NCBI RefSeq assembly: GCF_026130165.1
Contig: NZ_JAIHOM010000001.1
Coordinates: 1 to 64,000, forward strand
DNA: 64,000 nt
Direction of reading: 5' to 3'
Source of the DNA: Spirulina subsalsa FACHB-351
GTDB lineage: Bacteria > Cyanobacteriota > Cyanobacteriia > Cyanobacteriales > Spirulinaceae
Made by a program: the position numbers and the translations under genes. How positions within the stretch are numbered: position 1 is the first letter of the stretch; each line of letters begins with the position of its first letter. The notes below the pieces were generated by a model. The model was not told the origin of the DNA. It searched no databases and saw nothing but the letters and a program-made list of their open reading frames with translations. Positions 1-64,000 of the stretch are shown piece by piece.

Positions 1-1
1 T

Positions 2-112
2 ACGGTAGGGCATACCGGATCTAAAGCTTGGGGAGATTTGCCCTCTAGCCTGGTTGGAGCAATCCTGCTAGGTTATGGCGAGTCTGTGAACCAAGAATCC
101 TCGTGCCTTTAG
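2..112 (+). CDS. tnpB: TnpB (IS200/IS605 OrfB), 3' end only
   Basis: Only the last 36 codons lie in the window; the reading frame is open at the left edge and stops at TAG 110-112. The visible peptide starts TVGHTGSKAWGDLPSS and ends YGESVNQESSCL, which is the C-terminal tail I know from cyanobacterial TnpB/OrfB proteins of IS200/IS605 elements. TnpB proteins are RNA-guided nucleases whose guide RNA is made from the 3' end of the gene and the transposon right end, so this stretch would also be part of an omega RNA. The catalytic RuvC and zinc-finger parts lie outside the window, so I cannot say whether the gene is intact. Confidence 0.7.
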   Translation, partial: TVGHTGSKAWGDLPSSLVGAILLGYGESVNQESSCL

Positions 113-127
113 GCCGAGGAGTGTCAA
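94..127 (+). mobile_element. IS200/IS605-type right end with bulged hairpin
   Basis: The end of tnpB forms a hairpin: TCCTCG (98-103), one unpaired T (104), GCC, loop TTTA, GGC, then CGAGGA (115-120). It is followed at once by GTGTCAA (121-127). Subterminal hairpins with an unpaired base are the transposase recognition structures of IS200/IS605 elements. Two other copies of this design occur in the window (32368-32402 minus and 58088-58120 plus). I infer that the element ends at or just after GTCAA. Confidence 0.6.
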
Positions 128-163
128 CTGTGGACCAATATAGTCTCGGGTTAGCACTGACAC

Positions 164-189
164 CCCCACCTCGCCCAAGGCAGGTGGGG
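164..189. other. GC-rich hairpin downstream of the tnpB right end
   Basis: CCCCACCT (164-171) and AGGTGGGG (182-189) form a perfect 8-bp stem with a 10-nt loop. No T-tract follows on either strand. It lies between the transposon end and map. It could be a transcription barrier or the 5' leader structure of map; the sequence does not decide. A weaker AGGGG/CCCCT hairpin lies nearer to map, around 246-262. Confidence 0.35.
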
Positions 190-288
190 CGAGCTTCATT
201 AAGTTATGGCGAAAAGCCATCTCTGATCAGCAAATAGTAATGAGCAAAGGGGTTTCTGCCCCTCCTAGGACAAATTAACTGGATACCA

Positions 289-1137
289 ATGAAGATATTA
301 GACAATATATTACAGTCTCATAAAAAACCATCTCCTTCAACTCAGGCCTTGCCCCCCCTGAAAAAGAAGCGTAGCGGGATTCAGATTAAATCCGAGGTGG
401 AAATTGAACGGATGCGAGAATCGAGCCGGATTGTGGCGACGGTGCTTAAGGAGTTGGCGCAACGGGTTCAACCGGGGATGACAACGGCAGATTTAGATGA
501 TTATGCCGAGCAACGGATTCGGGAAATGGGGGCGGTTCCGAGTTTTAAGGGATATCATGGTTTTCCCGCTTCCATTTGTATCTGTATCAATCAGGAAGTG
601 GTGCATGGCATCCCGAACCCCAAAAAGGTCATTCGAGGGGGAGATGTCCTGAAAATCGATACAGGGGCCTTTAAGGACGGCTATCATGGAGACTCTTGTA
701 TTACGGTGGCTGTGGGCAAGGTGAGTCCCGAGGCAGCGCGGTTGATTCGGGTGGCGGAAGAGTCGTTATATAAGGGGATTGAACAGGTTAAGGCGGGGAA
801 TTTTTTGTTAGATATTGCTGGGGCAATTGAAGATCATGTGAAGGCACAGGGTTATAGTGTGGTGGAAGATTACACGGGGCATGGTGTGGGGCGCAATCTC
901 CATGAGGAACCGGCGGTTTTTCACTTTCGGACGCGGCAGTTGCCCAATGTGAAGTTAAAAGCGGGGATGACCTTGGCCATTGAACCGATTATTAATGCTG
1001 GGTCTAAGGTGACTCGGGTATTGCGCGATCGCTGGACGGTGGTGACAGTAGACCAATCCCTCTCGGCACAGTTTGAACACACGGTTTTAGTCACCCCCGA
1101 TGGCTACGAGATTTTGACCGATCGGAATCGGGTTTAA
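289..1137 (+). CDS. map: Methionine aminopeptidase, type I
   Basis: Removes the N-terminal methionine from new proteins in the cytosol, after deformylation (a peptide deformylase gene lies at 34936-35463). All five metal ligands of the pita-bread fold are present: D124, D135, H198, E232 and E263, with spacing matching the E. coli enzyme to within one residue, and the substrate-contacting His is H106 in VVHGIPN. The protein has 282 residues. Its first 30 residues form a basic, proline-rich extension ([10 protein letters not shown]) absent from the E. coli enzyme, which suggests one of the extended map paralogues common in cyanobacteria. It is transcribed alone; a hairpin follows at 1249-1266. 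Identity is secure; which paralogue it is remains uncertain. Confidence 0.95.
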
Positions 1138-1248
1138 GTTAACGATAGTTGGTGACACCCCCGGCCGATCAGGGTTGGGGGGAGTTCATAAGAAAAGGGT
1201 GGGAGTTTGGAAACTCAGTGTCTTTAGACCTGAGAGGAAAAACGACTC

Positions 1249-1266
1249 AGGGGAATTTATTCCCCT
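1249..1266. terminator. Hairpin between convergent map and manC
   Basis: AGGGGAA (1249-1255), loop TTTA, TTCCCCT (1260-1266). The perfect 7-bp stem sits between the 3' ends of two convergent genes and could act in both directions, although the T-tract on the plus strand is short (TTAAG). Confidence 0.55.
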
Positions 1267-1271
1267 TTAAG

Positions 1272-2351
1272 TTATAACAACTCATCAACTCGGGGATGAT
1301 CTTTGAGTTGTTGAAGGACTTGCTTTATCTCTTGGGTACGGCTTTTGTGGGCGACGAGGGTAACATTGCGATCGCGCACAATCACCAAATCCTCCACCCC
1401 AATGGTCACAATCGTCTCCTGTTCATCACTGGCGTAGATAATAGCCCCTTGGGTATCCCGTCCCACATGATCCCCTAATTCCACATTAGCCGCCTCCCCC
1501 TTAAGCAGCCGTTCAATGGCATTCCAATCCCCCAAATCATCCCAGCCAAAATCCCCCGGTAACACATAGGCCAGTTGGGTTTTTTCCATCAGCGCGTAGT
1601 CAATACTTTTCTTTTCCAAGCTTCCGTAAGCCCCTTTCCCCTGTTCCCTCAAAGGATTGAGAATATGGGGGGCATATTGTGCCAACTCCCCTAAGACCAC
1701 ACTCGCCCGGAAAATGAACATCCCACTATTCCAGCTAAACTTACCCGTCTCAATAAACTGCTCCGCCGTGGTCAGATCGGGTTTTTCCGTGAAGCGACTC
1801 ACCCGATACACAGGCAATCCGCCATAATCCCCCTTTTTCTCCCCCTGTTCAATATAGCCGTAGCCTGTTGAAGCGTAAGCCGGCTTAATCCCTAACGTTA
1901 CAATCGCCTCCTCCTCGGCCGCAACCCTAGCAGCCGCCTTTAATGTGGCACAATAGGCAGTCTGATCCCCAATCCAATGATCCGCCGGGAAAAAGCCAAT
2001 CACCGCCTCCTCCCCTTCCCGTTTCGCCACCTCCAAGGTCGCCCAAGCCACGGCCGGGGCTGTATCTCGTCCTTCCGGTTCCACCAGTAGGTTCTCCTCG
2101 GGCAATTCCGGCAATTGTTCCCGGACTCCCTCAGCAATTAACGCTGAAGTAATCACCCAAAGTTTATCCCATCCTCCGGCCATCTCCAGTAATCGGTCGG
2201 CCGTAGCTTGTAGTAAACTCCGACCACTACCGTCTAAACTCAGAAACTGTTTCGGTCGTTGTCTCCGACTTAAGGGCCAAAACCGTTCACCTTTTCCCCC
2301 CGCGAGGATGACTGGAATTAATGATTGACTCATGCGCTCAACAACCTTCAT
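1272..2351 (-). CDS. manC: Mannose-1-phosphate guanylyltransferase
   Basis: Makes GDP-mannose from mannose-1-phosphate and GTP, the precursor of mannose and fucose residues in cyanobacterial polysaccharides. The N-terminus holds the nucleotidyltransferase signature LAGGKGERFWPLSR followed by RPKQFLSL. Further motifs are EPEGRDTAPA, FFPADHWI, FTEKPD and WNSGMF, in the usual order. At 359 residues it is the short form without the C-terminal isomerase domain of bifunctional ManC/AlgA. Two starts are possible: ATG at 2351 or ATG at 2333 (MSQSLIPV), the second fitting the usual family start better. It converges with map. Confidence 0.92.
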   Translation of the reverse strand: MKVVERMSQSLIPVILAGGKGERFWPLSRRQRPKQFLSLDGSGRSLLQATADRLLEMAGGWDKLWVITSALIAEGVREQLPELPEENLLVEPEGRDTAPAVAWATLEVAKREGEEAVIGFFPADHWIGDQTAYCATLKAAARVAAEEEAIVTLGIKPAYASTGYGYIEQGEKKGDYGGLPVYRVSRFTEKPDLTTAEQFIETGKFSWNSGMFIFRASVVLGELAQYAPHILNPLREQGKGAYGSLEKKSIDYALMEKTQLAYVLPGDFGWDDLGDWNAIERLLKGEAANVELGDHVGRDTQGAIIYASDEQETIVTIGVEDLVIVRDRNVTLVAHKSRTQEIKQVLQQLKDHPRVDELL

Positions 2352-2655
2352 TCTTTTTCCCCATCCTATCCTGTGTTGGGGGATCTAGTGCTGTAAACAG
2401 TTATCAGTCATCAGTAAACTGTAAGAGGGGGAAATTGAGAATTAATAATTGATAATTATTCATTGTTCCCTCTTACCCAAGGACTTCACTCAGAGAATTG
2501 TAAGTTCTGCGCAGAATATCTCAAGAGGGCGTTATAATCCACCTTGAGATTGAATATAGCAGTGAAGTTTAAACCCCCAGTTCCCGCTTAAGCTTAAGCA
2601 GCCTAGAACATAGGTTCTATGATCAACTCGTACTTAAAGTTTTGATGGTGTTGAG
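2352..2655. other. Intergenic region, divergent promoters, AT-rich repeat
   Basis: This 304-bp gap separates divergently transcribed manC and the LCP gene, so it must hold both promoters. Around 2401-2465 it carries short motifs (ATCAGTCATCAGTAAACTGT, then AATTAATAATTGATAATTATT) that recur in other intergenic regions here (4700, 22130, 51010). I see no clear operator and no gene. Confidence 0.5.
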
Positions 2656-4143
2656 GTGACGGTGAAAGACAGCATGGATATGCTACCCAAAAGTCTCCCA
2701 GAAGGAAAAACCGACAGTAGGACAGATTCTTCCGTCCAAACTCCCGGTAAAAACCTTGATCAGTTGTCCTTAAATAAGGGCAGAAAATCTGAAAAACGCT
2801 CCCCTAAAGCCCGGAAAGTCCCTGTCGGGTTAAAAATGATCTGGGGGGTGACGTTTCTCACTGTAGCGACGTTTTCCGCCGCAGTGGGGGCGATTTTGGC
2901 GATGGTTGGACCCCTGCCTTCCCTGCCGATGTTCAGCGTTAAGGAAGAAGCAGCTACGGCCGGGACTACGAGCATTGAGGAGGCGAAAACCAAGGCCATT
3001 CCGCCCCTTTTCCAGTACAAAGTAGAGCGCCCGGTGAATATCTTGGTGATGGGGATTGACCGGGTATTAGAGGCGGAAGATGGCAGCGATGAGGCCTTTA
3101 GTGGCAACACGGACACCATGATTCTGCTGCGTTTTGACCCGACGGATAACAGTTTACGGATGTTGTCAATTCCCCGAGATACTCAGGTGATTATCCCTCG
3201 GGTGGGTCAGGGTAAAATCAACGCGGCTAATGTTTACGGGGGGCCACAACTGGCGATGCAGGTGGTGAGTCGCACGTTAAATGATGTTCCGATTGATCGT
3301 TATGTGCGTGTTACCAATGATGCGTTTCAGGAGTTAGTGAATCTCGTCGGTGGGGTGGAGGTGTATGTTCCTCAGCCCATGGTCTATGAAGATCGTACCC
3401 AAAATTTGAAAATTGACCTGAAACCGGGTTGGCAACGGTTAAATGGGGATGAAGCGGAACAGTTTGCCCGTTTCCGGATGGATGAGTATGGGGATATTGG
3501 ACGAGTTCAACGCCAACAGGTTTTATTAAAGGCGTTGCGGGAACGTTTAGAACATCCTACGGTGTTACCTCGTCTGCCGAAGGCCATACAACTGATGCTA
3601 CAGTACATTGACACTAATTTGAGTTTAGAAGAAGTTCTGGCTTTAGTGAACTTTGGCATGAGTTTAGATCGGGATAATATCCGCATGGTTTTATTACCGG
3701 GACGCTTTAGCGATGTGAGCGAGTTTGAGGGGATTAGTTATTGGATTATGTCCCGTCAAGGGCGCGATCGCGTGGTGGCGGAGTATTTTGATCAAACGGG
3801 AACATCGGGAGTCCCCCGGGAGCGAGATCCCAAACGGGTACGCATTGCCATCCAAAACGCTAGCGAGGATTCTGAGCTTCCGAGAAAGGCGGTAGAATAT
3901 TTGAATAAACAGGGCTTCCACAATATCTACTACTCGAACCGAGATTTCGCCCGCCCCTTACGGACTACGGAGATTATTGTTCAACAGGGCGATCGCAATG
4001 CGGCCCAAGCGCTGCAAACGGCCTTAGGTTTCGGTCGTGTTGAAGCGAATTCAACGGGGGATCTAGGTTCAGAAATTACCATCCGCGTGGGGGCTGATTG
4101 GTATGATCTCCTAGGACAGAATCAGGATGAAACAGAGAGTTAA
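2656..4143 (+). CDS. LytR-CpsA-Psr (LCP) family protein
   Basis: Membrane-anchored enzyme of the family that transfers glycopolymers from a lipid carrier to the cell wall. A basic N-terminal region is followed by one membrane helix (about residues 59-84) and the LCP domain (about 128-310). Family motifs are VNILVMGIDR, DTMILLRFDP, LSIPRDTQV, KINAANVYGG and the arginine-rich FARFRMDEYGDIGRVQRQQ. Residues about 395-480 form a LytR_C-type domain (RVRIAIQNAS, then TEIIVQQGD). The start is uncertain: GTG 2656, or GTG 2662, which has GAGG five bases upstream. It overlaps the next gene by 17 bp, so the two are probably co-transcribed. The glycopolymer substrate cannot be read from the sequence. Confidence 0.9.
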   Translation: MTVKDSMDMLPKSLPEGKTDSRTDSSVQTPGKNLDQLSLNKGRKSEKRSPKARKVPVGLKMIWGVTFLTVATFSAAVGAILAMVGPLPSLPMFSVKEEAATAGTTSIEEAKTKAIPPLFQYKVERPVNILVMGIDRVLEAEDGSDEAFSGNTDTMILLRFDPTDNSLRMLSIPRDTQVIIPRVGQGKINAANVYGGPQLAMQVVSRTLNDVPIDRYVRVTNDAFQELVNLVGGVEVYVPQPMVYEDRTQNLKIDLKPGWQRLNGDEAEQFARFRMDEYGDIGRVQRQQVLLKALRERLEHPTVLPRLPKAIQLMLQYIDTNLSLEEVLALVNFGMSLDRDNIRMVLLPGRFSDVSEFEGISYWIMSRQGRDRVVAEYFDQTGTSGVPRERDPKRVRIAIQNASEDSELPRKAVEYLNKQGFHNIYYSNRDFARPLRTTEIIVQQGDRNAAQALQTALGFGRVEANSTGDLGSEITIRVGADWYDLLGQNQDETES

Positions 4144-4645
4144 TATTTGGTTAAAGCGCATTGTAGGATTAGTTTTGCTCCTTTTATTAACGGGGGGCTG
4201 GCTAGTCCTCAATGCGCGCCCCGCTTGGGGGCAAGTGGGTAAGATTAACTACGCCCTGACGGATTTACAGGAGCGGAATTTTTCGGGGCAGAATTTAGAA
4301 CGGGGAGTCTTTGCGGGGGCGGATTTACGACGGGCGAATTTTGCGGGGGCGAATTTACGGGCTTCGATTTTAACCAAGGCGATTTTTTTGGATGCTAATT
4401 TAACGGGGGTGGATTTAACGGAAACTTTTGGCGATCGCGTGGATTTTAGTGGTGCGAATCTCTCCAATGCCATTTTCACCGATGCCATGCTCACCAGTAG
4501 TCACTTTTTTGACGCGACCATCACCGGGGCTGACTTTTCCGGTGCTATCTTAGATCGGTATCAAGTCTCTTTAATGTGTGAACGGGCCGAAGGGATTAAT
4601 CCCACAACAGGGATCGCGACGCGGGCTAGTTTGGGCTGTAGGTAG
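4127..4645 (+). CDS. Exported pentapeptide-repeat protein, probably thylakoid lumen
   Basis: Residues 1-36 form a signal peptide with a basic start, a leucine-rich core and cleavage after AWG or nearby. About 17 pentapeptide units follow (pattern A(D/N)LxX, e.g. FAGADLRRANFAGANL), which fold as a right-handed quadrilateral beta-helix. The C-terminal tail has two cysteines (LMCERAEG and SLGCR), a signature of lumenal pentapeptide proteins of cyanobacteria and plastids whose role is unknown. It overlaps the LCP gene by 17 bp. The disulfide between the two cysteines is my inference from the family. Confidence 0.88.
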   Translation: MKQRVNIWLKRIVGLVLLLLLTGGWLVLNARPAWGQVGKINYALTDLQERNFSGQNLERGVFAGADLRRANFAGANLRASILTKAIFLDANLTGVDLTETFGDRVDFSGANLSNAIFTDAMLTSSHFFDATITGADFSGAILDRYQVSLMCERAEGINPTTGIATRASLGCR

Positions 4646-4649
4646 GGTT

Positions 4650-4822
4650 TGCAGAATAACTCTACTCGTGGGGCTAGGGAACAGGTAATAGGGAATAGGG
4701 AATAGATAATTGATAATTTCTCCCCTGCTCCCCTGCTCCCCTGCTCCCCCTCTCCCCTGCTCCCCGACTCCCGACTCCCGACTCCCGACCTTGTTGGGTT
4801 GCGCTGTCGCTTCACCCAACCT
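4650..4822. repeat. Composite intergenic repeat block
   Basis: Four repeat types lie side by side between the pentapeptide gene and the ABC exporter. They are: a segment AATAACTCTACTCGTGGGGC (from about 4655) that recurs with one change near 25986; GGGAATAG repeats; CTCCCCTGCT repeats with CCGACT runs (4721-4788); and an inverted repeat GTTGGGT...ACCCAAC (about 4793-4820). The same parts recur in other combinations at 30676, 48220 and 51002, so these are mobile or recombining intergenic sequences. Confidence 0.75.
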
Positions 4823-4863
4823 ACGAATCTATAGAATTACTGATTACTGATCACTGTTTTTTT

Positions 4864-7800
4864 ATGACTTTAACCGCGACGGATATTCAAGCCGTTCTCG
4901 CCCAATATCCCCCCTATAATCTCCTGCCAAGCAACGTTTTAAGCCGCTTGGGGGAGCAATTCCAACCCCTGCGCTATCGTATGGGGCAAACGATTCTATT
5001 ACGGGATAAACTGCCCAGTCAGATCGTTTTCATTGCAGAAGGTCAGGCGCGGTTATTAGGTTATGATCCCAATACCCAAATGCCCTTAACTCTAGCCCTC
5101 CTAGAAAAGGGGGAAACGGTGGGGCCGGCGGGTCTATTGCGCGGTGTGGGCTGCGAAACGGTGATTGCTTCGACGGAAACCCTCTGTTTGACTTTAGATC
5201 AACGGGGGTTTTTTCAACTGTTGAATGAGTATCCCTCTTTTGCCGATTATTTCCAAAATCAGGCGGCGATCGCAGAAATTTTTGCCGTCCTCAGTTATCA
5301 AATTGGGACGACGGAGGATCTGCCCATTCCCCTCCGGGGCATTGATGATGTCAAACTGTTGGCTAAACCTCTGACGGCACAATGTCAAGTCTGTGTACTG
5401 CCCCCGGGCAAAACCAATGTACAAAATCCAATGGTACGCCCCCTCTTACAGTCGGATTGGCTGTGGTTTGTCAGTGGGGGAGGGGAAGTGATGAATCACC
5501 CCGTTGGGCAGCGCTTCCAATTGCCCCCCGGGGAAGAACAAATTCAAGTGCGGGGGAGTTTACCGGCCCGGTTTCTCGGTTTTCGGGAACAGCATCTGCG
5601 GACGATGTATCAGGAGCATCTGCCCCCCCTACCCTCTAAATTTGTTCCCCCAGACCCCGCTAATCTCGCCTCTGAGGCCCCACAAGGGCGGGCAAGGGGG
5701 GAGGATATCCCCTACGCCCCAGAGGTGGAGGAAGCGGCCACAGAAGCCCCTCGGGAACGGAAACGGGGCCGCCATCGTTACCCTTTTGTGCGGGGTGGGG
5801 GCATGGTGGATGGGACTGTGGCCTGTTTTCAGATGCTGAGTCAGTATTTTAATATGCCTTTCCGTCGGGATGTGATCCGTCGGGTGGTCACGGAGCAGGT
5901 ACAGCGTCAGGGGGGAATTTCTCTCTATTCGGCCGGGGCGATTTCGGAGTTAATTGGCCTCAATGCCCAACTGGTGACACTGCCTGCCAAGAGTGTCACC
6001 CGTTTACAAGGGCCTGCTTTGGTGGTGTGGCAGGAGAGTTTAGCCATTTTGTATGAAATTAGCGATCGCCAGTTAGTGATTGCGGTGCCGGAATTGGGCA
6101 TTTTACGCCGCAAACCAGCCGATTTCCTCGATACTTGGGAGGAAGTGGGGTCTGTTCTCCTGTTGCAACCGACGAAAGAAACCCCCACCCAACGGTTCGG
6201 ATTTCAGTGGTTTTGGCCGGCTTTATGGCGGTATCGCAGTGTGTTAATCGAGGTGTTTATTGCCTCGTTTTTTGTCCAACTGTTTGGGTTAGCTAATCCC
6301 CTCATTATTCAGGTCATTATTGATAAAGTCATTGTACAAAATAGCCCAGATACATTACAGGTTTTGGGCATATTTTTAGTCGGGGTGGCTGTTTTAGAAG
6401 CCATCCTCACCACTGTCCGCACTTATCTATTTGTGGATACAACTAACCGCATTGATATGGGGTTAGGGTCAGAAATTATTGATCACCTGTTACGTTTACC
6501 CCTGCGCTACTTTGATAAACGTCCCGTTGGGGAGTTATCGAGTCGGGTCAATGAACTGGAAAATATTCGCAATTTTCTCACAGGAACGGCTTTAACTGTA
6601 GTTCTGGATTCTATCTTTTCGGTGGTCTATATTGCCGTGATGATCTTCTACAGTTGGCAGTTAACCATTGCGGCATTAGCCACCATTCCCCTCTTTGTGA
6701 TTTTAAGTGTGGTTCTCTCGCCGATTATTCGTCAACAATTCCGCACGAAAGCGGAACGCAATGCCCAAACTCAATCCCATCTGGTGGAAGTGGTTTCGGG
6801 GATTCAAACGGTGAAAGCCCAGAATATTGAATTACGCTCCCGTTGGCGTTGGCAAGAATATTATGCTCGTTATGTGACGGCGGGTTTTCAAACGGTGATT
6901 ACCTCAACTTTGGCGAGTTCCTTTAGTAGTTTTTTTAATAAGTTTTCGGGCTTGTTGGTGTTATGGTTTGGGGCTTATTTGGTCTTAGATCGGCAACTGA
7001 GTTTAGGACAACTGATTGCTTTTCGGATTATTGCCAGTTATGTGACTAATCCGTTACTGCGTTTAGCCCAATTGTGGCAAAATTTCCAAGAGGTCGCCCT
7101 TTCTTTGGAGCGTTTGGGGGATATTTTGGACACGCCCCAAGAGGGGGAAGAGGATCGGGGAAATATCCCCATGCCTCCTATTGTGGGTCATGTGAAATAT
7201 GAGAATGTTTCTTTCCGGTTTAAGAGTAATGCGCCTCTGCAATTGGTGAATGTTAATATTGATATTCCCAGTGGGAGTTTTGTGGGGATTGTGGGGAAAA
7301 GTGGGGCGGGGAAAAGTACCCTCACTAAGTTATTAGTCCGTTTATATGATGTGGAGTCGGGGCGGATTTTATTGGATGGCTATGATGTGGCTAAGGTGGA
7401 ATTATATTCCCTGCGGCGACAAATTGGGGTGGTGCCACAAGATCCTCTGTTGTTTGATGGCACGGTGCAGGAAAATATTGCTATGAATAATCCTGACGCG
7501 AGTAGTGAGGAAATTATCGAAGCGGCTCAAATTGCGGCCGCCCATGAGTTTATTATGAACCTTCCGGCGGGGTATAATACCCGGGTGGGAGAACGGGGTG
7601 CCGCGCTTTCTGGGGGACAACGACAACGAATTGCGATCGCCCGCACTATTTTACAACGTCCCTCTCTCCTCGTCCTTGATGAAGCTACCAGCGCCCTCGA
7701 TTATCCCACGGAACAACAAGTTTGTCGGAATTTGGCGGAACGATTTGGCGATCGCACTGTGTTTTTTATTACTCACCGTCTCGGCACTGTGCGCCATTCT

Positions 7801-7926
7801 GATATTATCCTGATGATGGACGCGGGATCTGTGGTGGAACACGGCACCCACGAGGAGTTAATGGCTCTCCAAGGTCGTTATCAAGCGCTCTATCAACAAC
7901 AAGATGCTAAGGTGGGAACGGTTTAA
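4864..7926 (+). CDS. ABC exporter with N-terminal cNMP-type domain and degenerate C39 domain
   Basis: The 1020-residue protein reads in order: cyclic-nucleotide-binding fold (about 15-140), a proline-rich linker, a C39 peptidase-like domain (about 305-440), six transmembrane helices of an ABC exporter (about 455-740) and a nucleotide-binding domain. The ATPase is intact: Walker A 811-819 (GKSGAGKST), signature LSGGQ 915-919, Walker B D939-E940 and H-loop H971. The C39 domain looks inactive: the DCG motif reads VDG with Asp at 316, and no His appears at the usual position. The phosphate-binding cassette of the cNMP fold lacks the usual Arg. The layout resembles cyanobacterial type I secretion and HetC-like exporters. 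The cargo is unknown; no HlyD partner lies next to it. Confidence 0.9.
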   Translation: MTLTATDIQAVLAQYPPYNLLPSNVLSRLGEQFQPLRYRMGQTILLRDKLPSQIVFIAEGQARLLGYDPNTQMPLTLALLEKGETVGPAGLLRGVGCETVIASTETLCLTLDQRGFFQLLNEYPSFADYFQNQAAIAEIFAVLSYQIGTTEDLPIPLRGIDDVKLLAKPLTAQCQVCVLPPGKTNVQNPMVRPLLQSDWLWFVSGGGEVMNHPVGQRFQLPPGEEQIQVRGSLPARFLGFREQHLRTMYQEHLPPLPSKFVPPDPANLASEAPQGRARGEDIPYAPEVEEAATEAPRERKRGRHRYPFVRGGGMVDGTVACFQMLSQYFNMPFRRDVIRRVVTEQVQRQGGISLYSAGAISELIGLNAQLVTLPAKSVTRLQGPALVVWQESLAILYEISDRQLVIAVPELGILRRKPADFLDTWEEVGSVLLLQPTKETPTQRFGFQWFWPALWRYRSVLIEVFIASFFVQLFGLANPLIIQVIIDKVIVQNSPDTLQVLGIFLVGVAVLEAILTTVRTYLFVDTTNRIDMGLGSEIIDHLLRLPLRYFDKRPVGELSSRVNELENIRNFLTGTALTVVLDSIFSVVYIAVMIFYSWQLTIAALATIPLFVILSVVLSPIIRQQFRTKAERNAQTQSHLVEVVSGIQTVKAQNIELRSRWRWQEYYARYVTAGFQTVITSTLASSFSSFFNKFSGLLVLWFGAYLVLDRQLSLGQLIAFRIIASYVTNPLLRLAQLWQNFQEVALSLERLGDILDTPQEGEEDRGNIPMPPIVGHVKYENVSFRFKSNAPLQLVNVNIDIPSGSFVGIVGKSGAGKSTLTKLLVRLYDVESGRILLDGYDVAKVELYSLRRQIGVVPQDPLLFDGTVQENIAMNNPDASSEEIIEAAQIAAAHEFIMNLPAGYNTRVGERGAALSGGQRQRIAIARTILQRPSLLVLDEATSALDYPTEQQVCRNLAERFGDRTVFFITHRLGTVRHSDIILMMDAGSVVEHGTHEELMALQGRYQALYQQQDAKVGTV

Positions 7927-8228
7927 GGTGGCTCATCTTTGGCTTTGTTTAGCACAGAGAGGGTAATTTGTCAAGATTGTGCGATATTTTCCGAGGCTCC
8001 CGGAAATAGCGTCATCGCCACCCAACAACTGGAAACCGTCGCCAAATACACCCCCACCTCGCCCGGCAGCCTCAACAGTCCCTCATCGGGCGCGTCACCC
8101 GTCTGAGCGAACTAGAAACCCTCTACTTACTGGAACAAGAAGGCATCCTACGCTCTCCCTTAGCCGTCCTTCCGCGCCAACAAATAGCCCGCCGCAACCG
8201 CCAAAATTTAACCCGTCGCGAGTCTTAA
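7927..8228 (+). pseudogene. Broken coding remnant downstream of the ABC exporter
   Basis: Directly after the exporter stop codon the same frame stays open (peptide with CQDCAIFSEAPGNSV, from 7969). A one-base deletion in the C-run at 8052-8056 would explain why reading continues in another frame up to the TAA at 8226-8228. That part contains RVTRLSELETLYLLEQEGI and ends RRNRQNLTRRES. Restoring one C joins both halves. No start codon other than TTG is visible, so the 5' end is probably missing too. I do not recognise the family. A sequencing error cannot be excluded for the frameshift. Confidence 0.5.
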
Positions 8229-8237
8229 ACTCCCCGT

Positions 8238-8996
8238 TTAATCGTTTTCTAGAACTTGGTGAATACTTTCAACGACCTGCTCAATAAAGTCAACCGTATC
8301 ATTAGCCATTTCCGGATTGATTTCCCAGCGTCCTCCAATGCCAAAAGTTGGATCAATATCAGCTTCATGAGCAATTTTATTTCTACGGTCTACAATTAAA
8401 CTTAATTGTTGTTTAACCTCTTGTGTCTGCTTTCCCAAATGGGTTGCAACTTCGTCCCAAAGTTTTTTATCTGAAATCAGTCTAATGGCATCTGCTATTT
8501 TCTCCGGCTGTTGAAAACTTTGATATCCTAAGCGTACTCTAATTTCATCTTCCAGCCAACAATCTTGATTTAATCGACGGCTCAGACTGCTCGATAAAAT
8601 AGGGATAAAATCAGACACAGAATAGGATTGTTCTAAAAAATCAGAACCTTGATTTTCCCGAATTTCATCTTCTAACCAACTGGCAATATCTAGAGCAATT
8701 AATCTTTCTGTTCTTGCATTTCCTAGAGATACTTGAAAACGAGCAAAAGCCGAACTAGATTGATTCCTAGAAGAGATGGGTTCAGAGCGTTGACCTCTAT
8801 AAATCTCTAACATTCCCAGTGTTACAACTTCATGGACATAGTAATCTAAAGCACTGACGGTTAGAACTAAAGCAGCACGCAAAATATCTGATAAATCCAG
8901 AACCGCAGTGACCTGTGAACTCATAGAGTTATAAATAGAGATTAAATCTCGAACACGAGCAATACTAATTCTAAATTGTTCCACTGCTGAGTTCAT
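8238..8996 (-). CDS. HEPN-domain protein (RiboL-PSP-HEPN type), probable RNase
   Basis: The 252-residue helical protein carries the HEPN active-site pattern R-x4-H as RNKIAH (R205 to H210) near the C-terminus. Its N-terminal helix LVLTVSALDYYVHEV is typical of RiboL-PSP-HEPN proteins. HEPN proteins with this motif are usually ribonucleases of toxin-antitoxin, abortive infection or other defence systems. The segment WLEDEIR occurs twice (107-113 and 147-153). The gene lies 34 bp downstream of a ParA-like gene on the same strand if that gene ends at 9031, so the two form an operon. Both are AT-rich and lack HIP1 sites, unlike their flanks. Family assignment is likely; the toxin role is inference. 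Confidence 0.75.
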   Translation of the reverse strand: MNSAVEQFRISIARVRDLISIYNSMSSQVTAVLDLSDILRAALVLTVSALDYYVHEVVTLGMLEIYRGQRSEPISSRNQSSSAFARFQVSLGNARTERLIALDIASWLEDEIRENQGSDFLEQSYSVSDFIPILSSSLSRRLNQDCWLEDEIRVRLGYQSFQQPEKIADAIRLISDKKLWDEVATHLGKQTQEVKQQLSLIVDRRNKIAHEADIDPTFGIGGRWEINPEMANDTVDFIEQVVESIHQVLEND

Positions 8997-9030
8997 AACA
9001 TCAGATTTTAACCTTGAAGTGATAATAATT

Positions 9031-10098
9031 TTATGTAGTTAATGCTATAACTTTTTCAGCAAGTTCAGCAAAAATTCTCTTAAAGTATTGCTGTTTTTCT
9101 TCAGCCGTATCTAACACTTTACCGTACCATTTAGCAGAATTTAACTGCTCAGTAGTTAAAGCAAAAATCGGCGTGTTATACTCTTGTGATAAGGCAATTA
9201 AACTGTTGAAGTCGGGAATTTTTTGCAGGGTATAGCTTGGATAAACTTCAAGATTTTGGTACAGGGATTTATCTAAAATCATTCCTTTGCCATTTAAAGC
9301 CGGAATTAACTCATTCGATACATCAGTTTCAATTCTTTGAATCCATTTCTGAAAAGCAACTGTTTCTGTACCCTTACGCATCCGATAGTTTTGAATAATT
9401 GTCCCTAAAAAACGTGGGTTAATATCAGGGAATGGATAATTAGCATCTTTTAAGATTTGCTTTGAACTGGCATTTTTACCCCAATCAAACCATTTTGGTA
9501 AGATACGAGCTAAAGACTCAATTGCCATCACTGAAAAGAAATCAGCCGTTGTTGGAATAATAAAAAAGTCGCTAATTACTAACAAATTTTGGTTAATTGA
9601 ACTGAAACTAGGACTCATATCAATTAAAATATAATCTGCGTTAAATTTTTCGGCCGTTTTTTGTAATAAATAGTTGATAGAACCGGGTATATTTTTAAGT
9701 GCTTGAATCGACTCTGTAAGTTGTTGAGCAATCCCCAAGGTTACTTCATATTCTGCCAAGCCAACATGACCCGGTAACAAAAAGAGTCCATCTTGACCTA
9801 CTAAGGGAATACAATTGACGGCTTCAATTAGTTTTGGTTGAGATTCAAATGCCGAAGCTAGACCTGTTTTAATGTTAGAGTAAGTGGTATTATTATAAAA
9901 CTCCTCAATTGTTTCGTCTAGATCGTTATCATTCTGGGGAATTGCCCCTAAAGCCATACCTGTTAAATTACACTGTGGGTCAGTGTCTACTAGAATGACT
10001 TTTTTGCCTTTTGATGCCAACATCCAGCCAAGATTGAAAGTAGTTGTGGTTTTACTCACTCCACCTTTATGATTAAAGAGGGCAATTTTTTGAGCCAT
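9031..10098 (-). CDS. ParA/MinD-type ATPase paired with a HEPN gene
   Basis: The N-terminus has the deviant Walker A motif KGGVSKTTTT (Ser instead of the common Gly), then VDTDPQCNLTG (A'/switch I) and ILIDMSPSF (Walker B). These define a ParA-family ATPase of about 355 residues. ATG 10098 (MAQKIALF) is the natural start, because the P-loop follows within ten residues as in the family; an upstream in-frame GTG at 10131 would add 11 residues. No ParB partner or parS-like array is visible. Instead the downstream neighbour is a HEPN nuclease, so a role in plasmid or chromosome segregation seems unlikely and a regulatory or sensing role in a two-gene defence module is possible. Confidence 0.85.
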   Translation of the reverse strand: MAQKIALFNHKGGVSKTTTTFNLGWMLASKGKKVILVDTDPQCNLTGMALGAIPQNDNDLDETIEEFYNNTTYSNIKTGLASAFESQPKLIEAVNCIPLVGQDGLFLLPGHVGLAEYEVTLGIAQQLTESIQALKNIPGSINYLLQKTAEKFNADYILIDMSPSFSSINQNLLVISDFFIIPTTADFFSVMAIESLARILPKWFDWGKNASSKQILKDANYPFPDINPRFLGTIIQNYRMRKGTETVAFQKWIQRIETDVSNELIPALNGKGMILDKSLYQNLEVYPSYTLQKIPDFNSLIALSQEYNTPIFALTTEQLNSAKWYGKVLDTAEEKQQYFKRIFAELAEKVIALTT

Positions 10099-10131
10099 TA
10101 TTTTATTGATCTCCCATAATTTATCCTCCAC

Positions 10132-10405
10132 TCTATTATAATTCTGACTTTAGAAGTTTTTATTGGTATAAATAAACTATCTAAACCCAGTCAATCACTA
10201 TTTTCGCTGCAAGAAAACCCACATCTTCTATAGCTAGTCCTAATGAGACGTGAACTCTGGGCTATTGTCCTATTTCGATTCTAGGCGAGCCTTTTTTGCC
10301 ACGACTCAGATAGGTTGGCTATGGATGTGGGATTATTAATATTTTCCCACCCGGACAGGAGGTGGGGAACTAGATCACTACTGCCGTTCAATCTATAACG
10401 GTTCC
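10132..10405. other. Intergenic region with inverted repeats at an accessory-module boundary
   Basis: This gap holds the ParA promoter side and the ilvB 3' end. CCCACATC (10208-10215) and GATGTGGG (10324-10331) form an 8-bp inverted pair about 125 bp apart, with looser similarity continuing inward. A second hairpin, CCCACC...GGTGGG, lies at about 10346-10366. I see no gene and no tRNA. These could mark the edge of the transferred segment, or serve as the ilvB terminator, although no T-tract follows. Confidence 0.35.
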
Positions 10406-12172
10406 CTAACTTTGTACCTGCCCAGAGCGAGGATGTAAGCCAATCATGTCACTATTACTATGACCCGGGGCAACCATAGGATAACAGTCTTCCGTGCGAT
10501 TGACGCGGACATCTAAGATGACCGGACCATCATGGGCTAACATTTCGGCGATCGCACCGTTTAACTCCTCCCGCTCCGTGACCGTAATCCCCTTAATCCC
10601 CTGATAGACTTCCGCCAACTTAGCAAACTGGGGCATCCCCATTTCCAAATTCGTCGCCTCGTAGCGATCGCCATAAAACATATGCTGCCATTGACGCACC
10701 ATCCCCAGCCAACCATTATTCAAAATGACCACCTTCACCCCGATATTGTACTGAGACAAAGTACCCACTTCCTGCATATTCATCTGAAAACTGCCATCCC
10801 CACTAATACAAATCACAGGATCATTCGGGAACGCCATTTTCACCCCCATTGCAGCCGGGAGTCCATAGCCCATAGTCCCCAGCCCACCGCTAGACATCCA
10901 GTGACGAGGTTTAGTATTCAAAAACTGAGCCGACCACATTTGATGCTGTCCCACATCGGTCGTGTAATAAGCATCAGGACATTGACGAGTTAAAGCCACA
11001 ATCACCTCTTGAGGGGATAAAATTCCCGTAGGGTGGGGAACTTCCAGAGGATATTCCGCCTCTAATTCCGCAATGCGCCCCAGCCAAGCTTGAGTTTGGG
11101 AGTCTTCTAACTCAATTTGTTGCTTTGCCACCTCATCCAACAGTTGAACCAACACCTCCCGCACATCCCCCACAATCGGCACATCAGGAGTGCGATTCTT
11201 GCCCATTTCCGCCGGGTCAATATCCACATGAATCACCTGGGCATCCCGAGCAAAATTTTCCTGTTGACTGGCCACCCGGTCATCAAAGCGAGAACCTAGG
11301 GCAATCAATAAATCACATTCTCCCACGGCAAAATTGGCGTAGGCCGTGCCGTGCATCCCCAACATTCCCAAAGCCAAGGGGTGAGATTCATCCATAATCC
11401 CCTTACCCATCAACGTTGTAGTCACGGGGATATGGAAATGTTCCGCCAACTGTTTCACCTGAGCATGGGCTTCTGCGGCGATCGCACCTCCACCCACATA
11501 CAACAGAGGCCGCTTACTAGCACAAATCAACTCTAACGCCCGTCTCACCTGCCGGACATTCCCCCTCACCGTGGGACGATAACCCGTCAACTGAACCACC
11601 CCCGGATCAATGGGCGTATAATCAAACTCCTCCGTTCCCACATCCTTGGGAAAATCAATCAACACCGGCCCCGGTCTACCACTACTCGCAATATGGAACG
11701 CTTCCGCCACAATGCGGGGAATTTCCGCCGCGTGTTGCACCATATAAGAATGCTTCACAATGGGGATGGTAATGCCGAAAATATCAATTTCCTGAAACCC
11801 ATCAGTTCCCAACAAAGCTCGCGGCACCTGTCCCGTCACAGCCACCATCGGCACAGAATCCATCATTGCCGTTGCTAAACCTGTGACCAAATTAGTCGCC
11901 CCGGGACCCGACGTGGCGAAACACACCCCCACCTGCCCCGTAGCGCGGGCATAACCATCCGCCGCATGAGCCGCGCCCTGTTCATGGCGGACTAAAATAT
12001 GCTGTAAACCGCCCTCCGCCTCGACGCGATACATTTCATCATAAACGGGTAGAATTGCACCCCCGGGATAACCGAAAATATGTTTTACGCCATGCCGTTT
12101 CAAGCTATCAATGAGGGCAAAGGCTCCGGTAACTCGTTTCATGATCTTCTCCGTGGGGGGTTGTGGTAACAT
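10406..12172 (-). CDS. ilvB: Acetolactate synthase, large (catalytic) subunit
   Basis: Condenses two pyruvates, or pyruvate and 2-oxobutyrate, in branched-chain amino acid synthesis, using thiamine diphosphate. The catalytic glutamate is E64 in [14 protein letters not shown]. The ThDP/metal motif begins GDGSFQMN and ends with [11 protein letters not shown]. The FAD-binding region ([21 protein letters not shown]) is present. Length is 588, as expected. ATG 12172 has a strong ribosome-binding site, AGGAGGTAGAA, directly upstream and is preferred over the internal ATG at residue 11. The regulatory small subunit gene (ilvH/ilvN) is not adjacent, as is common in cyanobacteria. Confidence 0.96.
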
Positions 12173-12294
12173 TTCTACCTCCTAAACAACGTATCTCACG
12201 GTCATCTGAATTCATTCAGACCCTCCAATGGGATACACCTTGTATTCTACGGATGGATTCAGAAAATCTCGGGTTCTTTAATAATCATTTCCCC

Positions 12295-13287
12295 TCAATC
12301 AGAACAAAGGGGTGCAGCGCTTGTGTCTCTATTGACACAAAGACTGTTCCAGAGCAGTTGAGCAATGCGTTGATTCCCCAACGCCGTCAGATGTACACTA
12401 TCGCGAAAATACAGACTCACTTGCTCCGGGGGAAGTTGACCCCAATCCTCATGGGTATCAATCAACCCCACATCCTGAGCCGTCAGAAACTCCACAAAGG
12501 GGGGTTTATAGGTGGGAGTGCTAGGTTGGGGCAAGACATCCACCCAATCCGGCGTATAGAGTACCAAAACCGGGATATTCTCCTGTTGAGCGAGATTCAG
12601 CAGGGTTTGCAAATCTCCGAGATTCTCCTCAAATTGTTGCTGAGGGGGGAGGGTAGTGGCGGGAATTTCGCTCGTGGGAGCAAACCAGCCCAATTGCAGC
12701 AAGAGATGGGGCATTAGGTAACGGGTGATCAATTCCTGAAGGGCGAGGAGGGGTTTTTGGGTGGGGTAGTTAGGATCCGAACCAATGCGATCGCCCGTGC
12801 TAGTCGGTTGAATCAGATCATGAGTCCCGATTTGTAAGATCAACAGGTCACTATCGAGGAAGCCAAACCGTTGAACATAGCCCAATTGATTCCCAATCCC
12901 CCAAGACCCCGCCGAAGCATTCAACACCTCCGCCCGGATGCCCGCTTGGTCAAATTTAGCTTGTAACTGCCCCGAAATCGTTTCCCCTTGGTCTAGAATC
13001 GCGCCCCCATTGAGGACAGAATCCCCAATCATCAGGATGCGGAGAGTATCAGGCGGCTTTTGGGGGGTGATAGGATTAGACCGTTGGGAATATTGGTTAT
13101 AGATAATTTGGTTGCCAAAGCGTTGTAGATTCTGGTTCGGTTGGAAGCGATACCCCATGAGGGAATCCGCCTGACTCAGGGGGGGACTCCCTAACCCCAC
13201 CGTCACCCTTAAAGCTACTTCACAGGCGATCAAAACCCCCAAGGGAAAACCAACTCGCCAATAGTATTTTTTACGCTGACCCGTCAT
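12295..13287 (-). CDS. Membrane-anchored SGNH/GDSL hydrolase
   Basis: After a short basic N-terminus comes one membrane segment (FPLGVLIACEVALRV). The SGNH fold follows: block I MIGDSVLNGG with the nucleophile Ser, a block III-like GTHDL where Asn is replaced by His, and block V DSVHLTALG with the catalytic Asp and His. Such proteins are extracytoplasmic esterases, often acting on O-acetyl groups of polysaccharides; the substrate here is unknown. ATG 13287 is chosen; a TTG at 13302 would overlap the divergent ATPase gene. The space to that gene is under 10 bp, so promoters must lie inside the opposing coding regions or the genes share a very compact control region. Confidence 0.82.
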   Translation of the reverse strand: MTGQRKKYYWRVGFPLGVLIACEVALRVTVGLGSPPLSQADSLMGYRFQPNQNLQRFGNQIIYNQYSQRSNPITPQKPPDTLRILMIGDSVLNGGAILDQGETISGQLQAKFDQAGIRAEVLNASAGSWGIGNQLGYVQRFGFLDSDLLILQIGTHDLIQPTSTGDRIGSDPNYPTQKPLLALQELITRYLMPHLLLQLGWFAPTSEIPATTLPPQQQFEENLGDLQTLLNLAQQENIPVLVLYTPDWVDVLPQPSTPTYKPPFVEFLTAQDVGLIDTHEDWGQLPPEQVSLYFRDSVHLTALGNQRIAQLLWNSLCVNRDTSAAPLCSD

Positions 13288-13296
13288 ATTACTGTT

Positions 13297-15690
13297 ATGC
13301 AACTTGTCTCCAAACCTTTCCTCGGTCAGGCCACGCCAACAGAAACCCGACCTCTGACCACCGCGACTCTAGATGTTGCCGGGATGAAATGTGCAGGCTG
13401 TGTAAATGCCGTTGAACGACAATTAACCCAACAGGGGGGAGTCGTGTCCGCCCAAGTCAATTTAATCACCCAAGTGGCCGTTATCCAGTATGACCCCCAA
13501 ACGGTTCAACCGGAGAGTCTCGCCCAAACTCTCACAGCCCGGGGTTTTCCCAGTCAACTCCGGGCGGGGGAAGCCCAGACTCTGCCCAACTGGTCAGAAC
13601 GTCGCCAAGAGGAACAACGGCAACAAGTCCAACGACTGATCACGGCCGCCCTGTTATTATTCTTTTCGGCTTTGGGCCATTTAGACCACTGGGGCGGGCC
13701 CCGTCTCCCGGTGATTAGTGATATTGGCTTTCATTGGGCGTTGGCTACGTTGGCTTTGTTCATTCCGGGGCGAGAAATTATTCTCGATGGCGCAAGGGGT
13801 TTGTGGTATCGAATGCCCAATATGAATACTCTAGTGGGTTTGGGAACGTTAAGTGCTTATACGGCCAGTTGTGTGGCCTTGGCCTTTCCCCAGTTGAACT
13901 GGGAATGCTTTTTTGATGAACCTGTGATGCTGTTGGGCTTTATTTTTCTGGGGCGTACCTTGGAAGGGAATGCCCGCGGCCGGGCGGCGGCGGCCTTGGA
14001 ACAGTTGATGGCGCTTCAGCCTCGGGTGGCGCGTTTGGTGGCTGATGGCCAGAGTCCCGAGGAGGGGGGGATTGAAATTCCGGTGGAGTTGGTGCGCGTC
14101 GGGGAATGGGTGCAGGTGTTGCCGGGGGAAAAGATCCCGGTGGATGGGGAAATTGTCCTAGGACAAACGACGCTGGATGAGTCAATGTTGACGGGGGAAG
14201 GGACTCCGGTATTTAAGACCGTGGGGGCGAAGGTGGCGGCTGGGACGTTGAATTTATCCGGTGCGATCGCCCTCCGTGTGACTCAAATCGGCTCAGATAC
14301 CGCTCTGGCCAAGATTATCGCCTCGGTGGAAGCGGCTCAAACTCGTAAGGCCCCGGTGCAGAAGTTGGTGGATACGGTGGCGGGCTATTTCGCCTATGGG
14401 GTGATGGCCCTGGCCGCCCTTACCTTCCTGTTTTGGAGCCAGTGGGGAACCCAACTCTGGCCTCAAGTCTTAACCTCTGTAACTCACAGTATGCCGGGGA
14501 TGGATGGGATGACTATGACCTCCCCGGTGTTGTTGAGTTTGAAGTTAGCGATCGCCGTTTTAGTTGTCGCCTGTCCCTGTGCCTTGGGATTAGCTACCCC
14601 CACGGCCATCTTAGTCGGCACCAGCTTAGGCGCGGAACGGGGGATTTTAATTAAGGGCGGTGATGTATTAGAACAGATGCACCTTCTTAAAACCGTCGTC
14701 TTTGATAAAACTGGCACCCTCACCGTCGGTCAACCGAAGGTGACAGATTGTTGTCCCTGGGGCCTCTATCAGCCCTCAGAACTGCTGCAACTGGCCGCTA
14801 GTGTCGAAAAGGGCAGCAACCACCCCCTCGCCACAGCCTTGGTCGCAGAAGCCCAAAAGCAGGAACTCCCATTATTAGCGGGGGAACATTTCCACACGGA
14901 AGCGGGTTTAGGGGTGGTGGCTCAAGTGATCTGGCAGGGTAGCCCCCAGAGGGTGTTATTGGGTAATCAGGCCTGGTTAGAACAGCATCAGATTCGGATT
15001 CCTCAAGAGGTGGAAGCCCAAGGGGAACACCTGGCCCAAGGGGGAAAAACCGTGATTTATTTAGCCGTGGGTTCGGAATATGGCGGTTTAATCGCCGTTG
15101 CCGATCAACTGCGCCCGGATGCCGCCCAGACAGTACAAGGGTTACAGGAGATGGGGTTAGAGGTGGTGTTATTAACAGGCGATCGCCCCACCGCCGCCCG
15201 TGCGATCGCCCAAAAATTAGACATTGAGCAAATCTACGCCCAAGTCTCCCCCTCCGCCAAAGCGGGCATTGTGCAAACCCTACAAAATTCCCCCACCACC
15301 GCCCCCGTGGCTATGGTGGGAGACGGGATTAATGATGCCCCCGCCCTCGCCCAGGCGGATGTGAGCATTGCCCTGCAAAGCGGCACAGAAATCGCCATGG
15401 AAACGGCCAGCATTATCCTCATGGCTTCCCAAGGAGTCGCCATTCCCCTGCACCCTGTATTAGAGGCCATTCAACTCAGTCAAGCCACATTTAAGAAAAT
15501 TCGCCAAAATCTATTTTGGGCTTTAAGCTACAATAGTTTGGCAATCCCCATCGCCGCAGGAGTCCTGCTGCCTAGTCAGGGGATCGCCCTCAGTCCTCCC
15601 CTTGCTGGAGGATTTATGGCACTGAGTTCTGTGTTAGTTGTCACCAACTCCTTGCTATTGCGCCGACATCGTTGGACTCCATCCCGTTAG
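13297..15690 (+). CDS. Copper-transporting P-type ATPase (P1B-1)
   Basis: N-terminal heavy-metal domain with GMKCAGC (C32, C35), then eight predicted membrane helices. The metal site in the membrane is CPC (426-428), which marks Cu+ transport. The phosphorylated aspartate is D470 in DKTGT, the P1B His-Pro is H509-P510, and the hinge GDGIND lies at 675-680. A loop before the CPC helix is rich in His and Met (HSMPGMDGMTM) and may bind copper. Length 797 is close to Synechocystis CtaA, which imports copper across the plasma membrane, but PacS (thylakoid) has the same motifs, so I leave the symbol open. No copper chaperone gene is adjacent. Confidence 0.93.
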   Translation: MQLVSKPFLGQATPTETRPLTTATLDVAGMKCAGCVNAVERQLTQQGGVVSAQVNLITQVAVIQYDPQTVQPESLAQTLTARGFPSQLRAGEAQTLPNWSERRQEEQRQQVQRLITAALLLFFSALGHLDHWGGPRLPVISDIGFHWALATLALFIPGREIILDGARGLWYRMPNMNTLVGLGTLSAYTASCVALAFPQLNWECFFDEPVMLLGFIFLGRTLEGNARGRAAAALEQLMALQPRVARLVADGQSPEEGGIEIPVELVRVGEWVQVLPGEKIPVDGEIVLGQTTLDESMLTGEGTPVFKTVGAKVAAGTLNLSGAIALRVTQIGSDTALAKIIASVEAAQTRKAPVQKLVDTVAGYFAYGVMALAALTFLFWSQWGTQLWPQVLTSVTHSMPGMDGMTMTSPVLLSLKLAIAVLVVACPCALGLATPTAILVGTSLGAERGILIKGGDVLEQMHLLKTVVFDKTGTLTVGQPKVTDCCPWGLYQPSELLQLAASVEKGSNHPLATALVAEAQKQELPLLAGEHFHTEAGLGVVAQVIWQGSPQRVLLGNQAWLEQHQIRIPQEVEAQGEHLAQGGKTVIYLAVGSEYGGLIAVADQLRPDAAQTVQGLQEMGLEVVLLTGDRPTAARAIAQKLDIEQIYAQVSPSAKAGIVQTLQNSPTTAPVAMVGDGINDAPALAQADVSIALQSGTEIAMETASIILMASQGVAIPLHPVLEAIQLSQATFKKIRQNLFWALSYNSLAIPIAAGVLLPSQGIALSPPLAGGFMALSSVLVVTNSLLLRRHRWTPSR

Positions 15691-16102
15691 CCCCCAATGG
15701 CTTCAGGCTTTGCCCTCAAACCGTCTTGATGCTCTGTCCTAGTGACTTAGAACCTGAGCCGTTTTCCAGAACGGCCAGTCTGAAGTAAAATAAAGGCGAA
15801 CCCAACCCGGTTTGATGTAGTGCGATCGCGCAGCGTGACCTTTCCTTGCCTTCGGAAGGCTTCGCCCAGGTCAGGCTTTGCCAACGGAACGCCACGCGAA
15901 AGCCTAGCATTCCCAAGGAAAGAAATCGCCCTCAATCAAATTTCAGAGGTTTAACGAGACTGAAGCCAAGGAATATGACAAAATAGAAGAACAAGTAACC
16001 ACTTAATAGATATCCATTTTTTTCTGGGCATTCTTGGTGAAAAAGTCACTTGGCTTTGTCCAAGTATTGATGCCAACACCCTAACCGCAAGAGCATTCAC
16101 TG
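15691..16102. repeat. Intergenic region with palindromic dispersed repeat
   Basis: Behind the ATPase lies a small hairpin (GCCGTT...AACGGC, about 15758-15775). From 15823 to 15905 there is a HIP1 site followed by GCCTTCGGAAGGC, a 13-base inverted repeat, and then GGCTTTGCCAACGGAACGCC. The second part recurs near 48178-48211 (CTTCGGAAGGCTTTGCCAAC). This is a short palindromic repeat of the kind scattered in cyanobacterial genomes. The last 150 bp should hold the promoter of the FHA gene. I see no gene. Confidence 0.6.
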
Positions 16103-16564
16103 ATGGCTGCAAAAACGGCAAAACTGCATCAAGAGCATTTATTGATCATCGAAGATGACAAAGGGAGGCGATCAGTCCCTCTGATTGAGGCCTCATACTC
16201 CATTGGTCGTGATCAAAGCTGTGATATTCGTCTGTCTTCACAGTTTGTCTCCCGTCGTCATGCGATCCTGAATCGACGATTACAGGCTGACGGCACATCC
16301 TTTTATGAGATCGTCGATGGAGACGAAAACGGCAAACGGAGTGTTAATGGACTGTTGATCAACGGCGTGAAACTGCAAGATCAGACCAATCACTCTTTAC
16401 AACATGGAGATGAGGTTGTTTTTGGTCCTCAAGTTTTCGCGATCTATCAAGTCCGACAACGAGGGGTCATGCCTAGTGCTTCTAATGATGATCCCTTTGA
16501 CATCACATTAATTGATCCAGCCATGATGATGGGTGATTTTGACGAATCTAGTCCCGATGAGTAG
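16103..16564 (+). CDS. FHA-domain protein
   Basis: A single forkhead-associated domain fills most of the 153 residues. Conserved positions are visible: SIGRDQSCDIRL, VSRRHA and NGLLINGVKL. FHA domains bind phosphothreonine peptides, so it probably acts as an adaptor in Ser/Thr kinase signalling. The C-terminal tail is acidic and disordered (DDPFDITLIDP, then MMGDFDESSPDE). No kinase lies nearby. A second FHA domain in this window is fused to an adenylate cyclase (35768-37432). Confidence 0.9.
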   Translation: MAAKTAKLHQEHLLIIEDDKGRRSVPLIEASYSIGRDQSCDIRLSSQFVSRRHAILNRRLQADGTSFYEIVDGDENGKRSVNGLLINGVKLQDQTNHSLQHGDEVVFGPQVFAIYQVRQRGVMPSASNDDPFDITLIDPAMMMGDFDESSPDE

Positions 16565-16768
16565 AATTGGGAGCGGTAGAAGATTCAACTCTAATAGGGA
16601 ATAGGGCATAGACCAAAACTCTTGCTAATTCCCGACTCTCCGGCCAGCAGACTTTCTCAGCAAGCCCAAGCTAACCCAACTTTTCTGGGCAGCCCCCCCA
16701 CCTCAATCAGTGGGGGCATTTCATGGCGCGACCCCCTCCTCCCGAGGGGGAGGTTAAGGGGGCCGCGA
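16565..16768. terminator. Intergenic region with two GC-rich hairpins
   Basis: After a GGGAATAG repeat remnant come two stems between convergent genes: CCCCCAC (16695-16701) with GTGGGGG (16710-16716), and CCCCCTC (16732-16738) with GAGGGGG (16744-16750). Neither has a clean T-tract. They probably block read-through between the FHA gene and the minus-strand gene that ends at 16769. Confidence 0.45.
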
Positions 16769-17128
16769 CTAGACTTGACGAGTGGGATCAGCCGTTTTAC
16801 GCAGTTTGCCTTGAGTTTGAGACTCGATAGCCTCTGTAACTTGATCAAACATTTCTCGACAATGATTTTGTGTTTGAAGAGGTAACTCTTCATTTTTGAT
16901 CACAAAATTCATATTGACCCCCTGATTAGTCGCACGACTGCGATCAATCAGTGCTTCAACTGTTACCAACTTAGCGAAGGAAACGCGCCCCGGGATTTCT
17001 CGTCCCATCATGTAATCACCTGTATCATAGATGATCTCAAAGTTACAGGAGCGCAGGACTTCACCGAGCATCGGAACGAGATGATCGAGGGGGCCGGGCA
17101 TATTGAATGAACAACTATAGCGAGCCAT
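16769..17128 (-). CDS. Conserved hypothetical cyanobacterial protein, 119 aa
   Basis: Starts MARYSCSFNMPGPLDHLVPM and has an alpha/beta pattern without signal peptide or membrane segment. I recognise no catalytic motif. The C-terminal third is helical (HCREMFDQVTEAIESQ). It is divergently transcribed from tmk with a 318-bp spacer. Codon use is like that of its neighbours, and the gene looks intact, but its function is unknown. Confidence 0.7.
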   Translation of the reverse strand: MARYSCSFNMPGPLDHLVPMLGEVLRSCNFEIIYDTGDYMMGREIPGRVSFAKLVTVEALIDRSRATNQGVNMNFVIKNEELPLQTQNHCREMFDQVTEAIESQTQGKLRKTADPTRQV

Positions 17129-17446
17129 ATCAAATATTCTCTTCTTTGACCCTAGACATCACATCGTTTAAACTCTTCCATCATATCGAACGAACCGAGA
17201 ACGTCACGGGAGGGGAAGGGTTTTTTTTACAAAAATGGGATGTCCTTTACACATTTGACCCCTTATTTCAGGGGAAATCTTGACCCGTCCGGACAAAAAA
17301 TTGACGGCAATCAAATCCACCCAAACTCAGAACCAACTGGACTTCAAGACGATGTGTCCTTGGCCTAAATCTCGGCCATATTTTAAGTTTGAGGGAAAGT
17401 TAGGAAAATTTGGGAAAAATTAAAGTCGTTTACCCGCCCAACTATC
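17129..17446. other. Divergent promoter region upstream of tmk
   Basis: The 318-bp gap between divergent genes holds a run of eight Ts (about 17221-17228), a small inverted pair around CCCCTTATTTCAGGGG and an AT-rich stretch just before tmk. No operator that I can name and no gene. Confidence 0.45.
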
Positions 17447-18109
17447 ATGAGCAGAATACAACCGAACAGCCCACCCCAATATTTGACGGGACATTTTATT
17501 GTCTTTGAGGGGGGGGAAGGGGCTGGAAAAACTACTCAAATTGAGCGATCGCGTCTGTGGTTACAAAAACAATTGAGTCTAGATACACCCATTCTCGTCA
17601 CCCGAGAACCAGGAGGGAGTCCTTTAGGTCAAGCCTTGCGGCACATTCTGCTAGAGGGGGAATCTATACCGGATCTAACAGAATTACTCCTTTATGCCGC
17701 CGATCGCGCCCACCATGTGGCGGAAGTTCTACAACCTGCCTTAGCCGAGGGAGCGATTATTTTATGCGATCGCTTTACCGATTCTACTATAGCCTATCAA
17801 GGCTATGGCAGAGGCTTAGACCTCACCTTAATTGAACAACTGAACCGCATCGCCAGCCAAGGTTTAGAAAGTTCCCTGACCTTGTGGCTTGATGTTGAAG
17901 TGGAACGAGGGCTAGCCCGCACCCACCAACGGGGAAAACGCGATCGCCTTGATCAAGCGGATTTAGCCTTTCACCAACGAGTTCAACAGGGTTTTAGAAC
18001 CCTAGCCGCTCAATTTCCCCAGAGAATCATTCCTATTGATGCTAACGGGTCAGAGGAACAAGTTGCCACAAAAATTCAGGAAATCTTAACAAAGTGGTTC
18101 AACGCATAA
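17447..18109 (+). CDS. tmk: Thymidylate kinase
   Basis: Phosphorylates dTMP to dTDP. The P-loop is FEGGEGAGKTTQ (about residues 22-33), the DRX/nucleoside motif is CDRFTDSTIAYQGYGRG, and TREPGGSPLGQALR and AADRAHHV are the family signatures. Length 220 is slightly longer than the usual 205-215 because of an N-terminal extension of about ten residues. Its 3' end overlaps the convergent SulP gene by 11 bp. Confidence 0.95.
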   Translation: MSRIQPNSPPQYLTGHFIVFEGGEGAGKTTQIERSRLWLQKQLSLDTPILVTREPGGSPLGQALRHILLEGESIPDLTELLLYAADRAHHVAEVLQPALAEGAIILCDRFTDSTIAYQGYGRGLDLTLIEQLNRIASQGLESSLTLWLDVEVERGLARTHQRGKRDRLDQADLAFHQRVQQGFRTLAAQFPQRIIPIDANGSEEQVATKIQEILTKWFNA

Positions 18110-20345
18110 CCTTTAATTGTTGTTCCCGTCTAGCCAAACTATCACATAACAGGCGAATAATATAATCCCCCAATCGTTCCGCGAGATCCGGGGATTCTTG
18201 ACGCATTTGGCTTAAAGCCTCTTGACTTAAACGGTAAAGTTGACAATCCGTATCTGCTACCACTGAAGTAGACAGGGGATTTTTGCCATAAAAGCGCATT
18301 TCTCCGAGCAAATTTCCCGCTTTAGCTGTTTGTAACCGCTTGGTTTGTCCATTGGGTAATTCTAACAAAACACTGACCTGACCTTGGGCAATAAAATAAA
18401 GGGCATCTCCCGGATTTTCCTGAGTATAAATAAAAGTTTGGGCTGGGAATGTTTGAGGCTGTAAATAGCCCATAAATCGTTCCACCTGTTGCTGTTGTAA
18501 AAACAGCGTCATCAAGTGTTGCTGGAACTCATCCCCCGAAAAACTACAACAGCCTGCCTGTTCTAATAACTGAGTTTCGCACCATTCCAAACCTCGATCC
18601 AAATCGGGAAAAATGTGGCAAAAATCCGCCTCTTTTTGCAATCCCCCACCCTTAGCTAGTTGTTCCTGAAAAGTTAGAGAAATATTAGTAAAAACCAGTT
18701 GAATTTGCTGTTTTTGGGCAATTTTTAGGATTTTACTACAACTTAAAACCGCCGAGGAATCTACTCCTGTCACCCGACCAAAATCAATGATTAAATACTG
18801 AACAGGTAAAGACTCAGAATTCTCGACTCGCTGTTTGACTTGATTCAGTAAATAATTCGCCGTCCCGAAAAAGAGAAACCCTTGTAACGCTAAGATAAAA
18901 ATTCCTTGACCTTTTTCCTTGAGGATGCTTAATTCCTCGGCATTGCGCTCTACATTACTGCGGGTCATGTCCCCGGATAAGACCTCTTTTGCTACATTAA
19001 CATGGCTGTATTGATACATAAATAAAATCACCGTGAAAATAAACCCCACGAGAATTCCCTGTAGAAAGCCAAAACTATTAATCGTAATTAAAATAATCCA
19101 AACAATAGCATAGTCTACTAAGGGCAACTTAAACCAGCCATGATAGAGCCATTGGATTAATAAAGAGAGTCCTAGATAGAGCAATAAACAGCCTAAAATC
19201 GGTTTAGGAAAGTAGGACAAAAAAGCCGACCCAAAAGATAAAACTGCCAAACAGGGAACAGCCGTAAACAGTCCAGTTAAACGACTATGACCGCCAATTT
19301 CGTGAACCAGTAAGGTACTGGGTAAGGCTTGATTGCCTACCATTCCACTCCCAAACCCGGAGGCTAAACTGGCTAATCCAATGGCTTTTAACTCCCGGTT
19401 CAGTTGAATATCTTGCCCAACCACTAACTCAATGCCGCTGTTACTTAAAACCAAGGAAAGTAAACTAATTAACATGACGGTGATCATCGCACCCAGTTGG
19501 GAAAAAATTGCTGACCATTGGACTTGAGCCAGATGAGAAAATCCCAAGGGTTGCCAGAGTCCTCCTTGAGGAAATTCTGCCAATAACCACCCATCTAAAC
19601 GCGCTTCGTAGATAGAGGTTTGGGTGACAAAAAGGCATAAGTAAAAGACTCCAATTAAGCTAATTAATGTCCCCGGCATCACTAAATAATGTTTGAAGCG
19701 CTGGGACATAAACAGGAGAATCAGCGTAAAGATTAAACCGACTCCCCAATGGAGTAAACAATGGGGCGTAAAAAGTTGGGCAAGGGTATAAAAGGAGAGG
19801 GAAAAATCCGTCGTAACTTGGAAAAAACCATTGACTAATAACCATCCTGTCCCGGCCATAAATCCCCCGACTACGGGATAGGGAATGAAGCGGATGGCAT
19901 CACCGAGTTTAAGCTGGCCGAGGGTGAATAAACAAGATCCGGTGAGAAAGGAGGTCAGCGCGATCGCAACTGTCACCGTGATCAGGATTTCCCCCGGACT
20001 GGCTTGGTTTTGCAGGTCTTGAGCAATTGACCCTGCCATAAGGGCTAAAATAGCGGTAGGGGCGGCCAGAGGGGTGGCAATCATCCCCGGCAAGGCGCTA
20101 GTTAGGGCCACCACCGCACTCACCACCGCCGCACTAAATACCGTCATGCCAATACCTGCCGAGAGGTAGACGGAAAGACTGCCAGAAAAAATCAAGGCCG
20201 CGTAGGAAATCGCCCGAATGACCCCAATAATGCCCGTCACCAGTCCGGCTGTTACACTGGGGATCAGTTGCTGAGGGTGAAAGGCAGCGCGCAGGGGATC
20301 GAGGAGTTGGGGGAAATAGTGCCGCCAGACAACTTGTTGAGTCAT
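18099..20345 (-). CDS. SulP (SLC26-type) anion transporter with STAS and cNMP-type domains
   Basis: A transporter core of 10-14 membrane helices (about 25-430) with the SulP features NSGIELVVGQDI and GNQALP is followed by a STAS domain (about 440-565; LIIDFGRVTGVDSSAV) and then a cyclic-nucleotide-binding fold (about 615-735; GDALYFIAQGQVSVL, LLGEM). Substrates of SulP proteins include sulfate and bicarbonate; which applies here cannot be told. The cNMP cassette keeps GEM but the usual Arg-Ser/Thr-Ala reads LSTS, so cAMP binding is doubtful. The fusion of STAS with a C-terminal cNMP fold is a known but uncommon arrangement. Confidence 0.9.
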   Translation of the reverse strand: MTQQVVWRHYFPQLLDPLRAAFHPQQLIPSVTAGLVTGIIGVIRAISYAALIFSGSLSVYLSAGIGMTVFSAAVVSAVVALTSALPGMIATPLAAPTAILALMAGSIAQDLQNQASPGEILITVTVAIALTSFLTGSCLFTLGQLKLGDAIRFIPYPVVGGFMAGTGWLLVNGFFQVTTDFSLSFYTLAQLFTPHCLLHWGVGLIFTLILLFMSQRFKHYLVMPGTLISLIGVFYLCLFVTQTSIYEARLDGWLLAEFPQGGLWQPLGFSHLAQVQWSAIFSQLGAMITVMLISLLSLVLSNSGIELVVGQDIQLNRELKAIGLASLASGFGSGMVGNQALPSTLLVHEIGGHSRLTGLFTAVPCLAVLSFGSAFLSYFPKPILGCLLLYLGLSLLIQWLYHGWFKLPLVDYAIVWIILITINSFGFLQGILVGFIFTVILFMYQYSHVNVAKEVLSGDMTRSNVERNAEELSILKEKGQGIFILALQGFLFFGTANYLLNQVKQRVENSESLPVQYLIIDFGRVTGVDSSAVLSCSKILKIAQKQQIQLVFTNISLTFQEQLAKGGGLQKEADFCHIFPDLDRGLEWCETQLLEQAGCCSFSGDEFQQHLMTLFLQQQQVERFMGYLQPQTFPAQTFIYTQENPGDALYFIAQGQVSVLLELPNGQTKRLQTAKAGNLLGEMRFYGKNPLSTSVVADTDCQLYRLSQEALSQMRQESPDLAERLGDYIIRLLCDSLARREQQLKVMR

Positions 20346-20470
20346 GGGGGAGGGGAGAGTATGAGAAGGAAAGACGTTCTCCCCTATAATAAGTTCATGC
20401 GTGAACGATTTGGGGTCACTGATTCGCCTTGTCCAGTGTTGCCCCCTTCGACTGTATTAAGGAGAATCCT

Positions 20471-20722
20471 ATGCCTCCCCGTTGGCCTCGTCAACCTGAC
20501 CGCAATGATCCGGCTTACCGTCGTTTAGATGACCGGATGAATTTTGCCCTCCATGTGGCGGTTTTTGCCGCTTGTAATTCCGGTTTGTGGTTTGTGGATA
20601 TTGTCCGTCAAGCGAACTGGGACTGGGTAATCTGGGTAACAGGGGTTTGGGCCGTGGTGGTGTTGTGCCATTTGGTCTATATTATGGCGATCGCAGACTA
20701 TTCTGTAAAATCCGATCTCTAA
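20471..20722 (+). CDS. Small 2TM-domain membrane protein
   Basis: ATG 20471 follows an AAGGAG ribosome-binding site by seven bases, which decides the start against an in-frame upstream GTG at 20429. The 83 residues hold a charged N-terminus (RQPDRNDPAYRRLDDRMNF) and two membrane helices (ALHVAVFAACNSGLWFV and WVTGVWAVVVLCHLVYIM), matching the bacterial 2TM domain family. It lies 6 bp before the next gene and probably shares its transcript. The function is unknown. Confidence 0.8.
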   Translation: MPPRWPRQPDRNDPAYRRLDDRMNFALHVAVFAACNSGLWFVDIVRQANWDWVIWVTGVWAVVVLCHLVYIMAIADYSVKSDL

Positions 20723-20728
20723 AAGCCG

Positions 20729-21037
20729 ATGGTTGACTTTCACACGACAGAAGTAATCGAGAATTTAGCCGCCGAAATTGGCAAAGTGGTTTATATTGAC
20801 GTGGCAAAATGGCACCTGTACCTAACGGATGCCAAACTCCATACTGTAGTCGCCCAACAAGTTTATCCCTTGCTGGTCGAGAATGATTTGAATGAAGATA
20901 ATGTTACCCGCCTTTTAAGCAATATCCCAGTCAAAATTGGGGGGGGAAAACGAGAGGTTCCCTTAGGGGATTTATTGCCGCTACAGTGTCAGGTGGATTT
21001 AATGGATTTATTGGAAGAGTTTCAGCGTCAGCTTTAG
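20729..21037 (+). CDS. DUF3181-like cyanobacterial protein
   Basis: A soluble 102-residue protein with the pattern VVYIDVAKWHLYLTDAKLH and KREVPLGDLLPLQ that I associate with DUF3181, a family restricted to cyanobacteria and some plastid lineages. It follows the 2TM gene by only 6 bp. The role is unknown. Confidence 0.7.
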   Translation: MVDFHTTEVIENLAAEIGKVVYIDVAKWHLYLTDAKLHTVVAQQVYPLLVENDLNEDNVTRLLSNIPVKIGGGKREVPLGDLLPLQCQVDLMDLLEEFQRQL

Positions 21038-21138
21038 TTGAATATTGATCAACAATTCAAGATGGTGCATCTTCCCAGAGGGGAGGGAACTTTAGATTAA
21101 GAGCCTGTCCACAGACCTATTTGAGTGACCGAAACATC

Positions 21139-22125
21139 ATGAGCGATCGCGACCTCTCCCAACTGTCCCCCGCCGAATTGATACAGGAAATCGAAACCCT
21201 GCGTCAAGAACAGGCGAAACTCCAGAAAATTAAACTGGCTTTTGATGCTCAAGATGAGTTAGTGCGATCGCTCATTTCCATGGGACGGGCCGCTACCGGA
21301 CGGCTAATGTTGCGCTCCATGTTACTGCAAACCACTAAAATTTCCATCAAACTCACCGAGGCCGAAGAAAGTAGTTTATTTTTGCTCAATCAAGAAGGGC
21401 GAGTCACCGAAAGCGTTTTAGCACGAGGGGCTACTCTGCGGGAAGAACGCGATGTTCTGATTGGCAAAGTGTTAGACCAAGGTTTAGCGGGCTGGGTCGT
21501 CCGTCATCGTCAAATTGGTTTAGTCCGTGATACGAAACAGGATGAACGCTGGGTCACACTGCCCAATCAACCCTATACTGTCGGTTCTGCCCTTTGTGTG
21601 CCGATTTTACGCGGTAAAGTGTTGTTGGGAATTCTCACCCTCACCCACCCTAAACCGGAGCATTTTAATCAAGAATCAGCCGAATTAATCCAAATGTGCG
21701 CCACTCAAATGGCCTTAGCCTTGGATAATGCCCGACTCTATATGCAGGAACACCAACAACGGGAAAAATCCCAAGCCGAAGATGAGGAGTATCTAGAAAG
21801 GGAACGAGATTTATCTCAGTTGGGAATGTTCATTATTGCCGACACGGGCAAGTTTTTATATGCCAATAATCAAGTCGCGGAGATGTTTGCCTACGATTTT
21901 GGCGAGCTAGTCGCCCTAGATTCCATTTTAAAGCTGGTTTCCACTCGTCATTATCATGTCGTAGCGGATCAGTTTTCCCAATGTATTAAGGGGTTTACGT
22001 CTACCCTTTCTTGTCGTTGTCAAGGGCAAAAGAAAAATCGTCATGTGATGGACATTGACCTCTACGCGACTCGGACTAAGTTTTTCGGGAAGTATATATT
22101 AATTGGTGTGATTGAGTTGGTGTAA
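21139..22125 (+). CDS. GAF-PAS signalling protein
   Basis: An N-terminal coiled coil (about 10-45) leads into a GAF domain (about 60-210; SLFLLNQEGRV, GLAGWVV, GSALCVPI, LLGILTLTH), then a second coiled coil and a PAS-like domain (about 235-320; MFIIADTGKFLYANNQVAEMF). No cysteine suits bilin attachment, and no kinase or output domain is present, so it may act on a partner. ATG 21139 is preferred over TTG 21121. The GAF ligand is unknown. Confidence 0.8.
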   Translation: MSDRDLSQLSPAELIQEIETLRQEQAKLQKIKLAFDAQDELVRSLISMGRAATGRLMLRSMLLQTTKISIKLTEAEESSLFLLNQEGRVTESVLARGATLREERDVLIGKVLDQGLAGWVVRHRQIGLVRDTKQDERWVTLPNQPYTVGSALCVPILRGKVLLGILTLTHPKPEHFNQESAELIQMCATQMALALDNARLYMQEHQQREKSQAEDEEYLERERDLSQLGMFIIADTGKFLYANNQVAEMFAYDFGELVALDSILKLVSTRHYHVVADQFSQCIKGFTSTLSCRCQGQKKNRHVMDIDLYATRTKFFGKYILIGVIELV

Positions 22126-22177
22126 AGAATTAATAATTAATGATTATAAATTATTAATTATTCCCTATTCTCTAGAT
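22126..22177. repeat. AT-rich inverted repeat
   Basis: The spacer consists of TTAATAATTAAT-type sequence and its inverse TTATTAATTATT followed by CCCTATTC. It matches AT-rich parts of repeats at 2431, 30719 and 51008. It may form a weak hairpin between the two genes. Confidence 0.55.
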
Positions 22178-22588
22178 ATGAACCCTTGGCATAATTTTAA
22201 GCAACAACCCTGGTCTATCTTGTTCTTGGTGGCTGGGATGACGGTACTATTGGGGACAATCGCCGATCAGCTTTTAGTCTTAGTGTTGAGGCAATCTGAG
22301 GCGGCTAACACCCTGTTATCCCCTCTATTTAGTCCGCCTTGGGAGGAAGTCATGCCCTTTTTTGTGGGGTTAGGTTTGGGGGTGTTAGGGGTTCTCTTGG
22401 CTCAAAGACAGCGATCGCACTTAATGTTAAATAGTGGGACTCTGTGGGCGTTAGTCCTCTGTTTACTGGTCAGTGTCATCGTTAAAAGTGCCATACTCCC
22501 CTATGGCATCCTACAGATGTCCGGTGTCACCCTAACTGGAATCATTGTCGGGGTGTTTTGGAAAGGTCGCCCCTACTGGTCTAGGTGA
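22178..22588 (+). CDS. Hypothetical membrane protein, 136 aa
   Basis: Four hydrophobic segments (ILFLVAGMTVLLGTIA, VGLGLGVLGVLLA, LWALVLCLLVSVIV, GVTLTGIIVGVFW) indicate an integral membrane protein. The start ATG 22178 gives MNPWHNFKQQPWS; an earlier frame-open ATG at 22112 would overlap the GAF gene and encode repeat DNA. I do not recognise the family. Confidence 0.7.
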   Translation: MNPWHNFKQQPWSILFLVAGMTVLLGTIADQLLVLVLRQSEAANTLLSPLFSPPWEEVMPFFVGLGLGVLGVLLAQRQRSHLMLNSGTLWALVLCLLVSVIVKSAILPYGILQMSGVTLTGIIVGVFWKGRPYWSR

Positions 22589-22676
22589 TGTATCTCTAGA
22601 ACAAAACTGGCACAGTTTCAGGAATTTTACGTTCAGGCACTGTGGTTTCTCTGGGAACAATCGGGTTGACACAAAA

Positions 22677-22698
22677 AACCTGCTGTTTCCAGCAGGTT
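22677..22698 (-). terminator. Rho-independent terminator of the thioredoxin-fold gene
   Basis: AACCTGCTG (22677-22685), loop TTTC, CAGCAGGTT (22690-22698). Read on the minus strand the 9-bp stem is followed by a T-run, so it terminates the gene that ends at 22812. Confidence 0.8.
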
Positions 22699-22811
22699 GA
22701 ATAATGCACATTATCACTAAATAACCGACTGGTTATTTCCTAGCTCATCTTTTATCATAGCTAATTCACGGATCTGAGTACATCCCCTAAATGGGTGAAT
22801 TTGGCAACGGT

Positions 22812-23396
22812 TTAAGCACCAAAATAGGGAGGCTCATTACCGGGTTTCCACTTGATATTACAGCCAATACTGGGTTTTTGGTCAGGGGGAAGGGGTTGAT
22901 TGGTTAAAAGGGCATCAATGGCAGCGCGTAGGTCTTGACCATTGACCGGGAGATCATTGCCCGGACGACTATCATCTAACTGACCGCGATAAACCAGTTT
23001 GCGATCGCCATCAAACAAGAAAAAATCTGGAGTGCAGGCAGCCGTATAAGCTTTAGCCACCTCCTGCGTCTCATCATATCCCATCGGAAAGGTGAAGCCT
23101 AACATCTGGGCCATATCCTTTAAGCGGTCTGGAGCATCATCTGGGTAGTTTTCCACATCATTAGAATTAATCGCCACCATTCCTAACTCACTGTCTCCAT
23201 AATCGTTTCCCAAGCGGGCTAATTCTTCTTGAATATGCTTGACAAAAGGGCAGTGACGACAAATAAACATCACCAACAGTGCTTTTTTGTTCTCAAAGCT
23301 GGCTAAAGAAATCTGATTCCCGGATACCACATCCAGCAGTTCAAAATCTGGGGCAGAGGTTCCTAGAGGTAACATGGTTGAAGCAGTGCGCACCAT
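22812..23396 (-). CDS. Thioredoxin-fold / AhpC-TSA family protein
   Basis: A peroxiredoxin-like thioredoxin fold (PDFELLDVVSGNQISLASF) carries CRHC (about residues 46-49) at the position of the CxxC centre, followed by PFVKHIQEEL. The cis-proline region ACTPDFFLFD is present. The C-terminus (PSIGCNIKWKPGNEPPYF) is the signature of the thioredoxin-family proteins common in cyanobacteria and other bacteria. No signal peptide is visible, so it is probably a cytosolic thiol-disulfide or peroxide-related enzyme; the substrate is unknown. Confidence 0.85.
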   Translation of the reverse strand: MVRTASTMLPLGTSAPDFELLDVVSGNQISLASFENKKALLVMFICRHCPFVKHIQEELARLGNDYGDSELGMVAINSNDVENYPDDAPDRLKDMAQMLGFTFPMGYDETQEVAKAYTAACTPDFFLFDGDRKLVYRGQLDDSRPGNDLPVNGQDLRAAIDALLTNQPLPPDQKPSIGCNIKWKPGNEPPYFGA

Positions 23397-23621
23397 ACTT
23401 TACGTTGTCTCTCCTGTTTTAAGGGTTTTCAATCTATTATCTGGGACGTTGGGAGACTTCTACCAAGAAAAAACCAGCCAACTCGTCAATTCTGGCCGGC
23501 TGATCAATCAAAACTGGATCAATGGAGAAAAGTTAAAAACGTCAAAACTCGGGGAACAAATCTGAAAAAATCTTTAAAAAACTGGTCTGAACAACCGTAT
23601 CTTAAGCTCTCGGCAGGGAAT

Positions 23622-23891
23622 CTAGGAAGCCACAGCGACTTTAGATCGTTCAAACTGTAACACCAGCGCTGTGCTGACAGAGACTTGAGACAAGCCTAAG
23701 ATATTCCGTTGAGGCTGTTCCGCAAAGTTAGGCATTTCTGAGTGGCAGTGAGAACAATACCAATAAATACCCGAGTGCCTAACATGGCGGAGAAGTGTAG
23801 AAGAACAACAAGGACAAGATGCGTGAGACATAGGACTTAGGGGGAGTGAATCAGGAGCAGGGACAAAAGTAAGCTGGTCACTGGCGCTCAT
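23622..23891 (-). CDS. Small zinc-ribbon protein
   Basis: Two Cys pairs, CPCC and CSHC about 20 residues apart, form a likely zinc ribbon in an 89-residue protein. The C-terminus (LVLQFERSKVAVAS) is hydrophobic to amphipathic. An internal ATG (MSHASCPCC, residue 21) is an alternative start that keeps the ribbon. The function is unknown. Confidence 0.65.
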   Translation of the reverse strand: MSASDQLTFVPAPDSLPLSPMSHASCPCCSSTLLRHVRHSGIYWYCSHCHSEMPNFAEQPQRNILGLSQVSVSTALVLQFERSKVAVAS

Positions 23892-24309
23892 CTTCTAGGG
23901 CTTGGGAATGGGGATCAAGGTTAATAGCAGATGGAACGCTTTTCGCCTACGGTTTATACAATACTGAGTAAATGTGAGCTTTTTGTGAGTAATTCCACTT
24001 TTTTGTGGAGAATTGTTAATTGTAAAGAAAACCTTAAGATGCTTAATGAACGCCAACAACCATGTTAAACAATCTGGGGGTTTTTGGGGGTAAAAAAGAG
24101 CCTTAAGCCTTACCCTACATTAATCTGATGCTCGTTGGTTGGCGGTGCTGATTATTTTTCAACAATCGTTTTTTACCTAATTATTCGCCTTAAGAATGTG
24201 ACATAAATCACAAATTTACCCTGTTTTGACTAAGGGGAGCTATAACACCCCAGTTAAAATAGTTTACATAATGTTAAATTTGCCGAAACGTGAGGATAAA
24301 TTACCAATA
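23892..24309. other. Long promoter region upstream of the DUF2237 gene
   Basis: The region is AT-rich with runs such as GGGGGTTTTTGGGGG (around 24075) and ends in a perfect CRP-type palindrome at 24198-24213. A TATAAC box lies at 24241-24246. I see no gene. Confidence 0.5.
24198..24213. promoter_or_regulatory. CRP-type binding site
   Basis: TGTGA-CATAAA-TCACA is a perfect TGTGA-N6-TCACA palindrome, the consensus of E. coli CRP and of cyanobacterial SYCRP1. Its centre lies about 36 bases upstream of a TATAAC box and 104 bases upstream of the DUF2237 start codon. A cAMP-responsive activator site is likely; an adenylate cyclase gene lies 11 kb away (35768-37432). Confidence 0.6.
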
Positions 24310-24684
24310 ATGTCTGATGCCAAAAATGTATTAGGAGAACCTTTAAAGATTTGTTGTACTGCTCCCTTGACGGGGTTTTATCGTAATGGTTGCTGTGACA
24401 CTGGGTCGGGTGATCGCGGATTGCATACGGTATGCGCCCAAGTGACGGCGGAATTTTTGGACTATACTCGGCGACAGGGCAATGATTTAAGCACGCCAGC
24501 CCCCCAGTATAATTTCCCGGGGCTAAAAGCCGGAGATCGTTGGTGTTTGTGTGCTGGGCGCTGGAAAGAAGCCCTAGAGGCTGGTGTTGCCCCTCCAGTG
24601 GTATTGTCAGCGACCCATGAAGCGACCCTAGGGGTAATCTCCTTGGAGGATTTACAGATCCGGGCGTTGGAGGAAGGGAAATAG
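24310..24684 (+). CDS. DUF2237 family protein
   Basis: The 124-residue protein starts at ATG 24310 (MSDAKNVLGEPL) and matches the DUF2237 family, with the conserved segments PLTGFYRNGCCDTG, GLHTVCAQVT and GDRWCLCAGRW. Five or more cysteines are conserved and may bind metal. The function of the family is unknown. A CRP-type palindrome upstream suggests control by a cAMP receptor protein. Confidence 0.85.
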   Translation: MSDAKNVLGEPLKICCTAPLTGFYRNGCCDTGSGDRGLHTVCAQVTAEFLDYTRRQGNDLSTPAPQYNFPGLKAGDRWCLCAGRWKEALEAGVAPPVVLSATHEATLGVISLEDLQIRALEEGK

Positions 24685-24785
24685 GGGAGTCGATCAAGGC
24701 ACAATCTAAAAAAGTAGTGAAAAAATCGGGGATTTGGGCGATCGCACTTTAGGCTAATAAAACACCAAACAATCTAAACCATGAA

Positions 24786-25967
24786 ATGGGGGTGTTATTC
24801 ACTGTGAAACTAGCCTCACGAGTCGCCCAAGTCCCGCCTTCTGTTACCCTAGCCATATCTGCAAAGGCTAAAGCGATGAAGGCCGAAGGATTAGATGTCT
24901 GTAGCTTTAGCGCCGGAGAACCCGATTTCGATACCCCCGTTCATGTCAAGGAAGCCGCCAAAAAGGCACTAGATGAAGGGAAAACCCGCTATGGTCCGGT
25001 GGCGGGGGAGCCGAAACTCCGGGAAGCCATTGCCCGCAAACTCCAACAGGACAATCAACTGAACTACGAAGCTCAAAACGTAATTGTCACCAATGGGGGC
25101 AAATACTCTCTATTTAACTTGATTTTGGCTCTCATTGAGCCGGGGGATGAGGTGATTATTCCCGCTCCCTATTGGCTGAGTTATCCAGAAATGGTGAAGC
25201 TGGCCGGGGGAACTCCGGTGATTGTGACTACAGATGCCAGCAATGGCTACAAAATTACCCCAGAACAGCTTAAGGCGGCTACTACACCCAAAACCAAGTT
25301 ATTTGTCCTGAACTCTCCCTCTAATCCCACAGGCTGCGTTTATACCCCCGATGAAATCCGTGCTTTGGCCGCGATGGTGGTCGAATTAGATATCTGGGTC
25401 GTTTCCGATGAGATTTACGAGAAAATCCTCTACGACGGAGCCACCCATTTAAGTATTGGGGCCGTCAGTCCAGAAAGTTTTGCTCGGACGATTATTAGTA
25501 ATGGTTTCGCGAAAAGCTACGCCATGACGGGGTGGCGGATTGGTTACGCGGCCGGTCCAATTGAAATTATTAAGGCAATGAACACCATTCAAAGCCACAG
25601 TACGTCAAATGTCTGTACCTTTGCTCAGTATGGTGCGATCGCGGCCATAGAAGGCAGTCAGGAACAAGTGACTCAGATGGTCAAGGCCTTTGATGAGCGT
25701 CGGAAGTACATCTTAGAACAGATTGGGTCGATGCCTAAACTCAGTTGTCCTACTCCCGAGGGGGCATTTTATGTGTTCGTCAACATCGGCGAAACGGGTT
25801 TATCTTCGGTGGATTTTTGCAGTAAGTTGTTAGAAGCCCATCAAGTGGCCGTGATTCCGGGGGCGGCTTTTGGGGCTGATGATTGTATTCGGATGTCCTA
25901 TGCGACAGATATGGAATCTATTGCCAAGGGATTAGACCGAATTCGTCAGTTTGTGGAGACGGTTTAA
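24786..25967 (+). CDS. aspC: Aspartate aminotransferase, class I (Ib type)
   Basis: PLP-dependent transfer of the amino group between aspartate and 2-oxoglutarate. The PLP lysine is in [34 protein letters not shown] and the C-terminal RMSYA arginine are in place. Length 393 fits subgroup I-beta, some members of which also act as prephenate aminotransferase. The start may be ATG 24786 or GTG 24804 ([10 protein letters not shown]); the latter aligns better with family starts. Confidence 0.93.
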
Positions 25968-25973
25968 TTGACC

Positions 25974-26018
25974 TAGGGCTTGCTAAATAACTCTACTTGT
26001 GGGGCTAGGGAACAAGCC
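25974..26018. repeat. Dispersed repeat AGGGCTTGCTAAATAACTCT
   Basis: Between aspC and uvrB lies AGGGCTTGCTAAATAACTCT followed by ACTTGTGGGGCTAGGGAACA. The second part is nearly identical to 4663-4684. The first part is the reverse complement of the GAGTTATTCAGCAAGCCCT unit found at 30702 and 51119. The outer bases AGGGCTTG and CAAGCCCT form an inverted repeat, so it may serve as a terminator. Confidence 0.65.
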
Positions 26019-28019
26019 CTAGATATGACCTAAGAGGCGATCGCGCAATTTTTGGATGCGATCTCGATACTTAGCCGCTTCCTCAAATTCCAGCTTTTGG
26101 GCGGCCTCTTTCATCTGCACTTCTAACTGTTCAATCAAGGTCGGAATCTGCTCTAACGGCAAGTCAGCCTGAACTTCATAGATTTGTTCTAATTCCTGAC
26201 GATTTAGACGACGGGAAATGTCCAAGAAAGCCAGAATCGCATTGGGCGATCGCTTTTGAATCGGTTGGGGTGTAATATTGTGCCGTTTATTGTAAGCCAG
26301 TTGAATCCCCCGACGGCGTTCCGTTTCGTCAATCGCCCGAATCATACTATTTGTCAGATTATCGGCATATAAAATCGCCTGACCTCGCACATGACGCGCT
26401 GCTCGACCAATGGTTTGAATCAAAGAGCGTTCAGCCCGCAAAAACCCTTCTTTATCCGCGTCCATAATCACCACTAAAGACACTTCCGGCAAATCTAAAC
26501 CTTCCCGCAACAAATTCACCCCAATTAACACATCAAACTCCCCTTCTCGTAACCCCTGTAAAATCTCAATCCGTTGGATGGATTGAATTTCAGAATGGAG
26601 ATAACGCACCCGAATATTATGTTCTTGGAAATATTCCGTTAAATCCTCCGCCATTCGTTTAGTTAGCGTTGTAATTAACACCCGCTCCTGTCGTTTCACC
26701 CGGTCTTGAATTTCCCCATATAAATCATCAACCTGTCCCTCTGTCGGTCGCACAAAAATTTCTGGATCAAGGACTCCTGTCGGTCGGATAATTTGTTCTA
26801 CAATCGCCTCCCCCGACTGTTCCATTTCCCAATCTCCCGGAGTGGCTGAAACAAAAATACATTGGTTCACTTTAGCCCAAAACTCCTCGGCTTTTAAAGG
26901 TCGATTATCCGCCGCACTGGGTAAACGAAACCCATGATCAACCAGTACCTTTTTCCGGGCTTGATCGCCATTGTACATCCCCCGAATTTGGGGAACTGTA
27001 ACATGAGATTCATCAATAACTAATAGCCAATCTTTCGGAAAATAATCCACTAAACATTCCGGCGGTTCTCCTGCTTTTCGTCCGGCTAAATGGCGAGAAT
27101 AATTTTCCACTCCGTTACAGTAGCCCACTTGTCGCAACATCTCTAAATCGTAACGGGTACGCTGTTCCAACCGTTGAGCTTCTAATAGTTTACCCGCCTT
27201 TTGTAGGGCTTCTAATTGTTCGTTAAGTTCTGTTTCAATGTCTTGACAAGCAGACTCTAACTTCTCATCAGGCGTGACAAAGTGGCGGGCGGGGTAAATA
27301 TTCACGGCCGAGAGACTTTGTAGAATTTCTCCCGTGAGGGGATCTAAATAACGAATGCCGTCTATTTCATCGCCAAAAAACTCAAGGCGAATCACCCGAT
27401 CCTCGTAGGCGGGGACAATTTCTAAAACATCTCCCTTCAGACGGAAATTGCTGCGCTTTAGTTCGGTATCATTGCGGCTATATTGCACCGAGACTAAATC
27501 CCGTAATAATTGCCGTTGATCACATTCTGCTCCGACTCGTAGAGGAATGGCCGCTTTGAGGTATTCCGCAGGTATCCCTAAGCCATAAATACAACTAATT
27601 GAAGCCACTACAATTACATCATCCCGTTCAAAGAGGGAGCGAGTCGCAGAGTGGCGCAACATATCGATTTCATCGTTAATAGAGGCGGTTTTTTCAATAT
27701 AGGTATCACTCACCGGAAGATAGGCCTCGGGTTGATAATAGTCGTAATAACTAATAAAGTATTCAACCGCATTTTCGGGGAAAAATTGCCGCAATTCGTT
27801 GCACAATTGAGCCGCTAGGGTTTTATTATGGGCAAGGACGAGGGTCGGTTTACCGATATTGGCGATGACACTGGCAATGGTAAAGGTTTTTCCGGTGCCG
27901 GTTGCCCCGAGGAGGGTTTGTAAACGGTTGCCTTGTTGGACTAAATCCGTCAGTTGTGCGATCGCCGCAGGTTGATCTCCCGTCGGTGTAAAGGGTGCTT
28001 GGAGGTGGAATTGCGCCAT
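26019..28019 (-). CDS. uvrB: Excinuclease ABC subunit B
   Basis: DNA-damage recognition helicase of nucleotide excision repair, working with UvrA and UvrC. Motifs seen: Walker [11 protein letters not shown] (about 38-47), the damage-probing beta-hairpin [16 protein letters not shown] (motif II), [19 protein letters not shown] and QTIGRAARH (motif VI). The C-terminal UVR motif that contacts UvrC is present ([18 protein letters not shown]). Length 666 is typical. uvrA and uvrC are not in the window. Confidence 0.97.
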
Positions 28020-28195
28020 AAAGTAAAACTTTTCGCCCCAATCATGAATTTTTATAGATTATTGTTACAGATCCCTGTATTTTTAGAGTGGGGAGCTTCG
28101 ACCGACGTTAAATTAAGTTTAAAATTTAGCCACTTATTCTTAAAATTGTAGTAGAGCAGTCCACCTAGTACAAGCCCAAGGGTTAACCAACTAAG

Positions 28196-28798
28196 ATGAG
28201 CAATGCCGCCAAAGCACCCAAACCTGTGAAAAACAGTGTTACAACTCAAAGTTCGAGCAACAAGACACCGGATCTAAAAACTTCTGATGCAAAAACTTCT
28301 GATGCAAAAACTTCTGATGCAAAAACTTCTGAAGACAAGGGAGAAAAAACTGTGAGTGGTGATAATGCAACGGCTGTTAATGGCAGAGATAACACCAGTA
28401 AAGATACCATAAACAAAGATAACACCAGTAAAGACAATAAAGGAAAAGAGGAAATGGGTAAACCAGAAACAGGAATTGTGGCAGCTACTTCTCAAGGGGG
28501 TTTGGCTCCCGCTAGTCAGAAATCTGCGGGTTTAGTCTACCAATCTTCCACCAGATTACCCCAAAACCGCCCGATTGAACCCAGTCATCTAAAAGTGGTG
28601 GGAACTTACGATACGATGGGCTTACGTCCGGTGACTTCCAGTGGCTTAGATATCAGTAGCAGTATGGTGGTGTCGGGCAATCGTCCCATCATGAAAAGTA
28701 CGTTAGCTATTAGCCAGAGTTACAGTATTATGGGCAATCGTCCAGTGGCTTCTAATGAAATTGAAGACATGAGTACTTTAATTGGTTATCTCGATTAG
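28196..28798 (+). CDS. Low-complexity protein with four 19-residue NRP(I/V) repeats
   Basis: The N-terminal half is disordered, rich in Lys, Thr, Ser, Asp and Asn, with KTSDA tandem repeats (residues about 28-46). The C-terminal half is ordered differently: four consecutive 19-residue units begin at QNRPI, GLRPV, GNRPI and GNRPV (from about residue 122) and share the pattern xRP(I/V)xxSxL. No signal peptide or membrane segment is present. I do not know the function; the repeats may form a small binding surface. Transcription ends at the hairpin 28864-28890. Confidence 0.75.
   Translation: MSNAAKAPKPVKNSVTTQSSSNKTPDLKTSDAKTSDAKTSDAKTSEDKGEKTVSGDNATAVNGRDNTSKDTINKDNTSKDNKGKEEMGKPETGIVAATSQGGLAPASQKSAGLVYQSSTRLPQNRPIEPSHLKVVGTYDTMGLRPVTSSGLDISSSMVVSGNRPIMKSTLAISQSYSIMGNRPVASNEIEDMSTLIGYLD
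28278..28337 (+). repeat. 15-bp in-frame tandem repeat, four copies
   Basis: The unit AAAACTTCTGATGCA recurs four times (the last copy diverges to GAAGAC) and encodes KTSDA. Nearly identical copies point to recent slippage, so copy number may vary between strains. Confidence 0.85.
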
Positions 28799-28863
28799 GG
28801 ACAACTTTTGAATCTTGATTTTAAAGATCAATTTTTTGGGTAATTCATTTTTTTTAGCCCCTT

Positions 28864-28890
28864 AGGGTACGCGCAAACGTACCCTCTTTT
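28864..28890 (+). terminator. Rho-independent terminator
   Basis: AGGGTACG (28864-28871), loop CGCAAA, CGTACCCT (28878-28885), then CTTTTTG. The stem has eight perfect pairs. It ends the transcript of the NRP-repeat gene. Confidence 0.85.
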
Positions 28891-28942
28891 TGTCCGAGTT
28901 TAGCTTTAAGTATTAACCTGAATCTTAGTCCGCACCAAACTT

Positions 28943-30199
28943 ATGAAATCTTGGTTTCCCCAACTCCCTATTCCGGTTTGGATTTTAGCGTTTGGTCGTT
29001 TATTGTCTCAAGTGGGGACAGGATTCACACTTTTTTATGCCCCCATTTTCTTTGTCAATCAAGTGGGACTCTCGACGACTCAGGTGGGACTAGCATTAGG
29101 GAGTCAGGCTGTTTCTGGTATCGTGGGGCGCTTTGTGGGGGGCAGTTTATCGGATTCTCCTGAGTGGGGGAGACGCAAAACGTTGTTACTGTCGGCGGCC
29201 ATTTCGGCTTTGGCCGATGGGGTGTTTTTCCTGACCCACAATTTCCCTCTGTTGGTGTTGGGTTGTTTGTGTATGGGGTTGGGTATTGGTTTGTACTGGC
29301 CGGCAACGGAGGCGGTGGTAGCCGATTCTACGGGGGTCGAGAAGCGCGATGAAGCGTTTGCGGTGACTCGTTTGGCGGATATGATTGGATTGGGGGTGGG
29401 GGTAATTTTAGGGGGCTTCATGGCGACCCTAGGCCTCTATCGTTGGTTGTTTGTGGTGGATGGGATCTCGTTTGTTTTGTTTTTCGGCTTGATCTATGGG
29501 GCGATCGCAGAAACTCGTCAAGGTAATCCTTCGAGTGAGTCACTTTCCCAGCGTTGGGTGTTGGCACTGGGCGATCGCCTTTTCCTGATCTATCTTGTCG
29601 TTAACGTCCTCTTCACCACCTACATTTCCCAAATTCAAAGTAGTCTCCCCCTCTACTTCTCCAACTTTGTCCCCGGCAGTGCTAACGACACCGGATTCCC
29701 CCCCCAAACCATTAGCCTGTTATTCAGTTTTCATATTGTCTTAGCCGCCCTCTTACAATTGCCTATGGTGCGGATTCTCAGTCATTTTAGCCGTCCCCAT
29801 GCCCTGATGTTTTCTCTCTGTGGCTGGGGGGCGGGATTTGCCTGTGTTTGGCTAACGGGACAGGTGTCTGATTATGCCATTATCCCGGCTGTCCTCAGCT
29901 TGGGCATTTTAGCCGCTTCCACGGTGAGTTATGTCCCCTTTGCCTCCAGTTTTGTGGTTGATCTGGCCCCTCAATCCCTACGGGGAATTTACCTCTCCCT
30001 GAATTCCCAATGTTGGGCGATTGGCTACCTCATTGGCCCTCCTTTAGGGGGCTGGGCGCTGGACCAAAAACCCGCCATTGTTCATGGTTTTTGGGTGTTG
30101 GCGACCTTGAGTACGGGGGGGGGATTGTTGATTTTAGGGTATCTACAAAAACTTTGGGGCGATCGCATTCAATCCGGTGATCAAGGGAATAGGGACTAG
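28943..30199 (+). CDS. MFS transporter
   Basis: A 418-residue protein with about 12 hydrophobic helices. The loop between helices 2 and 3 carries the MFS signature as GRFVGGSLSDSPEWGRRK. The N- and C-terminal six-helix halves are separated by a charged loop (ETRQGNPSSESLSQRW). Such proteins export drugs or metabolites by proton antiport; the substrate cannot be inferred. It is preceded by a terminator and stands alone. Confidence 0.88.
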   Translation: MKSWFPQLPIPVWILAFGRLLSQVGTGFTLFYAPIFFVNQVGLSTTQVGLALGSQAVSGIVGRFVGGSLSDSPEWGRRKTLLLSAAISALADGVFFLTHNFPLLVLGCLCMGLGIGLYWPATEAVVADSTGVEKRDEAFAVTRLADMIGLGVGVILGGFMATLGLYRWLFVVDGISFVLFFGLIYGAIAETRQGNPSSESLSQRWVLALGDRLFLIYLVVNVLFTTYISQIQSSLPLYFSNFVPGSANDTGFPPQTISLLFSFHIVLAALLQLPMVRILSHFSRPHALMFSLCGWGAGFACVWLTGQVSDYAIIPAVLSLGILAASTVSYVPFASSFVVDLAPQSLRGIYLSLNSQCWAIGYLIGPPLGGWALDQKPAIVHGFWVLATLSTGGGLLILGYLQKLWGDRIQSGDQGNRD

Positions 30200-30230
30200 G
30201 GGGAATTCATGAATTCTCCCTAGGATGGGG

Positions 30231-30671
30231 TCAAAAGATCAAATCGTCAAGAGAATAAGGGGATTGCTCCGGTAAATTGACGTCATATTCAGCTTCAACA
30301 ATTTCAACGGCATCCTGATAAATCTCGGTGAACTGGTTTTCAAGTTTAGGCTTCATACTGGGGGCGTATTTACCTTTTAAATTTTTCTGAAAAGCAATGA
30401 CTTCCGCCTTCCATTTCCTATGACATTCTTCTAAAGGAACGTAGTCAACTTTTAAACGATGTTCAATTTGTCTTCTTAATAAACTAACGACCGCATTATA
30501 TTCACTCCGTCCCAAACTTTCAATTTCCTCAATAATATTGTCCCAGTCTAAGTCTTGTAACTCCTGCCAGTTGTGATAAGTATTAACCAAATTTCGCAAG
30601 GCCTGAGCTTGTTCTATTGTCCATTGATGATAGTCTCTCTCGTAACTATTCGTTTTCCTGTTTTGAGTCAT
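30231..30671 (-). CDS. DUF29 domain protein
   Basis: The helical 146-residue protein has the DUF29 hallmarks YERDYHQWTIEQAQALRN, WDNIIEEIESLGRSEYNAV and LLRRQIEHRLKVDY. DUF29 proteins are abundant in filamentous cyanobacteria, often in many copies per genome and near mobile elements. The function is unknown. Confidence 0.88.
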   Translation of the reverse strand: MTQNRKTNSYERDYHQWTIEQAQALRNLVNTYHNWQELQDLDWDNIIEEIESLGRSEYNAVVSLLRRQIEHRLKVDYVPLEECHRKWKAEVIAFQKNLKGKYAPSMKPKLENQFTEIYQDAVEIVEAEYDVNLPEQSPYSLDDLIF

Positions 30672-30675
30672 TTCA

Positions 30676-30760
30676 CCTATTCCCTATTCCCGACTCCCCG
30701 AGTTATTCAGCAAGTCCTAATTATCAAGTATTAATTATTAATTCCCTGAGACAAAAGGAC
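30676..30760. repeat. Composite intergenic repeat
   Basis: TATTCCCTATTCCCGACTCC is followed by CCGAGTTATTCAGCAAGTCC and then by an AT-rich TAATTATTAATT tail. The central unit also occurs at 48276-48296 and 51116-51136. It lies between the start of the DUF29 gene and the 3' end of the TPR gene. Confidence 0.7.
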
Positions 30761-30793
30761 ATTCAGGCTGAACTTGTCAGCCTTGCCGATTGC

Positions 30794-31846
30794 CTATTCA
30801 TCACTACTCAAAGCTTGTTCAATAATCTGCAAATTTTCCCGCGCTGTAGTGTAGTTTCGATCTAAACGTAAAGCCCGTTCAAACTGCTGTTTAGCTCCTG
30901 CGAGATCCCCACTTTGGGCAAGGGCAGACCCGAGGTTATTATGGCGGATAGCACTAGGTTGGAGTTGCACAGCGCGACGGTGGGCGGCAATGGCTTCCTC
31001 TAGTTGTCCCATTTCGCTTAAAACGTTGCCGAGGTTACTGTAGGCGATCGCATTATTCCCATCCAAAGCAATCGCCCGTTGATAAGCCTCAAGTGCTGCC
31101 TCTAGTTGCTCATTGGCTTTGTAGGCAATTCCCAGATTGATATAGGCTTCAAGATGATTCTCCTCCAATTCAAGGGCTTTTAGATAAGCGTCAATGGCTT
31201 GGGGATAATTGCCCTGCGCCATCAGGGTAATGCCTAAATTATAGTAGCGGGTGGCCGTGGGTTCAATTTGAATAGCCCGGGCATAGGCTTGAATGGCTTG
31301 TTCTAAGTTGCCTTGGGCGCTAAGAAGGTTGCCGAGATTATTATGAGCTTGGGCATAATTGGGGTCAAGGGCGATCGCACGACGGTACGCATTCAGGGCA
31401 TCTCTCGTCCGGCCTTGGGCCCGTAATACGACCCCCAAATTACTGTAGGCAATGGCAAAATTCGGGTCAAGATCAATAGCCTGTTGATAGGCAGAACGCG
31501 CCACCGAGAGGTTATTCTGGGCTTTAAAAGCATTGCCCAAATTGTTGTAGGCGATCGCATTATTCGGGTCTAGTTCAATCGCCTTTTGATAGGCCGCCAC
31601 CGCCTCATCCACGGCCCCCTGTTCCATCAACGCCAGACCCAAATTAATATAAGCCGAAGGATTATCCGGAGCCATCTCCAGCACCTGTTGCCAAATCCCT
31701 ACAGCCCCCTCATAATTCCCCTCCTGATAAGCCCTATTCCCCGCTTGAAACAGTTGTTCAATGCGTGAACTTTGTCCATAGGCCGGAGACAGAGAAACCG
31801 TTAAAAACAAACTCAAAAACAGTGCCAAGCCAAAGCGAGTTTTCAT
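30794..31846 (-). CDS. Exported TPR-repeat protein
   Basis: A signal peptide (MKTRFGLALFLSLFLTVSLS, cleavage near AYG-Q) precedes about nine TPR units of 34 residues covering the rest of the 350 residues. The repeats have the usual W/L-G-Y-A-F-A-P positions, e.g. AIAYNNLGNAFKAQNNLSVA. TPR proteins of this kind scaffold protein complexes in periplasm or lumen. No partner gene is evident. Confidence 0.88.
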   Translation of the reverse strand: MKTRFGLALFLSLFLTVSLSPAYGQSSRIEQLFQAGNRAYQEGNYEGAVGIWQQVLEMAPDNPSAYINLGLALMEQGAVDEAVAAYQKAIELDPNNAIAYNNLGNAFKAQNNLSVARSAYQQAIDLDPNFAIAYSNLGVVLRAQGRTRDALNAYRRAIALDPNYAQAHNNLGNLLSAQGNLEQAIQAYARAIQIEPTATRYYNLGITLMAQGNYPQAIDAYLKALELEENHLEAYINLGIAYKANEQLEAALEAYQRAIALDGNNAIAYSNLGNVLSEMGQLEEAIAAHRRAVQLQPSAIRHNNLGSALAQSGDLAGAKQQFERALRLDRNYTTARENLQIIEQALSSDE

Positions 31847-32033
31847 AATCTACTATTAAGCCTTGAGATTTTGCTAGTTCAAATATACTATCAAAATATA
31901 CTGCAAACCATCTAGTCCACAGGCTAACACGCAGGCAATTGTTCCGGTTGAGGAAATTTGCCCTCGGAACAATTAAACAGAAGCGAAACGAAACTGCTAA
32001 CGTGAGAAGAAGGATTAAAGCAAAGGGTTAGGC

Positions 32034-32357
32034 ATGACAGTGAACAAGAAAACCGAAACCAACCATCCCCCAGAAGCCATTCCCCCCCAGCGGCCGATTC
32101 CCCCCGTGAGTCGTCCCACCCAAACCCTCAAAAAACCCCAACAATCCACCAAAGTGGAAAAACCTAAACGTCGCGAAAAAAAAGAAATTGTCCGTTTGTC
32201 GGAATATGAAGGGTTAAAAGCAGGGGATCAAGTGGTTTTACCCTATACCCGTCAAAAGGTAGAGTTACAGTATTTTACTCTGAGTCCCAGTGGGGTTCCT
32301 TTTGCCGCCTTTGAAGGGGGGGCTGTCGCTGTCCCTTGGCTGCTATCGTTAGAGTAA
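32034..32357 (+). CDS. Hypothetical protein with proline/lysine-rich N-terminus
   Basis: The first half is disordered and rich in Pro, Lys and Gln. The second half (IVRLSEYEGLKAGDQVVL to AVAVPWLLSLE) looks like a small beta-rich domain. No membrane segment is present. The gene is short but has good codon use and precedes trpS by 178 bp, which hold an IS605-type right end. The function is unknown. Confidence 0.65.
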   Translation: MTVNKKTETNHPPEAIPPQRPIPPVSRPTQTLKKPQQSTKVEKPKRREKKEIVRLSEYEGLKAGDQVVLPYTRQKVELQYFTLSPSGVPFAAFEGGAVAVPWLLSLE

Positions 32358-32367
32358 ACAGTTAGCC

Positions 32368-32402
32368 TTGACATCCGCCCCGCCGTAAACGGACGGGAAT
32401 TC
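32368..32402 (-). mobile_element. Solo IS200/IS605-type right end, minus orientation
   Basis: Read on the minus strand, GAATT is followed by CCCG, an unpaired T, CCGT, loop TT, ACGG, CGGG and then GCGGATGTCAA. Layout, bulge position and the GTCAA end match the right ends at 94-127 and 58086-58120. No tnpB coding sequence flanks it on the expected side (above 32402). It is therefore a solo end, a MITE or an old remnant in the trpS upstream region. Confidence 0.55.
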
Positions 32403-32535
32403 TATCTATTTCAACAGGTCAAAAATTGACAATTGTTGAAATGCTGGATGGGATAAACCGGGGACATCTTTAGGCATAATTGAGGAAGGAAAACCATTAC
32501 GTGAAGCGTAGACGACCTTCCACTTACTAAGACGC

Positions 32536-33546
32536 ATGAGTAAAAAGCGAGTTCTTTCAGGAGTTCAACCTACCGGGAATTTACATTTAGGCAACTATTT
32601 AGGGGCAATCCGCAACTGGGTAGAGTCTCAACAGGACTATGACAATTATTTCTGTGTGGTGGATTTACACGCCATTACAGTTCCCCACAATCCGGCCAGC
32701 TTGGCGGCTGATACTTATGCGATCGCCGCCCTTTATCTAGCTTGTGGTATTGACCTACAATATTCTACGATTTTTGTTCAGTCCCACATTTCAGCCCACA
32801 GTGAACTCGCTTGGTTATTGAACTGTGTCACCCCCATCAACTGGCTAGAACGGATGATTCAGTTTAAAGAAAAAGCGATTAAACAGGGGGAAAATGTCAG
32901 CGTAGGGTTATTAGATTATCCGGTACTGATGGCGGCGGATATTTTGCTCTATGATGCGGATTTAGTCCCAGTCGGGGAAGACCAAAAGCAGCATATTGAG
33001 TTAACGCGGGATATTGTGATTCGGATTAATGATCAATTCGGCACACCAGAGCAACCTGTGTTAAAACTGCCCGATCCCTTAATCCGTAAAGATGGGGCAA
33101 GGGTGATGAGCTTAACCGATGGTACAAAGAAAATGTCGAAGTCCGATCCCTCAGAGCAAAGTCGGATTAACTTGTTGGATAGTCCCGATGCGATCGCCAA
33201 AAAAATTAAACGCTGCAAAACCGATCCCATCAAAGGCCTAGAATTTGATAACCCCGAACGTCCCGAATGTAATAACCTGCTCACCCTCTATGCCCTACTC
33301 TCCGGGCAAACCAAAGAGGCCGTCGCTCAAGAATGTCAAGATATGGGCTGGGGGCAATTTAAACCCCTGTTAACAGAAACCACCATTGCCGCCCTGCAAC
33401 CCATCCAAACCAAATATCAGGACATTATGGCAGATCCCGGCTATTTAGAGGGCATTTTACGGCAAGGTCGCCAAAAAGCCGAACAGAGCGCCCAAGTGGT
33501 GTTAGAGCGAGTGAAAACCGCCCTAGGCTTCTCGCTGCCCTTTTGA
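32536..33546 (+). CDS. trpS: Tryptophanyl-tRNA synthetase
   Basis: Class I synthetase charging tRNA-Trp. The HIGH-type motif is PTGNLHLGNYLGAI (residues about 11-24), and KMSKS occurs as TKKMSKSDPS. The tryptophan pocket sequences YDADLVPVGEDQKQHIE and MAADILLY are present. Length 336 is typical of bacteria. Monocistronic by spacing. Confidence 0.97.
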   Translation: MSKKRVLSGVQPTGNLHLGNYLGAIRNWVESQQDYDNYFCVVDLHAITVPHNPASLAADTYAIAALYLACGIDLQYSTIFVQSHISAHSELAWLLNCVTPINWLERMIQFKEKAIKQGENVSVGLLDYPVLMAADILLYDADLVPVGEDQKQHIELTRDIVIRINDQFGTPEQPVLKLPDPLIRKDGARVMSLTDGTKKMSKSDPSEQSRINLLDSPDAIAKKIKRCKTDPIKGLEFDNPERPECNNLLTLYALLSGQTKEAVAQECQDMGWGQFKPLLTETTIAALQPIQTKYQDIMADPGYLEGILRQGRQKAEQSAQVVLERVKTALGFSLPF

Positions 33547-33563
33547 AGAGGAAAACAGCAAAA

Positions 33564-33585
33564 AGGGACACTCTCTCGTGTCCCT
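33564..33585 (-). terminator. Hairpin between trpS and the RGSGR gene
   Basis: AGGGACAC (33564-33571), loop TCTCTC, GTGTCCCT (33578-33585). On the minus strand it is followed by TTTTTG, so it terminates the gene ending at 33609; it may also slow read-through from trpS. Confidence 0.75.
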
Positions 33586-33608
33586 GATGATTGGGTTACA
33601 AATGGATT

Positions 33609-33878
33609 TTAAGCCATTTCTTTTGGGGTTTTTTCTTCCAGTCGTCCACTACCGCGCTCCTTCGTTGCATCTAACTCTTTATAGCCTTTATAACGGTTCA
33701 CTCGGCCACTACCGCGATCGCTAGAGCAGTAATCCGTACAAGTGTCAGACCCCGCGCTAGGCTGGGCTGAACTAATTTGCAGAGGCTCGGGCACCGTGCT
33801 GATTTCAGTTAATCCCGCCTTCACAGCCGGAACAATTGATAGTAAGCTCAGGAGAACTACTGTAATGTATGTGTGCAT
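33609..33878 (-). CDS. Small secreted protein with two RGSGR motifs (PatX/PatS-like)
   Basis: The 89-residue protein has an N-terminal signal peptide (YITVVLLSLLSIVPAVKA, cleavage near residue 21). It contains the pentapeptide RGSGR twice: residues 55-59 (within CSSDRGSGR) and 75-79 (as ERGSGR). RGSGR is the active peptide of PatS and HetN, which inhibit HetR in heterocyst patterning. PatX is a family of short secreted proteins with an RG(S/T)GR motif found with HetR in filamentous cyanobacteria. Size and layout fit PatX; two motifs and a further ten residues after the second are less usual. hetR is not in the window. It has its own terminator, and an inverted repeat lies just upstream. Confidence 0.75.
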   Translation of the reverse strand: MHTYITVVLLSLLSIVPAVKAGLTEISTVPEPLQISSAQPSAGSDTCTDYCSSDRGSGRVNRYKGYKELDATKERGSGRLEEKTPKEMA

Positions 33879-33890
33879 AGCAAATTTAAT

Positions 33891-33919
33891 CCGTGTCAGG
33901 TTTCTATTTCCTGATACGG
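33891..33919. promoter_or_regulatory. Inverted repeat upstream of the RGSGR gene
   Basis: CCGTGTCAGG (33891-33900) and CCTGATACGG (33910-33919) are inverted copies with one mismatch that can pair as G-U in RNA, separated by 9 bases. It ends 12 bases before the start codon at 33878. It could be an operator for a dimeric regulator or a 5' leader hairpin close to the ribosome-binding site. Confidence 0.5.
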
Positions 33920-33980
33920 AGTTTCTTGCTATTCATCAGGACAAATTTTTGCCCATCCCCTGAGCGGTTATGCTGAAAGA

Positions 33981-34829
33981 TTAAGCACCGCGCAGAGATT
34001 TTTCTAAAGTGGGGGGATCTATCCCCAATTCCGTCAGTAACACCAAGGCTGGACAAAATTGTTCAGGGTGGGGGAGTAACTTCTTCCAGAGACGAGTCAC
34101 CCCTAACAGTAAATGCTCACTGCCAATCAAAATATGACCCGATGCGATCGCCTCCTCCAGAGAAAACTGTAAAACCTGTTGAGCCATCGGGGAAAATGCC
34201 ATAATCCCCCCTTTTTGAGTCCCTAACCGACTCTTGACAAAAGACCGCGCTTGTGTTAGGTCTAAACCCACCATCTTCAAAGCCCGTGCCGCCCCCCCAC
34301 TGCCTTCCCCCAACAAGCCTAAAAGAATATGTTCCGCCTCTATTTTCTCCTGCCCTAAGCGCATCGCTTCCATCCGCGCCAACAGCAACACCTGCACCGC
34401 TTTTCCCCCCAAGCGCTCATAAATATGATGGGGAATAAAAGCCTCTAAATCCTCTTGTTGCGGATTTCTATGGAGAATTTGACCCAACAAAAACTCCTCA
34501 TTGTGTTGGGTAATTTTATGCCAATCCACAATATGCTGTTTTACACAACATTCTGTATAAAAAAAGGCAATTAAATCCTCTAAAACCTCCGTATTCAGGG
34601 AATAAAAAACATATTGTTTATCTTTTCTCACCCGAATAATACCCTGTTGTTTTAACCTATCCAAATGACGAGAAAGCCCAGAACTGGAAATCTTAATTCG
34701 TTCCAGTAATTCGGCTACTGTAATTTCGTGGGGGTACTTTTTCACCAGAAACCGGACAATAAATAAGCGGACTGGTGAGCCTAAAGCCCCCAACAAGCCA
34801 GCATAGCGTGTTGTACTTGATTTCATCAT
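33981..34829 (-). CDS. ArsR-type regulator fused to a Clp N-terminal repeat domain
   Basis: Residues about 8-85 form a winged helix of the ArsR class (GSPVRLFIVRFLV, SSSGLSRHLDRLKQQGIIRV, YVFYSLN). A vicinal CC pair (about 93-94, TECCVKQH) lies just behind it and could sense thiols or metal. Residues about 130-275 hold two Clp_N-type repeats (EKIEAEHILLGLLGEGSG and HILIGSEHLLLGV), the adaptor or substrate-binding module of ClpC/ClpB. There is no ATPase domain. The combination suggests a regulator whose stability or partner binding links to Clp proteases; this is inference. It lies upstream of, and in the same direction as, the RGSGR gene, 102 bp apart. Confidence 0.82.
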   Translation of the reverse strand: MMKSSTTRYAGLLGALGSPVRLFIVRFLVKKYPHEITVAELLERIKISSSGLSRHLDRLKQQGIIRVRKDKQYVFYSLNTEVLEDLIAFFYTECCVKQHIVDWHKITQHNEEFLLGQILHRNPQQEDLEAFIPHHIYERLGGKAVQVLLLARMEAMRLGQEKIEAEHILLGLLGEGSGGAARALKMVGLDLTQARSFVKSRLGTQKGGIMAFSPMAQQVLQFSLEEAIASGHILIGSEHLLLGVTRLWKKLLPHPEQFCPALVLLTELGIDPPTLEKSLRGA

Positions 34830-34935
34830 CGGGCTATCCTAAAATCAGTTGAGTGAATGGAAATAGGGAATTGGGGGCAAGAATTTAGGCTGTTTTGTTT
34901 AAAATTTCATTGAAAAACGATGGAGAAAGAGAGAC

Positions 34936-35463
34936 TTAGGGAATGAGTAGGGCTTGATATTCTTCCTCAGTGAAACGATCCGCTTCACTTTCTAAACGAT
35001 CCACAAATAAAATACCATCGAGATGATCTAACTCATGTTGAAAAATCCGCGCCACAAAATCCGTTAAAACCCCTTGTTGAGGTTGTCCCCAACGGTCCAA
35101 ATAACTGACCTCAATATGGCGATCGCGCTTCACCAAACCCCGGACACCCGGCACACTCAAACACCCCTCCCAATCCTTCACCATTTCCCCCGAATAGCCC
35201 AAAATAGAGGGGTTAATCATCACCGTCGGTTCCATCTGTGGAGCATGGGGATAGCGCCCATTTGGTCGAGAGGCCACCACAAACAAACGGCAAGACTGGG
35301 ACACTTGAGGCGCTGCAATCCCCACCCCCTTGGCCGCTAATCCCGTGGCAATCAGACGATCCATCCACCCTTGCCAAGCCGGGTCTAAAATATTCTCTAG
35401 GGGGTCAGCCTTTTGGCGCAAAATAGGATCACCGATCTCAGTAATAGAAAGGAGGTCAGTCAT
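34936..35463 (-). CDS. def: Peptide deformylase
   Basis: Removes the formyl group from new proteins. The three motifs are intact: GVGIAAPQV, EGCLSVPG (metal Cys) and QHELDHLDG (metal His pair and catalytic Glu). Length 175 is typical. It acts before methionine aminopeptidase (map at 289-1137). A 106-bp gap separates it from the ArsR-Clp_N gene downstream. Confidence 0.96.
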   Translation of the reverse strand: MTDLLSITEIGDPILRQKADPLENILDPAWQGWMDRLIATGLAAKGVGIAAPQVSQSCRLFVVASRPNGRYPHAPQMEPTVMINPSILGYSGEMVKDWEGCLSVPGVRGLVKRDRHIEVSYLDRWGQPQQGVLTDFVARIFQHELDHLDGILFVDRLESEADRFTEEEYQALLIP

Positions 35464-35767
35464 AATTTCTTTGGGTTAGATGCGTTCTTCCTTCATTGTG
35501 GCTTATGTGACCCCCTCTTGACCGATCTGGGGGGAAATCCCCCCCCCTGAGTGGTACTCCCCCCAGTTATTCGCTACACTTACCTTAGTTCTTGGGTTTG
35601 ACCGAACAGAGTGCAACTACAAAAAATCTAGTGTTATCAATTTGACACGGTGAACGCTGATCACCTCCAATAGCCAAAATATTGAGTAGAGTGGAGAAAA
35701 ACCAACTCAACTCAACCCTGTTGGTCTTGTTACCCAACCCTAGCCCCCCTCAGACTGGGAGTAAATT
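35464..35767. other. Divergent promoter region with G/C-run hairpins
   Basis: GGGGGG-AAAT-CCCCCC (35529-35544) forms a hairpin, with a further C-run at 35569-35574. The right part is the leader of the adenylate cyclase gene, with GGGAG eight bases before its ATG. I see no gene and no clear operator. Confidence 0.5.
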
Positions 35768-37432
35768 ATGACAGAGTTACGGCTACGCTTACATATTGAA
35801 GGGACTCCGGAACGAGTGGTAAGTGTAGCATCATCTGAATTTATCATTGGTCGTCTACCTGAGTGTGATCTATGTCTACCATTTTCGGAAATTTCTCGAC
35901 ACCATACCCGGATTTTTCAAAACTCCGCCCAGGAATGGATGATTGAGGACTTAGGGAGTACCAATGGCACACTCCTTAATCAGGTTCAATTACAGGGATC
36001 TCTCCCTCTGCACCATAACGACATTGTGCAGGTGGGGAATGCTTTCCTGATTACCTATCTCATTGAATCGAGTACCGTTACCCACACAACAGAAGTTTCT
36101 CACAGTCCCACCCGCATGACGATTTTGCGCAATGCGGAGGAGTTACAAAGGCAGTGGTTACAATCCGAAGATACCAGCCGGGGGGAAACGTTTAATATTC
36201 AGCAACGGGCGATTTCTCGTTTACAGTATTTGGTGGAAATTGCCAAGGATTTAAACTCAGCCGAGTCTATTGAGGCTATTTTCAATCGGGTGCAGGATGT
36301 GGTGTTTAAGGAATTAAAAAATATTCAACGTCTGGCGCTGTTGGTGGATGTGGATGCTAATGGGGAGTTAACCTTAATTGATGCGGCCACTCGTTTTGAA
36401 CTCCCCGACTATCTGAACACCCGGACTCATAGCTGGATTAGTCGGAGTATCTGTAAGCAAGTTTTTAAGGAAAAAGTCGCGATTAAAACCGTTGATGCTC
36501 AAGAAGATAAACGCTTTGAAGGGGAACATAGTATTTTAGCCAAAGGGATTCGCGGGGCCTTAGCGGTGCCATTGTGGGATAAAAACCAAGTGGTGGGGGT
36601 GATGTATGCGGATGCGAGTTTGAATTTAAAGACTTCTGATGCCTCGGAAGATGAGGAGGATTTGAGCTTTTTCTCTACGGTGGCTAATTTGGTGGCCTAT
36701 AGTGTGCAACGGTGGTTATTAACGCGGAAACTCCAAGGAGAGGAACGAATTCGCCAACAGTTGGAACGTTATCACTCCCCGTCGGTAGTGCAACAGTTGA
36801 TTGCGGTGGGGGCGTTGGATCACGGACGATTAAAACCCAAGGAAGCGGAAATTAGTATCATTTTCGCCGATTTGGTGGGTTTTACGGCGATGTCGGAACG
36901 GATGACTCCCGCGCAAATTGCCAAGCTGTTGGATCGGTTTTTTGAGGAGATGTTGCAGTATGTGTTTAAGTTTGGGGGAACTTTAGATAAGTTTATTGGG
37001 GATTGTATTATGGCCTTTTTTGGCGCACCGGAGCCCCAATCTGACCACGCGGATCGGGCGGTGGCGGCGGCGGTGGGGATGTTGCGCCATTTAGACCGTT
37101 TGAATGCGGCGAAGGTTTGGCCTGAACCGTTAGAGATTCATGTGGCGATTAATAGTGGGAAAGCGGTGGTGGGGGATGTGGGGAGTCACCAACGGGTGGA
37201 TTATACGGTGTTGGGGGCGACGGTGAATCTAGCGGCGCGTTTGGAGGCGATTTGCCCCCCTTGTGAATGTGTGATCTCGGAAGATACCTATAAGCGGCTA
37301 AAACGGCCTCAAGGCTTTTATTTGCTGGGGGAGCGCACGTTTAAGGGCATTGATCGACCCATTAAAGTGTACCAAACTCGTCACCGTCAGCGATCGCACC
37401 CCATCAGTCAACAGCCTACTGCTCAAATGTAA
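35768..37432 (+). CDS. Class III adenylate cyclase with FHA and GAF domains
   Basis: Domains in order: FHA (about 5-98; IIGRLPECDLCL, SRHHTRIF, STNGTLLN), GAF (about 160-320; GALAVPLW, VVGVMYAD) and a class III cyclase (about 355-540). The two metal aspartates are D368 (FADLVGFT) and D412 (FIGDCIMAF). Adenine specificity residues K408 and D479 (VDYTVLG) predict ATP as substrate. N487 and R491 stabilise the transition state. All catalytic residues are therefore in place. FHA and GAF inputs suggest control by phosphoproteins and a small ligand. Ribosome-binding site GGGAG precedes ATG 35768. Confidence 0.93.
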   Translation: MTELRLRLHIEGTPERVVSVASSEFIIGRLPECDLCLPFSEISRHHTRIFQNSAQEWMIEDLGSTNGTLLNQVQLQGSLPLHHNDIVQVGNAFLITYLIESSTVTHTTEVSHSPTRMTILRNAEELQRQWLQSEDTSRGETFNIQQRAISRLQYLVEIAKDLNSAESIEAIFNRVQDVVFKELKNIQRLALLVDVDANGELTLIDAATRFELPDYLNTRTHSWISRSICKQVFKEKVAIKTVDAQEDKRFEGEHSILAKGIRGALAVPLWDKNQVVGVMYADASLNLKTSDASEDEEDLSFFSTVANLVAYSVQRWLLTRKLQGEERIRQQLERYHSPSVVQQLIAVGALDHGRLKPKEAEISIIFADLVGFTAMSERMTPAQIAKLLDRFFEEMLQYVFKFGGTLDKFIGDCIMAFFGAPEPQSDHADRAVAAAVGMLRHLDRLNAAKVWPEPLEIHVAINSGKAVVGDVGSHQRVDYTVLGATVNLAARLEAICPPCECVISEDTYKRLKRPQGFYLLGERTFKGIDRPIKVYQTRHRQRSHPISQQPTAQM

Positions 37433-37504
37433 TCGTTAATCATCATTAACTAAAATCAACATTAACTAACTGCCTCTTAAGATGCTACAAGCTGAAGCAG
37501 AAAG

Positions 37505-37536
37505 CCCACACCATACCTGTGCTTGGTTGGTGTGGG
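37505..37536 (+). terminator. CCCACACC hairpin behind the adenylate cyclase
   Basis: CCCACACCA (37505-37513) pairs with TGGTGTGGG (37528-37536). The same stem, with a different loop, stands behind folE (52457-52502). The T-tract is weak (TTGTTCG). It is probably a terminator-type repeat. Confidence 0.6.
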
Positions 37537-37589
37537 TTGTTCGCGTTATTCAATCCGGCAACCTGAGCCAAAAATAACCTAGTCTTAGC

Positions 37590-38042
37590 TCATTGCAGAG
37601 AGACTTTCGCCCCAAATGATTCCAGATATTTTTTAATATTCATGGCATCATGGGAGGGAATGGACTCTTTTAAGACAACCGGAGGTTTTTTAACCATCAA
37701 TTTAGCTTGTTTAAACCCCACTCCTGTTACATTCCAAACCACTTTAGTGATGGCGGTTTTTCGGTTGGGCGGAATAAACTCTAAAATGACATCAACTGCT
37801 TGTGCAGAGTTATAAATCGCGGGAGATGCTATCCCGTTAATCATTATTTCCTGAGTAGACATTTCCGAGGTATAAATTTCCCGAGCAGACATTTTTTCAG
37901 TCATCCCCGGAGAACCAAATTTCACTGTTAAGGGAGAAGCTTCTACACCAAAATGGTGTTCAATTTCCCGGAATAACTCAGCCGCTTCCACTAAGGTTAA
38001 GGTTTTCATCTGTTCGATGATGTTCAACACTTTGGTAGACAT
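37590..38042 (-). CDS. Divergent ribosomal L7/L12 (bL12)-like protein
   Basis: The C-terminal 70 residues align along their whole length with the bL12 C-terminal domain: VDVILEFIPPNRKTAITKVV, VTGVGFKQAKLMVKKPP and KKYLESFGAKVSL. The N-terminus resembles the dimerisation helix pair (MKTLTLVEAAELFREIEHHF). The hinge is an unusual Met/Ser-rich segment (MTEKMSAREIYTSEMSTQEI) instead of Ala/Gly. Relative to E. coli L12, positions equal to V66, I69 and R73 read T, T and W. Those residues contact translation factors, so this is probably not the ordinary stalk protein. ATG 38042 has AGGTGA eight bases upstream. It is alone, not next to rplJ. Confidence 0.75.
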   Translation of the reverse strand: MSTKVLNIIEQMKTLTLVEAAELFREIEHHFGVEASPLTVKFGSPGMTEKMSAREIYTSEMSTQEIMINGIASPAIYNSAQAVDVILEFIPPNRKTAITKVVWNVTGVGFKQAKLMVKKPPVVLKESIPSHDAMNIKKYLESFGAKVSLQ

Positions 38043-38878
38043 GATTTTCACCTACCTATCATTATTGAGTTGTTCTGGGATTATTAAGTTGTGTGTAAGG
38101 ATGTGTACAAGAATACGCCAGCAGCCGAGCTTGCTAGTTTCAACAATACCATACTACAAGCATAATACATCCTTTGTCAAGGGATGGTTGCCTGTCATCG
38201 TTAAGACTGTTTTTTAATCTCTCTTAGGGTATATTGCGTTCCCATTTGAGTTTTGTAATCCACAAGAGAAAGCAAAGGGAACGGGGAACAGTATACAAGG
38301 GTTACAAGGAGCTTGAAGTATTATGATAAACTCCTCTGAGAGTTGATCAATGATTTGGAAACGCTATAGTTTCCCGGTGTCGTACTGTTTACTGTTGAGG
38401 GATAGTGCGTCAGCATTACAGTTATTCTTCCGTACCCTACAACGTCTCTCTGTTTACTGTGTGAGGAATCACTTTAAAAATCTTTATAATTTCTTACGAA
38501 TACTTTCGGTTTTCTCTAGTGATGTGTGAAGTATTGTTTGAAACTGTTGCAGTTATTTTTGATCCCCACGGGTTTTAGGGCAAGATTCAGGCATTTTTAG
38601 CAGTATTCTACCCTAGGTCAAGGGAAATCAAGGCTTAGGTTACGCAGAGGACGTTTAGGGAGGATCAGCGAGAAAAAACGCTTCTCATGAGGTGAGGGTG
38701 GGGGAAGCAAGAGGGGAAGAAGTAACCTAAAATGGGCTAGAAAATCCCGGCTATGGGATAAGGGAGTGGGCCGGTTTAAGGGTCTTTCTCGTGATTCAAG
38801 CTTAATTTAATGGGAGTTCACAAAAAATCAGAGTAGGATCGAAACAGAGAGCGCACGAAACCTTTACCTTTACTTCTT
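38043..38878. other. 836-bp region without a clear gene
   Basis: The left end is the promoter of the L12-like gene. I find inverted pairs but no convincing coding sequence; a 59-codon frame at 38350-38529 lacks support. GTTCCC...GGGAAC flanks 38240-38285. The structured element at 38635-38730 is listed separately. The right end, AT-rich with CAAAAAATCAGAG, is probably the promoter of the gene at 38879. Confidence 0.5.
38635..38730. ncRNA. Candidate structured RNA
   Basis: TTAGGTTAC (38635-38643) and GTAACCTAA (38722-38730) are perfect 9-base inverted copies enclosing 78 bases. Inside, AGCG/CGCT and GAGAA/TTCTC can pair, and purine-rich single strands (GGTGAGGGTGGGGGAAG) remain. The block lies in a long gene-free stretch. 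It does not match RNase P RNA, tmRNA, SRP RNA or Yfr1 by the conserved motifs I checked. Strand and function are unknown. Confidence 0.3.
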
Positions 38879-39478
38879 ATGGCTTCTGTTGACCACGTTA
38901 AACAATATCTCGCTCATTGGTTATTACTGGGGAAATCGGTTCATTTCCACAATGGACAAGTCATGCAGCCTCAGTCTATTGTGCAGGGCGATCGCTATTC
39001 TCCCGAATTTGAGCAGTGTTGGCAACAGATTTTAGCTGTGGAGGGTCGGGATTGCTACTTAGATGGTACAGATACCACGATTGAGGCCTTATTGTCCCCC
39101 GCTTGGGATCTCATCCTTTGCGCTCGTTGTGATATGCCTGTTCCCGCAAAATTACGGGGAATGCCTCCTAATACTTGTCCCTGTCATGATATCCCCTCTT
39201 GGCCGAATTCTGAGTTACCGAAACCTCACCTCCCCAAGGACACTCAACAACATTTAAGGGGATTGCGCGATCGCCTCAAACAAATTGGCAGCCTTCCCCC
39301 CTCTTGTCCCTTACGTTCCCACCCTTCCCCCCTGCCCTCCAATTCCCCCGGGCTTCCCTATGCGATGGCCGTGCATTTATTGAAACCTCAGAGAAGCCAA
39401 ACCCCCCCTACTCCCCCCACTCCCACTCCCAGTGATGAGGTGCTTCAGTTTCCAGTGAAACAGGGCAAACTCCTTTAA
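38879..39478 (+). CDS. Conserved hypothetical protein with Cys/His cluster
   Basis: The N-terminal domain (about 1-110) contains four Cys and a His in CARCDMPVPAKLRGMPPNTC and PCHDIPSW, a likely zinc site. The C-terminal 60 residues are proline-rich and disordered. I do not recognise the family; it looks cyanobacterial. The start ATG 38879 is the only good one. It is transcribed toward perR. Confidence 0.65.
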   Translation: MASVDHVKQYLAHWLLLGKSVHFHNGQVMQPQSIVQGDRYSPEFEQCWQQILAVEGRDCYLDGTDTTIEALLSPAWDLILCARCDMPVPAKLRGMPPNTCPCHDIPSWPNSELPKPHLPKDTQQHLRGLRDRLKQIGSLPPSCPLRSHPSPLPSNSPGLPYAMAVHLLKPQRSQTPPTPPTPTPSDEVLQFPVKQGKLL

Positions 39479-39589
39479 CTCGGGGCTGGGGTCAATCTGG
39501 ATCTTTTTTGAGGTGAGATGATTTCACCTTGTGGGTACATACTAGACAGTGGAGTAACTGGTCAGTTGAGGTCTGGCTGTTGTGCGTGA

Positions 39590-40009
39590 TTACTCTTCAC
39601 AGCGATCGCATATCCCATGCACCGTCACCTCATACCCCTCCACCTGTAAACCCGGGCGGAGTTGCTCAAAGGTCATTTCTGGTAACTGTTCCCAAGGAAT
39701 ATCCTCAATCTTGCCACAACACTTACAGCGAAAATGGTGATGACGGTTAATATTGGCATCATAACGACAAACCCCCTCCTCCAATAACACCGCCTTAACT
39801 AAATTGACCTGACACAAAGCCTGTAGAGAACTATACACCGTTGCTTGAGAAGACCTCGGTGCTTCTTGGTTTAAATCCTGCAAAATTTGTTCAGCCGTTG
39901 GGTGATCCTTGCGTTCCAGCAAATTGGCATAAACGGCAAATCGCTGGGGTGTCACCCGTAAGCCCTTCGTTTTCATGGTTTTAACGATTTGATCCGCTCG
40001 CTGCTCCAT
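39590..40009 (-). CDS. perR: Fur-family peroxide regulator PerR
   Basis: The winged helix (GLRVTPQRFAVYANLL, SSQATVYSSLQAL) is followed by the Fur metal domain with HHHFRC (regulatory iron), CKCC and CDRC (structural zinc). Divergent arrangement with a type II peroxiredoxin gene is the same as for slr1738 (PerR) and sll1621 in Synechocystis, which supports PerR over Fur or Zur. Two palindromes in the 394-bp spacer are likely operators. The protein should repress the peroxiredoxin until iron-catalysed oxidation by H2O2. Confidence 0.88.
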   Translation of the reverse strand: MEQRADQIVKTMKTKGLRVTPQRFAVYANLLERKDHPTAEQILQDLNQEAPRSSQATVYSSLQALCQVNLVKAVLLEEGVCRYDANINRHHHFRCKCCGKIEDIPWEQLPEMTFEQLRPGLQVEGYEVTVHGICDRCEE

Positions 40010-40186
40010 ACCACCTCACTCCGACTCAACGATAAAGCACGAAAATCAACACTCCTTCGCTCAAGGATTTTACGAAATTTAAAGGATTTCACCAACTCGA
40101 CCGCTTCACAACTCACTGCCCCTTAGCGAGTCATGATTTCTTGCCCATTACAGGCTGCTTGATTGTTCTATGTTAGCAGTCCTATC

Positions 40187-40201
40187 TCAGAATAGTTCTC
40201 T
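40187..40201. promoter_or_regulatory. Putative PerR box 1
   Basis: TCAGAATAGTTCTCT contains AGAA-TAG-TTCT and resembles the perfect palindrome at 40254-40268. It lies nearer to perR and may serve autoregulation. Confidence 0.5.
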
Positions 40202-40253
40202 TTTAGAAAAAATTTATAAATTAAGCAATTATGACTATTGACAGATTCTTAAA

Positions 40254-40268
40254 TCAGAATTATTCTGA
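40254..40268. promoter_or_regulatory. Putative PerR box 2
   Basis: TCAGAAT-T-ATTCTGA is a perfect 7-1-7 palindrome, the architecture of Fur/PerR boxes. It lies between divergent perR and the peroxiredoxin gene. Confidence 0.65.
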
Positions 40269-40317
40269 GATACAGAACAGAACAACCCCGTGAACCCCTT
40301 GCAATTCCCTAGCAATT

Positions 40318-40378
40318 GGTTCAAACAGTTCAAATCAAACAGTTCAAACCAAACAGTTCAAACCAAACGGTTCAAACA
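40318..40378. repeat. 14-bp tandem repeat in the peroxiredoxin leader
   Basis: AGTTCAAAYCAAAC recurs in three complete copies (40327, 40341, 40355) with partial copies on both sides. It lies 26-86 bases before the start codon, so it is probably within the 5' untranslated region. Confidence 0.8.
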
Positions 40379-40403
40379 CTGATTACATATTGAGAGGTTA
40401 TCT

Positions 40404-40976
40404 ATGGCTGCAATTGAAAGAGTGCCTGATGTAGTATTTAAAACCCGCGTGCGGGATGAGTCCGTGCCGGGTCCGAATCCCTACCGTTGGGAAGACAAAA
40501 CCACTCAAGATATCTTCGGCGGCAAAAAAGTAGTTGTATTCTCTCTTCCTGGAGCCTTTACCCCTACCTGCTCCTCTAACCACCTGCCCCGTTATGAAGA
40601 ATTATACGAAGAATTCAAAGCCCAAGGGGTCGATCAAATTATCTGCGTATCTGTGAACGATGCTTTTGTGATGTTCCAGTGGGGCAAACAAATCGGCGCG
40701 AAAAATGTGTTCTTACTGCCCGATGGGAACGGGGAATTCACCCGCAAAATGGGGATGTTAGTAGACAAAGCGAATCTCGGTTTCGGGATGCGTTCTTGGC
40801 GCTACTCTATGCTAGTGAACGACGGCAAGATTGAAAAACTGTTTGCCGAACCCGGTTACTCTGACAACTGCCCCACCGACCCCTTTGAAACCTCTGATGC
40901 AGACACCATGTTAGCGTATCTGAAAGGGACTGAATCTCAAGGTGTTTCTGAACCTCGTTTAGAATTTGTGGGCTAG
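40404..40976 (+). CDS. Type II peroxiredoxin (Prx5-like)
   Basis: Reduces H2O2 and alkyl peroxides. The active site is [14 protein letters not shown] with the peroxidatic Cys; the usual Thr is four... three residues ahead (TPTC) and Arg in GMRSWRYSM completes the pocket. A second Cys (about 153, SDNCPTD) lies near the C-terminus. There is no glutaredoxin fusion. Length 190 fits. A GAGAGG ribosome-binding site precedes ATG 40404. It is divergent from perR and should be induced by peroxide. Confidence 0.92.
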
Positions 40977-41004
40977 ACCCTGACTTGATCCCCCCATTCA
41001 TGCT

Positions 41005-41030
41005 AAAGCGGGCAGATTGCCCGCTTTTCT
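41005..41030 (+). terminator. Rho-independent terminator of the peroxiredoxin gene
   Basis: AAAGCGGGCA (41005-41014), loop GAT, TGCCCGCTTT (41018-41027), then TCTT. Ten perfect pairs. Confidence 0.85.
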
Positions 41031-41162
41031 TGGGCAAATTTTGTTAAGTTCTCTCGGAAATCGACCCGATCTAGGGGAAACTAAGAAGGAGAAACCCTAG
41101 CTGTTTCCTGTGGGGTGGATTCTCCTGAACCCCCATGCAGATATTGAGAGACAACAAAACCT

Positions 41163-42803
41163 ATGCTTGATCCCATTGCACCTTGGCCTACGGCAGACCG
41201 TTCCCCTGACCTGCAAATTACTGAAGAAGTTCGCCTAGCGGCGATTGATATTGGGACGAACTCGATTCATATGGTGGTGGTACGCATTGATCCCCATCTT
41301 CCAGCGTTTACGATTATTGCGCGGGAAAAGGATACGGTGCGTTTGGGGGATTCTGACCCCAAGACGGGGGATCTCACCCCGGAGGCTGTGGAACGAGCTA
41401 TGACGACTCTGGCACGCTGTCAAAGCTTGGCGACCAGTTTTGGGGCGCAATATATTGTTGCAGCGGCCACCAGTGCGGTGCGAGAGGCCCCCAATGGGAG
41501 TGAGTTTATTAAACGGGTGGATAAGGAGTTAGGGTTACAAATCGACCTGATTTCGGGGCAGGAGGAGGCGAGACGAATTTATTTAGGGGTCTTGTCGGGG
41601 ATGGAGTTTGAGGAAGCGCCCCATGTGATTATTGATATTGGGGGCGGGTCCACGGAGTTGGTTTTGTGCGATCGCCAAGAAGCCCGTTTTCTCAGTAGTA
41701 CCAAGGTGGGGGCGGTGCGTTTAACCCATGAGTTTATCACCACGGATCCTATTAGTCAGGAGGAGTTAACCTATTTACGGGCCTATGTGCGGGGGATGTT
41801 AGAGCGCCCCGTCGAACAGATTCAAAAGGGGCTACAAGCGGGGGAAGTTGCCCGTTTAGTGGGGACTTCCGGCACCATTGAAACCTTGGCCACCCTCCAC
41901 GCCAAAATGACGACAGGGAATCCCCCTAATCCTATTCAGGGATATTGCATTAGCCGGGAAACCTTGCTAGACCTGACTCAGACCCTTGCCAGTTCCGATT
42001 ATAGCGATCGCCTGAAGCTCCCCGGAATGTCTGAAAGACGCGCTGAGATTATTGTAGCGGGGGCGGTGATTCTGACGGAAGCCATGGAGATGTTGGATCT
42101 CGAGGAAATTATCCTCTGTGAACGGGCTTTAAGGGAAGGGATGATCGTGGATTGGATGCTGTCTCATGGTTTAATTAGCGATCGCCTCCATTTTCAAAGT
42201 GAAGTACGAGAACGCAGTGTTTATAAAATTGCCCGCAAATACAAAGTCAAAATGGACTATAGTGAGCGCGTGGCACAATTTGCCCTCAGTTTATTCGACC
42301 AACTCCACGACAAACTCCACTACTGGAACGAAGAAGAACGAGAACTTTTATGGGCGGCCGGAATGCTCCATAATAGTGGGCTTTATATTAGTCATTCTGC
42401 CCACCATAAACACTCCTATTATTTGATTCGCCATGCCGAGTTATTAGGCTTTACTGAAACCGAAATAGAAGTGATTGCTAATATTGCCCGGTATCACCGA
42501 AAAAATAAACCCAAGAAAAAGCACGAAAACTATCAAAATTTACCCAACAAACACTATCGCCACCTTGTTGATCAACTGAGTGCTATTTTACGCCTTGCCG
42601 TAGCCTGTGACCGTCGCCAAATCGGAGGAGTCGCCGCCATTGACTGTGACTATTACCCTCACCATAAGGAACTGATTTTATATCTGACCCCCCGTATTTC
42701 TGGGGATGATTGTGGGTTAGAAAAGTGGAATTTAGAGTATAAAAAAGATGTATTTGAGGAAGAGTTTGGGGTGAAAGTTAAAGTAGAGGTACAAGGGAGT
42801 TAA
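41163..42803 (+). CDS. ppx: Ppx/GppA phosphatase (exopolyphosphatase)
   Basis: Removes terminal phosphates from polyphosphate or pppGpp. The ASKHA fold shows AAIDIGTNSIHMVV (phosphate 1), ATSAVREAPNG, SGQEEARRIYLGV, DIGGGSTELV (phosphate 2) and GTSGTIETLA. The C-terminal part (about 340-500) is the HD-like domain with LLWAAGMLHNSGLYIS, HKHSYYLI and IARYHRK. Length 546 matches cyanobacterial Ppx. Which substrate dominates cannot be told from the sequence. Confidence 0.93.
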   Translation: MLDPIAPWPTADRSPDLQITEEVRLAAIDIGTNSIHMVVVRIDPHLPAFTIIAREKDTVRLGDSDPKTGDLTPEAVERAMTTLARCQSLATSFGAQYIVAAATSAVREAPNGSEFIKRVDKELGLQIDLISGQEEARRIYLGVLSGMEFEEAPHVIIDIGGGSTELVLCDRQEARFLSSTKVGAVRLTHEFITTDPISQEELTYLRAYVRGMLERPVEQIQKGLQAGEVARLVGTSGTIETLATLHAKMTTGNPPNPIQGYCISRETLLDLTQTLASSDYSDRLKLPGMSERRAEIIVAGAVILTEAMEMLDLEEIILCERALREGMIVDWMLSHGLISDRLHFQSEVRERSVYKIARKYKVKMDYSERVAQFALSLFDQLHDKLHYWNEEERELLWAAGMLHNSGLYISHSAHHKHSYYLIRHAELLGFTETEIEVIANIARYHRKNKPKKKHENYQNLPNKHYRHLVDQLSAILRLAVACDRRQIGGVAAIDCDYYPHHKELILYLTPRISGDDCGLEKWNLEYKKDVFEEEFGVKVKVEVQGS

Positions 42804-43000
42804 CGATCTAGAGGGGAAAGGTGCAGATTACCTGCCAGACGGTGATTTAAGTCGCCATAAAATGCAGCTAATATCTTTCCAAGACACGCCGACGCAGAAA
42901 GCGGCAGGACTCTTAAAATCCTACCGCTTAAGAACTGAACACCTTATTTCTTGTTGCAAGCTGGTGATGATTAGCACTCAAGAGAACAAAGCGTTAAACT
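42804..43000. terminator. Spacer with imperfect hairpin
   Basis: AAGCGG-C-AGGA (42899-42909) pairs with TCCT-A-CCGCTT (42919-42929) around a 9-base loop, with one C/A mismatch. It lies between the convergent ppx and the small gene that ends at 43001 and may terminate either. Nothing else is visible. Confidence 0.45.
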
Positions 43001-43135
43001 CTAGCGCATTTCACTATCGTTAGTATTTTCTAAACCAGAAGCAGAGCGAATCAAGGTAGAGATTTGACGATGACGGTTGTTGTCGCGTTCACGCTTGCGA
43101 GCATTCAATAATCGAGCCTGTTTGTTAATCATCAT
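43001..43135 (-). CDS. 44-residue basic protein, possible glutamine synthetase inactivating factor (IF7-like)
   Basis: The frame runs from ATG 43135 to TAG 43001 and codes for a peptide starting MMINKQARLLNARKRERDNN, with 10 Arg in 44 residues. GGAG stands nine bases before the ATG. A perfect NtcA box (GTA-N8-TAC) lies 57-70 bases upstream. Cyanobacterial GS inactivating factors (gifA/IF7) are small basic proteins controlled by NtcA that need Arg8, Arg21 and Arg28. Here R8, R13 and N20-R21 coincide with the IF7 pattern as I remember it, and R30 follows with a two-residue shift. At 44 residues it is shorter than IF7 (65). Glutamate synthase lies next to it. That it is a gene is likely; the identity is tentative. 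Confidence 0.5.
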   Translation of the reverse strand: MMINKQARLLNARKRERDNNRHRQISTLIRSASGLENTNDSEMR

Positions 43136-43191
43136 AATTCCAATCTCCGATGGTAAAGGATAATACAGTTTAAAGCCAGTGCGTTATTTCT

Positions 43192-43205
43192 GTAACTTTA
43201 ACTAC
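43192..43205. promoter_or_regulatory. NtcA box GTA-N8-TAC
   Basis: GTAACTTTAACTAC matches the palindromic NtcA consensus exactly. On the minus strand TATTAT (43165-43160) and TAAACT (43172-43167) are possible -10 boxes for the small gene at 43001-43135. The site is 362 bases from gltB, so control of the small gene is more likely. NtcA represses gif genes and activates many others; the sequence does not tell which applies. Confidence 0.6.
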
Positions 43206-43566
43206 ATTTTAACGACAATTTCATTCTATGTCATCCTCTGAGGGATGTCAGTTAACAAAACGATAAGGTTTGGGGGCATTCGGGTAAATTCCTTGAGTCT
43301 TAAGGCGCACAAACCCTTACCTGACAGAGGATAGACCCCAGCTAAGGATTCTGCCCCCCAGTCAAAATACTCCCCCCCCAAAGAGGCTCAAACCCTAACA
43401 AGTTGTAAAGATGAGTCTAAAATTTCCTTAAGAACTCGCCCCGAACCCAAAAGGTTGATCAAAAATCAAACAACGTTGAAGTGTAGGAATCTAGGCTTAA
43501 AAGCTTCCCGCCTTCTAGATTCAGGCTGAAAACGCACGGAACCGTAATTGTTATAGAGAAGCATCA
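43206..43566. other. Leader and promoter region of glutamate synthase
   Basis: The 361-bp stretch holds a small hairpin (ATCCTCTGAGGGAT, 43233-43246), G- and C-runs around 43268-43275 and 43353-43379, and AT-rich DNA close to gltB. I see no gene and no second NtcA box. Confidence 0.45.
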
Positions 43567-46500
43567 ATGAACAGCAACAAGCTGCCGTCTAAACAAGGAT
43601 TATACGAGCCACAGTTCGAGCATGACGCTTGTGGTGTTGGTTTTATTGTTCATAAGTTGGGGAAGAAATCACATGAAATTATCGAACAAGCCTTAACTAT
43701 ATTGCTCAATCTAGACCACCGAGGCGCCTGTGGCTGTGAACCGAATACGGGCGACGGTGCTGGGATATTGATGCAAGTGCCACACAAGTTTCTGAAAAAA
43801 GTGGCCGCGGTCGAAAATATTAACCTACCTGAACCCGGACAGTACGGGGTGGGGATGATTTATAGTTCCCGGGACCCCCAACAACGGCAACAAAGCCGTC
43901 AGCGCTTCGAGCAGATTGTGGCTGAGGAAGGACAACAGGTGTTAGGGTGGCGAGATGTGCCGACCGATGACAGTCCCTTGGGAGCGACGGCCCAAAAAAG
44001 TGAGCCGTTTATGGAACAGGTCTTTATCCAACGGGCGGCGAACCTGGGGGATGATCTGGCCTTTGAGCGCAAATTGTATATTATCCGCAAGCGATCGCAC
44101 GAAATCCGGGCAACAGGTCTAGATCCTTGTTGGTACCCCGCCAGTCTCTCCTGTCGGACAATGGTCTATAAAGGGATGTTGATGCCCGTCCAAGTGGGAG
44201 AATACTACCCCGAACTCCATGACCCCGACATGGAAAGCGCCCTCGCTTTAGTCCATTCCCGCTTTAGCACGAACACCTTCCCCAGTTGGGAGCGATCGCA
44301 CCCCTACCGCTACATTGCCCACAACGGCGAGATTAACACCCTCCGAGGCAATATTAACTGGATGCACGCCCGCCAGTCCCTGTTCCAATCCGAACTATTT
44401 GGCGACGACCTCGACAAAATTCAACCCGTCATCAACCTCGAAGGCAGCGACTCCACCATCTTTGATAATGCCCTAGAACTCCTCGTTTTAGGCGGTCGCT
44501 CCCTCCCCCACGCCGTCATGATGATGATTCCTGAACCTTGGACCAATCACGAGTCCATGAGTCCAGAGAAAAAGGCCTTCTATAAATACCACTCCTGCTT
44601 AATGGAACCCTGGGACGGCCCGGCCTCCATTGCCTTCACCGACGGCACCATGATCGGCGCAGTCCTCGACCGCAACGGCTTACGCCCCTCCCGCTACTAC
44701 GTCACCAAAGATGATTTAGTCATCATGGCCTCGGAAGCGGGAGTCTTACCCATCGAACCGGAACGAGTCGCCTTTAAAGGTCGTCTCCAACCCGGTCGGA
44801 TGTTCCTGGTCAACATGGCCGAAGGGCGCATTGTGGCCGATGAAGAGATTAAACACGCGATCGCCAGCGCCGAACCCTATCAGGAGTGGATTGACCAGCA
44901 AATGGTCAACCTAGCCGACCTCAAAGACGCGCCCACCCTGCAACCCCTCACCGATACCCTGCCCCTCGTCCAACGGCAGACCGCCTTCGGCTACACCTTT
45001 GAGCAGTTACGCATCCTCATGACCCCCATGGCACGGGATGGCGTGGAAGCCGTCGGGTCGATGGGCACCGATACCCCCCTAGCGGTCCTCTCCGACCGTC
45101 CCAAGTTGCTCTACGACTACTTCCAGCAACTCTTTGCCCAAGTCACTAACCCCCCCATTGACTCCATCCGCGAGGCCATTATTACCTCCGCCGAGACAAC
45201 CATTGGGGCCGAACGTAACTTACTTGAACCCCAACCCGAAAGCTGTCATTTAATTAGCTTGCCCACCCCCATTCTCACCAATGGGGAATTAGCCAAATTA
45301 AAATATGTAGACGAGGGCGGCTTTAAATCCATCACCTTCCCCATTCTCTTTGACCCCAAAGCCGGGGTTCAAGGCCTAGAAGGTCGCATGGAAGAGATTT
45401 TTAGCCAAGCCAGTCAAGCCATTAAAGACGGCATTAACCTGATTATTCTCTCCGACCGGGGCGTAGATGCCAATCATGCCCCCATTCCCGCCCTATTAGC
45501 CGTGGCCGGATTACACCATCACCTGATTCGGGAAGGCACCCGCACCCAAGTGGGCTTAATCCTAGAGTCCGGCGAACCTCGGGAAGTTCACCACTACGCC
45601 ACCCTAATCGGCTATGGTTGCTGTGCCGTTAACCCCTACTTAGCCTTTGAAACCATCGACCAGATGATTCAAGAGGGCTTACTGGTCAATGTGGAATACG
45701 ACAAAGCCTGTAAAAACTACATCAAAGCGGCCACTAAAGGCGTGATCAAAGTCGCCTCTAAGATTGGCGTTTCCACCATTCAAAGTTACCGAGGGGCGCA
45801 AATTTTCGAGGCCATTGGCTTAGATCATTCCGTGGTGGATAAATACTTCTCCTGGACCGCTTCCCGCATTGAAGGGTCAAATTTAGAAGTCATTACCCAG
45901 GAGGCCATTTTACGCCATAGCCACGCCTTCCCCGACCGCCCCACCAATGGTCACACCTTAGATGTGGGTGGGGAGTATCAATGGCGCAAAGATGGAGAAG
46001 CGCACCTGTTAAGTCCTGAAGCCATCCACAGCTTACAAAAAGCCGTGCAAACCGGGGACTACGAACTGTATAAAAAATATGCGGTCTTGATTAATGAACA
46101 GAACAAGCAGTATTTCACCCTGCGCGGTCTGTTGGAATTCAAAGCCCGGGACCCCATTCCTTTGGAGGAAGTAGAACCCATTGAAGCGATTATGAAACGC
46201 TTCAAAACCGGGGCCATGAGTTATGGGTCAATTTCCAAGGAAGCCCACGAAAGCCTCGCCATTGCCATGAACCGCATCGGTGGCCGTTCTAACACCGGGG
46301 AAGGGGGCGAAGACCCAGAACGCTATACTTGGACCAATGAACGGGGCGACTCCAAAAATAGCGCCATTAAACAAGTGGCTTCAGGCCGTTTTGGTGTCAC
46401 CAGTTTGTACCTGTCCCAAGCGAAAGAAATTCAAATCAAGATGGCACAAGGGGCGAAACCCGGTGAAGGGGGACAATTGCCCGGCCGGAAGGTCTATCCT

Positions 46501-48156
46501 TGGATTGCCAAAGTGCGCCACTCAACTCCCGGTGTGGGTTTAATTTCACCACCGCCCCACCATGATATCTACTCCATTGAAGACCTTGCAGAACTGATCC
46601 ACGACCTGAAAAATGCCAATCGGGAAGCTCGGATTAGTGTGAAATTAGTCTCAGAGGTGGGAGTGGGAACCATTGCGGCCGGCGTAGCCAAAGCCCATGC
46701 CGATGTGGTGCTGATTTCCGGGTTTGATGGGGGAACAGGGGCCTCGCCTCAAACCTCGATTAAACACGCGGGCTTACCTTGGGAGTTAGGATTAGCCGAA
46801 ACCCATCAGACCTTAGTGTTGAATAATCTGCGCTCTCGCATTGCCGTAGAAACCGATGGTCAGATGAAAACCGGGCGAGATATTGCGATCGCCACCCTCC
46901 TCGGAGCCGAAGAATACGGCTTCTCCACCGCCCCCCTCGTCACCCTCGGCTGCATCATGATGCGCGTTTGCCACATGAACACCTGTCCCGCAGGTATCGC
47001 CACCCAAAACCCCGAACTGCGCAAGAACTTCATCGGAGATCCCGAATATACCGTTAACTTCATGAAGTTTGTCGCCCAAGAATTGCGGGAAATCATGGCA
47101 GAACTCGGTTTCCGCACCATCAACGAAATGGTCGGTCGGACTGATGTATTGGAAGCCAAACAAGCCGTAGACCATTGGAAAGCCAAAGGCATTGACTTGT
47201 CTAAGATTCTCTATCAGCCCGAAGTCGGCCCCGAAGTCGGGCGCTATTGCCAAATGGCCCAAGATCACGGCTTAGATAAATCTCTGGACATGACCACCCT
47301 GTTGGATCTGTGCAAACCTGCCATCGAAAACGGCGAAAAAGTCAAGGCCATCCTGCCGATTAAAAACACCAATCGGGTAGTTGGGACAATTTTGGGCAAC
47401 GAAATCACCAAACGCCACTGGGATGGCCTACCCGAAGATACGGTACATTTGCACTTCCAAGGCAGCGCAGGTCAAAGCTTTGGGGCCTTTGTTCCCAAGG
47501 GAGTCACCCTAGAGTTAGAAGGGGATGCCAACGACTACTTTGGGAAAGGACTCAGTGGCGGTAAAGTCATTGTTTATGCTCCCGCCGTTTCTAGCTTTGT
47601 TCCTGAAGAGAACATCATCATTGGCAATGTGGCCTTCTACGGAGCCACCGGAGGCGAGGCCTACATTGGTGGAGTCGCCGGGGAACGCTTCTGTGTGCGG
47701 AACTCGGGAGTCCGGACAGTAGTCGAAGCCGTGGGAGATCATGCCTGTGAGTACATGACAGGCGGAAAAGTGATCGTCCTCGGTAGCACCGGGCGCAACT
47801 TCGGCGCGGGGATGAGTGGCGGGATTGCCTACGTCCTAGATGAAACCGGGGATTTTGCCAGCCGTTGTAATACGGAGATGTCGGACTTAGAATCCCTCGA
47901 AGATCCCGAAGAGATCACCGAAATCCACCAGATGATCCAAAACCACGCTAAATATACCCAAAGTCGGAAAGCGCAACAGGTTTTAGACAATTGGGAGGAA
48001 ATGCGACCCAAGTTCGTGAAGGTCATGCCTCGGGATTACAAACGGGTGCTACAAGCCATCCAGAAGGCTCTCCAAGCGGGCTTAAGTGGCGATGATGCCC
48101 TGAGTGCTGCTTTTGAAGAGAATGCCCGTGATGTGGCTCGCATTGGGGGCAGTTAG
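43567..48156 (+). CDS. gltB: Glutamate synthase, large subunit
   Basis: Transfers the amide of glutamine to 2-oxoglutarate, yielding two glutamates. A 20-odd-residue propeptide precedes the catalytic Cys in HDACGVGF, the start of the class II amidotransferase domain (to about 430). The FMN-binding synthase domain (about 850-1220) contains the 3Fe-4S cluster motif [20 protein letters not shown]. The C-terminal beta-helix (about 1270-1500) is glycine-rich ([17 protein letters not shown]). Length 1529 fits both ferredoxin- and NADH-dependent enzymes; no gltD small subunit is adjacent, which is compatible with ferredoxin dependence but does not prove it. Confidence 0.95.
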
Positions 48157-48325
48157 GGCTTGTTGGAAAAACCGTTTCCTTTCCTTCGGAAGGCTTTGCC
48201 AACAGAACGCTAGACCTAACAAGGGAATAGGGAATAGGGGATAGGGAATTGAGAATTATTTCCGACTCCCGACTTCCCGAGTTATTCAGCAGACCCTAAG
48301 ATAAGTCTTCTGCAAGAGCAAAACA
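48157..48325. repeat. Composite repeat block behind gltB
   Basis: CTTCGGAAGGCTTTGCCAAC (from about 48178) repeats the palindromic unit of 15855-15890. It is followed by GGGAATAG repeats and CCGAGTTATTCAGCAGACCC (48277-48296), the unit also seen at 30700 and 51117. Confidence 0.7.
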
Positions 48326-48359
48326 CAAGTTCCCCCCTGAAAACTCAGGGGGGAACTTG
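48326..48359. terminator. Strong bidirectional terminator hairpin
   Basis: CAAGTTCCCCCCTGA (48326-48340), loop AAAC, TCAGGGGGGAACTTG (48345-48359): 15 perfect pairs between convergent gltB and the sigma factor gene, with AAAAC on the left and CTTTAAC on the right. Confidence 0.8.
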
Positions 48360-48362
48360 GCT

Positions 48363-49310
48363 TTAACTCGCTAGGTACTCTTGAACTGAGCCTTTGCGCT
48401 TGCGCAACTTGTTCAAGGCCTCTCGTTCCAGTTGCCGGACTCTCTCCCGACTAATGTTCAAGTGAGTTCCAATTTTAGCCAAGGTCAGAGGCTGTCCATC
48501 CCGCAGACCATAGCGCAAGGTCAAGACTTCACGCTGTTGGGGGGTGAGATCCCCCATCAGTTTCTCCAGATCCACTTGCAGGGCGGAATGGGTGGCGAAA
48601 TCTTCCGGTGAGGCTCCGGTATCTTCTAAGAGATCCCCGAGTTCGGTGTCTTGGTTATCCCCCACGCGCAAATCTAAGGACAGGGGATGGCGGGACCGTT
48701 CCAGGTACTCGCGCACTTGTTTGGGTTCTAAGTCCAAGGCTTCGCTCAGTTCGCCAATGGTGGCCGCCCGTCCTAATTCTTGGGACAGTTGGCGCTGGGT
48801 TTTCTTGATTTTGTTCAGTTTTTCGGTGATGTGAATGGGCAGGCGAATAGTACGGCTTTTTTCGGCGATCGCCCGGGTGATGGCCTGACGAATCCACCAG
48901 TAGGCATAGGTGGAGAAGCGATACCCTTTGGTCGGGTCGAATTTTTCCACCCCGCGCTGCATTCCAATGGTGCCCTCTTGGATTAAATCCAACAGATCCA
49001 GATTGCGCTTAATATACTTCTTGGCTACAGACACCACTAAACGCAAGTTGGCTTCCACCATTTTCCGTTTCGCCACATCTCCCAGCGTCAAGGTGCGCTG
49101 AAGTTCGGCCTCGCTCAATTGGGCGGCCTTGGCCCACTCACTGAGGGTCAGGGGTTGCTCACGGTTTTGTTCTAACTCCTCTTTCAAGTTCTGCAAGGCA
49201 ATCCCCGCTTGCACTTGTTTGGCTAAGACAATCTCTTGCTCGTGGGTGAGGAGCGGCACGCGACCGATTTCTTTTAAGTAGGTACGGACGGGATCTAGAG
49301 CAGTTTTCAT
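48363..49310 (-). CDS. RNA polymerase sigma factor, group 2 (SigB/SigD type)
   Basis: Regions 1.2 ([17 protein letters not shown]), 2 ([40 protein letters not shown]), 3 and 4 ([33 protein letters not shown]) are complete. At about 315 residues it lacks the long N-terminal region 1.1 of the primary SigA, so it is a group 2, non-essential factor for stress, light or nutrient response. ATG 49310 (MKTALDPV) is chosen over TTG 49319. A 500-bp upstream region suggests elaborate control. Confidence 0.93.
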
Positions 49311-49852
49311 GATCGACAATGGGACTAGAGATTTTAACCAATGGGTTCAGGCTTCGACCTGTCCCCGTTTTCTTAAAGAAATTTGTTGAAGAATGATTAA
49401 GCTAGGAGAGAGGGTCTAAGGGGAGAACACATTCCCAGAGACGTGAACCACAGGTTAACCGCAGACGGCTAAAATGCAGATTGTATCGAGGGGGTCAGGA
49501 TAATCTAACCGGATTGATCGAGGGGCTGGCATAAACTCAAAAACTTTCATTATATCATTCCTCCGCAACATAGAGTTAAGTTTCCGCACGTTTACGAGCA
49601 AGTTTAGAATCTGCCTTTCCCAAACAACTGTTGCGCAGATGCCAATTACTTTACATTTATGTTAAGTATTGTAACATTTATTAAGAGATTCGTCACGAAA
49701 TTTTCTCTGGCGCTGCCTATCTGACCCAGAATAGGGGCAAGAAAAGAGCAGAAAGGGTAAATTAGGGATAAAGCAAGGCTCAAAACAGGGGGTAATCCGT
49801 CTGAACTCTCAGTTACTGAGAATTCCCTATTTTCTTGTATCCCGAAACTGCT
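49311..49852. other. Divergent promoter region, sigma factor and diguanylate cyclase
   Basis: The 542-bp gap between divergent genes has an AT-rich core with ACATTTATGTTAAGTATTGT at about 49653-49672 and the direct-repeat-like TGTTAAG/TGTAACA. The 5' leader of the sigma gene is probably long. No gene and no hairpin terminator is evident. Confidence 0.45.
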
Positions 49853-51001
49853 ATGAATGCCCAACTGCTCCAGGAGCTCCAATATCATCGCCAACGGGTT
49901 TTAGAACTAGAGCGCCAACTGGCTGAGGAAACGGACAGTTCACCAGAACAGATATCTCCAACGGGGGCGGTGGGAACTCAGGACAGCAAGTGGGATTTAT
50001 TACAGAAAATCGAGACGAAAAACGCGGCTCTGTTGAGCCTGACGGAACAGCTTTTAGCCGAAGCCACAGAACGGGCTAAAGCGGAGGAGGAGCTACGCAC
50101 GGCGAAAGACCAACTAGAGGCCATTTTAGGGGCAGTGCCGGGGATTGTATCGTGGGTGAGTTCAGATTTGCGTTATTTAGGGGTCAACCGCAACCTCGCT
50201 CAAATGTTCAACCTAACCCCTGAAGACTTTATAAATCGCGACATTGGCTTTATGGGAACGGGGTCTGAGTTCTACAAGTTTATTTGCCAGTTTTTTGAGG
50301 GTTCTGAGCGAGAGGCTTTTCAGGAAATTACCTCAATTATAAGGGGTGAGTCTCGATCCTATCTTATTGTGGGGCAAAAATACAACAATAATCAAGCGGC
50401 TTTTTTTGTGGGGGTTGATATTACAGAACGTCAACAGGCTTTAGCGGCTTTGGAACGGATGGCTTCGATAGATGGTTTGACTCAAATCCCTAACCGTCGC
50501 CGCTTTGATCAAACTCTAGGGGATGAATGGCGACGGATGGCGCGGGAAAGGCAGCCCTTGTCTTTGATTTTGTGCGATGTGGACTATTTCAAACGCTATA
50601 ACGACCATTATGGGCATCAGGCGGGGGATCTGTGCCTTCAACAGGTGGCTGGGGCTTTAGCGGCCAGTGTCAACCGTCCGGGGGATTTGGTGGCCCGTTA
50701 CGGGGGGGAGGAATTTGTGGCGATTTTGCCCAATACGCCTCTGGAGGGGGCGCTGAAGGTGGCGGAGTGGATGCGATCGCAGGTTAAAGCCCTACAACTT
50801 CCCCATCAGGAGTCCCAAGTTAGTCCCTATGTGAGTTTAAGCCTCGGGGTGGCCTCTTTGATTCCTACCCTCCAAGAACAACCAAAAATCTTGATCACGG
50901 TGGCGGACCAAGCATTGTACCGGGCTAAGGCTCAAGGTCGCGATCGCCTCATTGCCGCCCCGCCCATGTTATTGGATAAGCGGCGAGAGTGGGGAACTTA
51001 A
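49853..51001 (+). CDS. PAS-GGDEF diguanylate cyclase
   Basis: Makes the second messenger c-di-GMP. A coiled coil (about 1-90) leads into a PAS domain (about 85-190; [20 protein letters not shown]) and a GGDEF domain (about 200-375). The active site reads GGEEF (284-288), the metal aspartate is D242, and the feedback I-site RPGD lies at 275-278, so product inhibition is predicted. No EAL domain and no membrane segment is present. ATG 49853 is chosen over an upstream TTG. Confidence 0.92.
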
Positions 51002-51140
51002 CAAGGGAATTGATAATTCATAATTGATAATTGCTCCCCTGCTCCCCTGCTCCCCTGCTCCCCTGCTCCCCTGCTCCCCTGCTCCCCTGCTCCCCTGCTC
51101 CCCTGCTCCCGACTCCCCGAGTTATTCAGCAAGCCCTAGG
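51002..51140. repeat. (TGCTCCCC)n tandem array within a composite repeat
   Basis: After an AT-rich TGATAATTCATAATTGATAA stretch come nine perfect copies of TGCTCCCC (51032-51103) and one partial copy. The unit CCCCGAGTTATTCAGCAAGC (51115-51134) closes the block. Parts recur at 4721, 30676 and 48221. A perfect 8-bp array of this length should change copy number readily. Confidence 0.85.
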
Positions 51141-51710
51141 GAATAGGGAAGCTGTGAATTTTGTCAAGGTACGAGGGGGGGAGAAACTCGAAGCGGTCTA
51201 ATTTGGAATCTACTCCCCTAGAATGCCTAAGACGCGGAACAGAGATGGTATACTGTGTAATGTAACAATTTATTTACATTCAGTTTAATTTTGAGCATTT
51301 TTTTAATGTTCATCACTTGGCACGACCCGAGAGTTTAACTCTAATTCGGATCACGCCTGTGATGTATAAACGGCACTCTCTTCCAAGCCCGTGAACTTCT
51401 ATCCCCTGAATTCGTCCCCGAGGGCAAGGAGTAGATGGCTATAGCGCGCTGGTTTGATCCAATTCCCTAAACTCAATGGGTCATCCGAAGAACCGAATGT
51501 CTCCGCAGGGGGGAGATTGTTTGGTTATGACTCCCGATCCTAAAGCCGTGAGGAGTCCTAGCCAAGGCGATCGCACCTCAGCACCACTCCCCAATCCTCT
51601 GGGTTCAACCCCTCGGTTGTGCAGGAGTGAAACTCTTACTGTGTTTGTTCGAGGAATCTTTCCTCACCTTGTCCTCTCCAATATAAAGGATTTTCTTTCC
51701 TAATTCTGTT
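51141..51710. other. Long leader/promoter region upstream of folE
   Basis: The first part has GGTATACTGTGTAATGTAAC (around 51247-51266) and an AT-rich stretch that could be a promoter. A 75-codon frame (51476-51703) ends seven bases before folE; its composition (Pro, Ser, Arg) and lack of a ribosome-binding site argue against a gene. No riboswitch that I can name is visible. Confidence 0.45.
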
Positions 51711-52433
51711 ATGACAATTACTGCCGCAAATGGTTCCAACAGTTCAACTCTCCCTGTAAGCAGCAACGGAGTCCTCCCTGTGAATTCCCCATCCGGAATC
51801 GTGAGTCGTCCGGATCGATCCACACACAACGGCCAAAATGCTGAACCTCGTCCGGTGACAGAAGAAGCCAAAGCCGAAATGATGGAGGCCGTGAAAAAAA
51901 TTCTCGAAGGGGTCGGAGAAGATCCTGAACGAGAAGGGTTGCTCAAAACCCCCAAACGGGTGGCTGAGGCCATGCAGTTTTTAACCCAAGGATATACCCA
52001 ATCCCTAGAAACCATCGTCAATGGGGCAATTTTTGACGAAGGACACAACGAAATGGTTTTAGTGCGGGATATTGATGTGTTCAGTTTATGTGAACATCAT
52101 ATGTTACCCTTCATGGGCAAAATTCACGTTGCTTATATCCCCAATCAGAAGGTAGTGGGTTTAAGTAAATTGGCGCGCATTGTGGAAATGTATGCTCGTC
52201 GTTTACAAGTCCAAGAACGGTTAACTCGCCAAGTCGCTGAAGCGATTCAAGAAGTTTTAGATCCTCAAGGGGTGGCTGTAGTCATGGAAGCGAGTCATAT
52301 GTGTATGGTGATGCGCGGAGTACAAAAACCGGGATCTTGGACTGTCACCAGTGCAATGGTGGGAGTGTTCCAGAGCGATCAAAAAACCCGTGAGGAGTTC
52401 CTCAGTTTAATTCGTCACCAACCCAGTTTTTAG
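51711..52433 (+). CDS. folE: GTP cyclohydrolase I
   Basis: Converts GTP to dihydroneopterin triphosphate, the first step to folate and pterins. Zinc ligands are Cys and His in [10 protein letters not shown] and Cys in [32 protein letters not shown], the most conserved stretch, is present. An N-terminal Ser/Asn-rich extension of about 50 residues precedes the catalytic core; total length is 240. It stands alone behind a long leader. Confidence 0.96.
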
Positions 52434-52456
52434 CTTAAATGTCGGTCGAGAGAAGC

Positions 52457-52502
52457 CCCACACCGTAAACACTATGCACAACCCAAAATGTTTTGGTGTG
52501 GG
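52457..52502 (+). terminator. CCCACACC hairpin behind folE
   Basis: CCCACACC (52457-52464) pairs with GGTGTGGG (52495-52502), and AAACA with TGTTT inside. The same outer stem stands behind the adenylate cyclase gene (37505-37536). Confidence 0.55.
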
Positions 52503-52548
52503 ATGACTCTCGACCCACAAACCCTAGGTCAATTTTGTCCTGATTTGA

Positions 52549-53718
52549 CTAGAAAAAATGGCGCTTTAAATCGCGAGTGTGTTTAGCAATTAAGCGTAGT
52601 AAACGCAAGGGATAGTAGAGGGGAAAGAGAAATTGGGGTAGATGAATAGATTCTAAATCCCGCTCATTAATGGGAAGCACCAACTTGGCACAATAAGCTA
52701 GTTTCTTTTGCCATCCCGGTTGGAGTTGTAGGGGAAAATAGGCGCGCTCTAATAAACTGAGTTGGGGAGGGGTGGGGGTGAGGAATCGCTGGTAAATGGT
52801 TTGAGTGAGGGTAGGAATCATGCGATCGCCCTCAATGGCCTCTTTTATCCCAACAGGCAGAGGATGCTGGAACAATAACTGGGTCAGGGATAAACCCAAT
52901 AACACCATCCGTAAACAATCATAGCTGGCTGCTCGTTGGAGCAACTCCTCCCCATCTAACTGGGGATACTTTTTCAGACAGTAGAACACATCACACAGGC
53001 GCTGTAATTCCAACCAACCATCCTTAGACCCATTGACACACAACACCAGCAACAAATCCACTGGGTCTAAACTGGGTAAACGGTTTTTGCCCAAAACATA
53101 GGGTTGACTGCGACTAATCAACTCAGCCACCGAAATTTGACAAGGGAAAAACGGCGGCAATAAATTCCAATGTAAATCGAGGGGGGTTTCACTCTCAGGA
53201 TGCAGCCAAACGTCCTCATAATTCGATTTAAGGCGTAATACTTGCTGAGGAGGGGTGAGAACCTGTGCGGGAAAAAACCCCGCGTCTTGGAGCAATTTCT
53301 GGGCGATCGCCACCTCAGATTTTTCGACCAAAATATCAATATCGCTCACCTGTCGCAGCCCCAAATTCCCGTACACTTGTCCCGCTAAAACCACCCCCTT
53401 AAAGGGAATAGCCCGGACATCCTGCGCCTGAAACTGCCGCATCACCTTCAATAAAATCGTAGTCAGCAGGAAATTATTTTGCAAGTTTTGCTGAAATCGC
53501 CCGCTTAAATGCGATCGCACCTCATCCCCCAATTTCTCCCATCCTCCCCCCTGCTTGAGATGCCAATAGAACAACGGTGTCACCCGATGCCACTGAGCCA
53601 ACGCTAACAGGACATCCCAATTCAAAGAAGCTTGGAGTAACTCGGCCACTCTCCCCTCAGCCTGTGGCAGGGTAGGGGTGCGAAGACAACACAACAGCAG
53701 TTCAATTTCCGGCGACAT
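52549..53718 (-). CDS. Nucleotidyltransferase family protein (NTP_transf_5 type)
   Basis: The core motif AIPFKGVVLAGQVYGNLGLR followed by SDIDILV has the G-(x)-DxD arrangement of polymerase-beta-type nucleotidyltransferases and fits the NTP_transf_5 family. DLHWNL is a further conserved block. Members often lie in polysaccharide or peptide-modification loci; no such partner is adjacent. ATG 53718 (MSPEIELLLCCLRTP) is preferred to ATG 53796, because the extra 26 residues look like non-coding sequence. The substrate is unknown. Confidence 0.8.
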   Translation of the reverse strand: MSPEIELLLCCLRTPTLPQAEGRVAELLQASLNWDVLLALAQWHRVTPLFYWHLKQGGGWEKLGDEVRSHLSGRFQQNLQNNFLLTTILLKVMRQFQAQDVRAIPFKGVVLAGQVYGNLGLRQVSDIDILVEKSEVAIAQKLLQDAGFFPAQVLTPPQQVLRLKSNYEDVWLHPESETPLDLHWNLLPPFFPCQISVAELISRSQPYVLGKNRLPSLDPVDLLLVLCVNGSKDGWLELQRLCDVFYCLKKYPQLDGEELLQRAASYDCLRMVLLGLSLTQLLFQHPLPVGIKEAIEGDRMIPTLTQTIYQRFLTPTPPQLSLLERAYFPLQLQPGWQKKLAYCAKLVLPINERDLESIHLPQFLFPLYYPLRLLRLIAKHTRDLKRHFF

Positions 53719-53933
53719 TCTATCGTGAGTTGGGAACTTTAGCTTTTCCGACTGTTGCCCCGCGCTGTAACCTTGGGCATGGCTTGCCGAAGGCATAGGT
53801 CGGCCTCGGGAGGGGGCTTTTAACTTGCAGAACCGGGGTCTGCACCCTAAAAGCCTCCCATCAAAGTCAGGCCAATCTTCGGATCAAGGTCACGAAAAGC
53901 CTACACCATCAGCGTGATTCTTGGGTCAATCCT
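53719..53933. other. Spacer with nested hairpin at 53808-53859
   Basis: GCTTTTA (53816-53822) pairs with TAAAAGC (53848-53854), extended by GGGAG (53808-53812) with CTCCC (53855-53859) around a GGG bulge. Inside, TGCAGA (53826-53831) pairs with TCTGCA (53839-53844). It lies upstream of the nucleotidyltransferase gene and downstream of guaB3, both on the minus strand. It may be the guaB3 terminator or a leader RNA. Confidence 0.45.
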
Positions 53934-55097
53934 TCACTTACCCATCCCCAACTGTTGAGCCTTTTGATACACCTTACCTTCCGTCAACAGAGAAGGCGCA
54001 ATCACCACCTCCACCTGCTGCATTTCCCGAATATCCTTCGCCCCCAAGGTTCCCATACTGGTTTTCAACGCTCCCAGCAAATTGTGGGTACCATCATCCA
54101 ACTTCGCCGGACCCGTCAGGATTTGGGCTAAAGTTCCCGTCGTCCCCACCTTAATCCGAGTTCCCCGAGGCAAAACCGGGCTAGGTGTCGCCATCCCCCA
54201 GTGATACCCGCGTCCAGGAGCCTCAGCCGCCCGGGCAATAGGAGAACCAATCATCACCGCATCAGCGCCACAGGCAATACATTTACAAACATCACCCCCA
54301 GTCACAATCCCCCCATCGGCAATCACAGGCACATAGCGTCCCGTTTCTTGGGCGAAAGCATCCCGCGCCGCCGCACAGTCAGCCACCGCCGTCGCTTGGG
54401 GAACCCCCACTCCTAACACCCCTCGGGAAGTACAAGCCGCCCCCGGGCCAATGCCCACCAAAACAGCCGCCGCCCCTGCCTTCATTAGGTTCAAGGCCAC
54501 ATCATAGGTGACACAATTCCCCAACACAACAGGCATGGGCATTTCTTGGCAAAACTGCACTAAATCCAAGGGAGTCACCGAATCCGGAGAAAGGTGGGCT
54601 GTTGAAACAACAGTAGCTTGAATAAAGAGTAAATCCGCCCCGGCCGCACTGACAACAGAACCATACTGTGCGGCTCCAGCCGGAGTTAAACTCACCGCCG
54701 CAATACCCCCTTGCGCCTTAATCTCCTGAATCCGTTGTTGAATCAGTTCGGGTTTAATCGGTTCTGCATAGAGCTCCTGCATTAAACCCACAAACTCCTC
54801 TTTTCCCACCGAAGCGATGCGGTCTAAAATCGGGTTAGGGTCGGCGTAACGAGTTTGAATCCCTTCGAGGTTCAAAACTCCCATTGCTCCCAACTCCGTC
54901 AGGAGGGCGGCCATTTTCACATCCACCACCCCATCCATCGCACTGGCCAGAATCGGAATCTCTCGCTCAATCCCGCCAATAGTAACACGAGTATCCGCTA
55001 GAATCGGATCTAGGGTGCGTTGCCCCGGCACGAGGGCAATTTCATCAATACCATAAGCACGTCGAGCCGTTTTCCCTCGACCAATTTGAATGTCCAC
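53934..55097 (-). CDS. guaB3: GuaB3-family IMP dehydrogenase-related protein
   Basis: A TIM-barrel of the IMPDH/GMP reductase superfamily. The catalytic loop [20 protein letters not shown] has the Cys, and [25 protein letters not shown] is the phosphate-binding part. The CBS domains of true IMPDH are absent, and the length of 387 fits the GuaB3 subgroup. A cyanobacterial member has been described as a GMP reductase, so conversion of GMP to IMP is the likely role. Start is GTG 55097, matching the family start [18 protein letters not shown]. Confidence 0.9.
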
Positions 55098-55196
55098 TCT
55101 ATTTTTCCGCTCCCAAAGCTATTAGTCTAGGCTATCAAATTTTGGGGGGGAATTTTCGAGAATCAATGATCAATTATCATCTCTCCTTCCTCGGTC

Positions 55197-55700
55197 ATGG
55201 CGCGTCAAATTCTCCTCACATCCTTTCAAACTTGGTTGCCCCATCAACGGTCTAACTCCTCGGATGACTTATTGCAGAAAATCCAAGAGCATCCCCCCCA
55301 CAACCTAGAGTTACTCTATCTCCGACATCTCCCGGTCGATACTGACCAGGCCAGTCAACAAGTCCAGAAGGCTATAGAACAATATCAACCCTATGGTGTG
55401 GTGTGTTGTGGGATGGCTGAGTCACGGCAAGGTCTGACTGTAGAATCCCGTGCCTGTTGGGGAACTACACAATTTTCCACATCCCTCCCCCTAGAGGTTC
55501 TCATTGCCCCATTAGCTGCCACAACGATTAGTCATGATGCGGGAAAATTCGTCTGTGAGGGGTTATATTTTCACGTTTTAGAGTATTTACACCGCACCCA
55601 GTCTTCTAGTGTGGGGTTGTTTGTTCATGTTCCCCCACTCACCCCTGAAAACGAGGCCAAAATAGTCCAAGATTTCCACCACCTGTTAACTCGCCTCTAA
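55197..55700 (+). CDS. Pyroglutamyl-peptidase I (C15)-like protein
   Basis: The 167-residue alpha/beta protein shows the C15 pattern: LTSFQTW at the N-terminus, GMAESRQGLTVE with the catalytic Glu, DAGKFVCEGLYFHVLEY with the catalytic Cys and FVHVPPL with the catalytic His. The triad is therefore complete. It is shorter than classical Pcp (about 215 residues), as in the cyanobacterial group. It would remove N-terminal pyroglutamate; the natural substrate is unknown. Confidence 0.82.
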   Translation: MARQILLTSFQTWLPHQRSNSSDDLLQKIQEHPPHNLELLYLRHLPVDTDQASQQVQKAIEQYQPYGVVCCGMAESRQGLTVESRACWGTTQFSTSLPLEVLIAPLAATTISHDAGKFVCEGLYFHVLEYLHRTQSSSVGLFVHVPPLTPENEAKIVQDFHHLLTRL

Positions 55701-55804
55701 CTCCTTCATTCGTAGTTCGTTCGTAGTTGCGCTTCAGCGCCCCCCGGCCCCCCATCCTAACATCCGCTCAGAATCCACGCCCTTTCAACCCCTAAAGAAA
55801 CCAA

Positions 55805-55833
55805 AAGGAGCATGAGCTATCCTCATACTCCTT
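55805..55833 (-). terminator. Terminator between C15 gene and PEP-CTERM gene
   Basis: AAGGAG-C-ATGAG pairs with CTCAT-A-CTCCTT around CTATC. On the minus strand the stem is followed by TTTGG, so it ends the PEP-CTERM transcript; it may also end the convergent C15 gene. Confidence 0.7.
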
Positions 55834-55884
55834 CTTCTGGATTCCTGATGTTGGGTGAAAAGATTGACTACCGTTGAGGGAGAA

Positions 55885-56628
55885 TTAGCACTCAGACTTA
55901 CGGTTTTTGCGACCAGCCCCTAAAGCACCGAGGGCGAACATTCCTAGACCGAGGGTAACGGTGGGTTCAGGAACAGAAACAGAGGGAGGTTCGGGGGGAA
56001 TAGTTTCTTGGAAATAGCCCGCTAACACCTTGTCGCTTTCTTCTCCATTCACGCCAACCTGTTGGAAACGAGCGGCGGCGCGGAGTTGACCACTTTCATA
56101 AGCGCTGGCAAACAGGGATTCTAATTCACTGGCACTTTTCCCGACGTTACTAAAGGTAAAAGCTACTTGAGCAGATTCACCTTCTCTCAAACCAGCCGTC
56201 GGTTTACCACCACTAAAACTGCGGTTGTTGCCGCCTTCACTGCGCACCCCAAAGTCAAAAGTCCCGAAGGGTTGATAGCTGGGGTCTTCAAAAACGAGGG
56301 TGAAGTCTGTCCCCATATTGTCATAACTCCAAGCAAGACTGTCCATCCAGTCCAATGTGTCGAAAGTCCAACCGACTAAGGTGGAGCCAATGTCAGAAGG
56401 GGTGGTATTGGCAACGGTCATTAAGATGCTGACCCCACCGTTCCCACTGTCCACGAAGTCGAATTTTAATTCACCTAAAGACCCTGTGTAGTCACTGGTT
56501 GTACCAAAACTGGGGTCAAATTTCATGGTAAAGGCATCAGCCGGGGTTGCGGCGAAGAATGTAGATGCGGCGATCGCAACGCCAGCAGAAATTGCAGTAT
56601 TTTTGATCAGAGTAGATAAGTTGTTCAT
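55885..56628 (-). CDS. PEP-CTERM sorted exported protein
   Basis: A signal peptide (residues 1-32, with TAISAGVAIAASTFFAAT, cleavage near ADA) precedes a beta-rich domain. The C-terminus is a PEP-CTERM signal: PEP (about 220) followed by a hydrophobic helix and a basic end (GRKNRK). Such proteins are processed by an exosortase and go to the surface or extracellular polysaccharide. Its function is unknown. A strong AGGAG ribosome-binding site lies before ATG 56628. Confidence 0.88.
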   Translation of the reverse strand: MNNLSTLIKNTAISAGVAIAASTFFAATPADAFTMKFDPSFGTTSDYTGSLGELKFDFVDSGNGGVSILMTVANTTPSDIGSTLVGWTFDTLDWMDSLAWSYDNMGTDFTLVFEDPSYQPFGTFDFGVRSEGGNNRSFSGGKPTAGLREGESAQVAFTFSNVGKSASELESLFASAYESGQLRAAARFQQVGVNGEESDKVLAGYFQETIPPEPPSVSVPEPTVTLGLGMFALGALGAGRKNRKSEC

Positions 56629-57089
56629 TTGTTCTCCTAGCCCTTTTCGGTAATTGATCCAGCCTTCTTTTCCCTAAACAGAATCCGGTTGTTCAAACCT
56701 TCTCTTCTTATCTTCTACGTTAAACAACCGAATTACGGACTGTCTAGAGTAATCCGGGCAAATTTATCCAATCTTTAAGAACAGTGGGGCAAATGTAAAC
56801 AACCCATAGAGTTAAGTCAGGAAAAAAGGGGGGGGTGGGTTAGGTTGCCCTAGCCCAACCTACAGGCTTACTCTCATTCTAGCCGACAGAACCCAATTGC
56901 CCAGGAGAATCAACACAAGAGGACATTTATGCTTAACTGGTCACTAATGCTCCTGACCTCGTTGGGTGAAAAAAAGCTGATACATCCCTCAAAGAGAGGG
57001 GGTATGATAGGGGAAGGGAATGAGTGTCATTCTTCACGGCGTGAGTGCAGGTATGCTGTACTGCGTGTTCGAGGTAGATATAAGACGTT
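56629..57089. other. Divergent promoter region, PEP-CTERM and grpE
   Basis: AATCCGGTTGTT (56682-56693) and AACAACCGAATT (56723-56734) form an inverted repeat with one mismatch in the leader of the PEP-CTERM gene. GTTGCCCTAGCCCAACC at about 56853-56869 is a short dispersed palindrome. A TATGAT box at 57003-57008 could serve grpE. No CIRCE element (the HrcA operator) is visible. Confidence 0.5.
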
Positions 57090-57854
57090 ATGATGGACGA
57101 GCAAAAGCAGCCAGAAGTGAATATAGATCAGCCTGATGAGGGAGCAGAGATTAATAACTCAGAGTCCTTAGACTCCGAAACCCGCTTAGATGAGCAGGCC
57201 ACGGGTGAAGCAACTCCTACCCCAGAAGGGGAAACTGTCACCCCCCAAGGAGAAGAGCCTAATATTGCACCGGAAACTCATGCTGTTTCTAGTGAACAAG
57301 CCCAAATTATCGAAGCGCTTCAGTTAGAAGTCGAGTCCCTGCGTCAACAACTCGCGGAACAGGGGAGACAACTCGAAACCTATAAAGCCCAATCTTTGAG
57401 AATCGCCGCCGACTTTGATAACTTCCGTAAGCGCACTCAAAAAGAAAAAGAAGAACAGGAGTATCACGTTAAACGGAATACTATTACCGAGCTTTTGCCC
57501 GTGGTGGATAACTTTGAGCGAGCGCGATCGCAAATCAAACCCGCCACCGAAGCAGAAATGGTCATCCACAAGAGTTATCAAAGCGTCTACAAAAACCTAG
57601 TTGATGGACTCAAACGGATTGGAGTGTCAGCCATGCGCCCCGAAGGTCAGGAATTTGACCCCAACTTCCATGAGGCCATGTTACGACAACCCACGGAAGA
57701 ATATCCAGAAGGGGCTGTTATGGAGCAGCTAGTTCGTGGGTATCTTCTCCATGATAGGGTTTTGCGGCACGCGATGGTTAAAGTCGCCGCCGCCCCAGAA
57801 CCCCCGATGGTTTCAGAAGAAGAAGCCCCCCCAGAAGAAGGGGAAGGGGAATAA
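57090..57854 (+). CDS. grpE: GrpE, nucleotide exchange factor of DnaK
   Basis: The acidic, disordered N-terminus (about 1-75) leads into the long dimerising coiled coil ([20 protein letters not shown]) and the C-terminal beta domain with [20 protein letters not shown] and [19 protein letters not shown]. It releases ADP from DnaK, encoded 553 bp downstream. A poly-Lys/Glu stretch (KEKEEQE) follows FRKRTQ as usual. Start ATG 57090 or 57093. Confidence 0.95.
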
Positions 57855-58407
57855 ATCAATTCCCCCCTCGGAGTAACATCCAGATTCTAGGGCATTTTCT
57901 AGGAAGCCTTCTAGGGCTTGTGTTAAAATCCTAGGGATCTTGAAACCACTCAATATCTCTGAAGACAACAAGCTTTTAGCTTGAGTACAATGAAACATAG
58001 TCGCCACAGGGCATGGGGAGACTCTAAACGGACGCAGAGCGAGGGTAAGACTACTTCGGTAGCACATTGCTGTGAAGCGTCAAGGAATCCTCGCTCCTTC
58101 AGGACGAGGAGGTATGTCAATAGCGAATAGGGTTCACAGCCTCTGCTGTTAGCCCGAATATTGGGGAATAAAAATCCGTGAAGGCTCAAAACCAATCTAG
58201 AGAAGTAAGTGAAGGAAAAATTCATTGAGAACAAGGTGAAAAAAAGTCTAACCCCTTACACTCTAGATAACAAACTCTGTGAAATGTCTAGTCATCAACA
58301 GTTTACTCATTCCTTGACTTGATCAGTCTTTGAGTGAACTTAATATTTCATCGCTTTATTCCCCATTTTTATCAGTCTACTGCACAAATATTTAGAGCCG
58401 AAGTGCT
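57855..58407. other. Spacer between grpE and dnaK with an IS605-type remnant
   Basis: The 553-bp gap holds the decayed tnpB tail (58003-58120, listed separately). The last 200 bp, AT-rich, with TTGACTTGATCAGTCTTTGA at about 58315, should contain the dnaK promoter. Nothing else is recognisable. Confidence 0.5.
58003..58120 (+). mobile_element. Decayed tnpB tail with IS200/IS605-type right end
   Basis: Frame 58003 reads ATGHGETLNGRRARVRLLR, a stop (TAG), then HIAVKRQGILAPSGRGG, which resembles a TnpB C-terminus with a nonsense mutation. The hairpin TCCTCG (58088-58093), bulged C, TCCT, loop TC, AGGA, CGAGGA (58105-58110) is followed by ATGTCAA (58114-58120). The bulge position equals that of the element at 94-127. 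No other part of tnpB is present. It is a remnant or a stand-alone omega-RNA-like end. Confidence 0.5.
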
Positions 58408-60390
58408 ATGGGAAAAGTCATCGGTATTGACCTTGGGACAACCAATAGTTGCGTTGCTGTCTTAGAAGGTGGAAAGCCGCTCGTTATTCAAAATACAGAA
58501 GGTGGGCGGACAACCCCCAGTATGGTGGGCTTTGGCAAATCAGGAGAACGCTTAGTTGGGCAATTAGCTAAACGTCAGGCTGTCACCAATGCGGAAAACA
58601 CCGTCTATAGTATCAAGCGCTTTATTGGTCGGCGTTGGGACGACACCGTAGAAGAGCGATCGCGAGTCCCCTACAACTGTGTGCGCGGTCGGGATGATAC
58701 CGTGGATGTAGCCATCCGGGGTAAAAACTTCACCCCCCAAGAAATCTCCGCCATGATTCTCCAGAAATTAAAAGCCGACGCGGAAAAATTTCTGGGAGAA
58801 CCCGTGACCCAAGCGGTGATCACCGTTCCCGCCTACTTCACCGATGCCCAGCGCCAAGCCACCAAAGACGGGGGAACCATCGCGGGATTAGAAGTGCTAC
58901 GCATTATCAACGAACCCACCGCCGCCGCCCTCGCCTACGGGTTAGACAAACAAGACCAAGATCAGCATATTCTGGTCTTCGACTTAGGCGGTGGAACCTT
59001 TGATGTATCCGTCCTACAACTCGGCGACGGTGTATTTGAAGTTAAATCTACCTCCGGCAACAACCACCTGGGGGGCGACGACTTCGACAACGTGATTGTC
59101 CGTTGGATGATCGAAAACTTCAAAGAACAGGAAGGCGTAGATTTAGCCAGCGATAAAATGGCCTTACAACGGCTACGGGAAGCCGCCGAAAAAGCCAAAA
59201 TCGAACTCTCCAGCATGGGGACAACCTCCATTAACCTGCCCTTCATCACCGCCGACGAAACCGGCCCCAAACACCTCGAAACCGAACTCACCCGTTCTAA
59301 ATTCGAGGAATTAGCGACCCACCTCATTGAAGGCACAGTTCTCCCGGTTAATCAATCCTTAAAAGATTGTGATCTCACCGTTGATGACATTGACCGGATT
59401 TTGTTAGTCGGGGGATCTACCCGCATTCCAGCCGTCGCCAATGCCATCAAGAAATTCTTCAAAGGTAAAGAACCCGACCGTTCTGTTAACCCTGATGAAG
59501 CGGTAGCTTTGGGTGCTGCCATTCAAGGGGGTATCTTGGGCGGTGAAGTAGAAGACCTGCTGTTATTGGATGTGACTCCCCTCTCCTTGGGGATTGAAAC
59601 CCTAGGGGAAGTGTTCACCAAAATTATTGAACGGAACACCACCATTCCCACCAGCAAATCTCAAATCTTCTCCACCGCCATTGACGGCCAAACCTCCGTA
59701 GAAATCCACGTTCTCCAAGGGGAACGGGCAATGGCACGGGATAACAAAAGCCTGGGGAAATTCCTGCTAACTGGGATTTTACCCGCCCCTCGGGGGGTGC
59801 CGCAAATTGAGGTGAGCTTTGAGATTGATGTGAACGGGATTCTCCGGGTTTCAGCCCAAGATAAGGCCACCGGAAAAGAACAAAGCATCCGCATTACCAA
59901 CACCGGAGGATTAAGTTCTACAGAAGTGGAGCGGATGCGCCAAGAAGCAGAACAGTATGCAGAACAAGACCGTCGGCGAATGGAACTGGTGGAACTGCGC
60001 AACCAAGCCGATAGTATCGCTTATACCCATGACTCCACCCTGAAGGACAATGCAGCCCTAATTCGGGAAGATTTGAAAGTTCAAGCGGAACGAAAACGTA
60101 AGGCCTTAGATGTGGCCTTTGCGGATCCCAAAGCCACCGTAGAAACCGTTAAAGTTTGTTTAGAAGAATTTAAACAGGCCGTGTTAGCGGTGGGGACGGA
60201 TCTATATAACCGCGCTAATCAAGGGGTTAGTGAGGAGTTTGAGGCAGTAGCAGATAATCCGCCCCCCTTCTCGGAACAAGCGACAACGGTTGACCCGGAA
60301 TCGGAACCCGAGGAGGAAGAAGACGAGTTTAGTTTTGATTTTGATGATGAGGACGAAACCGTTGCTGTGGATTATGAACCTGTTGATTAA
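58408..60390 (+). CDS. dnaK: Chaperone DnaK (Hsp70)
   Basis: The ATPase domain (about 1-385) shows [44 protein letters not shown] and [11 protein letters not shown]. The substrate-binding domain begins after the linker [14 protein letters not shown], and the lid follows. The C-terminal end is strongly acidic ([16 protein letters not shown]). Length 660 is slightly more than usual. Position between grpE and dnaJ, and the sequence, fit cyanobacterial DnaK2, the general heat-shock form, but paralogues exist and the assignment is tentative. Confidence 0.96.
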
Positions 60391-60392
60391 GC

Positions 60393-60495
60393 TTCTGGGA
60401 GTTGCTCCCAGAAATTCCTGTCCCCGGCTCAAAAAAGCCTCAGCATAAAGTATCTGAAAAACCCATAGCATAACCCTTTGAGTTGCTGTGGGTTT
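60393..60495 (+). terminator. Two hairpins between dnaK and dnaJ
   Basis: TTCTGGGAG (60393-60401), loop TTG, CTCCCAGAA (60405-60413) directly after the dnaK stop. A second stem, AAACCCATAGCA (60459-60470) with TGCTGTGGGTTT (60484-60495), is followed by CTCTG. These would reduce but perhaps not abolish read-through into dnaJ. Confidence 0.6.
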
Positions 60496-60576
60496 CTCTG
60501 TCCTGAGACTCAACCAATCCTGACCCGATTTTTGATACACTGGGTAAGGACTATTTACCCAAACTATCACCGCTCT

Positions 60577-61710
60577 ATGGCAGGCGACTACTACGAAACT
60601 CTCGGTATCTCGCGTGATGCCTCACAAGATGAAATTAAACGGGCTTATCGCCGTTTAGCTCGCAAATACCACCCCGATGTCAATAAAGAACCGGGGGCGG
60701 AAGACCGTTTTAAGGAGGTCAATCGCGCCCATGAGGTTCTCTCGGATCCGGAAATGCGGGCGAGATATGATCGCTTTGGAGAAGCGGGAGTGGCTTCTGG
60801 CGCGGGTGCAGGGTATGGGTCAGACTTCGGCGACATGGGCGGTTTCGCTGATATTTTCGAGACAATTTTTAGTGGGTTTGGGGGTATGGGCGGCACCACT
60901 AGCACCCGCCGCCGCAGTGGACCCGTGCGAGGGGATGACCTACGCCTTGATTTGAAATTGGAGTTTCGCGAGGCCATTTTTGGCGGTGAGAAGGAAATCC
61001 GCATTCCCCATTTAGAGACTTGTAATGTTTGTAACGGCACGGGGGCAAAACCGGGGACGGGGGCGCGGACTTGTCCGACTTGTAACGGGACGGGTCAGGT
61101 GAGACGGGCAACGCGCACACCCTTTGGGAGTTTTGCTCAGGTGTCTGTTTGTCCGACTTGTAACGGGGAAGGACAAGTCATTGAGGAGAAATGTGAGGCC
61201 TGTGGTGGGGCGGGTCGTAAGCAGGAAACGAAGAAGTTAAAGATTACTATTCCCCCCGGTGTGGACAATGGGACGCGCTTACGGGTCGCTCGGGAAGGGG
61301 ATGCCGGGTCCCGGGGCGGTGCGGCGGGAGATTTGTATGTGTATTTATTTGTGGAAGAGGATGCGGAATTCCAACGGGATGGGGTGAATATCCTCTCGGA
61401 AATTACGGTGAGTTATTTACAGGCAATTTTAGGCTGTAAGTTGTTGGTGAATACGGTGGATGGTGATGTGGAAATGACGATTCCGGCGGGGACCCAACCG
61501 AATACGGTGATTAAGTTGGAAGATCGGGGAGTACCTCGTTTGGGGAATGCGGTGAGTCGGGGGGATCATTTGATTACGGTGAAGGTGGATATTCCCACGC
61601 GAATCACTCAAGAGGAGCGGGAGTTATTGGAGCAGTTGGCGCACTTGAAGGGTGAAAGTACCGGAAAGGGCGGATTGGAAGGGTTTCTAGGGAAGATGTT
61701 CCGGGGATGA
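60577..61710 (+). CDS. dnaJ: Co-chaperone DnaJ (type I, Hsp40)
   Basis: The J domain (about 3-68) has the HPD triad (KYHPDVNK), followed by a Gly/Phe-rich linker ([20 protein letters not shown]). The zinc centre has four CxxCxGxG repeats ([32 protein letters not shown]), and the C-terminal substrate domain is complete. Start ATG 60577 ([10 protein letters not shown]) is decided by the J domain. It stimulates DnaK ATPase. It overlaps the tusA-like gene by 4 bp (ATGA), so these are co-translated. Confidence 0.96.
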
Positions 61711-61976
61711 TGAACGAGTCAATTGGAGCGAAAATTACCGAAGAGATTGCTACAAAGTTGGATTTGCGGGGAACGCCCTGTCCGATTAATTTTGTGCGGA
61801 CTAAGTTGCGTTTGGAGCAGATGCCGAGGGGGGAATGGTTGGAGGTGTGGTTAGATGGGGGGGAACCGATTGAACAGGTGCCGGATAGTTTGGTGATGGA
61901 GGGGTATCACTTGGCGGCCATTGAGGACCGAGGGGAGTTTTTCGCCTTGCAGGTCTGTCGTCCTGAGTCGGTATGA
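61707..61976 (+). CDS. TusA-family sulfur-carrier-like protein
   Basis: The 89-residue protein has [20 protein letters not shown], the TusA/SirA pattern with the sulfur-accepting Cys; the usual CPxP reads CPIN, lacking the second proline. TusA proteins pass sulfur for tRNA modification and cofactors. It overlaps dnaJ upstream (4 bp) and rsgA downstream (4 bp), so it belongs to the dnaJ-rsgA transcript. The exact function in cyanobacteria is not known. Confidence 0.82.
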
Positions 61977-63046
61977 TACCGGGGAGGGGGGAAGGGGGGG
62001 AGGATGTACCCCAAGGGACGGTGGTGGCGGTACAGGCGAATTTTTATCAGGTGCGTTTGTTGGGGGGTGGGGAAAGTGTGTTGTGTACCCGGCGATCGCG
62101 TTTGAAGAAATTGGGTCAGAAGGTCATGGTGGGCGATCGCGTGATGGTGGAGGAAATCGATGAGGTAGACCGACGGGGTGCGATCGCCGAAATCCTCCCC
62201 CGTCAAACCCTTTTAGAACGCCCTCCCGTAGCCAATGCCGAGCAAATTTTATTAGTTTTTTCCCTCGCAGAACCTCCCCTCGACCCTTGGCAATTAAGCC
62301 GTTTTTTAATTAAGGCTGAGTTAACAGAACTCAGCCCCTGTTTATGTTTGAATAAGTTGGATTTAGTCAGCCCTTCGGAACAAGCCGCCTGGCAGGAAAG
62401 GCTACAACAATGGGGCTATAACCCCCTTTTGATTAGTGTTGAGCAACGGAAGGGGTTAGACCGGGTTTTAGGGCAATTAGCGGGCAAAATTACGGTCATT
62501 GCGGGGCCTTCTGGGGTGGGGAAATCGAGTTTAATTAATCAACTAATTCCCGATGCTACCTTACGGGTGGGGGAAGTGTCCGGGAAACTACAACGGGGCC
62601 GCCACACTACGCGCCATGTCGAGTTATTCGAGTTACCGATGGGGGGATTACTGGCCGATAGTCCGGGATTTAATAAACCGGATTTAGATTGTGATCCTAC
62701 GGAGTTAGTCTATGCTTTCCCAGAGGCGCGAGAGGCTTTGGGACAAGGGGCTTGTCAGTTTAGTGACTGTTTGCATCGGGATGAGCCGAACTGTCAAGTC
62801 CGGGGGGACTGGGAACGATATGACCATTATCTCAAATTTCTGGAAGAGGCGATCGCCCGTCAAGAATTACGCCAACAGCGCCCCGACGAAGAAGAAGCCC
62901 TCAAGTTGAAAATTAAGGGCTCCGGGGAACGGGTTTATGAACCCCGCTTAGAGAGTAAAAAATACCGCCGTCGTTCCCGTCGTTCCCGTCACCAAGCCTT
63001 ACAGGACTTAGTGGAAGAGGTACAGAGTGAGGAATTGGAGAGTTAG
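61973..63046 (+). CDS. rsgA: Ribosome small-subunit GTPase RsgA (YjeQ)
   Basis: A GTPase with circularly permuted motifs: G4 (LNKLDLV) precedes G1 (GPSGVGKSSLINQL) and G3 (DSPGF). An OB fold forms the N-terminus (VVAVQANFYQVRL), and the C-terminal zinc knuckle is CQFSDCLHRDEPNC. It assists late 30S subunit maturation. The basic tail (KYRRRSRRSRHQ) is longer than in E. coli. Start ATG 61973 overlaps the previous stop by 4 bp. Confidence 0.94.
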   Translation: MIPGRGEGGEDVPQGTVVAVQANFYQVRLLGGGESVLCTRRSRLKKLGQKVMVGDRVMVEEIDEVDRRGAIAEILPRQTLLERPPVANAEQILLVFSLAEPPLDPWQLSRFLIKAELTELSPCLCLNKLDLVSPSEQAAWQERLQQWGYNPLLISVEQRKGLDRVLGQLAGKITVIAGPSGVGKSSLINQLIPDATLRVGEVSGKLQRGRHTTRHVELFELPMGGLLADSPGFNKPDLDCDPTELVYAFPEAREALGQGACQFSDCLHRDEPNCQVRGDWERYDHYLKFLEEAIARQELRQQRPDEEEALKLKIKGSGERVYEPRLESKKYRRRSRRSRHQALQDLVEEVQSEELES

Positions 63047-63058
63047 GTTTTTAAGATA

Positions 63059-63439
63059 CTATTCCGCTTGACCTTTCCTCGTCATTCCAATGCCGGATAA
63101 GTATAAGTCTGGTACTTTATAACGTTCAACTTCATCATGACTGGGGCGTGCTAATGCTTCGGGCCATAGAGGCAAGTCTAGGGGGGCATCAAGGGGAAGA
63201 GAACCTGCCCATTCTTGTTCTTGAGGGGTGAGTAAATCTAACCATTGAATGGTTAGGGATTCTAGTCCATCTAGGACTATTTTTTGCCGTTCTGATTGAG
63301 CTTTTCCAGCAAAATCTGAAGAAATAACTACAATATGCCACCCCATATATTGATCCGGTTGAATGCGTAAATCTTGAATTTTTACATGAGCCTCTGACAT
63401 ATTTTGTTCAATTTTGTCTTTGATTTCTGAATAATTCAT
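63059..63439 (-). CDS. BolA-like domain protein with C-terminal extension
   Basis: Residues about 5-70 resemble a BolA fold (IKDKIEQNMSEAHVKIQDLR, WHIVVISSDFAGKAQSERQKIV), although the Cys/His iron ligand region is altered. The C-terminal 55 residues (LPLWPEALARPSHDEVERYK) are not part of BolA. The strong ribosome-binding site AGGAGG lies before ATG 63439, which overlaps the stop of the preceding gene. Identity is moderate. Confidence 0.65.
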   Translation of the reverse strand: MNYSEIKDKIEQNMSEAHVKIQDLRIQPDQYMGWHIVVISSDFAGKAQSERQKIVLDGLESLTIQWLDLLTPQEQEWAGSLPLDAPLDLPLWPEALARPSHDEVERYKVPDLYLSGIGMTRKGQAE

Positions 63440-63744
63440 TTACGCCTCCTAAATCGATCACTACGACGAATTTTATTTTGTATCCAACCTGTTAAATGTT
63501 TAGCTCCCTCTACTAATTCTTGATGACTCAGAGGACTATCACAAGTGATTTCATATCGTAGGGAGGTGTCCCATTTTTCCAAATAAAACGTTTTTGCCCC
63601 GGTAGGATCGTAAAGATCAGGATGAAGTAATAACAATTGAATTTGCAAAGAACTTTCATGGCTGCCAATAAAAGCGACCTTCTTATGATAAGCCGGAATT
63701 TTTGATAACTGGAGTTCACAAGATCGCTCAACGCTGACGCTCAA
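63436..63744 (-). CDS. Hypothetical protein, 102 aa
   Basis: An alpha/beta protein (AYHKKVAFIGSHESSLQIQL, KTFYLEKWDTSLRYEIT) with a basic tail (NKIRRSDRFRRRK). No ATG is available; TTG 63744 gives the longest frame and overlaps the preceding TPR gene by 17 bp, as the next start overlaps its own stop. The three genes therefore form a tight operon. I do not recognise the family. Confidence 0.6.
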   Translation of the reverse strand: MSVSVERSCELQLSKIPAYHKKVAFIGSHESSLQIQLLLLHPDLYDPTGAKTFYLEKWDTSLRYEITCDSPLSHQELVEGAKHLTGWIQNKIRRSDRFRRRK

Positions 63745-64000
63745 CTTGTTCTAACAGTTGCTGACCTCGAATAGAATGGGGGGATCGATTTAACACCTCC
63801 TCAATCACCGCTTTTGCTCTTGCCCATTGCTGTTCAAGGATTAACGCTTGGGCTAAATCTAAGGCCATCGTATTGTTATAAGGGATAGCATCATTGGGCA
63901 AGCGGGATACGGCCTCACGGAACGCCTCTCTGGCCTTAGATTCCTGCCCTACGTTCACTAAAGCCACTCCCAAACGGAAATAGACCCAACTTTGTTGGGG
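63728..64000 (-). CDS. TPR-repeat protein, C-terminal part only
   Basis: The frame is open to the right window edge and ends at 63728. The visible 90 residues hold two or more TPR units (WVYFRLGVALVNVGQESKAR, ALDLAQALILEQQWARAKAV). A TTG at 63973 could be mistaken for a start, but the upstream residues (SWVYFRLG) continue a TPR helix, so the gene is only partly in the window. Confidence 0.75.
   Translation of the reverse strand, partial: PQQSWVYFRLGVALVNVGQESKAREAFREAVSRLPNDAIPYNNTMALDLAQALILEQQWARAKAVIEEVLNRSPHSIRGQQLLEQVERQR

Follow-up and report, generated by a model that had tools for sequence, protein, structure and literature searches.

The window, the whole 64,000-nucleotide stretch of Spirulina subsalsa FACHB-351 DNA that was analysed, contains on its minus strand an open reading frame (ORF) at 33609-33878 that encodes an 89-residue protein, MHTYITVVLLSLLSIVPAVKAGLTEISTVPEPLQISSAQPSAGSDTCTDYCSSDRGSGRVNRYKGYKELDATKERGSGRLEEKTPKEMA. 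Residues 1-21 (MHTYITVVLLSLLSIVPAVKA; 33816-33878) form a predicted Sec-type signal peptide by sequence inspection and comparison with homologues, and inspection also places a V-x-A-type signal peptidase site (V-K-A), with a predicted cut after A21. Two exact RGSGR pentapeptides lie in the remainder of the protein, motif 1 at residues 55-59 (context SDRGSGRV; codons 33716-33702) and motif 2 at residues 75-79 (context KERGSGRL; codons 33656-33642), and a C-x-x-x-C pair (C47 and C51; 33726-33740) is found shortly ahead of motif 1. The gene is followed by an intrinsic terminator at 33585-33564, and all of these features are on the minus strand. An earlier note on this DNA had described the signal peptide and both motifs at these codons and had read the second motif as ERGSGR, the PatS hexapeptide; translation bore out each of these points, with the hexapeptide at residues 74-79.

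The two pentapeptides were the only occurrences of RG(S/T)GR in six-frame translations of the 64-kb window. When the mature part of the protein was shuffled, at least one motif was obtained in 0.07% of shuffles and two motifs in 0 of 400,000. The protein is 94% identical to its counterpart in a congener (G012), and between the two genes there are 10.5 changes that are synonymous and 5.5 that are not (dS 0.186, dN 0.028); the gene is under purifying selection, with a dN/dS of about 0.15 against this congener. Changes within the motifs were synonymous only (GGT/GGC at G56 and G76). Domain scans of the protein returned no Pfam or NCBIfam match, a tblastn search of plasmid sequences gave no match, and a whole-protein scan of genome contigs also gave no match; a model of the promoter (R1) was used in place of the latter.

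On the same strand upstream of the gene, a DIF1-type element, TCCTGA, is located at 33936-33941, 63 nt before the start codon, and an inverted repeat, CCGTATCAGG-N9-CCTGACACGG, occupies 33891-33919 in the presumed -10/start region. The TCCTGA element differs by one base from TCCGGA, and TCCTGA, TCCGGA, TCCAGA or TCCCGA is found at the equivalent place in other family members. A conserved block, shared throughout the family and well beyond it, consists of TCC(T/G/A/C)GA, approximately 17 nt, CCGTATCAGG-nAATAGAAA-CCTGACACGG and the start codon, and most patX genes of the order have TCCNGA 58-64 nt ahead of the start. R1, a sequence-only model of this promoter block, matched 33876-33948 at 62.3 bits, its sole match in the S. 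subsalsa genome (runner-up at 15.3 bits). Across the order it matched 200 of 391 genomes at E ≤ 0.1, although the weaker of these matches may be chance. Among 60 further matches fetched across the order, 54 opened an ORF with RG(S/T)GR, mostly at 59-64 nt; the remaining six included one contig end and one HRGSRR relic. At L074, L079, L095, L149 and L151, mostly in the heterocyst-rich family f2, patX paralogues in tandem or more than one patX promoter lay within approximately 1 kb, and some promoter-linked copies elsewhere (L089, L096 and L171) have lost the motif.

The inverted repeat is conserved in families f1, f2, f15 and f23, is not conserved in f9, f10 and f21, and does not match the HetR recognition pattern gggN5ccc. 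As a single strand it folds well (z = -5), and a 5′ UTR RNA hairpin was considered. This reading was dropped given that the alignment contained no consensus RNA pairs and that the left arm lies at the expected -10 position, which together make a putative operator the more likely interpretation of the repeat.

Elhai and Khudyakov reportedly described patX genes in 2018 as having a DIF1 motif within 69 nt upstream. The ORF carries the RG(S/T)GR pentapeptide (in two copies), a hydrophobic Sec-type N-terminus that is kept in every homologue aligned, and TCCTGA at -63, consistent with the DIF1 element reported for patX; these are the three reported PatX features, so that PatX stands as the closest match, as had been proposed. 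HetR also co-occurs in the genome. By every testable feature the ORF is thus confirmed at the sequence level as patX. The PatX proteins of Nostoc/Anabaena PCC 7120 (56 aa, HRGTGR) and Leptolyngbya BL0902 are alike in being small and Sec-exported, in carrying RG(S/T)GR, and in having a DIF1-type promoter and an accompanying hetR. The S. subsalsa protein differs in having two motifs rather than the single one of Nostoc, in belonging to a lineage without detectable nifH, and in being encoded by a gene that does not adjoin hetR in its genome. Two other carriers of the hexapeptide were rejected as identities. PatS (17 aa) shares ERGSGR, its C-terminal hexapeptide, with residues 74-79, but PatS is a minimal peptide of the cytoplasm whose motif is at the C-terminus, whereas the 89-residue protein has a signal peptide and both of its motifs are internal. 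HetN likewise has an internal ERGSGR, yet it is a much larger, short-chain reductase-like protein with no homology to the present one, for which the domain scans gave no match.

A search for hetR, suggested as a check in the earlier note, returned one HetR_C match in the S. subsalsa genome, a full-length HetR of 299 aa that scored 535 bits to PDB 3qod. Its nearest named matches came from Spirulina-like strains, which would place the family in Spirulinaceae. The residues of HetR that bind PatS6 are R223, E253, E254, D256, D270 and D278 (PMC4649674), and all six are kept in the S. subsalsa protein. The patX and hetR genes are on separate contigs in this genome; in three other genera of the family (G006, G007 and G003), patX immediately precedes hetR in the same orientation. 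No nifH match over the cut-off was found in the S. subsalsa genome (best match 215.8 bits, cut-off 394); this best match is probably a chlorophyll-synthesis relative, and nitrogenase is most likely absent. Because nifH was below the cut-off, nitrogen-fixing heterocysts are unlikely and the organism is probably a non-heterocystous filamentous cyanobacterium, such that the heterocyst link drawn in the earlier note is not directly applicable. In one further genome (G015; L097/L298), a PatX-like precursor adjoining hetR has four RASGR and no RGSGR, with the change shared by all copies, and the six peptide contacts are nevertheless intact in its HetR.

Homologues of patX were found in all 12 of the other family genomes searched, which represent eight further genera. 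The number of canonical motifs is two in nine of the 12, three in L012, four in L011 and one, together with RGCGR, in L067; an extra degenerate RGCGR accompanies the two canonical motifs of L009. Relatives therefore keep the motifs (at least two canonical copies in 11 of 12) while the linkers diverge, and identity to the S. subsalsa protein outside the genus is 28-48%. The earlier note had named a genome without hetR, and relatives whose homologues lack the motifs, as grounds for refutation; both were checked and its interpretation held. Invariant alignment columns are essentially M1, L10, RGxGR in motif 1 and K-x-RGSGR in motif 2, where K73 and R75-R79 are invariant; motif 1 varies more than motif 2. 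Motif 1 is beside Cys and preceded by D, and motif 2 is preceded by KE, in most genera of the family. Most family members have a Cys pair near motif 1, and several have none. Within 8 residues of a motif, Cys accounted for 42 of 1627 residues, compared to 21 of 2498 elsewhere in mature parts, an approximately threefold difference. RGSGR flanked on both sides by a Cys no more than 8 residues away (e.g., CHRGSGRRC) was observed in L010, L011, L013, L054, L175, L179, L186, L188, L189 and L210, and this bracketing suggests disulphide-looped signal forms in several families.

Next to patX, the ORF at 33981-34829 encodes an unusual fusion in which an ArsR/SmtB-type winged helix is joined to a Clp_N domain. 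The earlier note had emphasized this Clp-linked neighbour, but synteny was not kept outside the genus: among relatives, this neighbour and the trpS neighbour of the window recur in the congener only. A neighbourhood restricted in this way carries little information on function, and the ArsR-Clp_N protein was dropped as a candidate PatX partner on the same grounds.

Motif number was compared across relatives, as the earlier note had advised, using 110 patX ORFs recovered by profile and promoter searches. Multi-motif proteins served to build the profile, and many of the genomes that gave no match were left uninspected, limits that apply to the following counts: 80 ORFs have one motif, 15 have two, six have three, four have four, two have five, two have six, and one has eleven. 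Multi-copy patX was found in f1 (12 of 13), f5, f9, f15, f21 and f32, and nearly all of the patX ORFs in the heterocyst-rich family f2 (45 of 46) have a single motif. Two metagenome-assembled genomes (L270 and L271; Leptolyngbyaceae, Synechococcales) have two and three motifs. Spacer units were 36 nt in L011, 33/69 nt in L057, RGSGRLELAQAPEILTPEVSY in L090 and approximately 40 aa in L107; tandem units are homogeneous, and units are unrelated between lineages. Degenerate copies include RGCGR (L009 and L067), RGERR (L075), HRGSDR (L054) and DRGEGR (L089), and some single-copy relatives show decayed motif copies. The unrelated spacers and decayed copies suggest that PatX motifs have repeatedly undergone tandem expansion and loss. 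A codon-level test for concerted evolution between the two copies of the motif was not significant (p = 0.13). One genome has two patX genes on the same contig (L107 and L210), of which one has a single motif and immediately precedes hetR and the other has six motifs and is located elsewhere. While PatX is already known, the two-motif design is real and conserved and belongs to a broader series of copy numbers; neither multi-motif PatX nor copy-number variation was found to be mentioned in the literature searched, the coverage of which did not include the founding 2018 paper.

Nostoc PatX requires export and is processed by a periplasmic peptidase, PatP, and the hexapeptide HRGTGR binds HetR at 88 nM and releases DNA (PMC12756182). 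By homology, S. subsalsa PatX should be exported and cut into HetR-inhibiting RGSGR-type peptides. We consider it likely that the two-copy patX is the inhibitor half of a HetR-PatX pair, encoding a secreted propeptide that is cut at both sites to give peptides that inhibit HetR. In this scheme, expression would be driven by the DIF1-type promoter, the Sec pathway would export the precursor, and signal peptidase would cut it behind A21. DRGSGR and ERGSGR, or RGSGR, would then be freed from both sites by a peptidase of the periplasm, which in Nostoc is PatP, and by further trimming; the peptides would enter neighbouring cells and bind the hood domain of HetR, and peptide-bound HetR would leave DNA, such that these cells would be kept from the HetR-driven fate. 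Given the genome without recognisable nifH, this fate would not be a nitrogen-fixing heterocyst, and necridia or filament breakage, proposed in the literature as the HetR-PatX process (PMC12756182), may take its place. Two motifs would double the ligand per translated precursor. HetR binding is unaffected by replacing the residue ahead of RGSGR (PMC4649674), which should make DRGSGR and ERGSGR equivalent HetR ligands, and the two motifs would most simply mean more ligand per precursor. It is plausible that a single precursor gives two signals, as had been proposed, and the family-wide multi-motif pattern backs this; the two signals may be functionally equivalent, and because the flanks of motifs 1 and 2 differ, their release may be unequal.

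Four other explanations were weighed against this reading. The lack of a Pfam or NCBIfam match to so short an ORF would fit a chance or mis-called frame with meaningless pentapeptides, a negligible possibility that was ruled out by the shuffles, by purifying selection, and by the conservation of promoter and motifs across the family. It is unlikely that a single motif is the signal and the other only a relic or a processing/recognition site. Degenerate copies do occur (L009, L067, L075, L054 and L089) and motif 1 is the less constant of the two, but 12 of 13 family genomes retain at least two canonical motifs, changes in both motifs between congeners are synonymous, and copies elsewhere multiply to 3-11 rather than decay. 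The recurrent placement of motif 1 by Cys and after D, and of motif 2 after KE, in most genera, together with the roughly threefold excess of Cys near motifs, could instead point to distinct signals, a Cys-associated DRGSGR and a plain ERGSGR with differing receptors, stability or range. This is distinctly unlikely, given that HetR binding is independent of the side chain ahead of RGSGR (PMC4649674) and that several family members have no Cys pair at motif 1.

It is also quite improbable that PatX acts mainly on a HetR-independent target in non-heterocystous filaments and that the two motifs serve this target. In Leptolyngbya BL0902, the effects of patX deletion on the transcriptome looked largely hetR-independent, and in gene groups on which PatX and HetR acted in opposite directions, the double mutant of patX and hetR was like the patX mutant and not the hetR mutant (PMC11298460). 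Against this, the RG(S/T)GR core matches the ligand of HetR exactly, patX and hetR adjoin in many genera (three within the family), and the HetR of S. subsalsa keeps the full set of peptide contacts.

The preferred reading thus remains a secreted PatX propeptide that is cut at both motifs and inhibits HetR, with export, cleavage at both sites, HetR inhibition and an effect of dose all inferred. A broader form of this reading, put forward tentatively and with somewhat less than even confidence, is that PatX is a multi-copy prohormone of non-heterocystous filaments, in which precursors bear 1-11 ligands, motifs expand in tandem and decay independently in several lineages, and copy number sets the dose of HetR inhibitor. 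The precursors of yeast alpha-factor and of animal neuropeptides are alike in that an exported precursor carries several copies of a short signal between spacers and copy number varies by tandem duplication. The likeness is one of working only: there is no homology, the processing enzymes differ, and the receptor HetR is intracellular.

The PatX-HetR pair is thought to be among the oldest bacterial patterning circuits, older than heterocysts. If one precursor does yield many ligands and copy number changes readily, cyanobacteria would use a multi-copy propeptide design otherwise familiar from yeast pheromones and animal neuropeptides. Multi-motif PatX proteins would be natural multi-site substrates for the question of how PatX is cleaved, and signal dose would be a heritable, countable trait that can be compared with filament behaviour.
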